Of a stretch of DNA of 53,071 bases, positions 1 through 53,071 are shown piece by piece. The DNA is from Ignavibacteriales bacterium (lineage in GTDB: Bacteria > Bacteroidota > Ignavibacteria > Ignavibacteriales > Melioribacteraceae), in contig JACOUS010000008.1 in the NCBI GenBank assembly GCA_016177735.1, forward strand, positions 1 to 53,071. Direction: 5' to 3'. The translations under genes and the position numbers were made by a program. The notes under the pieces are model-generated. The model had not been told where the DNA came from. It was given only the letters and a program-made list of their open reading frames with translations, and searched no databases. The stretch's first letter is position 1. Each line of letters starts with the position of its first letter.

Positions 1-110
1 TTGGTAATTCATAAATTGGTGTTAATCTTCTTTACTTGAAAACCCGTTTGGCAGCATACCTTCACTCACAGCTACATTAAAGCAATTGAATACTTAAAAG
101 AGAACAACAA

Positions 111-199
111 TTAAAACGTCTACATACTCAAGCTAAACAGCTCGGTCTCATACTTCTGCCTATGATTCCTTAGTGGTCATTGGCAGACGCGGGTTAGGC
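111..199 (-). repeat. attC-like site closing cassette E
   Basis: On the minus strand the core GCCTAAC (193-199) lies just beyond the stop of the frameshifted cassette gene. It is the exact reverse complement of the core GTTAGGC (945-951) in front of that gene. Between them and a possible far core (GTTTTAA, 111-117) lie CGTCT and AGACG arms and an inner hairpin TCTGCC/GGCAGA (155-187), as expected of a folded attC. The near core is well supported by the complementarity; the far boundary is a guess, because GTTTTAA fits the G-TTRRRY consensus poorly. Confidence 0.5.
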
Positions 200-234
200 G
201 CCCTTTCGTGGGCATGACAATGGCAGCATGTTCG

Positions 235-869
235 CTAGTTGTCTTTGTGGCTTTCTTGAAAAGGTCGCAGGCCAAATCTCCAAAACTTCCATGCAAGTGC
301 GCGAGAATGGTCGTCCCCTTCAAACCCAAATGGCCCAAGGGCTATCGAAAGCTGAGTCAATTCAAGTGAGTTCGTGGGAGATGAAATGTCTTCCACCCCT
401 CTCAAACTCTCAAATGGTTTCGCAAGCCATATGGGATTAGTTTTCTCAATAAAGAACGCGAGCGTGCAATACTCTTTCCAGTCCAATTCGCCATCAAGTA
501 GGCAGAAAAAAGACAGCCATAGATTTCAGCCTGCTCTTGCTTTCCAAACCTGTCAATTTGCATCAGGATTTCTTCCAGCATTCTTTCGTTACCATATTTA
601 TCCAATAGCTGTTGGTACTTTGGCTTATCAGCGCTACCTTCCCGCGCAGCTTTTACAAAAGCACTGATCTTCTTCGCGATAGCGTAGTTTCGGACGTTAT
701 GGACTAGAGCCACTACTGCCGTGACATTCTTAATAACTGGCAAGTCCACCACAATTTTTTGAACATCTCCCGTCAAGAAGTGTTCCGCGAAGGTGTCGAT
801 GACAACTTCGACGTTGTCTATTACCGTATCCTTGACTTTCCCGTCATCAATTGCGTTTTTCATTGGCAA
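235..869 (-). pseudogene. Cassette gene E, hypothetical protein broken by one frameshift
   Basis: Two overlapping minus-strand frames read as one protein. The first frame (869-402) gives a helical start with the segment DLPVIKNVTAVVALVHN, then EQAEIYGCLF. The second (ending 235) continues DGELDWKEYCTLAFFIEKTN. Adding one base to the A6 run at 506-511 (T6 on the coding strand) joins them as GCLFFCLLDGELDWKEY, giving about 210 residues. The start is TTG at 867-869, with AAGG seven bases upstream, or ATG at 861-863. The gene fills a cassette bounded by GTTAGGC and GCCTAAC. Its function is not recognised; the fold looks like an all-helical soluble protein. The break could be a real mutation or a homopolymer sequencing error. 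Confidence 0.6.
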
Positions 870-944
870 ATCTATACCTTATTAGCAATGTGGGCGCGAT
901 GTTCCAGAATCTAGTCGCCACCCTTCGATCCGCACACCCTTGGC

Positions 945-1087
945 GCCTAACGTTAAGTGTTTTATCCGAACTTGCCTGTTGCAAGCAGGCTTGAGACAAA
1001 AAAATATATGACAGCTTTAACCTACAATTTTATTATCCGTGTATTGATAGCATTTCTTCAATGCCTCAATTTCGGATAAAATACAGT
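945..1087 (-). repeat. attC-type site, copy 1 of a 141-bp identical repeat
   Basis: Positions 947-1087 are identical to 52634-52774. On the minus strand the element ends CACTTAACG|TTAGGC, giving the entry core of cassette E. Near its ends lie perfect 11-base inverted arms, TTTTATCCGAA (960-970) and TTCGGATAAAA (1071-1081), plus an inner stem around GCCTG/CAGGC, so a single strand would fold into a long hairpin like an attC. The outer core on the far side is not recognisable in this copy (the minus strand reads AAACTAC where copy 2 has GTTCAAC). The flanks differ outside the repeat, as expected when the same site type carries different cassettes. Confidence 0.65.
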
Positions 1088-1364
1088 AGTTTTTAATATC
1101 TATTTCTGTTTTGTTGTTGGTTTACTTTGTAACAATTTATTTTTACTTGCATTGTTTTCATATTTAAGCACAATTTTTAATAATCTTTTCATATTTGAAT
1201 GTTCTCATTCGATGGTATACATAAATACCGTTGACAAATTTTTATTTTCACAAATCGGATTACTTCAACCGTCTTTTACTACGGAGACCTTGATGATCTT
1301 GCCATCATTGTCTCTACAAGATCGATTTATTAGTTAAGGAACATAGATATGCATGCAGCTGCAT

Positions 1365-1592
1365 TTTATATTTCCAAAAAATTTCTTTCGTATTTTGGTT
1401 TTGTGTTTCAATGGAATGAAAACGGTCTGTTAGAAAAGGTGGAAGAAGTTTTGTGCAGTCCGGATTAACGGAAGAAGAAATCATTAATGCCCTCATCAAT
1501 TTTTCTTCTGTCATGAAAGCGGTTCATGACATCTTGAAAAAGCCCGGCAGCAAATTAATTCAAGTTTCGTTTTTTGTCAATTATATTATTCG
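1365..1592. repeat. Diverged direct repeat, block 2 copy 1
   Basis: This stretch is roughly 80 percent identical by eye to 52834-53058, with an unbroken identical core around 1463-1513. It sits on the same side of the 141-bp site as its partner but is separated by 274 bp here against about 60 bp there. Short open frames exist on both strands, but the substitutions show no clear codon-position bias, so I do not call a gene. It may be the body of a non-coding or decayed cassette shared by both arrays. Confidence 0.55.
1552..1580 (-). promoter_or_regulatory. Possible promoter reading toward cassette E
   Basis: The minus strand reads TTGACA, 17 bases, TAATTT. The same arrangement (TTGACA, 17 bases, TAAATT) is kept at 53024-53052 in the diverged copy. 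It points into the cassette array, as a cassette promoter would. The -10 hexamer is weak, so this is tentative. Confidence 0.3.
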
Positions 1593-1659
1593 AAGGACGT
1601 GTGCTAATTTTTGTTTTTTTATTGCGGTTAAAGCCCAATATATTGGGTGATATTCATCT

Positions 1660-1711
1660 CCCCGACACATCACCGCAAAGCGGGATTCCGTTTACACGGA
1701 AGATGTCGGGG
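1660..1711 (-). terminator. Hairpin downstream of the MOSC gene
   Basis: CCCCGAC at 1660-1666 pairs with GTCGGGG at 1705-1711, and an inner CCG/CGG stem lies inside. It lies about 60 bp beyond the MOSC stop on the minus strand. There is no long T run, so it may be a palindromic repeat rather than a strict intrinsic terminator. The rest of 1088-1773 holds no supportable gene. Confidence 0.35.
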
Positions 1712-1773
1712 TAATTTTAAAACGTTAAGAGTAACTTGAGTATGCGTTTCGTTTACTCTGAAATTTTATCAAA

Positions 1774-2580
1774 TCATTTCCATTCAACGTCTTTCAATTC
1801 TTCGCCGGCTTTCACAATTCCTTTTCCTTCATGAAGAAGATTCTGCCCGAACATAATTTTGTGTTCTATTTTTCTATAAGCCGATAATGTATGAAGCGGC
1901 TCTTTGCCGCGTTCCGCCGTATCCTGATTTGTTGTAGTAACAATGCAGCGCGAACACGGCTTCACAGGATAAAAAGTAATACCGCATAGTTTGAAACTTT
2001 TCATTCTATCTTCGTCGAACGGCTCGCCGCCGCTAAATACAAAGTTGGGACGAAACCGGTTCATCGGAAGTTTTTCACTTAATCTGTTGTTGAGATCATC
2101 GAGCGATGCTTGCCCGATAACAAGAAACGGATAGCCGTCGGCAAAACTTACAATCTCGTTTTTCGATGCGTACTTTTTATCGACTAATCTTCTCGCGGAA
2201 TCCGGCATGTGAACGAGTCTGCATTTTATTTTTAACATTTCGCCGAACCATTCATCGGCACGCGGCGAAACAAAATCCGCATCAACGGTATCGCTCCAAA
2301 CAATTATTTCGGATTTCTCGTACGGCTCGTCATTTACATTAATTGAAAAACGTTCGCCGTTTTTTTTGTGAACGAATTCCAAATTATGTGAGTTGAAGGC
2401 GACCTTAATTAGAGCCATTCCGGGAACGGTGCGCTGCGTGATGTATGAATTGTTTTCATCGACAAGCATCCACCGGCGGTCGTATTCCAATCCGCGGTCG
2501 GTAACTTCGGCTTCGTTCAAACTAATCCCGGCAAGTGATTTCACCGGGTAAATATTTATTTCGCTTAGTGTGTGTTTCAT
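1774..2580 (-). CDS. MOSC domain protein
   Basis: A protein of 268 residues starting at the ATG that gives MKHTLSEINIYPVKSLAG; the longer frame adds 18 unlikely residues. The N-terminus matches the MOSC beta-barrel domain (INIYPVKS, DRRWMLVDE, ITQR). The C-terminus matches the MOSC domain proper, with RFRPNFVF and CSRCIVTTTNQDT. The conserved Cys in PCSRC is the expected cofactor ligand. Related proteins (YcbX, mARC, the MOCOS C-terminus) bind sulfurated molybdenum cofactor and reduce N-hydroxylated substrates. The partner flavin or ferredoxin module seen in some YcbX proteins is absent. The gene seems monocistronic, with a hairpin after its stop. Confidence 0.85.
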   Translation of the reverse strand: MKHTLSEINIYPVKSLAGISLNEAEVTDRGLEYDRRWMLVDENNSYITQRTVPGMALIKVAFNSHNLEFVHKKNGERFSINVNDEPYEKSEIIVWSDTVDADFVSPRADEWFGEMLKIKCRLVHMPDSARRLVDKKYASKNEIVSFADGYPFLVIGQASLDDLNNRLSEKLPMNRFRPNFVFSGGEPFDEDRMKSFKLCGITFYPVKPCSRCIVTTTNQDTAERGKEPLHTLSAYRKIEHKIMFGQNLLHEGKGIVKAGEELKDVEWK

Positions 2581-2721
2581 CTTTGTTACTCGAAAAGTTG
2601 TCGACCCCACCCACGCCAATAAGATTGCGGACAAGCCCGACCTTCGGCGGGCAAGCCCAGCCTTCGGCGGAAAGAGAAGTGAACGGGGGCTTAGTTCAAA
2701 TACATAAAAATTATTTTACAG

Positions 2722-3495
2722 TTACTCAATCACTTTCAAAAATTTCAAAACCTCTCGTGAAATTTTATTTCTTGCGGAAGAAGTTTCTTCAAAACTTTTT
2801 CCTTCTATGTTGAACGCAAAGAAATAAACATTTTTATTTTTTTCAACATAGCCGACAAGCCAGCAGAGCCACGTTCCGTCTTCTTTCTGCCCGGATCCGG
2901 TTTTGAATTTTAATCTGCTCGCCGGATAAATTTCTTCGTTCATGATTTCTTTTACTATATCAACAGAACGTTTTGAAAAAGGAAGTTTATAATCGTAAAA
3001 ACGTTTTAAGAATTCCACTTCCTCATCGGCAGAAATTTTTAGAGAATTATCGAGCCAGAAGAAATCAATCTTCTCCCCGATCACGCAGCTGCCGTAACCG
3101 ATATCATCGAGATACTTCTGCATTTTTTCTCTGCCTACTCTGCGTGCAAGTTCTTGATAATACCACACAACAGAATTTTGAATCGCGCTTTTCAATGTGT
3201 GGTCTTTGTTCCATTCGTCGTTCCATCTTTTAACGCTATCCCACTTGATAACAAAATCCGCATCTTTAATTACACCGCTCTCCAAACCGATCAACGAATT
3301 CGGAATCTTGAAAGTGGACGCCGGAAGAAATCGTTCTGCACTTCGTGCTTCGTTGTAGCGGAAATATTTTTCTCCGCCTTTATCGTACAAAACAAATGTG
3401 CCGCTTCTTCCTTCAAAAAATTTTGAAATCTCTTTTGTGCTGTCTGTCTGTGCGAAAAGCGGCAGAGCAATTAACAACAAAATTAATGTTTTCAA
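2722..3495 (-). CDS. Class D (OXA-type) beta-lactamase
   Basis: A 257-residue exported serine hydrolase with a signal peptide ending near LPLFAQ. The class D motifs appear in order: STFK at 60-63 (catalytic Ser60, and Lys63, which is normally carboxylated), SVV at 108-110, YGS at 134-136 where YGN is usual, and KTGSG at 198-202. These enzymes hydrolyse penicillins and sometimes oxacillin or carbapenems in the periplasm. The divergent relatives seen in environmental bacteria need not confer clinical resistance. No mobile element adjoins it, so it looks like an intrinsic gene. A BlaR-type sensor domain is excluded by the length. Confidence 0.88.
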   Translation of the reverse strand: MKTLILLLIALPLFAQTDSTKEISKFFEGRSGTFVLYDKGGEKYFRYNEARSAERFLPASTFKIPNSLIGLESGVIKDADFVIKWDSVKRWNDEWNKDHTLKSAIQNSVVWYYQELARRVGREKMQKYLDDIGYGSCVIGEKIDFFWLDNSLKISADEEVEFLKRFYDYKLPFSKRSVDIVKEIMNEEIYPASRLKFKTGSGQKEDGTWLCWLVGYVEKNKNVYFFAFNIEGKSFEETSSARNKISREVLKFLKVIE

Positions 3496-3842
3496 TTTCT
3501 TCCCCCTTAAAAGTGAAATAAAAATATTACTGCGAAAAATAAAAAAGGCAGGTGATTAATCATCGCGTTTTTATAAAATAATATCTTAAATGGAAAATGG
3601 TAAATGGTAAATGGATGCTTGTCCGTAGGACTCCTTCGGAGATGCTGGATACTTGATATTTGCTTTGATTACAGGCTATAGATTGTTGTCGTAATTCGTA
3701 CTTCGTACTTTCGCATTGTTTTGTAATTTGAGTTTTTTGTTCTTGGATGTCGTTTGGTTTTTGTTCCGCCACGGCTGATTGTTTTTTTGGTGCTTTAAAA
3801 TTCGTTCCTCGTATTTATTTCATGCGATCATGCATCCTTCGG
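3496..3842. repeat. Intergenic patchwork of dispersed short words
   Basis: This 347-bp gap contains near-repeats of the words AAATGGTAAATGG (3597-3613), GGAGATGCTGGATACTTG and GTAATTCGTACTTCGTAC, and a local palindrome around AGGACTCCTTCGGAG. The same words, in either orientation, recur near 12330-12490, 13795-13825, 28455-28560 and 46560-46710. No convincing gene is present; the 70-residue open frame here consists of these words. Confidence 0.5.
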
Positions 3843-4298
3843 TCATTTGTACTTTTTCGATAAGAAATAATCGATGCTGAATTTTCCGGCGCCGTTAATA
3901 AGCAGAACAAAAAGGAGCAGAATATAATAGAGAGGAATTTCAAATCCGTTGCTGCCGGCTTCAAATCCGTTTGACCAATGCACGGTTGTAATTGCAACAA
4001 TCATGTTGATTATCAACGGTATCGAAATTAAACGCGTGCCTAAACCGAGAGTAAGCAATGCAACTCCGGCAATTTCCGTTGATGCCGATAAATATGCATT
4101 CAAGCCCGGCAAAGGAATTCCGAGTTCTGCAAACCACTGAGCAATGCCGTTAATGTCCGCCCATTTGTTTAATGCCGGATTTAGAAATCCGTAAGCCAGC
4201 ACAAAGCGTATCGCCAACAAAACTAAGTTTCTTAATCCGGCAGTTCGTTCAGCCGCGCGGAAATATTTATCGAGTAATATTGCTTTCAGTTCGTTCAT
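3843..4298 (-). CDS. DoxX-family membrane protein of the bufferin locus
   Basis: A 151-residue protein with about four hydrophobic segments and the DoxX-type start (LLAIRFVLAYGFLNPALNKW). Its start codon overlaps the stop of bufC by four bases (ATGA), so the two are translationally coupled. DoxX-like proteins are a regular last member of HvfABC/bufferin operons, where they are called HvfX. Their role is not settled; a link to redox chemistry or copper stress at the inner membrane is inferred from context. The C-terminus is short and basic (DYFLSKKYK), facing the cytosol by the positive-inside rule. Confidence 0.85.
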   Translation of the reverse strand: MNELKAILLDKYFRAAERTAGLRNLVLLAIRFVLAYGFLNPALNKWADINGIAQWFAELGIPLPGLNAYLSASTEIAGVALLTLGLGTRLISIPLIINMIVAITTVHWSNGFEAGSNGFEIPLYYILLLFVLLINGAGKFSIDYFLSKKYK

Positions 4299-5053
4299 TT
4301 TTTGAATCCCGCTAAAAATTTTCTTTCGAACATCTCATTCAGAAACGGAATTGTTTTTTCGAGCAGCGTTTTTTTGTCAGCCGGGAATATTTTTTCTGCT
4401 TCATCGAGAATGGATTCAAGCGGCTGGGATTTTTTCTTTACTTCTTCGATCAACCAAGCGAAATAAACCGAGAGATCGACAAACCTGACTTTAAAAGTTT
4501 CCGGCTCGCGGAAAAGAAGAACATAAAATTCTCCTTTATCGCTTCGGGAAATTTCATTTGCGTTTTTTAAGTGAACCGGGTAACCAAGTTTCAAAAGTTT
4601 GTGCTCGGCGTTAAAAAGAATAACGTCTTTCAAAAGATCGCCGCGTTTGTTGTAATGGGAAAGTTCGGCGTCTTCCATCATGTAAACTTCTATCTCGCTC
4701 CATTCGAACAAAAGCAGATCGAGCAGATGAGGATATTTTTTCTCCAGCTTTGTTTTTGAATTCAGAACGTACTCATAAAATTCAAAAGGCATTTTCCAGA
4801 TTTGATATGATTGGCACGCATGCGTTCCGAAAAAATTATCGATAAGTTCTTCCCAATCATTTTCTTCAAGCAGATCATGCGTAATTGGAAACGCCGACTG
4901 CAAACTATCGTTCACAACATTGAAAACGAGTCTGCGGTAATGATGCACGCGGTTGTTGGTTAATCCTTCGAGATGCGGAAGAATTCCGGTTCGCACGTAA
5001 CTTGCAAAACCGCTCTGCTGTGTTTGTGTAAATTTATGCAACTGCGCGTTCAT
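4295..5053 (-). CDS. bufC: BufC/HvfC-type partner protein (DUF2063)
   Basis: A protein of 252 residues. The N-terminal half carries the DUF2063 putative DNA-binding domain with the family pattern GFASYVRTG, RVHHYRRLVFNVV and SAFPITHDLLEENDWEELIDNFF. The C-terminal half resembles the region that contacts the MNIO enzyme. In the characterised systems BufC forms a complex with BufB and guides the peptide substrate rather than binding DNA. Its start overlaps the end of bufB by 20 bases and its stop overlaps the DoxX gene, so the three are one translational unit. Confidence 0.88.
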   Translation of the reverse strand: MNAQLHKFTQTQQSGFASYVRTGILPHLEGLTNNRVHHYRRLVFNVVNDSLQSAFPITHDLLEENDWEELIDNFFGTHACQSYQIWKMPFEFYEYVLNSKTKLEKKYPHLLDLLLFEWSEIEVYMMEDAELSHYNKRGDLLKDVILFNAEHKLLKLGYPVHLKNANEISRSDKGEFYVLLFREPETFKVRFVDLSVYFAWLIEEVKKKSQPLESILDEAEKIFPADKKTLLEKTIPFLNEMFERKFLAGFKK

Positions 5054-5879
5054 AGCTCCATGCCTTTCTGCAAATGTTTTCCATTGTGATCATTTCGTTC
5101 TGCAGTTCTTCAAGTTCCGGAATGTTGAAATCGCGTTCGAGCAGAACCGGAACACTCTTCGGAAGTTTGTTTACGGTGAATTCAAATAGATCGTAAACGG
5201 GAGAAATAATCGGTTCACTGTGTGTATCGATGATGAGATCGGGTTCAACTTGTTCGTGTCCCGCCATGTGAATGTACTCAACCGTATCGAGCGGAAGACC
5301 TTCGATAAATTTTTTCGTATCGTATTTGTGATTGAACCCGTTGACGTAAACGTTGTTCACGTCGAGCAGAAGATTGCAGTCCGCTTCTTTTACAATTGCA
5401 TTGATGAATTCGAGTTCGGTCATCTCTGCTGCAACCGGCGTGTAGTATGAAACAATTTCGATTGCAATTTTTCTTTCGAGAAAATTCTGCACGTCTTTAA
5501 TTCTGTTTGAAATATGTTTGACCGCATCCCACCGGAACGGGATCGGAAGAAGATCGTAGAGATGTGCATTATCGCATTTCGAATAACTGAGATGCTCGGA
5601 ATAAATTTTTATATCGTAGCGCTGTAGAAATTCTTTCACGCGTTTTAGGAAATCCCAATCGAGCGGATCGGGACTGCCGATGGAGAGAGAAAGCCCGTGC
5701 GAATAAACAGGATATTGTTCAGCGGCGCGTTCAAAAATTCTTTTCCAGTATCCGCCGATTCCCATCCAATTTTCCGGAGCCGCTTCAATAAACGCCGGTG
5801 TTAAAATTTCTTTCTCGAAAAAATCTTCTGCAAAATCTTTCCGGAAACCGATGCCCACATGTTTCATTCTTCTTTTCAT
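5034..5879 (-). CDS. bufB: MNIO (DUF692) peptide-modifying oxidase BufB
   Basis: A TIM-barrel multinuclear iron enzyme of 281 residues from the ATG at 5877-5879, which has AAGGTG upstream; ATG at 5901-5903 is possible and the longest frame is not credible. Likely metal and active-site residues are seen in YSHGLSLSIGS, YSEHLSY, IEIVSYY, LLLDVNNVYVN, YIHMAGHE, DTHSEP and LLERD, all standard for DUF692. The family oxidises cysteines of a precursor peptide; in bufferins it makes thiooxazole-type copper-binding groups. The substrate here is almost certainly the upstream Cys-rich BufA. A hairpin lies in the gap between the two genes. Confidence 0.9.
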   Translation of the reverse strand: MKRRMKHVGIGFRKDFAEDFFEKEILTPAFIEAAPENWMGIGGYWKRIFERAAEQYPVYSHGLSLSIGSPDPLDWDFLKRVKEFLQRYDIKIYSEHLSYSKCDNAHLYDLLPIPFRWDAVKHISNRIKDVQNFLERKIAIEIVSYYTPVAAEMTELEFINAIVKEADCNLLLDVNNVYVNGFNHKYDTKKFIEGLPLDTVEYIHMAGHEQVEPDLIIDTHSEPIISPVYDLFEFTVNKLPKSVPVLLERDFNIPELEELQNEMITMENICRKAWSYERAVA

Positions 5880-6039
5880 TGGAACACCTTTAAGCAAATT
5901 CATGTTGTGAAAAAAATTCTTCTCATTTATCGCACATAAACAAAAAAATACTGCATCTACAAGAAAATAAAATAGCACACAGATCTAACACTTGTACCGC
6001 TTTACGATAGATCGAACTGATAAAAACGGATAAAAAAAT

Positions 6040-6090
6040 CAGTTCAAATCCCCCGCATAGCGGGGCAAGGTGTTTAATCAGTTTGAACTG
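6040..6090 (-). terminator. Hairpin between bufA and bufB
   Basis: CAGTTCAAA (6040-6048) pairs with TTTGAACTG (6082-6090), and inside it CCCCGC pairs with GCGGGG (6051-6065). The stem lies in the 232-bp gap after the bufA stop. It could attenuate read-through or protect the bufA message, giving more peptide than enzyme; that role is inferred. Confidence 0.5.
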
Positions 6091-6111
6091 CGTGCTATTA
6101 ACGCAGAGCAA

Positions 6112-6594
6112 TTATTTTTTCTCGGTTGTCTTGGTTTTGTCGGCTTCTTTTTTGGTATCCATTTTTTTATCGCCGCACTTTCCTTCGCCGCATTTGTGAT
6201 CTTTAGCTTTGCTCTCGGATTTTTTTACATCTGCTTTGGTCGAATCTTTTCCGCCGCACATGCCTTCGCCGCACTTGTGGTCTTTGGCTTTGCTTTCGGC
6301 TTTTTTATCGCCTCCGCATTTTCCTTCACCGCATTTACCTTCTTTGGCTTTGCTCTCGCTTGTGGTTTCTTTTTTCTCACTCTTGTTTCCGCATTTCAAA
6401 TCGAGTGCAGAGCCGTGAGACGGAACGCCGCCAAGCAGCGATGTTCGCACTTCGGCACCGGAGCCGAGATGTGTGTAGCTAAATAAATTTTCTGCTTTAA
6501 CCGGCTGTGCCGAACCGACACCGAATATCGCACCGGCTATTAACGAGCTTGCCAGTAAAGCACGCTTTGCATTCTTTTTATTTCTTTCTTCCAT
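6112..6594 (-). CDS. bufA: Bufferin precursor peptide BufA with EGKCG repeats
   Basis: A 160-residue exported peptide. It has a basic start, a hydrophobic stretch (residues 12-30) and a cleavage region near VKA-EN, then the segment LFSYTHLGSGAEVR. Cysteines occur at 68, 88, 93, 108, 113, 135 and 140. Six of them form three pairs of the type KCGEGKCG or HKCGEGMCG, separated by Lys/Ser/Glu-rich linkers containing the repeated word ESKAKDHKCGEG. Such EGKCG motifs are the modification sites of MNIO enzymes, and the product binds copper outside the cytoplasm. AGGAAGG lies ahead of the start. The paired, repeated layout is longer than the simplest bufferins. It is the first gene after the sigma/anti-sigma pair. 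Confidence 0.88.
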   Translation of the reverse strand: MEERNKKNAKRALLASSLIAGAIFGVGSAQPVKAENLFSYTHLGSGAEVRTSLLGGVPSHGSALDLKCGNKSEKKETTSESKAKEGKCGEGKCGGDKKAESKAKDHKCGEGMCGGKDSTKADVKKSESKAKDHKCGEGKCGDKKMDTKKEADKTKTTEKK

Positions 6595-6671
6595 ACAATT
6601 ACCTTCCTTTTATTATTAAGTGGACAGTTATAAAGACGGGATGTGAAGTTAAACCTTACAGCGGTAAAAAA

Positions 6672-6920
6672 TTATTTTGACAGCTCATTTAATTTTTTGT
6701 CCATTTCTTCTTGTTCGGCGCCGGATAGCGGCTCTTCCGAAGAAATATTTTTGATATTAACGGACAAAAATTTGTTCTGCTTCTCGAAGAATTTGCAAAA
6801 ACTGCAAATCATAAGGTGTAAGGCAAGTTTTATCCTTTCGGAAAAAGAAATTTTCCTTTCCTCTTTTTTAATAATTGCGAGTGTGGCTTCTCTGCACGAT
6901 ATCATTAAACTTTCCATCAT
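6672..6920 (-). CDS. Small zinc-finger anti-sigma factor
   Basis: About 82 residues starting at ATG 6918-6920 (or the next ATG), immediately after the sigma factor stop; a longer frame overlaps that stop by 16 bases. It carries the pattern SCREATLAIIKKEERKISFSERIKLALHLMICSFC, summarised as a C...HxxxCxxC zinc site typical of ZAS/zf-HC2 anti-sigma factors. It has no membrane segment, so it is probably a cytosolic sensor. It would hold the adjacent ECF factor until metal or redox stress releases it. The signal sensed is inferred. Confidence 0.75.
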   Translation of the reverse strand: MMESLMISCREATLAIIKKEERKISFSERIKLALHLMICSFCKFFEKQNKFLSVNIKNISSEEPLSGAEQEEMDKKLNELSK

Positions 6921-6922
6921 AA

Positions 6923-7501
6923 TTATTTCACAAACCATTTTTTTTCAATACATGCTCTCAACTGCAATTTTGCGCGGTGGATCACCACCCAATAGTTTGA
7001 CGCACTGATCATCAATTCCTTACATATTTCATCGGACTCTTTTTCATCGAGATATTTAAGCGTAAAAGCTATTCTTGTCAGTTCGGATAATTTCTGCAGA
7101 CACTTATTAAGTATCTCAAAAAACTCTTTTGATTCCACCGGGTTTTTGTAATCGGCATTCCAATTGTGCGGTGCTGTTTCTTTTTTCCAGTGACCGGTTT
7201 CATCAAAATAATTTTCGAATGCTTCTTCGCATTCATCGAGTTCTGTGAATAATTGATTTGTCTTTTTGCGGTAATGGTCTATTATTTTATTCTTGAGAAT
7301 TATGAAGAGCCAGTTTTTTTCCGAGACTTCGCCTTTGAAGTTTTCCAAATTTTTGTATGCTGCAAAAAAAGTTTCCTGAACAATATCTTTTGCCGCTTCT
7401 CTATCGTTCACTCTTTGCAGCGCAAAACGGAAAAGCTGTTCGGAATAATTCTTAACCCAATTTTTAGGATTCAGCAAATTAGTTTCTTTCTTGTTTATCA
7501 A
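6923..7501 (-). CDS. ECF sigma factor of the bufferin locus
   Basis: 192 residues from TTG at 7499-7501; a second TTG at 7475-7477 would give a start at LNPKNWVKNY. Region 2 is visible (FALQRVNDREAAKDIVQETF, then WLFIILKNKIIDHYRKK), as is region 4 (ELTRIAFTLKYLDEKESDEICKELMISASNYWVVIHRAK). ECF factors of this type, paired with a small Cys-containing anti-sigma factor, commonly precede DUF692/HvfABC loci. The start overlaps the VOC gene by 23 bases, so the sigma gene may be read from the upstream transcript as well as from its own promoter. Confidence 0.85.
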   Translation of the reverse strand: MINKKETNLLNPKNWVKNYSEQLFRFALQRVNDREAAKDIVQETFFAAYKNLENFKGEVSEKNWLFIILKNKIIDHYRKKTNQLFTELDECEEAFENYFDETGHWKKETAPHNWNADYKNPVESKEFFEILNKCLQKLSELTRIAFTLKYLDEKESDEICKELMISASNYWVVIHRAKLQLRACIEKKWFVK

Positions 7502-7811
7502 TTTGTAAAAGCTCTACCGGCGCGCCGTTATCAATTATAAATGCAGCCGTAATTCCATCGGAAGGACTGTCCGGGTGAATCAATATTTCCTTTTCTTTTA
7601 TTGTTTCATTCAAATCATCAACTTCAAATGCAATGTGCGGAATTGTTTTTACTAATTCCGGCAGAGGCGAATCTTTTTCGAAACGCATCCATTCTATTTT
7701 GTACGAACTTGTATCGTAACCGGAAACGTACATTTTAGATCCGGGAAGATATGTTTCGCCCTCTTTAATTTCTTTTGTAGGAATACCGGGATTGTGATAT
7801 TTATAACTCAC
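7479..7811 (-). CDS. VOC (glyoxalase/bleomycin-resistance) family protein
   Basis: A 110-residue protein from GTG at 7809-7811, overlapping the last base of the enoyl-CoA hydratase stop. The segments KTIPHIAFEVDDLNETI and PVELLQI match the second half of a vicinal oxygen chelate domain, with His and Glu as likely metal ligands. This is one VOC module, so the protein probably works as a dimer. The substrate cannot be told. Coupling to the upstream hydratase suggests a shared acyl-CoA or lactone-related job, but this is only context. Confidence 0.7.
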   Translation of the reverse strand: MSYKYHNPGIPTKEIKEGETYLPGSKMYVSGYDTSSYKIEWMRFEKDSPLPELVKTIPHIAFEVDDLNETIKEKEILIHPDSPSDGITAAFIIDNGAPVELLQIDKQERN

Positions 7812-8566
7812 TATTTCTCTTTAAATAGTTTAACATAATTTTGGCTGAACTCGCCTTGAATTAATTTGCCGCTAATCTCTGCGCGCTGTTCGAGAAGTTT
7901 ATCCCAATCTTCAGTTCCTTCCCAAAAAACTTTTTTGAGCTGTTCGATAGCTTCGAGATTAAATCCGGAAAGTTTTTTTGCGAGCGCGGCAACAGCTTCG
8001 TCGAGATCATGATTGTTTGCAAAAACTTTTGTGAAGAGCCCGTTTTGTTTTGCCCAAAATGCATCGTGCCATTCGGCATCGATCGACATCGTTACAAAAG
8101 CGGTCTTGCCGACTTTGCGTTCAATTGCCGGACCAACAACAAACGGACCGATTCCAAGCAGAAGTTCGCTGAGCCGCACGGATGCCTCACTCGATGCGAG
8201 CGTGTAATCCGCAGCCGCGGCAATTCCAACTCCGCCGCCCACAGCTTTTCCTTGAATACGCGCAATTATAAACTTGGGACATTTTCTCATTGCATTAAGA
8301 AGATTTGCAAAGCCCATGAAAAAGTCTTTCCCGTTTTTCATGTTTTTAATTGTCGTAAGTTCATCAAACGAAGCGCCGGCACAAAAAGTTTTGTCGCCTT
8401 CGCTGCGGATGATAATTACGCGTGCTTCTTTATTGGTAGAAAGTTTGTTAATCGCTTCGGTGAGTTCTTTCAAAAGTTTTGAAGGGAGTGAATTGCTTTT
8501 AGGGTGATGAAAACTTACGGTTGCAATTCCCTGATAAAGATTAACAGCAACTTTTCCGTTATCCAT
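7811..8566 (-). CDS. Enoyl-CoA hydratase/isomerase family protein
   Basis: 251 residues with the crotonase fold. Visible features are VSFHHPKSNSLP near the start, the oxyanion-hole strand DKTFCAGASFDEL, and the helix IQGKAVGGGVGIAAAADYTLA. The usual pair of catalytic glutamates is not obvious: the position after GGGVG carries no Glu, while SELLLGIGP offers one. It may therefore be an isomerase- or hydrolase-like member. It is the first gene of a tightly overlapping set with the VOC protein and the ECF sigma factor. Confidence 0.85.
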   Translation of the reverse strand: MDNGKVAVNLYQGIATVSFHHPKSNSLPSKLLKELTEAINKLSTNKEARVIIIRSEGDKTFCAGASFDELTTIKNMKNGKDFFMGFANLLNAMRKCPKFIIARIQGKAVGGGVGIAAAADYTLASSEASVRLSELLLGIGPFVVGPAIERKVGKTAFVTMSIDAEWHDAFWAKQNGLFTKVFANNHDLDEAVAALAKKLSGFNLEAIEQLKKVFWEGTEDWDKLLEQRAEISGKLIQGEFSQNYVKLFKEK

Positions 8567-8589
8567 CGCATCCTCCTATTTTTTAATAG

Positions 8590-9243
8590 TCATCTTTTTT
8601 TCTTATCAATTATATACTGCAGTTCGAACAAATTATCAATCAAAAAATCCGGATACTGTTTTTGCAAATCTTCTTTTTTTCTGTAACCGAAAGTAACGGC
8701 ACAAGTTTTACTTCCGGCATTTTTTCCGCATTGAACATCGAGTTCCGAATCGCCTACTATCAATGTTTCTTCCGCACCAATTTTCAGCTCTTCGCATATT
8801 TTGAAGAGCGGTTCCGCAGAAGGTTTGTGAGCAATTCCGTCCCGCCTTCCCATTATCAAATCAAATTTTTTTCTCAAACCAAAATGATCAATAATTCTGT
8901 CTGCTTGATCTTGTGCTTTTGTTGTAAGCAGCGCCGTCATCAAATTTTGTGATCTAATGTGATCCAAAATTTCGTTGACGCCTTCGTACAATTCAGAGTG
9001 GTTCATGAAATCAAAGTACACAGCTTTGTAGATACGGATAAACTTTTCGAAATCCGGTACAACAATTCCGAACTCGCGGAAGATATCTTCAAAGTGAAGA
9101 CCGATGCGCGTACGGAATTTTTCTTCCGGCAGTTCGCCGTCAATATTTAATTCATTGAGAACATGAAGAGTCGCTTTGTAAATTGTTTCGTGCGATTTTA
9201 CAAGCGTTCCGTCAAGATCGAAAACAACAAGATTAATCTGCAT
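8590..9243 (-). CDS. HAD-family phosphatase, phosphoglycolate phosphatase-like
   Basis: 217 residues. Motif I is FDLDGTLVKS (nucleophile Asp9, acid/base Asp11), motif II is ALLTTKA, the motif III Lys lies in HKPSAEP, and motif IV is VGDSELDVQCGKNAG. A helical cap domain occupies about residues 16-80. This is the subfamily of Gph and PgmB-like enzymes that remove phosphate from small metabolites. The exact substrate cannot be read from sequence. Confidence 0.88.
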   Translation of the reverse strand: MQINLVVFDLDGTLVKSHETIYKATLHVLNELNIDGELPEEKFRTRIGLHFEDIFREFGIVVPDFEKFIRIYKAVYFDFMNHSELYEGVNEILDHIRSQNLMTALLTTKAQDQADRIIDHFGLRKKFDLIMGRRDGIAHKPSAEPLFKICEELKIGAEETLIVGDSELDVQCGKNAGSKTCAVTFGYRKKEDLQKQYPDFLIDNLFELQYIIDKKKR

Positions 9244-9288
9244 GTGAAGTAATAAAATTGATTTTGGTTAACCGTAGAATACAAAATT

Positions 9289-9705
9289 CTATTGCCACAA
9301 CCCAAGAATAAATCCGTAAACCATCAGCACAATAAAATGATAACCGCCGTCAACAATAAATTGCTTAAAAGTTTTTCCTTCGAAGAGCATATTTATAGTC
9401 ATTGTTGTTGCAACAAAACCGAGCCAAACCATAAACGCAACACGTATTCCTTCTTCGGGAGTTGTTGCGCCGGTGAAACTCATAATGCGTGCAAGTATGT
9501 AAGCCATTACAAGCTGTGCAATTGTTGAAACTGCATAGGCTTTTAACGGGTTGAAATCTTTTTTTATTTCTTCGTCGGATTTATCGAGCGATGCAAGCCA
9601 CATTTTGCCGAGCAGCATCGGGCTGTACCACAAAGCGCCGAGCCCCATTGCAATTATTCCGCATAAGAAGACCGCCCAATAATTTACAGAATGAACTACT
9701 TCCAT
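9289..9705 (-). CDS. DUF1761 membrane protein
   Basis: 138 residues with four predicted membrane segments and the DUF1761 start (VNYWAVFLCGIIAMGLGALWYSP). The motifs LWYSPMLLGKMW and TTMTINMLFEGK are typical. The function of the family is unknown. It lies alone, about 45 bp beyond the phosphatase start. Confidence 0.8.
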   Translation of the reverse strand: MEVVHSVNYWAVFLCGIIAMGLGALWYSPMLLGKMWLASLDKSDEEIKKDFNPLKAYAVSTIAQLVMAYILARIMSFTGATTPEEGIRVAFMVWLGFVATTMTINMLFEGKTFKQFIVDGGYHFIVLMVYGFILGLWQ

Positions 9706-9779
9706 GAACCCTCCGCATAAATTCTGGTTTTGGAATTACGATTTAACAACGAAACAATTCGCAAACCGTAATTAGTGAA

Positions 9780-10766
9780 TTACTCTTTATAAATCTTCAC
9801 AACCGGTTCACAGCCGCTCAAATAATAACCGCGGAACATTCCTTCGGTATTAAAAATCATTGCGACGTTCAAATCTTTATCGAGTGCAACAACGCCGCCC
9901 GTTCCGCCGAGTTCTGTTAATTTTTTGAATATCACTTCCTCCGCCGCAGAAGCCAAACTCATTCCTTTGTACTCCATCAATGCTGAAACATCTTTTGCAG
10001 CACCGAGGCGGATAAAATATTCGCCGTGACCCGTTGCTGAAACTCCGCACGTATTATTGTTTGCATAAGTTCCGGCGCCGATGATTGGAGAATCGCCAAC
10101 GCGTCCCCATTTTTTGTTTGTCATTCCACCGGTTGATGTTCCGGCTGAAATGTTGCCGTAAATATCAATTGCAACCGCGCCAACCGTTCCGTGTTTCTCT
10201 TTCAACTTCTCTTCTTGTTTTGCCTTCTGAAGCGACTCCCATCTTTCTTTTGTGAAGAAATAACTTTGATCAACAATTTCGAGATTTTGTTTTTTTGCAA
10301 AAGTTTCGGCGCCTTCACCGGTCATCATAACGTGCGGAGAATTTTCCATTACTTTGCGTGCAAGTGTAATCGGATTTTTCACATGTTTGATTCCGGCAAC
10401 TGCACCCGCAGCCAAAGTTTTGCCGTCCATAATTGATGCATCGAGTTCGTTCGTGCCGGCATTTGTAAACACCGCACCTTTGCCTGCATTGAATAGCGGC
10501 GAGTCTTCCATTATTCGTATTGCTTGTTCAACCGCATCGAGACTGCTTCCCCCGCTCTCTAAAATTTTGTATCCGGCTTCGAGCGCTTCGGTAAGTTTTT
10601 CGGTGTACTCTTTTTCTTTTTCAGGACTCATATCTTTTTTCAGAATGGTTCCGGCGCCGCCGTGAATAACAATTCCAAATTTTTGATTTTGCGGATAGAC
10701 GTGAATCGAGGCGAGCAATAAAATCAATACTACAAACGATGTTACTCTTTTGGAATTACGCGGCAT
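9780..10766 (-). CDS. iaaA: Isoaspartyl peptidase / plant-type L-asparaginase
   Basis: An Ntn-hydrolase of 328 residues with an N-terminal export signal (residues 8-26). HGGAG lies near residues 35-39. The self-cleavage site GTVGAVA has nucleophile Thr194, preceded by a Lys/Glu-rich linker. Downstream motifs are STGGMTNKKWGRVGDSPIIGAGTYA and TGHGEYFIR. After self-cleavage the two chains form the active enzyme, which removes isoaspartyl residues from peptides and hydrolyses asparagine. The signal peptide places it outside the cytoplasm, as in other Bacteroidota homologues. Confidence 0.92.
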   Translation of the reverse strand: MPRNSKRVTSFVVLILLLASIHVYPQNQKFGIVIHGGAGTILKKDMSPEKEKEYTEKLTEALEAGYKILESGGSSLDAVEQAIRIMEDSPLFNAGKGAVFTNAGTNELDASIMDGKTLAAGAVAGIKHVKNPITLARKVMENSPHVMMTGEGAETFAKKQNLEIVDQSYFFTKERWESLQKAKQEEKLKEKHGTVGAVAIDIYGNISAGTSTGGMTNKKWGRVGDSPIIGAGTYANNNTCGVSATGHGEYFIRLGAAKDVSALMEYKGMSLASAAEEVIFKKLTELGGTGGVVALDKDLNVAMIFNTEGMFRGYYLSGCEPVVKIYKE

Positions 10767-11099
10767 AACGTTTCCTAAAATGATTGAACTACAAATGAAA
10801 TTATCCTCTCGTTTTCAGAAAGTCAATTTATACTTTAATAAAACCTCCCGGCGTGCCCCAAACTTTTTGTGATACAAATAAAAAAATTATAGAACCGGAT
10901 TTTTCAGACATTTTTTCTGCTTGTCAAAATAGATTATTAAAATAATTCTTGCTGTTATACCTATCGACTATTTTGAAACTTAGTCTGAACTAACATGCAA
11001 AGTTTGGGACAGGCATAAAAAACTCCTTGCTGTTTTTTCTAAAAATGATATCATATTTTAACAGCATTATTTATTGCAATAAAGTTTACCGGAGGAAAA
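10767..11099 (+). promoter_or_regulatory. Divergent intergenic region
   Basis: This 333-bp gap separates divergently transcribed genes and must hold both promoters. It is AT-rich, with GGAGG at 11092-11096 placed for the downstream ATG. No RNA gene, long repeat or clear operator was seen. Confidence 0.4.
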
Positions 11100-12260
11100 A
11101 TGAAATACCCAATTAGTGTTGTTAAACTTTTCATTCTTATTGTAACTATACCGCTGATTCTTTCCGCACAAGACAAGAAAAAGAAAGACGCTTACGAATT
11201 TGAAATGACATACGAAGTAAAAACTACGCCGGTAAAAAATCAGGCGAAGACCGGAACATGCTGGTCGTTTGCAACAACATCATTCATCGAAACAGAACTA
11301 ATTAGAATGGGAAAGGGCGAACATATTCTTTCACCGATGTTTTTTGTTCGTTATGCATATCCGCAGAAAGCACTCAATTACGTGCGCTACCACGGGCTTG
11401 CCAATTTCGGCGAAGGCGGACAAGCGCACGATGTGATGAACATAATCAAACAACACGGATTCGTGCCCGAAGAAATTTACAAAGCTATGAACATTAGTGA
11501 AGACGAACACAATCACGGGGAAATGACTACGGTGCTCGATGCAATTGTTAATGCGGTGAAAAAAAATAAAGGCGGCAAAATAACTCCGCGATGGCAAGTA
11601 GTTTTTGAATCCGCGCTCGATATTTATCTCGGTGTTCCCCCGAAAGAATTTTCATATCATGAAAAAAATTACACACCAAAAAGTTTTGTCGAATCGCTCG
11701 GCTTTAATCCCGATGATTATGTTGAAATAACTTCCTACACACATCATCCTTTTTATACAAAGTTTGATCTCGAAGTGCCGGACAACTGGTCGAAGGATCA
11801 ATATTACAATTTGCCGGCTGATGAATTAATGCAGATAATTAATTACGCACTTGAGAACGGTTACTCTGTTGCATGGGACGGAGACGTGAGTGAGAAAGAA
11901 TTCGAAAAGAAAAAAGCTTACGCAGTTGTTCCGCTCGATGAAAACGATGAAGAGAAAAAAGAAGATGATGATGAAAAAGACAAACAGCCTGTAAAAGAGA
12001 AAACGATAACACAGGAAATGCGGCAAGCAACTTTTGATAATCACACCACGACCGACGATCATTTGATGCACATTACCGGATTGGCAAAAGATCAAACCGG
12101 CGCAGAATTTTACTACACAAAAAATTCGTGGGGAACGAAAGACAAAAAATATAACGGCTGGTGGTATTTATCCGAACCGTACGTGCGTTTGAAAACAATT
12201 GCAATTATGATTCACAAAAATGCCGTGCCGGCAGAGATCAGAACGAAACTTGGCTTTTAG
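11100..12260 (+). CDS. Secreted C1-type cysteine peptidase (bleomycin hydrolase-like)
   Basis: 386 residues with a signal peptide (cleavage near ILSAQ). The papain-fold active site is visible: Gln48 (NQAKTGTCW), nucleophile Cys54, His324 (DHLMHITG) and Asn342 (KNSWG). This is the order of the C1B aminopeptidase C/bleomycin hydrolase group, but the protein is shorter and exported. An acidic low-complexity insert (residues 280-300, Asp/Glu/Lys-rich) precedes the His motif. A perfect SD lies upstream and a strong terminator follows. It probably acts on peptides in the periplasm. Confidence 0.87.
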   Translation: MKYPISVVKLFILIVTIPLILSAQDKKKKDAYEFEMTYEVKTTPVKNQAKTGTCWSFATTSFIETELIRMGKGEHILSPMFFVRYAYPQKALNYVRYHGLANFGEGGQAHDVMNIIKQHGFVPEEIYKAMNISEDEHNHGEMTTVLDAIVNAVKKNKGGKITPRWQVVFESALDIYLGVPPKEFSYHEKNYTPKSFVESLGFNPDDYVEITSYTHHPFYTKFDLEVPDNWSKDQYYNLPADELMQIINYALENGYSVAWDGDVSEKEFEKKKAYAVVPLDENDEEKKEDDDEKDKQPVKEKTITQEMRQATFDNHTTTDDHLMHITGLAKDQTGAEFYYTKNSWGTKDKKYNGWWYLSEPYVRLKTIAIMIHKNAVPAEIRTKLGF

Positions 12261-12315
12261 TGCAGCGAGTGAAGAACGTAGAGCTCGCCCGGCGAAAACG
12301 GGTGTAGAACGCAGA

Positions 12316-12400
12316 ATGAAACCATTCATAAGTACGATTTACGATCCGCCGTAGGCAGAACGAAGGGGATTTTGGATTTACAAATTACGATTTCATAAGA
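12316..12400. repeat. Dispersed intergenic repeat, copy 1
   Basis: Reads GAAACCATTCATAAGTACGA, then ACGATCCGCCGTAGGCAGAA and TTTGGATTTACAAATTACGA. The same order of words occurs at about 28455-28545 with few changes. It lies between convergent genes and has no coding sense. Confidence 0.6.
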
Positions 12401-12509
12401 GCTTGTCGGAAAATTCAAATTATTCTGATTTCTGACTTCTTCGAAGGAGTCCTTCGGACAGTATCTTATACCCAGCATCCAGCTCCCGAACACAAAAATT
12501 TTGAAGAGA

Positions 12510-12543
12510 GCCGGTGAATTTTTAACACCGGCTTTTGTTTTTC
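12510..12543 (+). terminator. Rho-independent terminator after the C1 peptidase gene
   Basis: GCCGGTG (12510-12516) pairs with CACCGGC (12526-12532), followed by a T-rich tail (TTTTGTTTTT). It sits between two convergent genes, and the opposite strand also shows flanking T runs, so it may serve both. Confidence 0.8.
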
Positions 12544-13721
12544 TATTTAATTGCCCCGTAAATTTTTTGAATGTCTGCATACGCGCGGATTTTTTCGTAA
12601 TACTCTTGCAAACTTTTTGGACGGGTATTTATATCGGGATCGGGAAATTGTTTCTGCGCTTCAATCCAGTTTTCATCTGTCAAAAATTTATCATCAATCG
12701 TACATCCTTCGTATTCATTAAACGGCATTTGATAAACGTAACCGTCGGCAATATCGCTCAACTTAAAATCATTGTAACCGGTTGAATAGAAACTCGTATC
12801 GCGAAGTTCACCGAACGGTGTGCCCGTCAAATCAAATCCAACGCGTTTGTTCTCAAAATTTTTCATCACTTGATCGATTGCACCGTTTGCCGGATACATG
12901 AGTCTGCCGTAACCAATTGTTCTGCTGTAAAAGGGAAAATGTAAAAGAATCGTGCACGCTTTTTTATCCGCATATTTATAAATAAGATTACCCATGTGGC
13001 GGTAATCGAGCGTGGAAAAATTTTCCGCGTTGTAATCAAAGACCGGCATTGCGTAGCGCGTGAATGCATGAATTGTTCCGGTGATGATTAAAATTTTTTC
13101 ATGCTTATCAAGAATTTCTTTTTTAACGAGAGCCGCTCTGTAACTTTCGGTACCTCCTTTGTGAAAAACTTTTTTTGCATTCTCCGGCGTTCTAACTCCG
13201 TTGTAGCCGCTCCAATCATATTTATAGCTGAGATTAACAATACGAAATTTGCGCGCACCCTCCGGCAAAGATTTATTAAACTCCCATGCTTTGCGGTAAA
13301 CATCCATATATTCTTTGAACGCCCAGCCCACATTATAATTGAACATCAACTTGCGCGCTTTATTCTCATCATAATTTTCAGCATTAACAAGCGAATCGAG
13401 CGCGGCTTGATCTTCGCTCGCTCCGAATTCCATTCCAATATTATAAACGCCGGCTTTGTAAAGATGAGGTATCAATGCTTGCACGAGCAGAACATTATGT
13501 TTAATGCGGTGATCTTCTGCCAGCAGCACAACATCATAATTTTTGAATTTGTTTATTATGTATTGTTCCGGTGATGCCCAATTATTTTTTAGATATTCAA
13601 CAAGCCGCGCTTCATCTTCATTCGAAAGCGGTTTAGAAATTTCTTGTGCAAATAATTCTGATTGTACGAAGCAAGTAACAAACAAGGTGATAAATATTTT
13701 TAAATATACGCGCGTCTTCAT
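12543..13721 (-). CDS. Secreted TIKI/erythromycin esterase-like family protein
   Basis: 392 residues with a signal peptide ending near ELFAQ. The segments DVVLLAEDHRIKHNVLL and VYNIGMEFGASEDQAAL resemble the E..H and Glu motifs of the EreA/ChaN/TIKI metal-dependent hydrolase superfamily. A later ILIITGTIHAFTRYAMP supplies another conserved His. The chain is long enough for the full domain. Substrate unknown; chemistry on esters or peptides in the periplasm is plausible. The family call rests on motif shape only. Confidence 0.55.
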   Translation of the reverse strand: MKTRVYLKIFITLFVTCFVQSELFAQEISKPLSNEDEARLVEYLKNNWASPEQYIINKFKNYDVVLLAEDHRIKHNVLLVQALIPHLYKAGVYNIGMEFGASEDQAALDSLVNAENYDENKARKLMFNYNVGWAFKEYMDVYRKAWEFNKSLPEGARKFRIVNLSYKYDWSGYNGVRTPENAKKVFHKGGTESYRAALVKKEILDKHEKILIITGTIHAFTRYAMPVFDYNAENFSTLDYRHMGNLIYKYADKKACTILLHFPFYSRTIGYGRLMYPANGAIDQVMKNFENKRVGFDLTGTPFGELRDTSFYSTGYNDFKLSDIADGYVYQMPFNEYEGCTIDDKFLTDENWIEAQKQFPDPDINTRPKSLQEYYEKIRAYADIQKIYGAIK

Positions 13722-13893
13722 TTCTCTTCCTTAAAAATTTTTTTGCTGCAAAAATTAAAACAATCAAAACTCCTCCGCAAAATAATCCATTCTTTTCCGT
13801 TTTCCATTTACCATCTTACATTTTCCCTCTCACTAACTTGTCTGCTCTTCAAACTCTTTGTACTTTGAGTATAGGATTATTGGACAAACTCTG

Positions 13894-15846
13894 ATGAGAG
13901 CGAGAATATCATTATTTTTTATAATAGTCACTGCCTCTGCTGTTTATTCCCAAACCAAAGTTGATTCTGTCCTCGCAAAAATTTCTGCGCTGGATGATTC
14001 TACCAAAACAAGAATATTATTGGAAGAAACGTGGAATAGAAGAAGCAACGATCCGTTAACGGCAATTAATTTGGGGAAAGAGGCGGCAGCGGCGGCAAAG
14101 ATAGAGGGAAACAAAACCCTTGAAGCCAAATCGAATAATTATCTCGGCGTTATATATACAAACATCGGTGCAATTGAAATGGCATTCGAGCACCATCAAG
14201 CCGCACTGAAAATTGCAAAAGAAGCAGACGACCCGGCACAGACTGCGTACTCTTATAATAATCTCGGCAACGTTTACCGCATTAGGAATAAAATAGAAGA
14301 AGCAACCGCAAGCATACAGTCAGCAATAAAAATTTTTGAATCAACAAATGATCAGCAAGGACTTGCTTACTGTTACATTAATATCGGCAGATTATATTCT
14401 GCGCAAGAAGATTTCAATAATGCATTGGCTTACTTTGAAATGGCTGATAAAATTTCGATAATGATTAACAACGAAGACATGCGCGCGCGTATCCTTCTTG
14501 AAATTGCAAAGCTTGCACAGAACAAAAAAGATTATGCACGTGCAGAGCAGTCCTATTTTGAACTGGAAAAACTTTACAAGAAGATTAATTACTTAAAAGG
14601 ATTTGCGGAAGTATGGCAAGGTTTAAGCGATCTCGCGTACAAGAAAAAAAATATGAATGACGCAATGAGCTATTCCTTAAAGGCGCTTGAGCTGAATAAG
14701 AAAATTTTGAATGCCTCAGGCGAGGTGAATAATTTAAATGATATTGCGCTGATCTGTCTTGAACAGAAAAAAATTAAAGCCGGCGAAAATTATCTAGCCC
14801 TCGCACTTCATCGTTCTATTGAAATTAACGAACCAACTTTAATTGCAGATACATATTACACGCTTTACCGTCTGCACAAACAAACCGGCAAAACCGACAG
14901 CGCACTTTTCTATTTTGAAAAATATCACGGCATGAAAGATTCTATTGTTACCAACGAAGAAATTTTGAAACTCGGCGAGATGGAATCACTTGTGAAGATC
15001 GAAAGATCACAAAAAGAAAAACAGATGCTGTTGAAGGATCTCGAAAACCAAACGAAGCTGAGAAATTATCTCGCTGTGATTGTTGTGCTCTTTATTCTGA
15101 TTGTAATCATGTTGACAATCCGCTATTATGAGAAAAAAAGATTATTGACAAAGCTGAACGAAATAAATATTGTAAAGGATCAGTTTTTCAAAATAATAGC
15201 GCACGATCTGCGCGAACCTTTCGCCGCTCTTTTCGGCGCCGCATCTTTGCTTAGAGATAATTATGATGAACTTACCGAAGAAGAGAAAAAACAGACAATC
15301 AACATGATCGGCGAATCGATTAGAAGAGAATTTGACCTTCTGCAAAATTTATTGATGTGGGCTAAATCCCAGCGTCAGCATATAAAATTTAATCCCGAAA
15401 AACTTGCACTGCGGCAAATCATAAACGAGAACGTTGAGTTGATAAAAACCAATCTTGCCAACAAAAATATTTTTTTGAATGTGGAATGCGCGGATGATAT
15501 GATAATCAATGCAGACGAGCAGATGCTGAACACGATTATCAGGAATCTGATTTTCAACGCTCTCAAGTTTACAAACGAAGGCGGAGAAATTTCGATTGCC
15601 GCCGGAAGGAAAGAAGGCAGAGTTAAAATTGAGATACGCGACAACGGCATTGGAATGGATAACGAAACAATAAATAACTTATTTGCACTTGATAAAAAGA
15701 ATGTCGGCAAAGGAACATCCGGCGAGACGGGTTCCGGCATCGGATTAATTATAACAAAAGAATTTGTAGAAGCACACAAAGGAACAATCGATGCCGAAAG
15801 CGAACCCGGCAAAGGAAGTGTGTTTACAATTAATCTGCCGGAATAA
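13894..15846 (+). CDS. TPR-containing sensor histidine kinase
   Basis: 650 residues from the internal ATG at 13894, where a signal peptide (MRARISLFFIIVTASAVYSQ) begins; an ATG-free longer frame adds 12 residues. Several TPR units fill about residues 50-360 (for example YSYNNLGNVYRIRNKIEEA). One membrane helix is at about 392-411, followed by a coiled linker, HisKA with His437 (KIIAHDLREPF), and HATPase_c with NLIFNALKF, DNGIGM and GSGIGL. The TPR sensor would sit outside the inner membrane. No partner regulator is adjacent downstream, so it may signal to the regulators further along. Confidence 0.9.
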   Translation: MRARISLFFIIVTASAVYSQTKVDSVLAKISALDDSTKTRILLEETWNRRSNDPLTAINLGKEAAAAAKIEGNKTLEAKSNNYLGVIYTNIGAIEMAFEHHQAALKIAKEADDPAQTAYSYNNLGNVYRIRNKIEEATASIQSAIKIFESTNDQQGLAYCYINIGRLYSAQEDFNNALAYFEMADKISIMINNEDMRARILLEIAKLAQNKKDYARAEQSYFELEKLYKKINYLKGFAEVWQGLSDLAYKKKNMNDAMSYSLKALELNKKILNASGEVNNLNDIALICLEQKKIKAGENYLALALHRSIEINEPTLIADTYYTLYRLHKQTGKTDSALFYFEKYHGMKDSIVTNEEILKLGEMESLVKIERSQKEKQMLLKDLENQTKLRNYLAVIVVLFILIVIMLTIRYYEKKRLLTKLNEINIVKDQFFKIIAHDLREPFAALFGAASLLRDNYDELTEEEKKQTINMIGESIRREFDLLQNLLMWAKSQRQHIKFNPEKLALRQIINENVELIKTNLANKNIFLNVECADDMIINADEQMLNTIIRNLIFNALKFTNEGGEISIAAGRKEGRVKIEIRDNGIGMDNETINNLFALDKKNVGKGTSGETGSGIGLIITKEFVEAHKGTIDAESEPGKGSVFTINLPE

Positions 15847-15864
15847 AAATTAACAATTAAATTC

Positions 15865-15892
15865 GTAGAGACACCACATATGGCATCTCTAC
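15865..15892. repeat. GTAGAGAC palindrome, copy 1
   Basis: GTAGAGA pairs with TCTCTAC around an inner CCACATATGG. It lies just after the kinase stop and could act as a 3-prime stem. It belongs to a family with further copies at 23811, 24106, 37181, 42753 and 42798. Confidence 0.7.
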
Positions 15893-16016
15893 ATTTTCAT
15901 TTCAACAAAATCATTTTCGGCACCGAGGGAAAAATTGTTTTTGTGTGAAGTGAGTGGGAAGAATTTTTTGCTCTATTGTTTACACCACTGTTTTTCGTGA
16001 GGACTTTTTGCTTACC

Positions 16017-16048
16017 TGTCCGGCTCTGACGGATTAAAGAGGTTGGGT
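16017..16048 (-). repeat. Possible attC remnant after an outer-membrane protein gene
   Basis: The minus strand reads ACCCAAC (fits RYYYAAC) and then CTCTTTAATCCGTCAGAGCC. The same words follow GTATAAC at the end of cassette D (48239-48275). No matching GTTGGGT core was found in front of the adjacent gene, so a full cassette cannot be shown. Confidence 0.35.
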
Positions 16049-16054
16049 TGCGTT

Positions 16055-16669
16055 TTAGAACATATATGCAAAATTAAATTGCAATTCTCTAACATCTATT
16101 GCTCCAGTAAAAGGTTGTTCCGTATCTGTTGCAAAACCTCCACTCATCAAACCTTTATGTTTAAAAAGAATTTCAAGTTTTATCGGTAATTTAAATATAT
16201 CTTGTCGTGATACTGAAACAGAGTAAAAAAAGCCAAATTTGTTTTCATATGTACTAAATTTTTTACCGGAATTTAGTCCTACTTTTTCTCTTCTAAATTT
16301 ATCAAATGTTACGCCCGCACCAATATTTAAGTAATTTTGTAATAACCCAAATAACTTTGGGAGATGAAAACTAAGTTCAATAGCTCGAAAAATTGATTTA
16401 CTTGAAATTGAGTCTTGTATATATTCTTGTGGACTAAGTAAGAATCCACCGTTTAAGAATCCATAATATCTTCTCGAATTTATCGCATAAACATACTCGA
16501 ACTTAATACCAAGCTTTCCAATTGGTTGAAAGAAAAAAATACTAAATCCAATGGGATTCTCAATTTCTTTGTTGTCAGTCCAAATCTTTGTTGCAGCAAC
16601 CCCAATTTCTTGGGCATTAGAATCAATAACTAATATGCATGCAATAAAAAGATATTTAATTGTTTTCAT
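16055..16669 (-). CDS. Small secreted outer-membrane beta-barrel protein
   Basis: 204 residues with a signal peptide (cleavage near DSNAQ). Alternating hydrophobic and polar strands end in LQFNFAYMF, with the aromatic last residue usual for outer-membrane barrels. No specific family was recognised. Codon choice is more AT-rich than in the neighbours. The stop is followed within 10 bp by a sequence shared with the end of cassette D, so it may be an old captured cassette. Confidence 0.6.
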   Translation of the reverse strand: MKTIKYLFIACILVIDSNAQEIGVAATKIWTDNKEIENPIGFSIFFFQPIGKLGIKFEYVYAINSRRYYGFLNGGFLLSPQEYIQDSISSKSIFRAIELSFHLPKLFGLLQNYLNIGAGVTFDKFRREKVGLNSGKKFSTYENKFGFFYSVSVSRQDIFKLPIKLEILFKHKGLMSGGFATDTEQPFTGAIDVRELQFNFAYMF

Positions 16670-17119
16670 TTGTTTTGTTTTTCTTTTTCAATCAACCATT
16701 TGTATATGATTACAACTTTACCGAACTAATTATTAAAAGTCCTCCAATGGGTATAATATATTAAGAATGTTATCCATCGTTGTTAAATTTAATCCCATGC
16801 ATCTTTTCATGCACTCGTTCAGCCGTCGTGTTTATCTATGTGAAATTTTTTTGTGTGTATGTTCAAGCGTGCTTGCCCTCGCAGAACAAAAAAGAGAAAT
16901 CATTCTCGTGTTCAACTTAAAATTTTAGGATGGAGAAATCAATAGTTTTGTAAACTGAGAGTTGAAGCTTGAATTGGAATTTTTCTGCAGCGCAAAATAA
17001 TTTGTATATTATCGATAGGATTCGAAGTCGGGTTTTACAAACTTTTTAAAAATTTTTGCCGACCTTTTCTTAATCAGCTAAAAAAATAATATATTTTTTT
17101 TTGTGAGGGTGCAATCACA
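16670..17119. other. Intergenic region, 450 bp
   Basis: This divergent gap is AT-rich. It holds GAGGGTG ahead of the TTG start of the next gene, and TTTGTATATTATCGATAGG near 17000-17020, which could be part of a promoter. No gene, RNA or repeat was found. Confidence 0.4.
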
Positions 17120-19351
17120 TTGAAAATACTACAAGCTGCATTTTTTGCAGTCTTCCTGATATTGATACAAAGCAGAGCTTCCGCGCAATCGGCAGTAGAT
17201 AGTCTCGAAATTTTAGATCCGTTTACACAACACGATCAAATAAGAAAAATTATTAACTCGTATTTTTCGATTTGGGACGGCGGCAGCGAGATTCTGATCA
17301 AAAAGTATAACGAGCAAATTGCAGGCGCGCGTAAATTCAATTCGTTAAAAGACGAGAACGATGCATTGATAAAATCCGGCGATCTATATTTCAGAGCCGG
17401 ACTCTACAGCACCGCACTCAAAAATTATTTCCTCACGTTAAAAAATTTTGAAAGCATACACGACTCGCTGAACGCAGCATTCGTGCAGATAAAAATCGGG
17501 CGCACATATTACTTTTCCGATCTCGGTCCGGCGGAAGATTATATTCAGCGCGGCGCCAATGTTTTAAGGAATGCAAAGGATACCGAATTTTTGTCGTGCG
17601 CATATTATGCACAATCCACAGTTGAAAAAGATCCGGCAAAAAAAATTCTGCTTGCAAAAAAAGCTCTCGAGCTTCAGCGCGAAGTGCTCAAGAAAAAACC
17701 GGACGACTACAAGGCAAATGAGAATCTTTCACGGTACTTAAATGCTGCCGAAAGATATGACGAGGCGCTGGCGGTCGCAGAAAAAATCGGCGATAAATGG
17801 CTGACGGTTCTTTACCTGAATAATCTCGGCTACAAAATGGTTAAGGAAGGAAAGTACCGCGAATCCTTAAACATATTTTTTAAATCATTGCGTATCTGCA
17901 AAGAAGCCCGGTTAAAAACTTTTTTAAGAAACACTTACGAGAACGTCGCACGTGCATACCGCTTTCTCGGCAATTGGGAAAGATCCGCTTACTACCAGCA
18001 GTTGATGCATTTTGTGGAAGAAAGTTTATACACCGAGCAGTTCACAATACAAGCATCCGAGTTCAACGTTAAATATGAAACGGGAAAAAAAGAACTTGAA
18101 AATGTTTACTTGAAAAAAGAGAAAGAGACTCTTGCCGAAAACATCCGCGTCGGAAAACTTCAAAACATACTGCTGATTATTTCTGTTCTATTCGTTTCCA
18201 TAATTTCATTTTCTATTTTTTTGAGCAGAAGAAAAATAAAAGCCGCAAATATTCTGCTCGATAAACAAAAAGAAGAATTGGAGAACTTAAACAGCGAATT
18301 AAAACGCAGCGAAGAAAATTTGAAGATTGCACAATCGACCGCGCATCTTGCAAACTGGGAATGGGATTTTAATAATGATGAATTAACATTCTCCGACGAA
18401 CTTCCAAAAATTTATGATGTGAGTCAGGAAAAATTAAAATCTAATTTCAGAAAGATTATTATCGAAAAAATCCACCCCGAAGACCGCGCACAATTTATAA
18501 ATTATTTCGGCAGCGATTTGAAAAACATTACCAACGAAGACCGCGAATACAGAATTTTAATCGGCAATAAAACCAAATGGGTTCGCGCAAAAAGAATTGT
18601 ATTGAAAGATTCCGAAGGCAGAGTAACAAAAATTTTCGGCACGGTTCAGAATATCACTACCAGCAAAGAAGACGAAGAAATAAAAATTAAAATTGCGGCA
18701 CGGCAGTCGTTCACAAAACAATTGATTGAATCGCAAGAAGAAGAAAGAAAAAGAATTGCAGGCGAACTTCACGACAGCATCGGTCAGGATATTTTATTAA
18801 TTAAGAACAGGGCGATGCTCGGCTTGCAGGCGGAAATAAAAGATGAATTTTTACTCGAACAGCTGAACGCAATTAATAATTCTGCATCGGAGATGCTGCA
18901 TGTTGTAAGAGAAACCGCTTTTGATTTGAGACCAGCGCATCTCGAGCGGCTCGGTTTAACCGAAACAATTATTTCGGTTCTTCAAAAAATAAAAGAGACG
19001 ACAAAAATTAATATCAATCACAACATCGAAAATATCGACGACATCTTTCCGGCAGAAAAAGAAATTTATCTTTTTAGAATTATTCAGGAAGGAATTAATA
19101 ATATCATCAAACATTCGGAAGCCGCAAATGCTTTTGTTGAAGTATCAAAAAAGAACGGCTCGCTTCTGCTTAATATAATTGATGACGGAAAAGGATTTGA
19201 AATGAATGCTGACGTTGAAACTTCGGGCGGATTCGGTTTGAACAATATTTTGAGCCGGATCGAAATTTTAAAAGGTGACCTCGAAATTTTCTCCGGACCG
19301 GCGAAGGGAACAAAACTGGGAATAACAATACCGGTAGAAACCAATGACTGA
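17120..19351 (+). CDS. TPR-PAS sensor histidine kinase (HisKA_3 type)
   Basis: 743 residues from TTG, with GAGGGTG eight bases upstream and a signal peptide behind it. The TPR-like repeats cover about 85-320, one membrane helix about 350-371, a coiled coil about 375-400 and a PAS_3 domain about 405-520 (ANWEWDFNNDELTFSDELP, IHPEDR, WVRAKRIV). HisKA_3 has the phosphoacceptor His551 (ELHDSIGQD). HATPase_c follows with NNIIKHSEA (about 659), DDGKGFE and GGFGLNNI. This is the NarX/DegS class. The stop overlaps the start of a NarL-type regulator by eight bases, making a cognate pair. Confidence 0.92.
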   Translation: MKILQAAFFAVFLILIQSRASAQSAVDSLEILDPFTQHDQIRKIINSYFSIWDGGSEILIKKYNEQIAGARKFNSLKDENDALIKSGDLYFRAGLYSTALKNYFLTLKNFESIHDSLNAAFVQIKIGRTYYFSDLGPAEDYIQRGANVLRNAKDTEFLSCAYYAQSTVEKDPAKKILLAKKALELQREVLKKKPDDYKANENLSRYLNAAERYDEALAVAEKIGDKWLTVLYLNNLGYKMVKEGKYRESLNIFFKSLRICKEARLKTFLRNTYENVARAYRFLGNWERSAYYQQLMHFVEESLYTEQFTIQASEFNVKYETGKKELENVYLKKEKETLAENIRVGKLQNILLIISVLFVSIISFSIFLSRRKIKAANILLDKQKEELENLNSELKRSEENLKIAQSTAHLANWEWDFNNDELTFSDELPKIYDVSQEKLKSNFRKIIIEKIHPEDRAQFINYFGSDLKNITNEDREYRILIGNKTKWVRAKRIVLKDSEGRVTKIFGTVQNITTSKEDEEIKIKIAARQSFTKQLIESQEEERKRIAGELHDSIGQDILLIKNRAMLGLQAEIKDEFLLEQLNAINNSASEMLHVVRETAFDLRPAHLERLGLTETIISVLQKIKETTKININHNIENIDDIFPAEKEIYLFRIIQEGINNIIKHSEAANAFVEVSKKNGSLLLNIIDDGKGFEMNADVETSGGFGLNNILSRIEILKGDLEIFSGPAKGTKLGITIPVETND

Positions 19352-19979
19352 AAAACTGAAAATAATTTTAGCTGATGATCATCCTTTGCTCATTCAGGGA
19401 TTAGCACAAGTTTTGAGCAAGAGAGATAATCTTCAAATCGTCGGTCAAGCTGTTGACGGCGAAAACGCACTCGATTTAATAAGAAACCTTAAACCCGACA
19501 TTGCAATACTTGATGTGCAGATGCCGAAACCCGACGGCTTTGAAATTGCAAGAATCGTAACCGGTGAAAAACTTTCTACAAAAATTATTTTTCTAACAAT
19601 GTTCAAGGAAGAAGCATTTATAAAAAAAGTTATTGAGCTTGGTGTGAAAGGATATATTTTAAAAGAGAGCGCTGTTACGGATATAGTAAAATGTATTGAT
19701 GCGGTTGCGGAAGACAAATTTTTTCTGAGTCCACAAGTTTCGGATGTTTTGTTGAATCAATCCGTCAAAACAAAAAAACAAAGCGAGAGCAAATTAACTC
19801 CGGCAGAGACAAATATTCTTTCGCTGATCGGCAAAGGAAAAAGCAGCAAAGAAATTGCAGATGAATTGTTCATCAGCATCAAAACGGTTGAGAATCACCG
19901 AACAAACATTTGCAAAAAGCTCGGCATTACCGGCAACTCGGCACTTCTTAAATACGCACTCAAAAACATTCCTTCGTAA
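19344..19979 (+). CDS. NarL/FixJ-family response regulator
   Basis: 211 residues. The receiver domain has Asp11/Asp12, phosphoacceptor Asp57 (ILDVQMPKPDG), Thr and Lys in FLTMF and ILKES. The C-terminal LuxR-type helix-turn-helix is LTPAETNILSLIGKGKSSKEIADELFISIKTVENH. Translationally coupled to the preceding HisKA_3 kinase, which should phosphorylate it. The target genes are unknown; the T9SS surface protein just downstream is a candidate by position. Confidence 0.93.
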   Translation: MTEKLKIILADDHPLLIQGLAQVLSKRDNLQIVGQAVDGENALDLIRNLKPDIAILDVQMPKPDGFEIARIVTGEKLSTKIIFLTMFKEEAFIKKVIELGVKGYILKESAVTDIVKCIDAVAEDKFFLSPQVSDVLLNQSVKTKKQSESKLTPAETNILSLIGKGKSSKEIADELFISIKTVENHRTNICKKLGITGNSALLKYALKNIPS

Positions 19980-19995
19980 TAGTTTTTATAAATAA

Positions 19996-20013
19996 GCTCC
20001 TTTCAAAAGGAGC
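19996..20013 (+). terminator. Hairpin after the response regulator gene
   Basis: GCTCCTTT pairs with AAAGGAGC around a 2-base loop, 17 bp beyond the stop. There is no T run, so termination is uncertain. The rest of 20014-20250 shows nothing except AAGGAGG before the next ATG. Confidence 0.45.
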
Positions 20014-20250
20014 GAAGCTGCGCTCAACTAACTAATGCCGAACGATCTTCGACCCACATTTATTCTACACTCCGCAAAATGAATATCATCTTCTGGTGGT
20101 TAGCCCCTACTCCATCAAACAAATAAGAGCTGACCTCTATTTAAAATTTTTATTGTTCCTTTTACGTTTGAACTGCACTTCGAACAATTCTCAAAACATT
20201 GAATACAGCCGATACATATAAATAATTAATCAAACAATTAAGGAGGACAA

Positions 20251-23200
20251 ATGAAATTAATTAAACTACTAATACTGACCTTGTTCATATCTGTAAATCT
20301 ATTTGCACAAGGGGGTGCATTAAGTTTTCAGAACAACTCTTATGTTGAAGTGCCTGATAACCCGGCTTTGAGAATCACAAACAATCTGACTATCGAAGCA
20401 ATGATCTATCTCGATGATTTATCAAACAACACGATCGTTGATAAGGGCAACTACAATTATTTGTTTCAGACAAATCCATATAATATTCCCGGTTTGGGTT
20501 TTTACAACCCCGGTACCGGCTGGATTTGGAGCGCCGGATCAGTACCGGCTAATCAATGGGTTCACGTTGCCGTTACAATACAAAACGGAACAAACGGCGT
20601 TAAGTTTTATGTGAACGGAAATCTTTTGAGCCAGCACACCATGAACGCATCATCGCTATCTTCCGATAGCGGTCCGCTAAATATCGGCAGACAAAGCCCG
20701 TCCTCATGCCAATGCAACTTTTTCAACGGTGATATGGATGAACTACGAATTTGGAATAGAGTCCGTACGCAAGCTGAAATTCAAGCCAACATGAATGCAA
20801 GTTTAAATCCGGCTGCAGAATCGAATCTCGTTGCATACTACAAATTTGATAACGTTTCCAACTGTACTGTTATCGATTCTAAAAACGGATTCAACGGAAC
20901 AATAATCGGTACCAACGGTAACTGTACAACAATTCCATCTCCAATCAGCGGCACTACTTTTCAACAAGTTACTCTTACATCCAACAGCCAAATATTAAAT
21001 GATGGTCGTTTAATTTCTTCAGCCAATTACGGTTACAATGCACCGTTCGCAAAAGTTAACGGAGTTTGTTTTGAACCAAACACATCAAATACCGGTCTGT
21101 CAAATTTCGTTACCAGCGGAAGCAACGGTTTTGATGTTAACCAAATTTCTCCGGAATTACATGCAGTGTTGCAAGGACTTGTTTTTCAACCGAGCGGCGG
21201 TGCTTCCACTTTAACAATTACCGGGTTAACTCCCGGCAATCATCACCGGCTTCAGTTGTTATTCTCAAATGATATTAATTCAACAGGAAATAATGTGAAC
21301 ATTACCGTTGAAGGAAAAACTTATAATTTATCTTCGTGGATTCCTTCATCAATAAATTTAATTGCTGAATTTACGCCCTCAGCCTCGAGCACTGTTGTAA
21401 CATTCGGAAGTAACAGCGGTGCAGAACCGAATCGTGCTGTATTAAACGCTTATGCGATTCATGATTTGGATTTGTCATCGATTCCGTGCGGCAACAGTGC
21501 TCCAGTTGCAAATGCCGGATTGGATCAAACAATAAATTGTGCACCGTTGAACGGAAGTTCGGTTACATTAAACGGAAGCGGTTCAACCGATGCCGACAGC
21601 AATCAATTAACTTACAGCTGGTCGCTCAACGGAAATACTGTTTCTACAAATGCATCGTTCACAACAACACTTGGCGGTGGAATTTATACTTTCACATTAA
21701 CGGTCTCCGATGGACAAGCAAGTTCAACCGATGATGTTACAGTTACAGTAAGTGTAGATAACATAGCGCCGGTATTAACTATTCCTCAAAACATAACCGT
21801 GAATAATGACGAAGGAGGATGCGGTGCCGTTGTTAACTTTGATGTAACGGCAGCAGATGCGTGCGGCGGCGTAATCGTTTCAACATCTCCGGCATCGGGA
21901 AGTTTATTTCCACACGGCACAACTACTGTAACATGCAGCGCGGTTGATAATGCTGGAAATTCCGCTACACAAACTTTTACTGTAACTGTTGTTGATAACG
22001 AAACTCCGGTAATCACGCTTAACGGTGCAAGTCCGGTAGAGGTTGTAAGATTCGGTCAATATAATGAAGAAGGAGTTACGGTTAGTGATAACTGCAGCAC
22101 AAATCTTTCCGAAGTTATTTCTGGAAGTGTTAACGTAAACTTGCCCGGTGTTTATACAATCACTTATTCAACACAAGATGCTTCGGGCAACACAGCATCA
22201 GTAACACGCACTGTAAAAGTAATAAACGATCCGGCAGCTTTGGCTTCTCCTTATTTATTGCTTGCAGATAAAAATATTAACAGCGATAAAAATGTTAATG
22301 CAACCGGAAATATTCATTCAAACGGAAAAGTTACTCTCGATAAAGGACCGGCAAATTATACTTCGGATATTACTTCGGTAAATAAAATAGATATTAAGAA
22401 AGATGCTGCCGTAAACGGAAACGTTACAAGCGGAAATAAAGTCAGCCTCGATAAAAATGTTGTTGTTAACGGAGTGGTAACACAAAATGGAGTTGTAAAC
22501 ACAGTACTGCTGCCGTCATTAACTTATGCAACGCCGCCATCCAATGATGATGAGGATTGTAACATTGGTGAAGATGTAAAAGTTGAACAGAATCAAACAC
22601 TCACACTATTACCCGGAACATACGATAAAGTGGAAGTGAAAAAAGGCGGTTCGTTAACATTAACCGGCGGCGTGTATTTAATCTGCAAAATAAAATTGGA
22701 AGATAATTCTACTTTAACCGCAGATGTTTCTGCTGGAGAAATTTCAATCAACACTATCGGCGATGTGCACTTCGGTGCAAACGTTACAACAACACTTCTG
22801 CCATGGGGTGAATCCGACAGCCGCTATCTCACAATTAACACATTAAAAAATATTAATGTTGGAAAAGAGAGCAGGGTAATCGGATCGCTTACCGCGCCAT
22901 ACGGAAATGTTCATCTCGATAAAGACGCATACTTCAGAGGATCGATCATCGGTAAAGATATTCACGTAAACTACAACAGCGTGCTAAACTATCACGATAC
23001 AAACAGCGGGGTTCTTGCAAAAATCAATTCCGGTTTAACAGCAGAAGATAATTTTGCCGAAAGCGTTTTATCGAAGGAAGAATCTCTTCCTGAAAATTTT
23101 TTGTTGAAACAGAATTATCCGAATCCTTTCAACCCGGCAACAACAATTAGTTTTCAGCTTCCCGAAGCCGGATTTGTTACGTTGAAAGTTTACGATATAC

Positions 23201-23355
23201 TCGGCAACGAAATAAAAACTCTCGTAAACAATAATCTTGGCGCCGGCTATTACAATGTTGATTTCGACGGCAGTAATCTGGCAAGCGGAATCTACATCTA
23301 CAGATTAACCACCGGCAAGTTTACCCAAAGCAACAAAATGATATTGAGCAAATAA
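20251..23355 (+). CDS. T9SS-exported multidomain surface protein
   Basis: 1034 residues. In order: signal peptide (to about 20, NLFAQ), LamG-like jelly-roll domain (about 22-220, VEVPDNPALRITNNLTIEAMI, GDMDELRIWNRVRTQAEI), an unassigned beta domain, a PKD-like domain (about 418-505, NAGLDQTINC), an HYR domain (about 508-590) and an Ig-like DUF5011 domain (about 590-665). A region rich in NINSDKNVNATGNIHSNGKV-type turns follows (about 668-930) and resembles polymer-forming or bactofilin-like beta helices. The last domain is the T9SS sorting signal (NYPNPFNPATTI at about 955). It probably sits on the cell surface; ligand unknown. Confidence 0.88.
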   Translation: MKLIKLLILTLFISVNLFAQGGALSFQNNSYVEVPDNPALRITNNLTIEAMIYLDDLSNNTIVDKGNYNYLFQTNPYNIPGLGFYNPGTGWIWSAGSVPANQWVHVAVTIQNGTNGVKFYVNGNLLSQHTMNASSLSSDSGPLNIGRQSPSSCQCNFFNGDMDELRIWNRVRTQAEIQANMNASLNPAAESNLVAYYKFDNVSNCTVIDSKNGFNGTIIGTNGNCTTIPSPISGTTFQQVTLTSNSQILNDGRLISSANYGYNAPFAKVNGVCFEPNTSNTGLSNFVTSGSNGFDVNQISPELHAVLQGLVFQPSGGASTLTITGLTPGNHHRLQLLFSNDINSTGNNVNITVEGKTYNLSSWIPSSINLIAEFTPSASSTVVTFGSNSGAEPNRAVLNAYAIHDLDLSSIPCGNSAPVANAGLDQTINCAPLNGSSVTLNGSGSTDADSNQLTYSWSLNGNTVSTNASFTTTLGGGIYTFTLTVSDGQASSTDDVTVTVSVDNIAPVLTIPQNITVNNDEGGCGAVVNFDVTAADACGGVIVSTSPASGSLFPHGTTTVTCSAVDNAGNSATQTFTVTVVDNETPVITLNGASPVEVVRFGQYNEEGVTVSDNCSTNLSEVISGSVNVNLPGVYTITYSTQDASGNTASVTRTVKVINDPAALASPYLLLADKNINSDKNVNATGNIHSNGKVTLDKGPANYTSDITSVNKIDIKKDAAVNGNVTSGNKVSLDKNVVVNGVVTQNGVVNTVLLPSLTYATPPSNDDEDCNIGEDVKVEQNQTLTLLPGTYDKVEVKKGGSLTLTGGVYLICKIKLEDNSTLTADVSAGEISINTIGDVHFGANVTTTLLPWGESDSRYLTINTLKNINVGKESRVIGSLTAPYGNVHLDKDAYFRGSIIGKDIHVNYNSVLNYHDTNSGVLAKINSGLTAEDNFAESVLSKEESLPENFLLKQNYPNPFNPATTISFQLPEAGFVTLKVYDILGNEIKTLVNNNLGAGYYNVDFDGSNLASGIYIYRLTTGKFTQSNKMILSK

Positions 23356-23365
23356 CAATCTATGA

Positions 23366-23398
23366 AGAGTCTCTGTTTTTACGGAGACTCTTTTTTTT
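23366..23398 (+). terminator. Rho-independent terminator
   Basis: GAGTCTC (23367-23373) pairs with GAGACTC (23384-23390), followed by eight T. It lies 11 bp after the surface-protein stop. Confidence 0.92.
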
Positions 23399-23454
23399 AT
23401 GATTCACTCACATCATTTTATTTTTTAATCGTGCACAAATAAAAGAAGTTCCTA

Positions 23455-23796
23455 ATGACCGTTCTTATTGTTGACGACAACATTCAAATGCGCCTCTTTA
23501 TAAAAAACATTGTAAAGAGTCTGGGGCATAATGTGATTGAAGCGGATGACGGAACGACCGGCGTTAAATCTTTTTTGGAAAATAATCCCGACGTTGTGTT
23601 AATGGATATACGAATGAACACGATGGACGGCATTGAAGCGGCAAAAATTATCAGGCAGCATTCGCCGGATGTAAAAATAATTATGGTTACCGATTACGAT
23701 GAAAAATCTTTGCGCGACAAAGCAAAATCCGCCGGCGCAAATGATTACGTGTTAAAAGAGAATCTGCTTGTACTGAAAACAAAACTTGATTTGTAA
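23455..23796 (+). CDS. Single-domain response regulator (CheY-like)
   Basis: 113 residues made only of a receiver domain: Asp7/Asp8, phosphoacceptor Asp51 (LMDIRMNTMDG), Thr79-region VTDYD and the Lys of VLKEN. There is no output domain. It may relay phosphate from the orphan TPR kinase at 13894 or bind a partner protein. A terminator separates it from the gene upstream, so it has its own promoter. Confidence 0.9.
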   Translation: MTVLIVDDNIQMRLFIKNIVKSLGHNVIEADDGTTGVKSFLENNPDVVLMDIRMNTMDGIEAAKIIRQHSPDVKIIMVTDYDEKSLRDKAKSAGANDYVLKENLLVLKTKLDL

Positions 23797-23810
23797 TCAA
23801 AATATTTTTA

Positions 23811-23837
23811 GTAGAGACGTACTGAGTACGTCTCTAT
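23811..23837. repeat. GTAGAGACG palindrome, copy 2
   Basis: GTAGAGACGTACT pairs with AGTACGTCTCTAT almost perfectly. It lies between convergent genes, where it could end transcripts on both strands. Confidence 0.75.
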
Positions 23838-23893
23838 ATATTAAACGAAGTATTTTGTAATAGTAGTAACGTTCGCAGAACGCCGCTGCATTT

Positions 23894-26800
23894 TCACTTC
23901 AATAAAACCATCTTCCGCACGGCAGAATAAACTTGTGCTGAGCTTGCCGAAGAACTAACTGTCAATCTGTAAAAATAAATTCCGCTTGGCAATTCCGAAC
24001 CATGCGTTCCGAACTCTACTTTATATCTTCCAGGCTGTTTGTACTCATCCACAAGTGTTGTTATTTCTCTACCCAGAATATCATAAATCTTCAGTGTAAC
24101 ATGCTGCGGAGACGCTGCATGTTTACCCGTCCGTAAGGCGGGCAACGTCTCTACATTTGGAATCGTGTACTCAATTGTTGCCGCCGGATTAAACGGATTG
24201 GGATAGTTTTGAGATAATGAATAAGTTGTTGGCAACTCTTCCAATTCTTCAACATCAACGGGGTCGAAAAAGATTTTTCTCGATTCGCTGTATGTGCCCC
24301 AACCGACTTCGTTTTTGGCTTTAACCATCCACCAATAATTGTACCCGGCTGCAAAATTTTTATACACTTTAAGAGTATCTGTTAACATTGTATCAACTAC
24401 CGCGTTTTTAAAAAGTGAATCTGTAGAAATCGCAAACCAATATTTACTTATTTGCTGTGATGACTTCCGCCACTCAAATTGCAAACTATCTGTTGTAAGT
24501 ACATATTTGTCTTCGGGAAATACCAAAGCGATTTTATTTGGCAATGCCAATTTTGTTCTAAAGTTCCACACGTCCGACCATTGACCTTCCCCGTACATAT
24601 TAATTCCACTTACACGCCAAAAATATTTGGTATCGTTTCTCAAATAGTTTACTTGTTTTTCAGTAGCAGTTAACAAAGAATCATTAACTGCAATATTGGT
24701 AAAGAGACTATCATATGAAAGTTGGAAATGATACTTCTGTATGCCTTCGAGTGAAAGCCATTTTAATTTTAGTGATATCTGATTACCTTTTGACCCATTT
24801 AACGGTTCCAACAATGTTGTTTGCGAAGGCTTAAGACTTTGATCAGAGTTATAGAAAGCCGGTTCGGCAATGTATTCCAATTCATTGCCGCTAGTATCCT
24901 TCACCTTTAACTTAAGCGAAATGTACCCCTTTGGCACAGAAGAATTAATTTCCGTTTTATACGATCCCTCTTGATAAGCAATATCAATTTTTTTCCATTC
25001 ACTTTGGTTAAATTCCCTATAATACAAAAATGGACTTATATTGTTTTCGCCGTCATCAATGGAAAATTGTATTTCGCCTTGCTGATCAACGGCTACATAA
25101 TCTGTATATTCTCCGTTTGCAAGAATGTTAAAAAATTTCATGCTGGGTGGATTTTTATCTGCCTGACTTGTATTCATTGTCGCATTTACTATGATCTTTC
25201 CTTTAGAACCACGAACTGTAAATGAACTGTCGACTAAACCAAGTGTATACTTACCAGGCACCGGTAATGAAATCCGCGAAGCATCAATAAATAAAAGGTC
25301 GGACAATTTTTTGTCAGATATTACTTGTTTATTTTCATCGTATAATCTTAAATGCAAATCGGAAACTTCAGGTGCATCATGAAATTGATTAAGTAAAATT
25401 GGTTGGAAAAATTTCTCAATTCCTTCCTTATTTGTAAAAGTTATAGCCCTATTCTGAGAATTTGTAACAAGTACAATAGCTGATTCAGAATTTAAAAATT
25501 TACCATACCAAAACCTGGGTCCTAAACCTATTTTGACATTTTTATTTTTGAAGAGTGTACCTAGTTGATAATTTTCGCCTGGTGATAGCAAGAAACTATT
25601 TCCGTTATTATCTAATCTCAAAATTGGTAACAAATACAAAAGGGAAGTTTCTGTCATACTTGAAACAGTTTGAAAATTTGGTTTTAATGCATGCGATACA
25701 CAACTAATTGGATAGTTATCCAGGGGATCGGAGACCATGAAAATATTTTGTTCGTAGGGCGCTTTGAGTGTTTTTTGGTACTGATTAAATATGCCGAAGT
25801 TACCAAACCAATAACTAAAAAGAATACTATTAACGCTTTCGTTAGCGGTGTATTTATAAGTAAATTTTTCCAACGAATCTACAGTTACTGGAATTGTATG
25901 CGAGCTATTAAAATTTCTCAACGATGTTTTAAAATGATATATTGATTTATTATCCTCTTTGGAGTAAACTCCATACCAATCATAAGAATAGTCAGAACTC
26001 ATTTTTGAATATCTAAAAGCGCTCCATATACCCGTTAAAGTCAAAAGTCCTATTCCCGAATTAGAATGTACAAAACGAACATATTCATTAGATGAAGGAG
26101 GGAGTCCTTTGATTGTTGAATTATTTTCATCCACCGGGCTATAAGATAGTTTATATATTGCTTTTTCTCTATTAAGTTCGATCTCTTCTGCTTGTGTGTT
26201 ATCAACTCCTTCATTAACTATTGCATAATATGTATATTCATACGGATTCGTCGAAAGGCCTGATTCTAGCCCTAAACCCAAAACATCATAACTGCCCGCG
26301 TTTAAAAGAATTGTATTACCGTCACCAAATTCATTTCGCGTATATCCCCAGCTATTGTAATAGTTGATCTTCTGGGTGTCATGGATAATAAGGTATTGAG
26401 GGAAATTTGAAGGCTTATTTATCTTTAAATAATATGCTTTAACAAACGAGAAAGGTATGTTTAAGGTATATGATTGTGTCTGAATCGAAATTTTTCCGTT
26501 ATAGGGGAGCCACTCTTCTTTATTGACATCAATAAAACTAATAGTATTGCTAATATCGAATTTTACTTCAACTATTTTGGTTTGGTGTGCTTCTATTTCA
26601 ACGTGATTTGGATTAAGACTAATTAGTATTCCGCCGGGTAAAGTCGCCGAAAGATTGTAAGATAATTTTTGATTGTCATCGTTATGTATTTCAATTTCTT
26701 TTGTAATGCTTTTTACATTGTTAATTAATCCCAGATTAAATGTTGCTGGGGTGGCATATGTTTTTTGGTTAACGGCATTATCTATGCGCACCAAACCAAG

Positions 26801-28192
26801 TCCTTGAGACCAAACATCAAAACCAAGATCTTCAGCGCTTTGTGTGATAATTGCCTTAATCTCAAGCGGATTCCAGTTAGAATTTTTTTCTATTAAGAGA
26901 GCCGCCATTCCAGCTACAAATGGAGATGAAAACGAAGTGCCGTTTGCCTTGATGTACTGACCGCTTAAGTAAGTAGTATTTACCTGATACCCAATAGCTA
27001 CTACTTCAGGTTTAATTTCGTACAATGCTCTTGAAGGGCCTTTGGAGCTGAAATATGTTATGTATTTATTATTATCAACAGCGCCAACGCTTATTGCATA
27101 AGAAGACGTTGCTGGTGACGCGATAGAATTGTAACCAAGCGAACCTCCATCATTACCTGCTGCAACTACACACACAACTCCTTGACCGCATGCATTATCA
27201 ACAGCTTGAGAAACTGCATCATTTGGTCCTCCCATAACATTTCCAAGACTCATATTAATAATATCAACTGCATCATTTGTCGAAACGTCGTTATCTGGAT
27301 TCAAGCATTTATCGATTGCAGCTAAAATTACCGAATAAGAACCGCCTCCATATAAATCAAGTGCCTTACATGCCAATATATTTGCATCTTTTGCAACTCC
27401 GCTGAACGTTGTGCCGTTTGCCGAAGCAACGCCAGCAACTGCAGTTCCGTGTCCGTTATCATCCATCGGATTGTTATCCTTATTTACAAAGTCGTAACCG
27501 CCGATGACCTTAAAATTTGGTCCAAAACCTCCGCCGAGATCGGGATGTGTATAATCAATCCCGGTATCAATTATTCCTATTATAACTCCTTTACCCGTGT
27601 ATTCGCTGTTAACTTTATCAAGTGATTTTGTAATCTTGCCTGTTGTTTTTTGTTCTTTGAAATCAATTTTAAATTCTTGATCATCATAAACTTCTATAAC
27701 GTAAGGAAGTTTTTTTATTTCATTCACTACATGGTTGTTTGTTTTTATAGCAAAGCCATTGATTGCTGTTTCGTATTCAAATAAGTATTCTACTGAAATT
27801 TGATTTGATTGAGTTTGGATTTCTGATTTTAATTTTTGTTCTATGACAGATAAATCTGATCTGAAAAGAGAATGCTCTGCATGTATTTCATAATAAGCCG
27901 ATTGTACCTCGACAGTTTTTTCTTTTTGGAATTGATTTTGATTCCTCCGCGGATAAACTCTGCTTAACGGCGGCTTGCTAAAAATTACTATAACTTTTTT
28001 AATCTGCATCGGGTCATATTCATACTCGTGAATAATACTATCTCCTTTTACTATAGCGTATTTGTTCTTAGTGTTATTATCGTTTTGTGTTGCGGTTTTA
28101 TAATCTTTTAATTGGTAAGTGCTTTGTGCGAAAACTTTGTAGCCTAGCAATGTAACGGCTAATAGCAGAAGAAAAAATATTTTGTAATTCAT
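23894..28192 (-). CDS. T9SS-exported subtilisin-like serine protease
   Basis: 1432 residues. A signal peptide (to about 22) and a propeptide-like region precede the S8 domain. The catalytic triad is Asp209 (IIDTGIDYTHPDLGG), His248 (DNGHGTAVAG) and Ser420 (NGTSFSSPFVAG), with oxyanion Asn347 (AAGNDGG). Several beta-sandwich domains follow, including two Fn3-like repeats near 1145-1330 (KYHFQLSYDSLFTNIAV, YWFAISTDSLFKNAVV). A T9SS signal with NYPNPFNPAATIEYTIP ends the protein. Inside that last domain an extra 17 or so residues (VETLPALRTGKHAASPQ) are encoded by a palindromic repeat. The active site is intact, so this is probably a working surface or secreted protease. Confidence 0.92.
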   Translation of the reverse strand: MNYKIFFLLLLAVTLLGYKVFAQSTYQLKDYKTATQNDNNTKNKYAIVKGDSIIHEYEYDPMQIKKVIVIFSKPPLSRVYPRRNQNQFQKEKTVEVQSAYYEIHAEHSLFRSDLSVIEQKLKSEIQTQSNQISVEYLFEYETAINGFAIKTNNHVVNEIKKLPYVIEVYDDQEFKIDFKEQKTTGKITKSLDKVNSEYTGKGVIIGIIDTGIDYTHPDLGGGFGPNFKVIGGYDFVNKDNNPMDDNGHGTAVAGVASANGTTFSGVAKDANILACKALDLYGGGSYSVILAAIDKCLNPDNDVSTNDAVDIINMSLGNVMGGPNDAVSQAVDNACGQGVVCVVAAGNDGGSLGYNSIASPATSSYAISVGAVDNNKYITYFSSKGPSRALYEIKPEVVAIGYQVNTTYLSGQYIKANGTSFSSPFVAGMAALLIEKNSNWNPLEIKAIITQSAEDLGFDVWSQGLGLVRIDNAVNQKTYATPATFNLGLINNVKSITKEIEIHNDDNQKLSYNLSATLPGGILISLNPNHVEIEAHQTKIVEVKFDISNTISFIDVNKEEWLPYNGKISIQTQSYTLNIPFSFVKAYYLKINKPSNFPQYLIIHDTQKINYYNSWGYTRNEFGDGNTILLNAGSYDVLGLGLESGLSTNPYEYTYYAIVNEGVDNTQAEEIELNREKAIYKLSYSPVDENNSTIKGLPPSSNEYVRFVHSNSGIGLLTLTGIWSAFRYSKMSSDYSYDWYGVYSKEDNKSIYHFKTSLRNFNSSHTIPVTVDSLEKFTYKYTANESVNSILFSYWFGNFGIFNQYQKTLKAPYEQNIFMVSDPLDNYPISCVSHALKPNFQTVSSMTETSLLYLLPILRLDNNGNSFLLSPGENYQLGTLFKNKNVKIGLGPRFWYGKFLNSESAIVLVTNSQNRAITFTNKEGIEKFFQPILLNQFHDAPEVSDLHLRLYDENKQVISDKKLSDLLFIDASRISLPVPGKYTLGLVDSSFTVRGSKGKIIVNATMNTSQADKNPPSMKFFNILANGEYTDYVAVDQQGEIQFSIDDGENNISPFLYYREFNQSEWKKIDIAYQEGSYKTEINSSVPKGYISLKLKVKDTSGNELEYIAEPAFYNSDQSLKPSQTTLLEPLNGSKGNQISLKLKWLSLEGIQKYHFQLSYDSLFTNIAVNDSLLTATEKQVNYLRNDTKYFWRVSGINMYGEGQWSDVWNFRTKLALPNKIALVFPEDKYVLTTDSLQFEWRKSSQQISKYWFAISTDSLFKNAVVDTMLTDTLKVYKNFAAGYNYWWMVKAKNEVGWGTYSESRKIFFDPVDVEELEELPTTYSLSQNYPNPFNPAATIEYTIPNVETLPALRTGKHAASPQHVTLKIYDILGREITTLVDEYKQPGRYKVEFGTHGSELPSGIYFYRLTVSSSASSAQVYSAVRKMVLLK
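24106..24154 (-). repeat. GTAGAGACG palindrome inserted in frame in the protease gene
   Basis: On the coding strand GTAGAGACGTTGCCCGCC begins the element and GCAGCGTCTCCGC ends it, with an inner CCCGCC/GGACGGGT stem. It encodes extra residues between TIPN and HVTLKIYDILGRE, which are adjacent in ordinary sorting domains. The outer words match the intergenic family members. Confidence 0.7.
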
Positions 28193-28601
28193 TCTACAAC
28201 ACGCCTCCCTTTAGTTTAGGAAATTCAGTTATGCCATATGTAGATTTTATAATTATGTTATTACGAACTTAATTTTTAGATTAAACTTTATCAATGATGA
28301 TTTTGGGTATATTTTATTATTAAGGAATGACCAAATAAAGACGTAATCTATTTTTTATAATAAGCCGTTAAATGTATGATTGCTTGGACGCACAATTGCA
28401 GGGTTGCGTGTCTCGGTAAACCCGACTTCGTCGGGTAAACTTGACATGACAACTCGAAACCATTAATAAGTACGAGGTACGATCCGCCGTAGGCAGAACG
28501 AAGGGCAAATTAAAACATGACTTTTGGATTTACGAATTACGATTTAGGAATTGAAAAACAAGAAACTCTAAACTCGCTGCCTGAAACTTGAAACCATAAA
28601 C
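28193..28601. repeat. Intergenic region with dispersed repeat, copy 2
   Basis: This 409-bp gap contains the word series GAAACCATTAATAAGTACGA, then ACGATCCGCCGTAGGCAGAA and TTTGGATTTACGAATTACGA, matching 12316-12400. A palindrome GTAAACCCGAC/GTCGGGTAAAC lies at about 28417-28441. The first 150 bp should hold the protease promoter. No gene was seen. Confidence 0.6.
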
Positions 28602-30617
28602 TCACTTGATCAGCTTTTTCAATTTCTCTATTTCATCGCGGAGATGTGCGGCACGTTCGAATTCCAAATCTTTTGCAGCGGTGTACATTTCTTCAGTCAT
28701 CTGCTCGATCAGATCTTTACGCTGGTCGTTGGTCATGTATTTTATTACCGGTTCGGCAACTTTCAAAAATGCGGCTTCTTCTTTTTCGTAATCTTTCTTC
28801 CGCACATCGGCAATTGATGTTGACGAAAGAATTTCTTCGACACTTTTGTAAATTGTTTTTGGAGTGATGCCGTGCTTTTCGTTGTATTCGGTTTGAAGTT
28901 TTCTTCTGCGCTCGGTCTCATCAATTGTTTTGCGCATCGATGCGGTGATTACATCCGCATACATAATAACTTTTCCGTTAACGTTGCGTGCGGTTCTTCC
29001 GGCTGTCTGCATTAATGATCTTTCGCTCCGCAGAAATCCTTCTTTGTCCGCATCAAGAATTGCAACAAGCGAAACTTCGGGCAGATCCAAACCTTCGCGC
29101 AATAAATTTACTCCAACAAGCGTATCAAAATCGCCGATGCGCAAATCGCGGATAATTTCCACGCGTTCGAGCGCATCAACTTCGCTGTGAATATAGCGGA
29201 TTTTTATTTTCAGTTTATCGAGATAGTCGGTTAAATCTTCCGCCATCTTTTTTGTCAATGTTGTTACGAGTATTCTTTCCTTCAGTTCAACACGTTTGCG
29301 AATTTCACCGATGAGATCGTCAATCTGTCCTTTGATCGGACGTACTTCAATTTCGGGATCGAGCAAACCGGTCGGGCGGATAATCTGTTCAACAAAAACT
29401 CCGCCGCTTTTTTCGAGTTCGTAATCCGACGGAGTTGCACTAACATAAACTACTTGATTCGTCATTTTATCAAACTCTTCGAATTTGAGCGGACGGTTAT
29501 CGAGCGCGCTCGGCAGACGGAAACCGTATTCAACCAAAACATCTTTGCGGGAACGGTCGCCATTATACATGCCGCGTATCTGCGGAACAGTAACGTGCGA
29601 TTCATCTATTATTAATAGATAGTCTTTCGGAAAATAATCGAACAAGCAGGACGGGCGCGAGCCGGGAGGTCTGTTATCCATGTGACGCGAATAATTTTCA
29701 ATTCCGGAACAGTAGCCGATCTCGCGCATCATTTCGATATCGAATTTCGTGCGCTGTTCAATCCGCTGTGCTTCAACATATTTTTCTTGCGACCAAAAAT
29801 GTTTTAACCTTTCCCGCAGTTCTTCATCAATAGAAATGATTGCGCGGTTAACCTGATCTTTTGTTGTAACAAAATATTTTGCCGGATAAATCGGAACGGA
29901 TTCAACTTCGCTAATCACATTGCCGGTGATCGAATCAATAATCGAGAGCCTTTCGATCTCGTCTCCCCAGAATTCTACGCGCACGGCTTCTTCGTATTGA
30001 TACGCGGGAATAACTTCAACAACATCTCCGCGCGCACGGAAAGTACCGCGTGTAAATTCCGCATCGTTGCGGACGTAATAAATATCGATCAACTGCCGCA
30101 TCAATTTTTTGCGTTCGATGTTCTGCCCCTTGCGCAGAAAAATTATCTGCCGCGCGTATTCATCCGGTGCACCGATGCCGTAAATACATGAAACGCTTGC
30201 AATAATAATTACATCGCGTCTTCCTTCAATTAGCGATGTTGTCGCTTTCAAACGGAGCCGGTCGATTTCTTCGTTAACGGAAAAATCTTTTTCAATGTAG
30301 AGATCGCGCTTAACAACGTATGCTTCCGGCTGGTAGTAATCGTAATAGCTGATAAAAAATTCAACCGCGTTGTTCGGAAAGAAAGATTTGAATTCCGAAT
30401 AGAGTTGTGCCGCCAAAGTTTTGTTGTGAGAAATTATCAGCGTTGGACGGTTAAACTCTTTGATGACGTTCGACATCGTATAAGTTTTACCCGAACCGGT
30501 AACACCGAGCAAAGTTTGGTGCTTCACACCTTTTTCGAGTCCGTCAACCAATTCTTTAATCGCTCTCGGCTGATCACCCGAAGGCTGATAATTCGATATG
30601 AGTTCGAAGCCTGCCAT
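28602..30617 (-). CDS. uvrB: Excinuclease ABC subunit B
   Basis: 671 residues from the ATG giving [17 protein letters not shown]; the longer frame adds 8. The Walker A motif GVTGSGKT is at 38-45, and the DNA-clamping beta-hairpin region is [11 protein letters not shown]. Helicase motifs include [19 protein letters not shown] and [11 protein letters not shown]-terminal UVR coiled coil ([33 protein letters not shown]) contacts UvrC. UvrB verifies DNA damage handed over by UvrA and loads UvrC in nucleotide excision repair. It stands alone here. Confidence 0.98.
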
Positions 30618-30627
30618 ATTTAATGTT

Positions 30628-30690
30628 GAGCAGATTTTCAATCTGCTCGTCTTCCTTAGTTAAAGTTTTGTGCGCAGATTGGAAATCTGC
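30628..30690. repeat. Two CAGATT palindromes upstream of uvrB
   Basis: GAGCAGATT/AATCTGCTC (30628-30648) and GCAGATT/AATCTGC (30674-30690) are two hairpins built on the same word. The first lies 10 bp from the uvrB start, inside its probable leader, so it could affect translation. Confidence 0.6.
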
Positions 30691-30704
30691 ACTACTATTC
30701 TAAT

Positions 30705-31052
30705 TCAATTTCGAGTAGTTACTTCGCTTGCATGGAAATAATCGCCGTGATAATGACCGCGTAAAGTAACACGGTTTGTAACATCCATCCCGGGCGGAAG
30801 AGATAAAGGTCCGAGTACTTTCACTTGCACACCGGCTCTGTCTTCAACGTAAAAAATTGTTCCGCCTCCGTTTGGATCCTGAACAAACTCTTTATCGTGC
30901 AGAACTTTAACAATTATATCTCTGTTGGTATTGCTGTTGGTATCAAATTCCGAAAACAATCCGAGATCATCCTTCGGTGTGAAATAAAAAAAGTAGAGAA
31001 GCAAAACTATCCCGATTACAAGCAGTGGAAGAATCAATTTCTGATACTTCAT
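30705..31052 (-). CDS. Small membrane-anchored OB-fold protein, CcmE-like
   Basis: 115 residues from MKYQKLILPLL; the longer frame is not credible. One N-terminal membrane helix (residues 5-22) is followed by a periplasmic beta-rich domain. The end, VTLRGHYHGDYFHASEVTTRN, resembles the CcmE C-terminus (G.Y....F.A..V), where a His binds haem in transit to c-type cytochromes. The CcmE signature HxxxY is not clear, and no ccm genes adjoin, so a general OB-fold protein is equally possible. Confidence 0.5.
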   Translation of the reverse strand: MKYQKLILPLLVIGIVLLLYFFYFTPKDDLGLFSEFDTNSNTNRDIIVKVLHDKEFVQDPNGGGTIFYVEDRAGVQVKVLGPLSLPPGMDVTNRVTLRGHYHGDYFHASEVTTRN

Positions 31053-31207
31053 GTTTCCAATTTCTTTCTTTTTTGAAAAGTGCAGTGGTGAATATAAAAA
31101 AAGATGAGCCATCTCCACAAAAAAAAGAAGCGGAAAAACTTTCCCACAAGCATAATCATAAAACAAATTTTATTTTTGTAGTGCAGTATTAATCAAGAAA
31201 GTCATTT

Positions 31208-32050
31208 ATGAAAAAAATATACATCCTTTTTGTCATAATTTTTTACGGCGCCGCTTCCGCACAAACACCTGATTCATTAAAAAACAAGTGGCTCCCTTCT
31301 TTAACAACCGGACTCGGAATTAGTCAGATTGCATTCAGCAATTGGGTAAAGGGCGGCGAGAATTCTATCGCGTGGTCTCTACTCGGAGATTTTAAATTGA
31401 GCCGCGAAGGTGATACGTGGAGTTTCAAGAATCAAATTAAAGGACAATTCGGAAGAGCAAAAATCGGCGGCGATTCATACCGTACAACCGACAACGATCT
31501 TTACATGGAAAATGTTGTAGTCTATAATTTGGGATGGGCTGTAAGTCCGTTTTACTCGAATTCGCTGCGCACACAAATTTCGAGAGGATACGATTACAAA
31601 ATTGAAGGCTCGCCAAACATTTCAGATTTTTTTGATCCCGGCTACGTTACACAAACACTTGGTTTTACGTACGACAAATACTCGCACATCATAACACGTT
31701 TCGGTTTGGCTTTTCAGGAAGTATTCACAAGCAGATTTACTCAATACACCGATGACCCGGCAACTGTTGATGAAGCAGAAAAATTCAAGTTCGAAACCGG
31801 GATTGAATCTGTAACGGATGTAAACTACACTGTCGCAGAAAATATTTTTTATCAAAACAAGCTGAGATTGTTTTCCCGTTTTGAAAGTCTCGAAGTTTGG
31901 GATGTTAGATGGGATAACACAATTACGGCAAAAGTAAATTCATGGTTGAACGTTAACTTCACTTATCTCGTTGTTTATGAAAAAGCACAATCACCAAAAA
32001 CACAAATGAAAGAAGGTTTGCAAATCGGAATAATCTACACACTCCTATAA
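31208..32050 (+). CDS. DUF3078 outer-membrane protein
   Basis: 280 residues with a signal peptide (cleavage near ASAQ). The pattern LGISQIAFSNWVKGGENSIAW is the hallmark of DUF3078, a family of Bacteroidota. Repeated amphipathic beta strands to the end (LQIGIIYTLL) suggest a barrel. Function unknown. The stop is 24 bp before sufE. Confidence 0.85.
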   Translation: MKKIYILFVIIFYGAASAQTPDSLKNKWLPSLTTGLGISQIAFSNWVKGGENSIAWSLLGDFKLSREGDTWSFKNQIKGQFGRAKIGGDSYRTTDNDLYMENVVVYNLGWAVSPFYSNSLRTQISRGYDYKIEGSPNISDFFDPGYVTQTLGFTYDKYSHIITRFGLAFQEVFTSRFTQYTDDPATVDEAEKFKFETGIESVTDVNYTVAENIFYQNKLRLFSRFESLEVWDVRWDNTITAKVNSWLNVNFTYLVVYEKAQSPKTQMKEGLQIGIIYTLL

Positions 32051-32074
32051 ATTGTTTAATGGTTATATTGCAAT

Positions 32075-32506
32075 ATGACAATACATGAGTTACAAGAAAA
32101 TATCGTAAAAGAATTTGAGCAGTACGGCGATTGGGAAGAACGTTACAAACACATTATCAATCTCGGACGAGCACTTCCGGCAATTGGGGAATCAATCCGC
32201 ACGGAGAAGTACAAACTTTCCGGGTGTCAATCGCAAGTGTGGATAAATGCAAAGCTCGATGAGGGGAAAATATTTTTTGAAGCCGACAGCGATGCGGCAA
32301 TTGTAAAAGGTTTGATTGCACTGTTAATAAAAGTTTATTCCGGTCACACGCCGGATGAGATTCTTTACAACCCTCCTTACTTTTTAAAAGATATCGGAAT
32401 TGATAAACATCTTTCGCCGACGCGCAAAAACGGTCTCGGCGCAATGATGAAACAGATTCAAATGTATGCCGTGGCTTTCAGAACTATGTTGAATAAAGTT
32501 AACTAA
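32075..32506 (+). CDS. sufE: Cysteine desulfuration protein SufE
   Basis: 143 residues with the SufE signature YKLSGCQSQVW, where Cys51 accepts sulfur from SufS and passes it to the SufBCD scaffold for iron-sulfur cluster assembly. The start IHELQENIVKEF and the end LGAMMKQIQMYA are standard. No other suf genes are near. Confidence 0.93.
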   Translation: MTIHELQENIVKEFEQYGDWEERYKHIINLGRALPAIGESIRTEKYKLSGCQSQVWINAKLDEGKIFFEADSDAAIVKGLIALLIKVYSGHTPDEILYNPPYFLKDIGIDKHLSPTRKNGLGAMMKQIQMYAVAFRTMLNKVN

Positions 32507-32575
32507 CCTTGTTGGAGATTGAACAAAACATTTCAAACGGAGACCCGTCTTAATAGGCAAAAAAATTTTGTTGCA

Positions 32576-33721
32576 ATGAAAACGATCACCTACAATTTAA
32601 AAGAGAAAGGAACCGATTATTACGAAGACATCCGCAAATTCAGCAGTGAAGTTTCGGATTACTTCTCCAAAAATTTTGATTCATCTTATTCGGAGTTTGT
32701 TAATTACATAATAACAAATAAGATCGAGCCGGTTCGAACATTTGAAGAATATGTTTATGATTTTCTTTCGGCTGGTGTTTATCTCAACATTTATTCATCG
32801 TATTCAAACCACAGTTCAAACAGCTTACTGCAACTGCAAAAATCTCTTTATCAACTCAGACGTAAAAACAAATCTTTAAAATTATACATCGATCCGCTGC
32901 GCGGAATAATTTCCACAGCATTTCTCTACAATAAAAAAGAAAACAAAAAAATCACCACGCCGTTAAAAGAATTTTCTAAGCTGATTCTTTGGCTTGAAGC
33001 TGCCGGAGAATTCCGCGAAGAGACAAAACGATTTGAAATCATTTACAATTTCTTAAAGAATGGTGAACAGAATTACGCGGGAAATTTTATTTCATCAATT
33101 AAAAAATCCGGGAGCTGGTTCGAAACGGAAAGTATAAAACAACTCGGCAATTATACTCGCGGCGTGAATGATTTCATAAAAGAACTGCACAAAAAATATA
33201 GATGGAAAGAGAATTATATTTTTACCGGAAGAGAACGGATTGAGTACCATTTGAGTTTGGTTGGTGCCGAGTTAATGAATAACGGCTTCAAAAGAAATTT
33301 TCATGAAACGAAAACGAAAGCATTGCTTGTTCCGGCTTGCATGCGTTTCAAAAGAGATGACGAATGCAAAGCAACCGCTAATAATTTTGATATGCAATGC
33401 ACCGGCTGTTCACACGAATGCAGAGTTAATCATTTGACCAAACTCGGCAAAGAAAAAAATTTTTCCGTTCACATTATTCCGCATTCGTCCGATTTTACAA
33501 CGTGGCTGAAAACATGGGCGGTTGGAACAAACGTTGGTGTAATCGGCGTTGCATGCCCGCTCAATTTAATCACCGGCGGACTCGAATTGAAAAGCCTCGA
33601 TATTCCGGCACAGTGTGTAATGCTCGATTACTGCGGCTGCAGCAATCACTGGGATGAAAAAGGATTTCCAACAGAATTGAACGAAGCCGAACTGTTGAAA
33701 ATCCTGGAAGACAAAAATTAG
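32576..33721 (+). CDS. DUF116 domain protein with Cys cluster
   Basis: 381 residues from the ATG giving MKTITYNLKEKG; the longer frame begins in non-conserved sequence. The C-terminal part holds the DUF116 pattern: PACMRFKRDDECKAT, DMQCTGCSHECRVN, then VACPLNLITGGL and MLDYCGCSNHW. The many Cys residues imply bound zinc or iron-sulfur. The N-terminal 200 residues are helical. Function is not established. It follows sufE by 69 bp on the same strand. Confidence 0.75.
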   Translation: MKTITYNLKEKGTDYYEDIRKFSSEVSDYFSKNFDSSYSEFVNYIITNKIEPVRTFEEYVYDFLSAGVYLNIYSSYSNHSSNSLLQLQKSLYQLRRKNKSLKLYIDPLRGIISTAFLYNKKENKKITTPLKEFSKLILWLEAAGEFREETKRFEIIYNFLKNGEQNYAGNFISSIKKSGSWFETESIKQLGNYTRGVNDFIKELHKKYRWKENYIFTGRERIEYHLSLVGAELMNNGFKRNFHETKTKALLVPACMRFKRDDECKATANNFDMQCTGCSHECRVNHLTKLGKEKNFSVHIIPHSSDFTTWLKTWAVGTNVGVIGVACPLNLITGGLELKSLDIPAQCVMLDYCGCSNHWDEKGFPTELNEAELLKILEDKN

Positions 33722-33757
33722 AAACTGATTTTGCCTTCCATTAACCGCTTAAATTTT

Positions 33758-34681
33758 TCATTCAATCATTTCAATAATGAGTTGGCGTTCTACCGACGTA
33801 CTGATTTTTGTTTTCATCGAATGGATTTGAGTTTCGCTTACCACAAACTCGGATAAGTCAGCTTTAGCAACCCAATTTGTTTCGAGGTCAACATAGATGT
33901 CTCCAAAATAATGCGAGCCTCCTTTCGTATCGATTGCAAAATTCGGCATCGGTTCCATCTGCATATTGAAAGAACTTTCGCCGGAATCATATTCTACCAG
34001 CGCACAAAGTTTTTTATCAACTACGCCGACACCTTTCAAAGTTAGTGTTACTTCACCGTTCTGAAAATAAGATCCTTCTTTAACATTACTGCCGAGATTT
34101 ATTGCCGGTTTGCTGTTCGAAGCAGCATGAATAATTTTATCGCCGATCTTTTTCAAATTCCCGATTCCATTGCCGCCGTTTGTTTCTCTTGCAAACACAT
34201 CGCAGATTGCATGGAAATCAATAAAAGAATTGTAGATAAAATAAGATTTATCAGCCGGAAGCAAGTTGCCGTCGCTGTCTTTTAATTTTTCAAAAGGTTC
34301 ATGACTTATTCCCAGAACCAGGCTGTCGCTTCGATTTACGTTATCGATACTAAATTCATAAGCCCAGCCGCTGAGTGATGGAATGCTTTTTTCAATTTTA
34401 TCGCCGTTGACATAAACAAATTTCTCGCACGTATATTTTGTCCTTTTACCGTCAACCGGTTCTGCTCTTAAATTCAGAATAAAAATTTCTCTGCCCTTTC
34501 TTGTTCCATCCGGCGCATAAACTATTACTGTTGTTTTCATTTCGTAACTGTGTGTTTTATCAAAACTTCTTTTCGCTAGATTAAATTCGTGCGAGGACAA
34601 ATCAGATGCAAACTGCGGTAATATTTTATTTGTGAAAAGAAAAACAAAAAGCAAAACGACTTTGACGAAGTGATTTTTCAT
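33758..34681 (-). CDS. Secreted protein of unknown function
   Basis: 307 residues with a signal peptide (residues 1-23). The mature part is beta-rich and has no Cys or catalytic motif that I recognise. Repeated extended strands (EVTLTLKGVGVVDKKLCALVEYDSGE, GDIYVDLETNWVAKADLSEF) suggest a lipocalin- or DUF3108-like fold, but this is a loose impression. It is divergent from purU. Confidence 0.6.
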   Translation of the reverse strand: MKNHFVKVVLLFVFLFTNKILPQFASDLSSHEFNLAKRSFDKTHSYEMKTTVIVYAPDGTRKGREIFILNLRAEPVDGKRTKYTCEKFVYVNGDKIEKSIPSLSGWAYEFSIDNVNRSDSLVLGISHEPFEKLKDSDGNLLPADKSYFIYNSFIDFHAICDVFARETNGGNGIGNLKKIGDKIIHAASNSKPAINLGSNVKEGSYFQNGEVTLTLKGVGVVDKKLCALVEYDSGESSFNMQMEPMPNFAIDTKGGSHYFGDIYVDLETNWVAKADLSEFVVSETQIHSMKTKISTSVERQLIIEMIE

Positions 34682-34797
34682 ACATCCCCCTTTTGTTTGA
34701 GTGAGTAAGTGATTAGACGATTCATGCTGAAGATATGTTTTAACAGTCTGGTTTTTATCATCAACGTTTCATATCATCGCATCATTGATTTAATAAA

Positions 34798-35670
34798 TTG
34801 ATCACTGTGGAAAATTTACCGGCAATAGCAACGTTAATTCTATCTTGCGCAAACCAAAAAGGTTTGGTTGCGCGGATATCCCAATTTATTTTTCAACGCG
34901 GCGGCGATATAATAGATCTCGACGAACACGTTGATAAAGACGAACAAATGTTCTTCATCCGTATCGAATGGGATATGAAAGGCTTTGCTGTTACAGCGGA
35001 TAAATTTGAAAACGAGTTCAAACCGCTCGCAGATGAAATAAATGCCGTGTGGGAAGTTAAGTACAGCAGTCAAAAATCACAGCTTGTTATTTTTGTTTCG
35101 AAGTACGATCACTGTCTACAAGAAATTTTATGGCGGCACAGTTACGGCGAACTCAATGCAGATATTGCACTGATAATTTCAAATCACGAAACTTTACGGC
35201 ACATTACCGAACGATACAAAATTCCATTTTATTTTTTCCCGATCACAAAAGAGAACAAACATGAACAAGAATCGAAAGAACTTGCTTTGCTCGAAGAACA
35301 TAAAATAGACACAATTGTTCTCGCGCGTTACATGCAGATTCTTTCGCCGCAATTTTTGGAAAAATATCCGAACAACATAATAAACATACATCATTCATTT
35401 TTGCCGGCGTTCATCGGTGCAGATCCGTATGCCAAAGCTTACGAAAGAGGCGTAAAGTTAATCGGCGCTACAAGCCATTACGTTACCGAAGAACTTGACG
35501 AAGGACCGATAATCGAGCAAGATGTAATTAGAATTACACACAAAGATTCCCTCAAAGATTTGATACGCAAGGGACGCGATCTCGAACGCATGGTTCTCGC
35601 ACACGCACTCGATCTTCACGTCAACAACCGCGTTCTCCAATACGGAAAGAAGACTATTATTTTTAGTTGA
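34798..35670 (+). CDS. purU: Formyltetrahydrofolate deformylase
   Basis: 290 residues from TTG at 34798, or GTG at 34807, either just before the ACT-type domain (ILSCANQKGLVARISQFIF, residues 13-31). The C-terminal formyl transferase domain shows NIHHSFLPAF with the catalytic His, and SHYVTEELDEGPIIEQ with the catalytic Asp. PurU hydrolyses 10-formyl-THF to formate and THF, which supplies formate for purine synthesis and balances the folate pool. Confidence 0.93.
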   Translation: MITVENLPAIATLILSCANQKGLVARISQFIFQRGGDIIDLDEHVDKDEQMFFIRIEWDMKGFAVTADKFENEFKPLADEINAVWEVKYSSQKSQLVIFVSKYDHCLQEILWRHSYGELNADIALIISNHETLRHITERYKIPFYFFPITKENKHEQESKELALLEEHKIDTIVLARYMQILSPQFLEKYPNNIINIHHSFLPAFIGADPYAKAYERGVKLIGATSHYVTEELDEGPIIEQDVIRITHKDSLKDLIRKGRDLERMVLAHALDLHVNNRVLQYGKKTIIFS

Positions 35671-35818
35671 GTTTTTTTATCGCCCGCAAAATTTTTATCT
35701 GCTTCAAACAAGACTTCAACTCTCAAAGAGATAAAGTTATAGATTGATAATATTGGCTATTGTAACTAAGTTGTGTCGGGGCTTAAACTCTATGTGAACA
35801 AATAATGAATCTGGCAAA

Positions 35819-36073
35819 TTGTTTACAAAGCCTGAAAGACGTATAACATATTTTGGAAGGACTTTTTTCTGGAATCCGGACGATAGTACTTTGGGAGTCG
35901 GCTTAAAAATTAGTCCGAGAACAGAACCTATCTTATCAATCAATTACAATTATTACAAAGAAAAAATTTTGCCCCTTGAATGGCAAATTGAAAAACATAA
36001 ACGCTGCTATACCGAAAGAATCTGGAAAAGAGTCTCTTACTTTCCAGTAGATTTGGAAACGATTATGTTCTAG
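35819..36073 (+). CDS. Hypothetical short ORF, possibly a gene fragment
   Basis: 84 residues. The middle (STLGVGLKISPRTEPILSINYNYY) looks like barrel strands, while the end is basic and aromatic. No start signal is clear, and the same frame is stopped by TGA just upstream. It may be the tail of a decayed gene. It lies in the 434-bp gap between purU and the lipoprotein gene, in which nothing else was found. Confidence 0.3.
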   Translation: MFTKPERRITYFGRTFFWNPDDSTLGVGLKISPRTEPILSINYNYYKEKILPLEWQIEKHKRCYTERIWKRVSYFPVDLETIMF

Positions 36074-36104
36074 TTAATACAATCTCTTATTTAAGCGATA
36101 TTAA

Positions 36105-36602
36105 ATGATGAAGCAAAAAAGCATAATTGGGTTTTTCATATCAATGTTATTTTTAATTTCTTGCGAAGTCAATGACCCAAAAGAAGGATATGAATCCAAA
36201 ACGATTGACGGCATTACACTAATAGCAAAAGACGGAACACTGACATCACCCGGTGAAATTGAAATAGTTAATAATTCTGATCGTGAAATCTTCGTCCCGT
36301 ATTTTCTACAACCCTCATGTTATTTTTCAATATACTTGGTCGAACAAAAAATTGGTTCTGTTTGGGAGCCATTGTTATACGATGAATCGGAAAGTAAATG
36401 GATTAGAAGGGATATTTCAGATAGTGTATTTGTTATATGTGAATTGAACATGAATCCGATACAAATCAGACCGAACAACCGCTACAAACAAAAGATAACC
36501 GGAATAAATGATATTGGGGAATATCGTTTGAAAATATTTTTTAGAGACACTGAATATTTCAACAACGATAAAAAACTGGCAATAACATACCAAGTAAAAT
36601 AA
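36105..36602 (+). CDS. Hypothetical lipoprotein
   Basis: 165 residues with a type II signal peptide and lipobox LISC (Cys20). The mature part has segments GEIEIVNNSDREIFVPYF and IRPNNRYKQKITGINDIGEYRLKIFF, an immunoglobulin-like layout seen in small lipoproteins of Bacteroidota. Function unknown. Base composition is AT-rich. Confidence 0.65.
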   Translation: MMKQKSIIGFFISMLFLISCEVNDPKEGYESKTIDGITLIAKDGTLTSPGEIEIVNNSDREIFVPYFLQPSCYFSIYLVEQKIGSVWEPLLYDESESKWIRRDISDSVFVICELNMNPIQIRPNNRYKQKITGINDIGEYRLKIFFRDTEYFNNDKKLAITYQVK

Positions 36603-36648
36603 ATCTATTAAACTGCCGATTATACTTTACTCATCCGGAGAACAAACC

Positions 36649-37161
36649 ATGAACAACCAAGTCAAAATTATCGAAAGAGAGGAAGAAAACACTTTACAGA
36701 TTTACGCAGAGGCAGCTATGATGAAAATGCCGGTTGCTATCGGCAACGCTTATAAAAAAATTATGCAGAACATTAACGAACAAAAAACCGAAGCCGCCGG
36801 CGCACCATTTGTACGTTATCTTGAAATCAATTGGGACAAAGTAAACACCGAAAACAAATTTGCCGCATTCATTAAAATGTTTACACGCAAATGGAAAATG
36901 GAGATTGGCTTTCCGGTAAAAAACAATATTGACGGAACCGGTGAAATTAAGAAAAGCACAATCCCGAAAGGAAAATATTTGAAATCGCTTCACCGCGGAC
37001 CGTATCAGAAAGTCGGGTACACGTACAAAAGAATGACCGCTTTTACAAAACAGAATAATCTTGCAATCAAAAACGAATCGATAGAAATTTATCTCAACGA
37101 TCCGCGCACTACAAAGAAAGAAAATTTGGAAACTATAGTCTTAATTCCGTTAGAAGAGTGA
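36649..37161 (+). CDS. GyrI-like small-molecule-binding protein
   Basis: 170 residues forming one SHS2/GyrI-like (AraC effector-binding) domain: ALEI-type strands EINWDKVN, then MEIGFPVKNN, TIPKGKYLKSLHRGPYQKVGYTYKRM and a final ESIEIYLNDPRTTKKENLETIVLIPL. There is no DNA-binding part. Such stand-alone domains bind small ligands or gyrase. Confidence 0.82.
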   Translation: MNNQVKIIEREEENTLQIYAEAAMMKMPVAIGNAYKKIMQNINEQKTEAAGAPFVRYLEINWDKVNTENKFAAFIKMFTRKWKMEIGFPVKNNIDGTGEIKKSTIPKGKYLKSLHRGPYQKVGYTYKRMTAFTKQNNLAIKNESIEIYLNDPRTTKKENLETIVLIPLEE

Positions 37162-37180
37162 TTTTTTGTGATCGCCCACG

Positions 37181-37226
37181 AGAGACGTTGCAATTGGTCC
37201 CGCTTTGCGGGATGCAATGTTTCTAC
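37181..37226. repeat. GTAGAGACG-type palindrome, copy 4
   Basis: AGAGACGTTGCA at one end pairs imperfectly with TGCAATGTTTCT, and CCCGC with GCGGG inside. It lies between convergent genes and probably ends transcription. Confidence 0.65.
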
Positions 37227-37228
37227 AA

Positions 37229-38530
37229 TTAATCCATCAAAAATGATTTTAGATCCTCGTAATCAGAAGAAAGTTCAACCGTAGCTTTATTTTTGTTCAA
37301 ACACTCGGCAAGCCGTTCGGGAATTTCGACATCAACTTTTAATTCTTCTTCAATAACATCTTTGAATTTTGCCGGATGCGCTGTTTCAAGAACAATACCG
37401 TTATATTCTTTCAATGATTTTTTTTCAGCGTAACTTTTTAATGCGAGATATCCAACCGAACCGTGCGGATCAATTATATATCCAAACTTTTGATAAACAT
37501 CTTTTATAGCCGAACGTGTTGCAATATCATCAAACGATTCGGAGTAAATATCGTGTTGAATTTCTTCAATCGAATCCGAGTACAATTCTTTTATCCGCGC
37601 AATGTTGCTCGGATTGCCAACGTCCATTGCATTCGATAATGTTTGTATCGATGCGCGCGGCAAAAATTTTCCTTCGTTCACATATTCGGCAAAGATTTTA
37701 TTTGAGTTTACCGCACCGATAAATTTTGTAACCGGCAAACCAATTTTCTTTGCAAGCAATCCGGCGGTTAAATTTCCAAGATTGCCCGATGGAATTGAAA
37801 TTATTGTTTCGCGTTTTTTATTCTCGACTTGCTTGTACGCTTCGAAGTAATAAAACGACTGCGGCAGAAGCCGTGCAATGTTAATCGAATTTGCAGATGA
37901 TAAATTTTTTTTCTCCCGAAATTCTTTATCAACAAATGCAGTCTTCACAAGCCGCTGGCAATCATCAAATGTTCCGTCAATTTCGAGTGCAGTAATATTT
38001 TTATCGAGTGTTGTTAGCTGCTGTTCCTGAATTAAACTTACTTTTCCTTTTGGATAAAGAATGTAAACATTAATTCCGGGAGTGTCGTAAAATCCGTACG
38101 CAACGGCGCTGCCGGTATCGCCCGATGTTGCAACAAGTATGTTTAGTTCGCTGTGTCTGTTTTTTACAAAGTGCCCCGTAACTTTTGCCATGAACCGCGC
38201 ACCGAAATCCTTAAATGCCAAAGTGGGTCCGTGGAAAAGCTCGAGTATCGAAATGTTGTCATTCAGTTTAACGAGCGGTGCCGGAAAATTTACTGCGTGA
38301 GAAATTATATCAACCAAATTACTGTTTGAAATTTCATTGGCAATAAATTTTTCTGCAATGTGGAATGCAATTTCCTGAAATGAAAATTTTTCAAGCGAAT
38401 CAAAAATTTTTCTTTCGAATGAGGGAATTTCGCTCGGCATAAACAATCCGCCGTCGTTTGCCAAACCTTGCATCACCGCCGTTTCAAAAGTGACAAGATT
38501 ATTTTTGTTGTTTGTACTGTAGTATTGCAT
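37229..38530 (-). CDS. thrC: Threonine synthase
   Basis: 433 residues. The PLP lysine is Lys107 in GPTLAFKDFGARF, and the phosphate-binding loop follows later (IPSGNLGNLTAG), with ATSGDTGSAVA in between. It converts O-phosphohomoserine to threonine. It is the last gene of the threonine set, 43 bp after thrB. Confidence 0.96.
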   Translation of the reverse strand: MQYYSTNNKNNLVTFETAVMQGLANDGGLFMPSEIPSFERKIFDSLEKFSFQEIAFHIAEKFIANEISNSNLVDIISHAVNFPAPLVKLNDNISILELFHGPTLAFKDFGARFMAKVTGHFVKNRHSELNILVATSGDTGSAVAYGFYDTPGINVYILYPKGKVSLIQEQQLTTLDKNITALEIDGTFDDCQRLVKTAFVDKEFREKKNLSSANSINIARLLPQSFYYFEAYKQVENKKRETIISIPSGNLGNLTAGLLAKKIGLPVTKFIGAVNSNKIFAEYVNEGKFLPRASIQTLSNAMDVGNPSNIARIKELYSDSIEEIQHDIYSESFDDIATRSAIKDVYQKFGYIIDPHGSVGYLALKSYAEKKSLKEYNGIVLETAHPAKFKDVIEEELKVDVEIPERLAECLNKNKATVELSSDYEDLKSFLMD

Positions 38531-38573
38531 AACTTTTTTCGAAATAATTCATTAAAAAAATTCTCGTATAAAT

Positions 38574-39509
38574 TTATAAAACAATCGGTCCCTTGTCGTT
38601 TATTCTGGAAACGTAAATTTTTCCTTTTAATCCGCTTCGTACAACAGCTTTCAGCATAGCTCTTCCGATTTTTTTTGCTTTCACTTCCGAATCAGAAAAC
38701 GAAAACATTGTTGGACCCGAACCGGAAATGTTACAGTTTAACGCTCCGTTTTTGAGCGCTGCATTTCGTATTTCATCGTAACACGGAATTAATTTTGCAC
38801 GTTTCGGTTCCGCAATATGATCAATTATCGAGCGGCTGATCAAATCAAAATTTTTCGTGAGTAAGCCGGTTATTAATCCCGATGCATTTCCGGCTTGTGC
38901 AATCGCAATTTTCAGCGGAACGTTTTCATCGAGCAGTTCCCTCGCTTCACAAGTTTTAATTTCTATTTCGGGATACACAACGGTGCAGAATAAATCTTTC
39001 GGATAATCAATTTGAATGACGTCGATCGGGTCGTAGCCGCGAATCAAAACAAATCCGCCGAAGAGAGCCGGCGCAACATTATCGGCGTGTATGCCTTTGC
39101 TTGCGATGAACTCGCCGGCAATCGCATGTTCGAGTAATTCATGTTTTGTGAGTTTTAAATTGAGAAGTTTGTTCGCTGCAAAAACTCCGGCAACAGCACT
39201 TGCGGCACTTGAACCGAGTCCGCTGCCGATTCCCATCTTTTTATTGATGACAACATCGATCCCGATTTTCAAATCAAATTTTTTCAACAATGATTTGATT
39301 GCAGCTGTTGATGTATTTTTATCTGCATCATACGGAAGCTTGCCGCCGTCTCCCGTAATTTTTTTTATTTTGATTTCGCTTCCGCCATTCAACGAAAGCT
39401 GTACCTCGTCGCCCGGTTTGTTCAAAGCAAAACCCATCATGTCGAAACCCGGACCAACATTTGAAACCGATGCCGGTGCAAATACTTTTATACTTTTTAA
39501 TTTAGCCAT
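38574..39509 (-). CDS. thrB: Homoserine kinase
   Basis: 311 residues of the GHMP kinase family. The substrate loop is APASVSNVGPGFDMMGFAL, the ATP-binding loop GIGSGLGSSAAS is at 93-104, and the C-terminal motif NISGSGPTMFSF completes the fold. It phosphorylates homoserine. It sits 24 bp after asd in one operon. Confidence 0.96.
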   Translation of the reverse strand: MAKLKSIKVFAPASVSNVGPGFDMMGFALNKPGDEVQLSLNGGSEIKIKKITGDGGKLPYDADKNTSTAAIKSLLKKFDLKIGIDVVINKKMGIGSGLGSSAASAVAGVFAANKLLNLKLTKHELLEHAIAGEFIASKGIHADNVAPALFGGFVLIRGYDPIDVIQIDYPKDLFCTVVYPEIEIKTCEARELLDENVPLKIAIAQAGNASGLITGLLTKNFDLISRSIIDHIAEPKRAKLIPCYDEIRNAALKNGALNCNISGSGPTMFSFSDSEVKAKKIGRAMLKAVVRSGLKGKIYVSRINDKGPIVL

Positions 39510-39533
39510 AAAAACAAACTCAATAATAGTTTA

Positions 39534-40574
39534 TTAAATAATTCCTTCAGCCTTCATTAACTCTGCAATTAAAATTGTTCCGCCGGCAGCGCCGCGAATT
39601 GTATTGTGCGAAAGAACCACGAATTTGAAATCGAACAACGAATCTTCGCGCAAACGCCCGACAGAAGCAGCCATTCCTTTTTCGATGTTGCGATGAATTT
39701 TCGGCTGTGGATATTTTTCTTCATTGAAATAAACAATCGGATTTCCCGGTGCAGACGGCAGATTCAATTTTTGCGGAAGCGATTTATAATTTTGCCAAAT
39801 TTTTATTATTTCTTCAACAGAAGTTTTCGTTTTCAATTTTACTTGCACGCATTCAGTGTGTCCGTCAATAACTGCAACCCGGTTGCATTGTGCGCTGATT
39901 TTGAAATCAGCAAAATCAATTTTGCCGGATGAAAGCTTTCCCAAAATTTTTAACGGTTCGGTTTCCATTTTCTTTTCTTCGCCGCCGATAAACGGAACAA
40001 CGTTATCAATGATATCCAAGCTTGCAACGCCGGGGTAACCCGCACCCGAAATCGCTTGCATTGTTACAACGTTTACAGCCTCAATTCCGAACGCATCATG
40101 CAAGGGTTTCAACGCAAGTGCAAGTCCGATTGTCGAGCAATTCGGATTAGTAATTATTCCGCCTTTATAATTTTGTGTTTTTAAAAGTTCGATATGATCG
40201 TGGTTCACTTCGGGAATCATCAGCGGAACATCGTCATCAAAACGATGGTTGCGTGCATTCGAAATAACATAGTAACCGGCTTCTGCAAACGCTGTTTCGA
40301 TTTCACCGGCTGCGGAAGCATCGAGACCGGAAAAAACAATTTTCGCATCGAGATTCGGTTCACATTTTTTTACAATCATGTTCGCAAATTTTTCGGGAAG
40401 CTGTTTCTGCATAATCCAGTTTACTGCTTCGGAATATTTTTTTCCGGCAGAACGATCCGATGCGGCAAGTTCAACAAGTTCAAACCACGGATGATCTGTT
40501 AACAGCTCAACAAATCTTTGTCCAACACTGCCGGTAGCGCCGAGAACTGCAACCGGAATTTTTAATTCGTTCAT
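39534..40574 (-). CDS. asd: Aspartate-semialdehyde dehydrogenase
   Basis: 346 residues. The NADP loop GATGSVGQR is at 12-20, the catalytic Cys146 lies in NPNCSTIG, and the active-site His in DGHTECVQV. The length and the NCSTIG pattern fit the archaeal/fungal-like ASADH subgroup. It reduces aspartyl phosphate to the semialdehyde, shared by lysine, threonine and methionine synthesis. Its gene lies 46 bp after lysC. Confidence 0.95.
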   Translation of the reverse strand: MNELKIPVAVLGATGSVGQRFVELLTDHPWFELVELAASDRSAGKKYSEAVNWIMQKQLPEKFANMIVKKCEPNLDAKIVFSGLDASAAGEIETAFAEAGYYVISNARNHRFDDDVPLMIPEVNHDHIELLKTQNYKGGIITNPNCSTIGLALALKPLHDAFGIEAVNVVTMQAISGAGYPGVASLDIIDNVVPFIGGEEKKMETEPLKILGKLSSGKIDFADFKISAQCNRVAVIDGHTECVQVKLKTKTSVEEIIKIWQNYKSLPQKLNLPSAPGNPIVYFNEEKYPQPKIHRNIEKGMAASVGRLREDSLFDFKFVVLSHNTIRGAAGGTILIAELMKAEGII

Positions 40575-40620
40575 GTATTCCTCTTAATATTTTTTCTCTC
40601 TTAATTTAAAATCACGCTTC

Positions 40621-42027
40621 TTAGCTTGAAGAATGATTCTGTTTTGTCATCACTGCTTTGTGCAAAGTATTCAATGCTTTTGCAAGATCATTTTTATTTA
40701 TCACAAGCGAAATGTTCAGCTCTGATGAACCTTGTGCAATCGCAATGATGTTAATTTTTCCTTTGCCGAGCGATTGAAAAACTTTTCCGGAAATTCCCGG
40801 TGTATGGCGCATGTTCTCGCCCACTACTGCAATTATCGAAAGATTTTCTTCCACTTTTACTTCTCCTATTTTTCCTTCGAACATTTCCAATTTGAATTCG
40901 TCTTCAATTGCTTTTTTGGAAATCTCACCGAGCTTCGGCGGAATCGCAAGACAAATGCTGTGTTCGGAAGATGCTTGCGTAATCAATATAATGTTGATGT
41001 TATGTTTCGCGAGAGCGCCCAGCAAACGCGCTGCAATTCCGGTAACGCCAACCATTCCGCCGCCTTGAACGCGTATCAAAGAAATTTCATCTATCGAAGA
41101 AATTCCTTTTACGATAAGCTTTGCAGATTTTTCTTTTTCTAAAATGTATGTACCGGCAAAATCCGGGTTGAAAGTATTTTTGATAACGATCTTAATTTTT
41201 TTCTGAAGCGCCGGCAGCATTGTGGGCGGATAAATAACTTTTGCGCCGAAGTGCGAAAGCTCCATTGCTTCTTCGTAAGTTACCGATGGAAGCGAGAAAG
41301 CATTTTTAACTTTGCGCGGATCGGCTGTTAAAATTCCGTCAACGTCCGTCCAAATTTCAATCAACTCTGCATTCAACGCCGCACCCAAAATTGAAGCTGT
41401 GAAATCAGAGCCGCCTCTTCCGAGTGTTGCAATTTCTCCGTGAATTGTTGTTGCAACAAATCCGGTAACAATCTGAAGTTTTTTATGCTTGCCGAAATAT
41501 TTTACTATGCTGGCGTTTGTTAATTTGAAATCAACACTTGCATTGCCGAAATTGTCGTCGGTTTTTATTACTCTGCCGGCGTTAAGAAATTCGCAGTCGA
41601 TTCCCCTGTTCTGCATCGTCAAAGAAATAATTGAGCATGATAAAACTTCGCCGAAACTTACAATGTAATCGAGTGTCCGCGGCGAAAGTTCTTTCACGAG
41701 ATAAACTCCGTGAGTCACTTCTTTTAATTCATCAAAGAGAGGTTCGAGCAGATCCGCAATTTGTCCGTGCTTATTAACCGGGTTAAGTTTGAACGCTGCA
41801 TCGTAATGAAGATCAATTAATTTTTCGAGTTCCGTTTTGTAATCTACTCTCCTTTTGAATGCGAGCTTGCCGACCTCAATCAATTTATCAGTAACACCTT
41901 GAAACGCAGAGAAAACAACGGCAATTCTTTGTTTCTTGTTAATGTATCGTTCGATCAAAATATTTATTACTTGATCAACTCTTTCCGCACTGCCTACACT
42001 TGAACCGCCGAATTTTAATACTTTCAT
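40621..42027 (-). CDS. lysC: Aspartate kinase, monofunctional
   Basis: 468 residues. The kinase domain starts KFGGSSVGSAERV and has the motif ATLGRGGSDFTASILG; two ACT domains occupy about 310-460 (GVTGIAARLLGALAKHNINI, GKVFQSLGKGKINI). There is no fused homoserine dehydrogenase, and none is encoded in the operon, so hom must be elsewhere. The ACT domains and the Thr-rich leader upstream both suggest control by threonine. Confidence 0.95.
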   Translation of the reverse strand: MKVLKFGGSSVGSAERVDQVINILIERYINKKQRIAVVFSAFQGVTDKLIEVGKLAFKRRVDYKTELEKLIDLHYDAAFKLNPVNKHGQIADLLEPLFDELKEVTHGVYLVKELSPRTLDYIVSFGEVLSCSIISLTMQNRGIDCEFLNAGRVIKTDDNFGNASVDFKLTNASIVKYFGKHKKLQIVTGFVATTIHGEIATLGRGGSDFTASILGAALNAELIEIWTDVDGILTADPRKVKNAFSLPSVTYEEAMELSHFGAKVIYPPTMLPALQKKIKIVIKNTFNPDFAGTYILEKEKSAKLIVKGISSIDEISLIRVQGGGMVGVTGIAARLLGALAKHNINIILITQASSEHSICLAIPPKLGEISKKAIEDEFKLEMFEGKIGEVKVEENLSIIAVVGENMRHTPGISGKVFQSLGKGKINIIAIAQGSSELNISLVINKNDLAKALNTLHKAVMTKQNHSSS

Positions 42028-42061
42028 TTTATGCTCTACACCTTATTATAAAATTTTATGG

Positions 42062-42104
42062 ATAAAAAAATATATGGGTGATGCGCGTTAATATTTTTAG
42101 CGCG
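42062..42104 (-). terminator. Possible attenuator hairpin before lysC
   Basis: On the minus strand GCGC-TAA pairs with TTA-AC-GCGC (42083-42103), followed about 10 bases later by a run of seven T. It overlaps the last codons of the leader peptide, as expected when ribosome stalling decides between alternative folds. The competing fold was not worked out. Confidence 0.45.
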
Positions 42105-42150
42105 TCATGAATTGCGTGTTCGTGGACGTTATTCCGGTAGATGATAACAT
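42097..42150 (-). CDS. thrL: Thr-rich leader peptide of the threonine operon
   Basis: A 17-codon frame, MLSSTGITSTNTQFMTR, with five Thr codons and one Ile, lying about 70 bp before lysC and about 90 bp after a promoter-like sequence. Thr- and Ile-rich leaders control threonine operons by attenuation in other bacteria. The SD is weak, which is common in Bacteroidota. Assigned from position and composition. Confidence 0.6.
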   Translation of the reverse strand: MLSSTGITSTNTQFMTR

Positions 42151-42246
42151 TGCTGTGCCGTATTGGGTGAGCGGCTTTGCAGAATTTTTTCGGTATCTGT
42201 TTTGCTTTTGTATCACTTTTTGTAAACAACTCAAATTCTGGAACCG

Positions 42247-42275
42247 ATTATAATAATCAGATTTGACAGATACAA
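42247..42275 (-). promoter_or_regulatory. Probable promoter of the threonine operon
   Basis: The minus strand reads TTGTAT, 17 bases, TATAAT. It is followed by the leader peptide and the lysC-asd-thrB-thrC genes on the same strand. Confidence 0.5.
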
Positions 42276-42339
42276 GAGTTTTACTTAAATAAAATTTTTT
42301 CCTCTGCACACTCTGTAGTTAAATCTTTACACACGGAGA

Positions 42340-42720
42340 TTACACAATAAAAAGTAATGGAAATAGATAGATAACAAACCCGGCAAAGAATAAAATGGTT
42401 AATGTGATTGATAAACGTTTTTTGAGTCCGAAGAAAATTATTTGTTCGATCAATCTGAGAAACCAAAACGCGGAAATAGAAACAAGAATCACATTGCCGA
42501 GACTTGTTGCAACCAATTCACGTGAATGAAATATTGAAATGTAAGCTGCGACGAAGAAAACAAAAGTGAGACAGAGATTTAAAATTTGCATCACTGCGCG
42601 GTTAATATATGTTAGCGAAGCCAAATCTTTTTTCCAGTTGAAGAGCCGCCAAAAAAACAAATGAAACACGGCAAAGCCGAGATGAAAAATTCCGCCTATA
42701 ATTATTAGTGTGTTGCTCAT
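42340..42720 (-). CDS. Small four-helix membrane protein
   Basis: 126 residues from MSNTLIIIGGIFHLGFAVFH; the longer frame runs through a palindromic repeat and is not real. Four hydrophobic helices are predicted, with His13 and His18 in the first. It resembles small uncharacterised membrane proteins of Bacteroidota. No function can be assigned. Confidence 0.65.
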   Translation of the reverse strand: MSNTLIIIGGIFHLGFAVFHLFFWRLFNWKKDLASLTYINRAVMQILNLCLTFVFFVAAYISIFHSRELVATSLGNVILVSISAFWFLRLIEQIIFFGLKKRLSITLTILFFAGFVIYLFPLLFIV

Positions 42721-42752
42721 AAAAATTTCCCCCGAAAATTTTTTAACTAACC

Positions 42753-42777
42753 GTAGAGACGTACCACGGTACGTCTC
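42753..42777. repeat. GTAGAGACG palindrome, copy 5
   Basis: GTAGAGACGTACC pairs with GGTACGTCTC. It lies 34 bp before the membrane-protein start, in a head-to-tail pair with copy 6. Confidence 0.75.
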
Positions 42778-42797
42778 AGTTGTTATTTTTTTTTGTT

Positions 42798-42825
42798 GGG
42801 GAGACGCGCCGCGGCGCATCTCTAC
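42798..42825. repeat. GTAGAGACG-type palindrome, copy 6
   Basis: GGGGAGACGCGCCG pairs with CGGCGCATCTCTAC. It lies 10 bp beyond the stop of the next gene on the minus strand and may serve as its 3-prime stem. Confidence 0.72.
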
Positions 42826-42834
42826 ATTGTTGCA

Positions 42835-43389
42835 TCAATAAATAAAGTAATTCACGCCCACACCAACTTGAAACATTTTACTCTTTCTAACATAAGAATA
42901 ATAGTAATATCCGTCAGGATAATTATAATTGATGAAGCTGTAGTTCATATTTGCTTCCAGGGCAAAATTTTCTGTAATGAAATAGTCGACACCCCCAATT
43001 AATTTCAACTCAGAGCTACTTATTTTATTACTGCTGCTGCCAAATGTAAGCCGATAATAATTATACCCAACTCCCAAAAAAGGTTTTAATTGATCGGCAT
43101 CAAAATAATAGCGTGCTGTTGGACCAATACCATATTGATCAGACTTTGAGTTTCCATATGAATAATGTGCGTAAGTAAACGAAAGCGCCACATAAAAATT
43201 ATCAATAAAAAAATAGCCAGCTTCTGGATTGAACTTGAAGACCGTTTGATCTGAACCAGAATCATCAAATGTTTGAAATGAATAAGAAATACTTCCGCCC
43301 AAAGTATAGGTACCTTTGCCGATTGGCGATTGTGCAAAAAGCGATGCAGTAAAAATAAATGCAAGGAAAACAACAAGTAGGTTTTTCAT
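42835..43389 (-). CDS. Outer-membrane beta-barrel protein
   Basis: 184 residues with a signal peptide (cleavage near SLFAQ). Strands such as TYTLGGSISYSFQTF, FKPFLGVGYNYYRLTFG-type and FQVGVGVNYFIY end in an aromatic residue, as in eight-stranded OmpW/OmpA-like barrels. The loops are short. Specific function unknown. Confidence 0.75.
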   Translation of the reverse strand: MKNLLVVFLAFIFTASLFAQSPIGKGTYTLGGSISYSFQTFDDSGSDQTVFKFNPEAGYFFIDNFYVALSFTYAHYSYGNSKSDQYGIGPTARYYFDADQLKPFLGVGYNYYRLTFGSSSNKISSSELKLIGGVDYFITENFALEANMNYSFINYNYPDGYYYYSYVRKSKMFQVGVGVNYFIY

Positions 43390-43422
43390 TTGACCCTCGT
43401 GATTAATAGAATGAGTTGTGAT

Positions 43423-44067
43423 TTATTTGATGAACAGTCCAACATTGAACTGAACGGAACTCGCCTCCATTTTGTATCTGCTGTTATCAACCAGCTTACT
43501 TAAGTAACCGTTATATTTGATTTCAAGCAGCAGCGGAAAACTTAACAATGAATTTAACTGTGCGCCGATTCCAAAATTATATCCCCAATAAACCTTCTTT
43601 AATTTTTCGCCAAAGTAAAACTGTCCCCTATCTCTTAACAAATAATTAATTGAGGGTCCAGCTGTTAAAAATAATTTTTGTTCGCCGAGATTTATTTGCG
43701 GTCGCAGATTAATTCCAAATTTCAAAAAGTCGTATTCATTATCCAAAATAACTTCTTCATCAATTCCATCCGGATTTTCAACTGTTGTAACCACCATCGG
43801 ATATTCCGAACCCTCTTTGTTGTAACTTAGTTCTGTTTCTAAATCCAGGTATTCCATATCGAACGAATGAATAAAAATTCCAACGTTGATGTCAGCTCTT
43901 CGTTCTTTAAATAGCTCATCAAAATCAACAAAAATTTCGTCCTGATAATTAGTGAAATTTAGCTTGGAACTATTAACGCCGAGTTTTACACCAACGTTTT
44001 TAATTATTTGTGCTTGCGAAAAATTTGAGCACAACAAGATGGTAATCAACAGAGTTTTGGTTTTCAT
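43423..44067 (-). CDS. Outer-membrane beta-barrel protein, PorT-like
   Basis: 214 residues with a signal peptide (cleavage near SQAQ). The start IIKNVGVKLGVNSSKLNF and the strands FKFGINLRPQINLG, LFLTAGPSINYLL and GYNFGIGAQLNSLLSFP match the outer_membrane beta-barrel family common in Bacteroidota. It is 33 bp upstream of another barrel gene, likely co-transcribed. Confidence 0.75.
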   Translation of the reverse strand: MKTKTLLITILLCSNFSQAQIIKNVGVKLGVNSSKLNFTNYQDEIFVDFDELFKERRADINVGIFIHSFDMEYLDLETELSYNKEGSEYPMVVTTVENPDGIDEEVILDNEYDFLKFGINLRPQINLGEQKLFLTAGPSINYLLRDRGQFYFGEKLKKVYWGYNFGIGAQLNSLLSFPLLLEIKYNGYLSKLVDNSRYKMEASSVQFNVGLFIK

Positions 44068-44260
44068 TATTTACCCGTTTATTTATTTGAGGATGTTCTC
44101 GTGCGTGCATCAATAGAAATTTTTCGTGCCCTCAGAAGATACATTTGTCGTTATCTGCGTGTTCAACTTAAATTATTTCATTCCTTAAATCAATGTCGTT
44201 GTTTTGGGAGTGATGGTGACTGCGTGGATAATTGAACGCATGTTTGCATGATTAAAATAA

Positions 44261-44294
44261 AAAAGGAATACCCGGCACTCCGAACATTCCTTTT
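44261..44294 (-). terminator. Terminator after the GH97 gene
   Basis: AAAAGGAAT (44261-44269) pairs with ATTCCTTTT (44286-44294). The minus strand continues in T-rich sequence. It lies about 30 bp after the GH97 stop. The remainder of the gap to 44068 shows no gene. Confidence 0.75.
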
Positions 44295-44324
44295 CTAAAA
44301 TTTCTGACTACTGTCTTCTTCTTT

Positions 44325-46457
44325 TTAGTATTTCTTCAGCGATTTCATTTTCTCTTTTGCTGCCGGTTTAAAACTAACCGCCGCACCGCCGCCTTCTGCA
44401 AGTTTCAGTTTCAAAACTGTTTTGCTGTTCACGAGATATGAATTGATTTCGTAAGCCATCGGATTTTTTTCCCAGTGCGCATCTTTTCCATCGGCATAAA
44501 CAGTTGCAGCGTACCACTGATCTTTGTTCAAAAAGTTTAATGGAATTTTTGACGAACGTGCATTCTCATCCGTAATTGCACCGAGATACCAGTCCTCTTT
44601 TCCTCTTGCTTTGCGGGCAATCGTTAAGTAATCGCCCGGTTCTGCTTCAAGAATTTTTGTATCGTCCCAATCAACAGCAACATCTTTAATAAATTGAAAT
44701 GCATCGGAGAAGCGTTCGTAAACTTCGGGATAGTCTGCAGCCATCTGCAAAGGACTGTACATCGTAACGTAAAGCGCCATCTGTTTTACAAGTGTTGTGT
44801 GAACATGTTCTTTTTTGTTCGGGACGAAATAATTCATTTTGATCTGGAAAATTCCCGGAGTGTAATCCATCGGTCCGCCCATCAATCTTGTGAACGGAAG
44901 AATCGTTTCATGTTCGGGCGGATTTCCTTCGCTCCAAGCATTGAATTCATTTCCGCGAGCGGCTTCGCATGCAAGCCAATTCGGATATGTTCTGTGCAAG
45001 CCGGTCGGGCGAACCGGTTCGTGTGCATCAAGCATGATTTTGTATTGTGCTGTTTTTTCTGCAACACGTACGTAATGATTTACCATCCACTGCCCGTCGT
45101 GATGTTCACCGCGCGGAATTATTCTTCCAACATAACCGGTTTTAACTGCGTCGTATCCGTACTGTTTCATGAAGCGGTATGCTTCGTCCATTCTCCGCTC
45201 GTAGTTTGTTGCAGATGCAGAAGTTTCGTGATGCATAATTAACTTCACACCTTTTTCTTCCGCGTATTTTTGGAGTTCCGCAACATTGAAATCGGGATAC
45301 GGAGTAACAAAATCAAAAACATTTTCTTTCCATTGACCGAACCAGTCTTCCCATCCGACATTCCATCCTTCAACAAGCACGCCGTCAAATCCATTCTTTG
45401 CGGCAAAGTCGATATAAAATTTTGTGCGTTCGGTTGTTGCGCCGTGTTTTCCGTTCGGCTTCAAACTTTTCCAATCGGTCAACGATAATTTTATATTGTT
45501 TATGTCCGCGTAATTCCACGAAGCTGTACCAACATGCATTTCCCACCAGATGCCGATATACTTCACCGGTTTGATCCAGCTTGTCTCTCCGATTTTCGAC
45601 GGCTCGTTCAAATTAAGAATTGTTTTTGATGCAATAATATCTGCGGCATTATCGCTAACAATAACTGTGCGCCACGGAGTTTTGCACGGGGTCTGCATGT
45701 ACGCTTTGTTTCCGATTGCATCGGGAACGAGATGCGCTGTTAATCCAAAAGTTTTTTTATCGATAATCAAATTCATTGCGGTGTAATCAACAAGCGCGGC
45801 TTCGTGAATGTTGATGTAAAGCCCGTCTTCGGTTTTCATCATTAACGGAGTTTGAACAGCATCGGGACCGATTAATCTTTTCAACATTATTTCATCAACA
45901 TTTTTTCCGAATGTCGCGTCAACTTCGCTCAGCTTTGATGTTGTGTAAACGTATTCGTTCGAATCGTAGTCGCCGGGGATCCAAAAAGTTTTGTGATCGC
46001 CCGTCAAATTAAATTCAGTTAATTCATTTGCAGCGATAAAATATTTCAGTCCGTCTTGAACAGGAAATTCATAGCGGAAACCGAGTCCGTCATCAAACAA
46101 ACGGAAACGGATGATTATAATTCTTTTATCGGCTTGTTGAAGCGTGACTGCAAGTTCTTTGTAATTGTTTCGTATTGTTTTTACTTCGCCCCAAACCGGT
46201 TCCCATGTTTCATATGTTTGTGATGAATCAATTTTTACAACCGAAAAATCTTTTGTGAAAGAGGGCTGGTCTTTCAACTCTATTCCAAGTCTGCTTGTTT
46301 TGATAACAAACTTTTGATTGAATGTTAATTCATAAGCCGGTGTGCCTTCGTTGGATAACAAAAATTTTAACGCAAGCTTGCCGTTTGGCGATTTGATTGT
46401 CTGTGCCGATGCAATGCCGAACATCAATGCAAGAATTATCAGAATCCTTTTTTTCAT
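44325..46457 (-). CDS. Glycoside hydrolase family 97 alpha-glycosidase
   Basis: 710 residues from MKKRILIILALMFG, with a signal peptide (cleavage near ASAQ) and GGAG ahead of it. The N-terminal beta-sandwich (SPNGKLALKFLLSNEGTPAYEL) is standard for GH97. The (beta/alpha)8 barrel carries GVLVEGWNVGWEDWFG, HHETSAS and DAHEPVRPTGLHRTYPN with acidic catalytic residues. The C-terminal beta domain ends the protein. The presence of VEGWN and DAHEP motifs resembles the inverting SusB-like group, but inverting and retaining mechanisms cannot be split with confidence here. It acts on alpha-glucosides or alpha-galactosides in the periplasm. Confidence 0.93.
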   Translation of the reverse strand: MKKRILIILALMFGIASAQTIKSPNGKLALKFLLSNEGTPAYELTFNQKFVIKTSRLGIELKDQPSFTKDFSVVKIDSSQTYETWEPVWGEVKTIRNNYKELAVTLQQADKRIIIIRFRLFDDGLGFRYEFPVQDGLKYFIAANELTEFNLTGDHKTFWIPGDYDSNEYVYTTSKLSEVDATFGKNVDEIMLKRLIGPDAVQTPLMMKTEDGLYINIHEAALVDYTAMNLIIDKKTFGLTAHLVPDAIGNKAYMQTPCKTPWRTVIVSDNAADIIASKTILNLNEPSKIGETSWIKPVKYIGIWWEMHVGTASWNYADINNIKLSLTDWKSLKPNGKHGATTERTKFYIDFAAKNGFDGVLVEGWNVGWEDWFGQWKENVFDFVTPYPDFNVAELQKYAEEKGVKLIMHHETSASATNYERRMDEAYRFMKQYGYDAVKTGYVGRIIPRGEHHDGQWMVNHYVRVAEKTAQYKIMLDAHEPVRPTGLHRTYPNWLACEAARGNEFNAWSEGNPPEHETILPFTRLMGGPMDYTPGIFQIKMNYFVPNKKEHVHTTLVKQMALYVTMYSPLQMAADYPEVYERFSDAFQFIKDVAVDWDDTKILEAEPGDYLTIARKARGKEDWYLGAITDENARSSKIPLNFLNKDQWYAATVYADGKDAHWEKNPMAYEINSYLVNSKTVLKLKLAEGGGAAVSFKPAAKEKMKSLKKY

Positions 46458-46554
46458 AAATGATATATCTCCGTGTTTGATATAATTTTTTTCGTACAGA
46501 ATTTTAAACTTCGCAAAGGTACGCAAAGAATTTATTTTTTTGAACGGGAAAGTA

Positions 46555-46710
46555 AAAGGTAAGTACGATTTATGAAGTACGAAGTACGAAGTACGAATTT
46601 AAAAACGCAATCTATAACATGTAATAAAAGCAGCCATCCAGCATCGAGCATCCGAAATCAAGCATCTCGATTACATTTTCCATCTTCCATTTACCATTTT
46701 ACATTCGTCT
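46555..46710. repeat. Intergenic patchwork of dispersed words
   Basis: Contains GAAGTACGAAGTACGAAGTA, then CAGCCATCCAGCATCGAGCA and CCATCTTCCATTTACCATTT. The words recur near 3600-3760 and 13795-13825. No gene. Confidence 0.55.
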
Positions 46711-46765
46711 CTGCCTCTTTCTCTATTGTCAAATATTTATCAACACACCGGCTGGTTGAATTTAC

Positions 46766-47128
46766 TTAATCGCGTATTAATCTTTCTTGTAAAAGTTTCT
46801 GCATATCTCTACGACTGTCCAATATGCAATGAACAAATATTTCTTTTTCGATTATTTGATAAATGATGCGGTACGGTTTGTAGTTCAGTTCGAGAAAATC
46901 ATTCATTCCAAGTAAACTTAATTCGGGCGGGATGTGACCGCGTTTTGGGTACTGTTGAAGCGACAAACATTTCTCGTACAGCTTTGAATATAACTTCTCA
47001 GCTTTTTCTTCTGAATCGTTCCGGTAAACATATTGGTAGATTTCAAATAGGTCTTCTTCTGCCGAAGCGGCGAGGTTTACCCGCCAAGGGGCTGTTTGTG
47101 ATTTCGGCGGGTTAACTTTGTACTTCAC
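46766..47128 (-). CDS. RelE/ParE-family toxin with an N-terminal insertion
   Basis: 120 residues from GTG, overlapping the antitoxin stop by 17 bases. The core SAEEDLFEIYQYVYRND, YPKRGHIPPELSLLGMNDFLELNYKPYRIIYQIIEKEIFVHCILDSRRD is standard for ParE-type toxins. The N-terminus reads MKYKVN, then 12 extra residues (PPKSQTAPWRVN), then LAASAEEDL. The extra part is encoded by a palindrome and would interrupt the first beta strand, so activity is uncertain. Confidence 0.85.
   Translation of the reverse strand: MKYKVNPPKSQTAPWRVNLAASAEEDLFEIYQYVYRNDSEEKAEKLYSKLYEKCLSLQQYPKRGHIPPELSLLGMNDFLELNYKPYRIIYQIIEKEIFVHCILDSRRDMQKLLQERLIRD
47079..47112 (-). repeat. Palindromic insertion in the toxin gene
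   Basis: ACCCGCC (47079-47085) pairs with GGCGGGT (47106-47112). The element starts directly at the antitoxin stop codon, and its ends are flanked by GTTAAC and GTAAAC, a possible target duplication. Its length keeps the toxin frame. Confidence 0.65.
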
Positions 47129-47414
47129 GCTGTGCCCGTTTAAACTTTTCGATGCGTTTGCGGATATCTCCGAAAGATTTTTCGAGAGATTTGTAATTAC
47201 CTTTTTTTATTTCTCTTCCGCTCAATGCAAGAATTTTTAAGAGGGCAATACTTTCTTGAGTTTTCTCATAAACCTTCACGTCTTGAAGAATAACCTTTGC
47301 TTCGCCATTATGAGTAATAATTAATGTCTTCTGGTTTTCTGCAACATCACGTACAACTTCCGATGCATGTATCTTTAAATAACTTATCGGTTTTACCGCT
47401 TCACTAAATTTCAT
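47112..47414 (-). CDS. Phd/YefM-family antitoxin
   Basis: 100 residues from MKFSEAVKPISYLKIHASE; the longer frame adds 17. The N-terminal half is the Phd DNA-binding fold (KIHASEVVRDVAENQKTLIITHNGEAKVILQDVKVYE). The C-terminal half is helical and should bind the toxin. The pair normally represses its own promoter. Confidence 0.88.
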   Translation of the reverse strand: MKFSEAVKPISYLKIHASEVVRDVAENQKTLIITHNGEAKVILQDVKVYEKTQESIALLKILALSGREIKKGNYKSLEKSFGDIRKRIEKFKRAQREVQS

Positions 47415-47481
47415 TTTAATTCCTTTGGCTGTGCGACTGCAATATAGTCTTTTAAGTGGTCGCATACAATTGAGATCAATT

Positions 47482-47513
47482 CCCCTTCGCCAAAAATTAT
47501 TTTAGCGAAGGGG
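47482..47513. terminator. Strong hairpin between the barrel and antitoxin genes
   Basis: CCCCTTCGC pairs perfectly with GCGAAGGGG around a 14-base loop. It lies 18 bp after the outer-membrane gene stop on the minus strand. The T run is missing. Confidence 0.55.
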
Positions 47514-47530
47514 AGACCAGAACTAACTAA

Positions 47531-48145
47531 TTAAATACTTATCAACACGCCGGCGTTGTAATAATAGTGTGTCAGCAAATCATCGGAAGATTTAAGCAAA
47601 ACATTTCTTTTGACTTCGAGCATCAACGAAACATTCTCGTTAATTTCTTGTGTAACTCCAAGTCCAACTCCGAAGCCTAAAAAGCCGTCATTAATTTTTT
47701 TGCCCGATGATTGGTCGGTATAATATCCGGTCACCTTTTGAGTGTTCTCATCCTTCACAACAAAATTTTTGTACTCGTTATAAGAAATAAAATTATAGCC
47801 GAGCTCAAAATTTGCATACACAGTAAAAGTTTTGATACTGCTTATCTTCAATTTTGCGCCGGCGTACAATGGATATAATATGTGTTCGTCTTCGGAGTAG
47901 CCGGAATAATATTTCAACTCGCTTTCAAATGAGAGTTGATTTTTATTCCACGCGTAGATGCCGCTGTAGAAATAAATTTTCCAGTTGCCGGTAAGCCGGC
48001 GTTCGTACTCGATGTTTGCTGTAAAACCTTTTACAGACGTGCTTGGAATTATGAATCCGCCGGAGACTTTTATTTTATCCGGCGATTGTGCTAATAGTGC
48101 GGTTGAAAAAAGAAATGACAAAAATAAAATGCTCATGGTCTTCAT
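47531..48145 (-). CDS. Outer-membrane beta-barrel protein
   Basis: 204 residues with a signal peptide (cleavage near LLAQ). Barrel strands include NIEYERRLTGNWKIYFYSG, LYAGAKLKISSIKTFTVYANFELGYNF and FLGFGVGLGVTQEINENVSLMLEVKRNVL. It is the first chromosomal-type gene after the cassette array. Its cores do not match, so it is not a cassette. Confidence 0.72.
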   Translation of the reverse strand: MKTMSILFLSFLFSTALLAQSPDKIKVSGGFIIPSTSVKGFTANIEYERRLTGNWKIYFYSGIYAWNKNQLSFESELKYYSGYSEDEHILYPLYAGAKLKISSIKTFTVYANFELGYNFISYNEYKNFVVKDENTQKVTGYYTDQSSGKKINDGFLGFGVGLGVTQEINENVSLMLEVKRNVLLKSSDDLLTHYYYNAGVLISI

Positions 48146-48238
48146 TTTACTACTCCCTTGTTATTTAGTGGAATGGTAAATCAGAAATTCATGAGCCTCC
48201 GATTGATTTTGTAAACGCAATTTATAATTACACAAACA

Positions 48239-48275
48239 TGTCCGGCGTTATCTTGACAGATTAAAGAGGTTATAC
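48239..48275 (-). repeat. Truncated attC-like end of cassette D
   Basis: The minus strand reads GTATAAC (48269-48275), the exact complement of the GTTATAC core (49102-49108) in front of the gene. CTCTTTAATCTGTCA and GCCGGACA follow. No second half with a G|TTNNNN core was found, so the array seems to be broken here. Confidence 0.55.
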
Positions 48276-48280
48276 ATACG

Positions 48281-49087
48281 TTATTGGACTAGTTCATATG
48301 TGGTGCTAAATCCTATTCCAACTTTCACAATTTGTGTTATGCCAACATTCTTTATTAAAGATACTTTAAATACCGTTAGCGAACCGGAATTGAGATTCAA
48401 TGTTAAAACTCCGTTTTGTTCTAATCGAGGGTCTAACATTCTCGTGAATGAAACTCCATCTAAGACTGAAGATTTGAAAGAGATTATATTCGAAATACTT
48501 TCATTTATATAAAAAGTAGAAACAGAACTATCAACTCTTTCAGAATTAAGCGGAGCATAAACTTTATGTGTAAATATTTTCCTTTCGGTAACTTCATATA
48601 TTTTAATATTTCCTTCTTGCTTTGAAGAAGATATAATCCATGTTGCTTCACCTTTATCTTCCCATGAGTATACGGAAGTACTAACACCAACATAATATTT
48701 AAACTTTTGTTGAGATTTTTCTTTTATAGGGAAATAATTATCCTTAATACCATAAAGATAAACAGCTACAGATGTGTCTTTAGAAACGGATATTGTTTTT
48801 GTGTAAGGTTCATAATTAGATAATGTAACTCTGAGCGTATGATCTCCTTGGGCAATTTTACTAAAGACAAATTTCCCCTCATTATCACTAATTACTGAAT
48901 CTTTATCTAAATAAATTTTTGCACCTTTCTTAACACCCGGACTATAATCACTGCTAATCACATCAAATAGAATTCCAGAAACAGAATAATATTTAGTCGG
49001 ATCTATTGGAGATGTGCCCGAATCTTTACATCTAGGGAAAATGATTATAATTAACAGAACAATGATGTATTTCAATATTATTTTCAT
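48281..49087 (-). CDS. Cassette D: lipoprotein with carboxypeptidase-regulatory-like domain
   Basis: 268 residues. A long hydrophobic start ends at Cys20 (FPRC), a likely lipobox. Residues 33-115 match a CarboxypepD_reg-like beta sandwich (SVSGILFDV, GAKIYLDKDSVISDNEGKFVFSKIAQGDHTLRVTLSNYEPYTKTISV). The rest is a beta-rich domain of unknown role. The gene starts 14 bases after the GTTATAC core and ends five bases before GTATAAC, filling its cassette. AT content is higher than in housekeeping genes. Confidence 0.75.
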   Translation of the reverse strand: MKIILKYIIVLLIIIIFPRCKDSGTSPIDPTKYYSVSGILFDVISSDYSPGVKKGAKIYLDKDSVISDNEGKFVFSKIAQGDHTLRVTLSNYEPYTKTISVSKDTSVAVYLYGIKDNYFPIKEKSQQKFKYYVGVSTSVYSWEDKGEATWIISSSKQEGNIKIYEVTERKIFTHKVYAPLNSERVDSSVSTFYINESISNIISFKSSVLDGVSFTRMLDPRLEQNGVLTLNLNSGSLTVFKVSLIKNVGITQIVKVGIGFSTTYELVQ

Positions 49088-49101
49088 AATTATTTTAGTA
49101 T

Positions 49102-49309
49102 GTATAACACCGTTGCCGCTAACGGCAGCCCAGAATTTACCCGCCGTTTGTTGGCGGGCAGCAATGCCAATTAACTGCTACTACTTTTATTTATTAAAAT
49201 ATTTATTAGAACAACCAACCTTAAAGAGCAACTAAACTTTACAACGCAACATTATTAACACACAAATGCCGCATGGTTTAAAGCAGTCGGTTTGAATTGC
49301 AGGTTAGCC
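49102..49309 (-). repeat. attC site C (208 bp)
   Basis: Minus-strand cores GGCTAAC (49303-49309) and GTTATAC (49102-49108) enclose the site. Positions 49129-49272 match 49892-50035 of site B with one difference. ACCG next to the inner core pairs with CGGT at the other side, and an inner CCCGCC/GGCGGG stem is present. Confidence 0.85.
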
Positions 49310-49348
49310 ATTACAATTCCTTTCTAATAATAAACAACTAAACCTTTT

Positions 49349-49837
49349 TTAGAAATCGAATTCAATTCCTAAACGTATTCCTCTTTGTGGTCCCCAAACA
49401 TATCTGGCAGTGACTAATGCTGGAGATATTAATCGTGTTCCGAAACCAAATGAAAACATCCAACCGTTTTCTTTCATGCCTACCAAACTATTATCTTCTT
49501 GTCGGTTATAAGAAGTCAACAGATAACTAACGTTTATAATATTGAAAAAGTCTTTGCCGGTAACCATAGTATTTCGACTTTCAATCCCAAGTTCAACTCT
49601 TCTAAATTCATTAACATCTGATTTCTCTCCCCAGTGTGTGCCAACAACAAAGCCAGCAGTTCCTCTTAGAATAACCTTTTCATTGTTCCATGTTTTAATC
49701 CATCTTGATGCCGAGACACCATAATATTCACCATCTCTGCCAAGTTGATAAGAAGTATTAAGCGAATAATTTTGAGCTAATGAGAATGACGAGCAAAGAA
49801 TGCTAAATAAGAAAACGATAATAAAATGCTTTTTCAT
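49349..49837 (-). CDS. Cassette C: secreted outer-membrane barrel-like protein
   Basis: 162 residues with a signal peptide (cleavage near SLAQ) and aromatic-ended barrel strands (YYGVSASRWIKTW, GWMFSFGFGTRLISPALVTARYVWG, RLGIEFDF). GGAGG is placed eight bases before the ATG. It lies between GTTAGCC and GGCTAAC cores. Surface proteins and secreted factors are common integron cargo. Function unknown. Confidence 0.75.
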   Translation of the reverse strand: MKKHFIIVFLFSILCSSFSLAQNYSLNTSYQLGRDGEYYGVSASRWIKTWNNEKVILRGTAGFVVGTHWGEKSDVNEFRRVELGIESRNTMVTGKDFFNIINVSYLLTSYNRQEDNSLVGMKENGWMFSFGFGTRLISPALVTARYVWGPQRGIRLGIEFDF

Positions 49838-49863
49838 TAAACACCTCCATTTGTTTATTGTAT

Positions 49864-50072
49864 GGCTAACGATGTTGCCGATAAGCGGCGCCCCAGAATT
49901 TACCCGCCGTTTGTTGGCGGGCAGCTATGCCAATTAACTGCTACTACTTTTATTTATTAAAATATTTATTAGAACAACCAACCTTAAAGAGCAACTAAAC
50001 TTTACAACGCAACATTATTAACACACAAATGCCGCTTTATTTAAAGCGGGCGGCTTGAAGAATTTGTTATGT
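49864..50072 (-). repeat. attC site B (209 bp)
   Basis: Minus-strand cores ACATAAC (50066-50072) and GTTAGCC (49864-49870). The 144-bp core is the same as in site C apart from one base. The next-to-core part (GATGTTGCCG with CGGC opposite) varies. The far end overlaps the last ten codons of cassette gene B. Confidence 0.87.
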
Positions 50073-50985
50073 GTTGAACTCTAGAACGATTTGGATCTTT
50101 TAATACAGGTTCTTCTTCAAGAATTTCTTTAGCTAAACCAAAAGAATTTATATTTGAGAATAACTGGTCATAGGATTTAATTATTTGCAAAGAATTATAA
50201 TGTAATACTCTTTGATCATCCACTTTTATGACATTATCATCTAAATGAATCATAGAATTAGCATATTCCTCATCAATGATGCTGAGTAGATATTTTGGTG
50301 AAAGCGGAAAAGATATTTCAACACCTCTCGAATTAAACCCAGACATACTTCTAATCTCATTTCCTAAATGACCATATTTGACCACTGGATGATCTGAAGT
50401 TAAGAAAGGCATTTCTGTTTGGTTATCTAGAATAACCCAGAGTTTTTTGTAAAGGCTAAGAGTTAATTTGTCCATCAAACTCTCATCCAGCAATATCCTT
50501 GTATGAAAATATTTACCGTCAATTTCCACTTTGTATTTTGTAGGGTCTTCACCTTCGCTTTTAATAAACTCATCCGCATACATTTGTATCAACTCTTGAT
50601 TGAGTTGACCAAATATTTCACGTTGTTCCTTTGTTCTCATAAATTGATATACTAAGAACATTGAGATATCAATTCTTTCATCATCACTAAAACCAACATA
50701 TTTACTTGCATTAAGTCGATTCAATAAAGTATTTAAAATTATCTTCATCCGATCTTCAAGTGGATGGAAATATTTTTCTAGAACCTGAATACTTTGAGCT
50801 GATTTATCAATTTCATCATCATCATAAAAATAATTTTCATTTGCGATATTTACGATATTTGTAAAGAAACTAGTTCCACTTGATTTAAAATAAACAGCTA
50901 CCTGATCTTTATGTTTACAAAAATTCCTTAAATAGAGTTTTGGAACGTAATGTTGGTTTTTTACTATTTCTCTCTTCTTACTCAT
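50041..50985 (-). CDS. Cassette B: DUF4238 protein
   Basis: 314 residues from MSKKREIVKNQHYVPKLYLRNF; the longer frame would run into the recombination site. NQHYVPK is the DUF4238 signature, and the motifs VYQFMRTKEQREIF, LLTSDHPVV-type (PFLTSDHPVVKYG) and ISFPLSPKYLLSI are further hallmarks. The ATG lies five bases after the GTTATGT core, so there is almost no leader. The function of DUF4238 is unknown; the family is often found in accessory islands. The last codons lie inside the attC, so a cassette exchange would change the message there. Confidence 0.85.
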   Translation of the reverse strand: MSKKREIVKNQHYVPKLYLRNFCKHKDQVAVYFKSSGTSFFTNIVNIANENYFYDDDEIDKSAQSIQVLEKYFHPLEDRMKIILNTLLNRLNASKYVGFSDDERIDISMFLVYQFMRTKEQREIFGQLNQELIQMYADEFIKSEGEDPTKYKVEIDGKYFHTRILLDESLMDKLTLSLYKKLWVILDNQTEMPFLTSDHPVVKYGHLGNEIRSMSGFNSRGVEISFPLSPKYLLSIIDEEYANSMIHLDDNVIKVDDQRVLHYNSLQIIKSYDQLFSNINSFGLAKEILEEEPVLKDPNRSRVQHITNSSSRPL

Positions 50986-50989
50986 AGAC

Positions 50990-51177
50990 ACATAACGACG
51001 TTGCCGATAAGCGGCGCCCCAGAACAAGGATGCCGAATAACTGCAACTACTTTTTAATTAATAAAAATATTTTTAGAACAACCTACCTTAAAGAAGAACT
51101 TGGATTTTTAACCAACCACAATTATTGAAACAATGCCGCACTGAAAAACGGCGTCCGTCTTGATTGGCGGGTTAGCT
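50990..51177 (-). repeat. attC site A (188 bp)
   Basis: Minus-strand cores AGCTAAC (51171-51177) and GTTATGT (50990-50996). The arms GACGTTGCCG and CGGCGTCCGTC pair with an extra base on one side, like the asymmetric L box of attC sites. The middle is a diverged version of sites B and C. Confidence 0.85.
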
Positions 51178-51182
51178 GTATC

Positions 51183-52610
51183 TTATACTCTTAATTGATA
51201 AACACCACTTTCAACGTGTTTAAATAAATCTTCTCCACCTTTATAAGTTTGAGTATCTGATGAATGCATTTGAAGAGTTCTTCTTACTACAGCTTTCCAA
51301 TTAGACGACAAATTCCTATTAGAATTATTTTCAATGAAATCATAAATGTCAGTTAATGATGCTTTTCCACCAAGCTGTGTTATGACTGATATCAGCTCAT
51401 TTTTCCAGCTCATTGTTAAATTAGAAAGAAGAGATTTTATTTTAGCAATTTGCAATTTGATAATTTCTTCATCTTGGTCAATTGCGCTACCGTGAACAAG
51501 GATATTCCGGAATTGAAGAATTTCTCTGTATTCGTCAAATTCTTCTTTTGATATTGAGTTGTTTTTAACAAGCTCATTCAATCTTCCGGATAAGGAAAGA
51601 TTAATAAAGTTTTTACTGCTGTTCTCTTTTATGAAATCTTCTAGAGTCCTTTCAAATATTCTCCAATAATTAATAAACTCACCCATATAATAATTTATAC
51701 TTCCAGCCATATTCTCTGCTATTGTTTCTCTTTCTTCAGCGGGTATTTCAATCCTTTCAATATTGTCAATTGCTTTTTGTAACTTTTCTTCCACTTCATC
51801 ACTTAATTTAATAATTCTATCTAAATCATCTTTTCTAAGAATAACGTTGTGAGCAATTTTGCAACGTAACTCGTAAAGCTCTTCCCATCGCTTCTGTATA
51901 TAGTTATCGTCGCAATCAACAATTGAAGAAAAGAATCTATCCCAATTTGATTTAATTAAATAAGTTTTTAGCTCTTCTAAATTAAGTTCTGTTATAGCAT
52001 TGGCATTGCGAATTTGAATGTAGAGTTCATTGATGTTACCACGCTGATAATTTTTAAAAAGAAAATCACTTAAGTGAATGAAATCAATTTGATAAAGTAT
52101 GTCGATATATTGTTTCCTTTTATTTTTTGCTATCACATCCTTAACAACTAACGGCGTTGTTTCATTAACCCACTCTTTACCAATTGTTGTTATCATAAAA
52201 AATGTGATCAGTTTTCGCATAAGGTTTTCTATACGATGAATATATCCATAACCAATATTTGAATAGTAAAAGGAAACATCATCCCACAATGTTTCAATTT
52301 GCGCCCCAGCCGCATTGATGCTTATTCTAAAATTGTGTAAAAATGATGTGAATAATTCTATCTTATTTTCCTCTTTGTTAAAATGAAAACTGACGAAGAA
52401 ATATCTTTGCTTTTTATCTTTTATTAGATCGGTTTTAATTTTTATGTCAGAAATATATTCCGCTTTGTATTCTACCTTATTATTCTTGATTTTAATATCA
52501 CTATCACGGCAAATCAATTTTAATAAACCTTTTTCATCGTCACACAATGAATATAAAGCTGCCGAAGAATCATTGTCGATCACAAGTAAATATTCAACTT
52601 TTAATTCCAT
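51183..52610 (-). CDS. Cassette A: protein with two HEPN-like domains and winged helix
   Basis: 475 residues. An N-terminal beta-rich part (1-100) is followed by a helical domain with the HEPN motif R-x4-H at Arg249-His254 (LRCKIAHN), preceded by IHRIENLMRKLI as in Apea-like HEPN proteins. A second helical domain has R-x4-H at Arg368-His373 (FRNILVHG). The C-terminus (403-475: ELISVITQLGGKASLTDIYDF, NWKAVVRRTL, DLFKHVESGVYQLR) looks like a winged helix. HEPN proteins are often RNA-cutting toxins or defence effectors. The gene starts 21 bases after GTTAGCT and stops five bases before AGCTAAC. Confidence 0.75.
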   Translation of the reverse strand: MELKVEYLLVIDNDSSAALYSLCDDEKGLLKLICRDSDIKIKNNKVEYKAEYISDIKIKTDLIKDKKQRYFFVSFHFNKEENKIELFTSFLHNFRISINAAGAQIETLWDDVSFYYSNIGYGYIHRIENLMRKLITFFMITTIGKEWVNETTPLVVKDVIAKNKRKQYIDILYQIDFIHLSDFLFKNYQRGNINELYIQIRNANAITELNLEELKTYLIKSNWDRFFSSIVDCDDNYIQKRWEELYELRCKIAHNVILRKDDLDRIIKLSDEVEEKLQKAIDNIERIEIPAEERETIAENMAGSINYYMGEFINYWRIFERTLEDFIKENSSKNFINLSLSGRLNELVKNNSISKEEFDEYREILQFRNILVHGSAIDQDEEIIKLQIAKIKSLLSNLTMSWKNELISVITQLGGKASLTDIYDFIENNSNRNLSSNWKAVVRRTLQMHSSDTQTYKGGEDLFKHVESGVYQLRV

Positions 52611-52631
52611 ATTAGACTCTTTAATTTATAC

Positions 52632-52779
52632 AGCTAACGTTAAGTGTTTTATCCGAACTTGCCTGTTGCAAGCAGGCTTGAGACAAAAAAATATATGACA
52701 GCTTTAACCTACAATTTTATTATCCGTGTATTGATAGCATTTCTTCAATGCCTCAATTTCGGATAAAATACAGTTGAAC
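52632..52779 (-). repeat. attC-type site Z2, copy 2 of the 141-bp repeat
   Basis: Positions 52634-52774 are identical to 947-1087. Minus-strand cores are GTTCAAC (52773-52779, fits RYYYAAC) and GTTAGCT (52632-52638). The inverted arms TTTTATCCGAA/TTCGGATAAAA lie just inside. So another cassette should precede cassette A and run out of the window. Confidence 0.7.
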
Positions 52780-52833
52780 TTTTTACACCCAATACAGTTT
52801 TCAAAACATGTGTGCAGCAAGTTGTTAAATCTA

Positions 52834-53058
52834 TTCCAAAAAATTTTTTTCGTGTTTTGGTTTTGTATTTCGGCGGAATGCAAATGGTCTGTTCGAAAAG
52901 ATGGGAGAAGTTTTGTGTAGTACGGATTAACGGAAGAAGAAATCATTAATGCCCTCATCAATTTTTCTTCTGTCGTGAATGCTGCTCACGGCATCCGTGA
53001 AAGTGCTTCAAAAATTTGAAATCAATTTAATTCAAGTTCGGTTTTTTGTCAATTGGTT
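52834..53058. repeat. Diverged direct repeat, block 2 copy 2
   Basis: About 80 percent identical by eye to 1365-1592. A minus-strand frame of 85 codons (52704-52961) runs through it into the 141-bp site, ending ILSEIEALKKCYQYTDNKIVG; the equivalent frame is interrupted in copy 1. I do not call it a gene. Confidence 0.5.
53024..53052 (-). promoter_or_regulatory. Possible promoter reading toward cassette A
   Basis: TTGACA, 17 bases, TAAATT on the minus strand, conserved with 1552-1580. It is about 415 bp ahead of the cassette A start. Confidence 0.35.
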
Positions 53059-53071
53059 TTCTTGTGGGGAT

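Follow-up and report, generated by a model that had tools for sequence, protein, structure and literature searches.

In the window analysed here, a 53,071-nucleotide stretch of an Ignavibacteriales genome (GCA_016177735.1, contig JACOUS010000008.1, positions 1 to 53,071), an operon for an EGKCG-type peptide is likely to be cargo within a conserved envelope-oxidation regulon governed by an ECF sigma and its ZAS anti-sigma. Together the six genes are likely to yield a small peptide for export, with its cysteines turned into copper-binding rings. The novelty of the locus lies in its regulation; a sigma/ZAS pair serving such an operon is already known from Haemophilus, Neisseria and plasmids of Pseudomonadota (the same six-gene order occurs in one plasmid record of Pseudomonas aeruginosa). 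The anatomy, families, conserved promoter motifs, msr linkage and intragenic site described below were computed here. The features, in the direction of reading, are:

6923..7501, minus strand: ECF sigma factor of 192 aa, listed with a TTG start (exact position uncertain); Sigma70_r2 and r4_2 over Pfam cut-offs, TIGR02943 168.8 bits (cut-off 162.2)
6999..7024, minus strand: predicted sigma-dependent promoter within the sigma gene, ahead of the anti-sigma gene, TGTAAGG-N15-CGTC, -10 box CGTCAAAC; motif match
6672..6938, minus strand: small anti-sigma, 88 aa, ZAS motif C15-X25-H41-X3-C45-X2-C48; NF052368 57.7 bits (cut-off 50)
6634..6660, minus strand: predicted peptide-operon promoter TGTAAGG-N15-CGTCT; fits the published Neisseria sigma-E consensus
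6112..6594, minus strand: EGKCG/HvfA-type precursor peptide, 160 aa; NF050137 37.7 bits (cut-off 19.5)
6508..6594, minus strand: probable Sec signal peptide covering roughly residues 1-29, assigned by eye; hydrophobic stretch with a KD maximum of 1.54
6445..6468, minus strand: leader motif LGSGAEVR, residues 43-50; LG[STN][AG]x2-4R in 80/81 precursors including the window's
6391..6393, minus strand: lone Cys68 ahead of the repeats, from the sequence
6172..6342, minus strand: three Cys pairs EGKCGEGKCG / HKCGEGMCG / HKCGEGKCG, residues 85-141, from the sequence; four stretches matched by NF050137
5971..6099, no strand assigned: fold-back element with inverted ends, about 130 bp, between the precursor and MNIO genes; inverted repeat arms, fold z -5.1, five incomplete copies at other sites of the genome
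5034..5879, minus strand: HvfB-type MNIO maturase, 281 aa from the likely start; NF003818 371.8 bits (cut-off 360), 3BWW E 5.7e-70
4295..5053, minus strand: DUF2063/RRE partner protein, HvfC/NGO1945 type; PF09836 and PF22106 over cut-off, 3DEE E 0.0025
3843..4298, minus strand: DoxX/HvfX membrane protein; PF07681 over cut-off, NF050144 123.2 bits (cut-off 80)

All six open reading frames lie on the minus strand and each matches a Pfam or NCBIfam family, and the unbroken order of sigma, anti-sigma, bufA, bufB, bufC and DoxX given in the preliminary description held for six of six. The description was also right in recognising an MNIO-type locus in which a Cys-rich precursor, here with a probable signal peptide, is joined by its own ECF sigma/zinc anti-sigma pair, and in placing it outside the Pseudomonadota, on which the published accounts cited here are focused (PMC12452194, PMC13097082). 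Its naming of a bufferin locus did not stand in the strict sense of DUF2282 or of 6/12 Cys, and its count of three Cys pairs, correct in itself, overlooked a lone residue, the precursor having seven Cys in total (C68, then C88/C93, C108/C113 and C135/C140). Judged by profile matches, the locus is of the EGKCG type (HvfABCX/oxazolin, "captophorin") and not a bufferin proper, because the MNIO scores over the HvfB cut-off and under that of BufB (NF050167, 266.7 bits, cut-off 310) and DUF2282 gave no match to the precursor; a strict bufferin was rejected on the latter (Buf1) profile and on the NF050167 cut-off. Indeed, the Pfam search gave no match to the precursor up to E 0.1. Two equivalog profiles fell below their cut-offs, that of HvfA on the precursor (NF050188, 37 bits, cut-off 95) and that of HvfC on the DUF2063 partner (NF050145, 126 bits, cut-off 142), the latter protein having both Pfam domains over cut-off.

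Conservation of the arrangement was assessed among the best 80 of 119 MNIO relatives, where the MNIO gene is accompanied by a precursor in 80, a DUF2063 gene in 79, a sigma and an anti-sigma gene in 51 each and DoxX in 47; the five-gene order recurs in 50 and all six genes in order in 33. Given this conservation, the six-gene arrangement is not due to chance. Of the 29 relatives in this set that lack sigma, two are on contigs whose end is at most 1.3 kb from the precursor. Within the family the MNIO is present in 4 of 57 genomes; a 29-position KCGExKCG model matched 3 of 296 genomes and is too insensitive for gauging spread across the phylum. The leader motif, which may be the recognition site for the partner protein, precedes the first Cys by 10-26 residues in 79 of 80 motif-bearing precursors. 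The MNIO frame as listed opens at 5978; its true start is probably 5879 (281 aa), since relatives align from about residue 34 and AAAGGTG stands just ahead of that ATG. Active-site residues and the Asp-Phe motif are retained, and in the window Lys replaces the second residue of the Arg-Arg pair (51/81 sequences, with the mapping through 3BWW inferred). An Ile/Asn change next to the iron-ligand Glu (residue 142) was discarded as a sigma-linked trait (30 I, 20 N and 1 V with sigma, 17 I and 12 N without, best 80 of 119 relatives).

The closest described parallels combine the same parts differently. The hvfABCX (oxazolin) system of nontypeable Haemophilus influenzae, as described, shares a signal-peptide precursor with three Cys-pair repeats, the MNIO, the RRE partner and DoxX (PMC13419390), and Haemophilus RpoE2/HrsE shares the ECF sigma and soluble ZAS anti-sigma, there controlling msrAB and the hvf operon (PMC7907618, the source also of the label ECF group 13 for the Neisseria sigma-E/Haemophilus RpoE2 type). 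According to that account rpoE2-hrsE stands beside msrAB, whereas in our genome the pair is next to the peptide operon, with msrA and msrB at other sites; the extra lone Cys, the LGSG leader motif and the predicted intragenic anti-sigma promoter are further differences from the Haemophilus system. Neisseria sigma-E (rpoE)/MseR is reported with a six-gene operon, a sigma and ZAS anti-sigma, and msrA/msrB as main outside target (PMC2893595, PMC3240639). The captophorins and fontiphorin (FonABC), together with the EGKCG class of PMC12452194, described chiefly from Pseudomonadota, share the EGKCG repeats, the MNIO with a PME1 partner and the Asp-Phe motif, but differ at the Arg-Arg pair noted above. 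Bufferins (Buf1/Buf2) are described as sharing the MNIO, DUF2063 partner, DoxX and signal peptide, with sigma factors in Buf1 loci, yet the window has a ZAS anti-sigma instead of NrsF. The window's anti-sigma (C15-X25-H-X3-C-X2-C) has no clear membrane segment and falls within the soluble ZAS definition C/H-X23-26-H-X3-C-X2-C, the motif being retained by 51 of the 52 anti-sigmas, that of the window among them.

The predicted promoter ahead of the precursor matches the Neisseria sigma-E promoter, published as GTMAGBWTT-N12/13-CGTCTAAH (PMC2893595, PMC3240639), as GTAAGGTTT-N12-CGTCT at 6634-6659, with TTA rather than AAH as the last three -10 bases. A relaxed form stands upstream of the precursor in 36 of 51 relatives with an adjacent sigma (shuffles mean 0.23, max 2); the two copies in the window by itself are within chance, as many occurring in 19 of 100 shuffles. 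The pattern was searched in 21 genomes, the window's own and sets of 12 and 8 relatives' genomes picked for a TGTAAGG motif upstream of the precursor, with no selection on msr or the intragenic site, so that the 19 hits before the precursor are partly a selection effect. In total 66 hits were obtained versus 43 for a reversed-pattern control; the 66 were labelled by hand (two of them in G304, with no locus to go by, from sequence and spacing). Twelve strict hits stand ahead of msrA/msrB, across 11 of the 21 locus-bearing genomes; the window's genome has one upstream of each of these two genes. These 11 genomes represent two lineages only (the window's own genome, Ignavibacteria, Chitinophaga). 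Chitinophaga supplies each of the five msrB hits in the second set (5 of its 8 genomes), and 10 of 21 genomes have no strict msr hit, the 20 relatives' genomes being of unstated completeness. Approached from the genes, 28 msr genes gave 7 strict motifs, 2 relaxed and 19 with neither, one of 15 MsrB matches (profile fragment L139) having been dropped beforehand and three of the 28 (L131, L146, L148) having less than 200 nt ahead of the open frame. With the strict pattern, 14 same-family genomes without MNIO had no hit ahead of msrA/msrB; two of them had one strict hit each, both inside opposite-strand ORFs. Two other strict hits were seen in the window's genome: one with a 16-nt spacer (L090) was treated as chance, and one (L093) lies 77 nt ahead of a membrane protein without a Pfam match in its first 110 residues.

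The same motif recurs at one place within the sigma gene, strictly in 36 of 52 sigma genes and relaxed in 41 (300 synonymous shuffles: mean 0.93 and 1.18, max 5), whereas none of the 52 has a strict motif upstream of sigma itself. The whole Neisseria operon, by contrast, is described as positively autoregulated. A motif before the anti-sigma and none before sigma therefore predicts a self-limiting response. The four most biased of 95 sigma-gene codon columns are those of the motif: Lys161 is AAG in 45/45 (31 percent expected) and Ser167 TCG in 22/28 (16 percent expected). The NCG codon at the -10 box in 41/41 relaxed sites is a consequence of motif selection and was not counted as evidence. 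Three Pseudomonadota plasmid sigma genes lack the intragenic motif. The predicted promoter, hidden in the sigma gene, has a codon-level footprint, and it should turn on the gene of sigma's own inhibitor. A SigH-dependent promoter within Corynebacterium glutamicum sigH is likewise reported to drive only the anti-sigma rshA (PMC3489674), though with another sigma, promoter sequence and phylum and no peptide operon.

We infer the signal, the reading of the motifs by sigma, the chemistry, the export and the function as follows. Sigma would be held by the small cytoplasmic zinc anti-sigma until oxidants, possibly copper too, upset the Cys/zinc site of the latter and free it. It would then read GTAAGG..CGTC promoters at the precursor, at exported MsrA/MsrB and, inside its own gene, ahead of the anti-sigma. 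The DUF2063/RRE partner would bind the precursor for which the MNIO would oxidise the KCG cysteines (to 5-thiooxazoles in relatives), and the exported peptide may bind copper and/or soak up oxidant while Msr enzymes repair methionines. Two reports count against an oxidation regulon: meningococcal sigma-E is described as showing no induction with peroxide, diamide or singlet oxygen, and an H. influenzae rpoE2 mutant as having wild-type oxidant resistance in vitro (PMC7907618).

The envelope defence against copper that had been proposed for the locus is half supported: EGKCG peptides of relatives are reported to bind Cu (PMC13097082; PMC13419390), but msrA/msrB behind the shared promoter point to oxidative damage. 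It is possible that copper comes first, the peptide being a periplasmic copper buffer like bufferins, with copper or other thiol-active metals displacing the anti-sigma and msr co-regulated as copper causes oxidation; Caulobacter sigma-F, with a different anti-sigma, is described as responding to chromium and cadmium. However, outside the operon it is msr genes that the motif repeatedly precedes, no copper-export gene was recognised by eye behind the hits, and in some sigma loci MsrA or a Lys/Met-rich peptide takes the place of the precursor. In loci sampled through sigma, the precursor slot elsewhere holds MsrA (L206 and L220), a YHS-like protein or, in two loci, Lys/Met-rich peptides, the MsrA and Lys/Met-rich cases being named by eye. 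More tentatively still, the Bacteroidota/Ignavibacteria pair with its intragenic anti-sigma promoter might be a module for envelope oxidation in general, with one slot for interchangeable cargo (an EGKCG or Lys/Met-rich peptide, MsrA, or a YHS-like or DsbD-like protein). The thiooxazole peptide would then act chiefly as a sink for oxidant that can be renewed, doing with cysteine what MrpX does with methionine, and its copper binding would be secondary. The hypochlorite-scavenging MrpX/Msr system (sigF/nrsF) similarly places a Met-rich peptide and a periplasmic Met-sulfoxide reductase under sigma/anti-sigma control (PMC4623255), but with another anti-sigma type, whereas the window's peptide is Cys-rich and MNIO-associated. 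The conserved promoter ties the abundant EGKCG/thiooxazole peptides to methionine-sulfoxide repair, which makes the question of copper or oxidant directly testable in Chitinophaga. Our literature search found no work on this peptide class for the phylum, and the results suggest that the stress regulon of Neisseria and Haemophilus, promoter included, extends to Bacteroidota.

Two further alternatives concern individual parts of the oxidation regulon favoured here. The intragenic motif could be there because the end of the sigma gene is constrained in some other way (by the protein, by mRNA structure or by slow divergence of codons), as even the relaxed motif is absent from 11 of 52 sigma genes and most sampled sigma genes share one lineage. 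We consider this unlikely, given that both boxes and the spacing are the same as in the precursor motif, that codon choice at Lys161 and Ser167 exceeds the bias in the rest of the gene, and that the relaxed motif occurs in 13 of 30 sigma genes sampled regardless of MNIO (shuffles max 3; L198, L200 and L201 repeat the MNIO set). One sigma match in that sample (L197) has an internal stop, and no anti-sigma was found alongside. It is very improbable that the window's copy is decaying, with the fold-back insert between precursor and MNIO cutting maturase expression. The intragenic -10 box here is CGTCA rather than CGTCT, few genomes of the family have the MNIO, and the precursor-MNIO gap is 232 nt versus a median of 69 among the best 80 of 119 relatives, with a strong fold. 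An RNA element in this gap was dismissed, the fold being explained by the fold-back element with its partial copies elsewhere; the Rfam search of the window gave no match at gathering score, and scans for sigma-70 promoters and terminators showed no excess. Against decay, no terminator was called in the gap, all six frames are open with the MNIO active site kept, and gaps of at least 128 nt occur in 7 of these 80 relatives, one of them longer than the window's.

Six genes lie on the minus strand, in the order ECF sigma factor, small zinc-type (ZAS) anti-sigma factor, Cys-rich precursor with a signal peptide, MNIO maturase, DUF2063 partner protein and DoxX, and each of them has a Pfam or NCBIfam family match. 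The reading frames and these matches bear out the single-strand gene order of the preliminary description; the three Cys pairs that it ascribed to the precursor are likewise present, together with an additional lone Cys (C68), which brings the total to seven. For the MNIO a start at 5879 appears better placed than one at 5978, because relatives align from there and AAAGGTG stands before that ATG. The MNIO and partner genes (5034/5053) and the partner and DoxX genes (4295/4298) overlap by a few bases. Between the precursor and MNIO genes lies a fold-back element with inverted ends (5971-6099), a member of a small dispersed repeat family that is represented by five partial copies at other places of the genome. 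DoxX is followed, likewise on the minus strand, by a penicillin-binding/class-D-beta-lactamase-like transpeptidase-domain protein (PF00905, 2722-3495) and a MOSC-domain protein (1774-2634).

Families were assigned by curated profile cut-offs. The MNIO passes the HvfB profile (371.8 bits, cut-off 360) and falls below that of BufB (266.7 bits, cut-off 310), the DoxX protein passes HvfX (123.2 bits, cut-off 80), and the precursor is over the threshold of the KCGExKCG domain model (37.7 bits, cut-off 19.5) and below that of the HvfA equivalog (37 bits, cut-off 95). The partner reaches 126 bits against the HvfC equivalog (cut-off 142), with both of its Pfam domains over cut-off. The closest solved structures are 3BWW for the MNIO (E 5.7e-70) and, as a weak match, 3DEE for the partner (E 0.0025). 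An alignment of 81 MNIOs, with FonB residues mapped through 3BWW by inference, shows the third iron site (PMC13419390) to be invariant in its Asn, Asp and His. In the Arg-Arg pair of FonB (PMC13097082) the first position is always Arg and the second is either Lys (51 sequences) or Arg (30); in the Asp-Phe pair (PMC13097082) Asp is retained in 80/80 sequences with letters there and Phe in 74. Profile scores and residue conservation identify this as an oxazolin/EGKCG ("captophorin") locus. Since the class is named Buf_EGKCG/oxazolin in PMC12452194, "bufferin-like" is a fair term for what had been called a complete bufferin locus, and "bufferin" proper, with the BufB cut-off missed, is not. At MNIO residue 142 (5454-5456), next to a putative iron-ligand Glu, Ile occurs in 48/81 and Asn in 32/81 sequences, 3BWW having Asn, and the identity of this residue does not track sigma presence among relatives.

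A scan of genome contigs gave 119 MNIO relatives, of which the best 80 were retained. The titles of these 80 are of Bacteroidota or Ignavibacteria lineages, with the exception of L080 (merely "bacterium"); a precursor match accompanies 80 of them, a partner 79, a sigma factor 51, an anti-sigma factor 51 and DoxX 47, the five-gene order being found in 50 and DoxX also behind it in 33. The leader motif LG[STN][AG]x2-4R is present in 80/81 precursors, and the next Cys follows at 10-26 residues in 79 of the 80 that bear it. Five Chitinophaga precursors (L042, L051, L062, L066, L074) have their core Cys in KCS/KCA/KCV, not KCG, contexts, with fewer than two [KR]CG motifs. Within the window's own family the MNIO occurs in 4/57 genomes and 3/35 genera.

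Two sigma-dependent promoters are predicted in the locus:
6634-6660, minus strand, predicted promoter before the precursor gene, reading TGTAAGGTTTAACTTCACATCCCGTCT
6999-7024, minus strand, second motif, predicted promoter inside the sigma gene, before the anti-sigma gene

The -35 element, 12-nt spacer and CGTCT of the former fit the Neisseria sigma-E consensus (GTMAGBWTT, 12-13 nt, CGTCTAAH; PMC2893595, PMC3240639), whereas the final three bases differ. A similar pattern occurs just twice in the window, each time within the locus, but this number is also reached in 19/100 shuffles. Among the relatives, GTMAG..CG[TA] (relaxed form) stands in the 120 nt before the precursor in 36/51 with an adjacent sigma (shuffles: mean 0.23, maximum 2) and in 6/29 without (mean 0.18, maximum 2), and the strict TGTAAGG..CGT in 23/51 and 0/29, respectively.

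The intragenic motif is found in strict form in 36/52 and in relaxed form in 41/52 sigma genes (the window's counted), against means of 0.93 and 1.18 and a maximum of 5 in 300 synonymous-codon shuffles; in the 300 nt before sigma the counts are 0/52 and 1/52. It starts 101 nt ahead of the sigma ORF end in 33/41 and ends 71-83 nt ahead of the anti-sigma ORF in 31/40. Codon bias was ranked over 95 testable columns of all 52 genes, irrespective of the motif, and the top four columns all belong to it: Ser167 (TCG 22/28, 16 percent expected), Lys161 (AAG 45/45, 31 percent), Ser168 (TCT 28/45, 21 percent) and Cys160 (TGT 50/50, 63 percent). A comparable layout is known from experiment in Corynebacterium, where rshA has a SigH-dependent promoter within sigH (PMC3489674). 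Whereas the Neisseria operon is reported to be positively autoregulated, the promoter predicted here would act on the brake (anti-sigma), not on the engine (sigma).

Genomes were searched with TGTAAGG-N14-16-CGTCT, the reversed pattern serving as control. The window's genome has five matches versus two reversed: before the precursor, 104 nt before msrA, 26 nt before msrB (methionine-sulfoxide reductase genes), before a membrane protein, and one more, with a 16-nt spacer, that we judge to be chance. Twelve relatives' genomes gave 32 versus 21, and a second set of eight 29 versus 20. Across these 21 genomes, 50 matches have a 15-nt spacer: 19 at the precursor (a count partly selected, the relatives having been chosen for the motif there), 14 within the sigma gene ahead of the anti-sigma, 12 at msrA/msrB and 5 elsewhere; none of the 16 matches with 14- or 16-nt spacers falls at the first three places. 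The msr matches are spread over 11/21 genomes, namely the window's, three other Ignavibacteria and seven Chitinophaga, and thus over few independent lineages. Seen from the gene side, 28 msrA/msrB genes in 13 genomes have the strict motif upstream in 7 cases, the relaxed one in 2 and neither in 19; by an estimate from the reversed-pattern rate, about 0.002 strict matches would be expected in upstream DNA of this total length. Among 14 same-family genomes without MNIO, 12 lack a strict match and two have one each, within opposite-strand ORFs; the reversed pattern matches 20 times.

A sigma/anti-sigma pair with such an operon has precedent in plasmids, Haemophilus and Neisseria. Plasmids from Pseudomonas, Acinetobacter and Moraxella carry related sigma/MNIO sets (L165, L082, L083): the Pseudomonas aeruginosa record has sigma, zf-HC2, small ORF, DUF692, DUF2063 and DoxX in the window's order, the Acinetobacter plasmid the identical set rearranged, and the Moraxella plasmid the set with no anti-sigma annotated in the stretch and an IS4 gene separating MNIO and partner. 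Three sigma genes from Pseudomonadota plasmids are without the intragenic motif. In Haemophilus, RpoE2 and a 67-aa ZAS anti-sigma govern msrAB and a DoxX/DUF692-type/DUF2063 operon, HOCl-induced (PMC7907618), and in Neisseria sigma-E and MseR govern their own operon and msrA/msrB (PMC2893595, PMC3240639). The published ZAS spacing is matched by 51/52 anti-sigmas, including the window's. The operon is ordinary for its family; specific, and easily testable, are the predicted shared regulon and hidden feedback promoter, for which the controls are computational. Among the top literature matches on MNIO/EGKCG peptides (few subscription papers, no supplements) we found no Bacteroidota regulon or intragenic promoter of this kind; the word start "Bacteroid" is absent from the available texts of PMC12452194 and PMC13097082, and PMC12636315, in its accessible part, covers Bacteroidota, but of the ChrH kind.

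Some TIGR02943 match is expected of ECF sigmas and was found in 198/198 genomes of a phylum sample, 7 being over its cut-off. Thirty sigma loci were returned at at least 126 bits, 25 with an adjacent ZAS anti-sigma and 4 with an EGKCG precursor within 1.5 kb. The intragenic motif is strict in 8 and relaxed in 13 of them (shuffle maxima 2 and 3), and a relaxed motif follows sigma within 500 nt in 11/30 (shuffle mean 0.19, maximum 1). Behind the latter stand EGKCG precursors (L198, L200, L201, L222), MsrA, named by eye (L206, L220), in L196 a membrane protein resembling DsbD (Pfam 21.3, below the 27.1 cut-off), in L208 a YHS-like protein (25.2, below 30.3) and after it a DM13 protein over cut-off, and, in the EGKCG precursor's slot, two small Lys/Met-rich proteins bearing signal peptides, the one in L197 lacking Cys and the one in L211 having a single C-terminal Cys. 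In L213 no clear gene follows the motif. The peptides of L197 and L211 are reminiscent of MrpX, which belongs to the sigF/nrsF hypochlorite system (PMC4623255).

Because of these other genes behind the same motif, MsrA and the MrpX-like peptides among them, we regard the EGKCG peptide operon as a cargo within an oxidation module. Against this count the 10/21 genomes without a strict msr match, the reports that peroxide, diamide and singlet oxygen each fail to elicit a response of meningococcal sigma-E (accessible text of PMC2893595 and PMC3240639) and that a Haemophilus rpoE2 mutant has wild-type oxidant resistance in vitro (available part of PMC7907618), the copper binding reported for EGKCG peptides (PMC13097082, PMC13419390), and the response of Caulobacter sigma-F, which governs DUF692/DUF2282 genes, to chromium and cadmium. 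An oxidant-sink role of the peptide merits testing beside copper buffering. A possible further regulon member is the membrane protein behind one of the five matches in the window's own genome, its strict motif lying 77 nt before it (L093 1501-1527, G000:C29:44580-44606).
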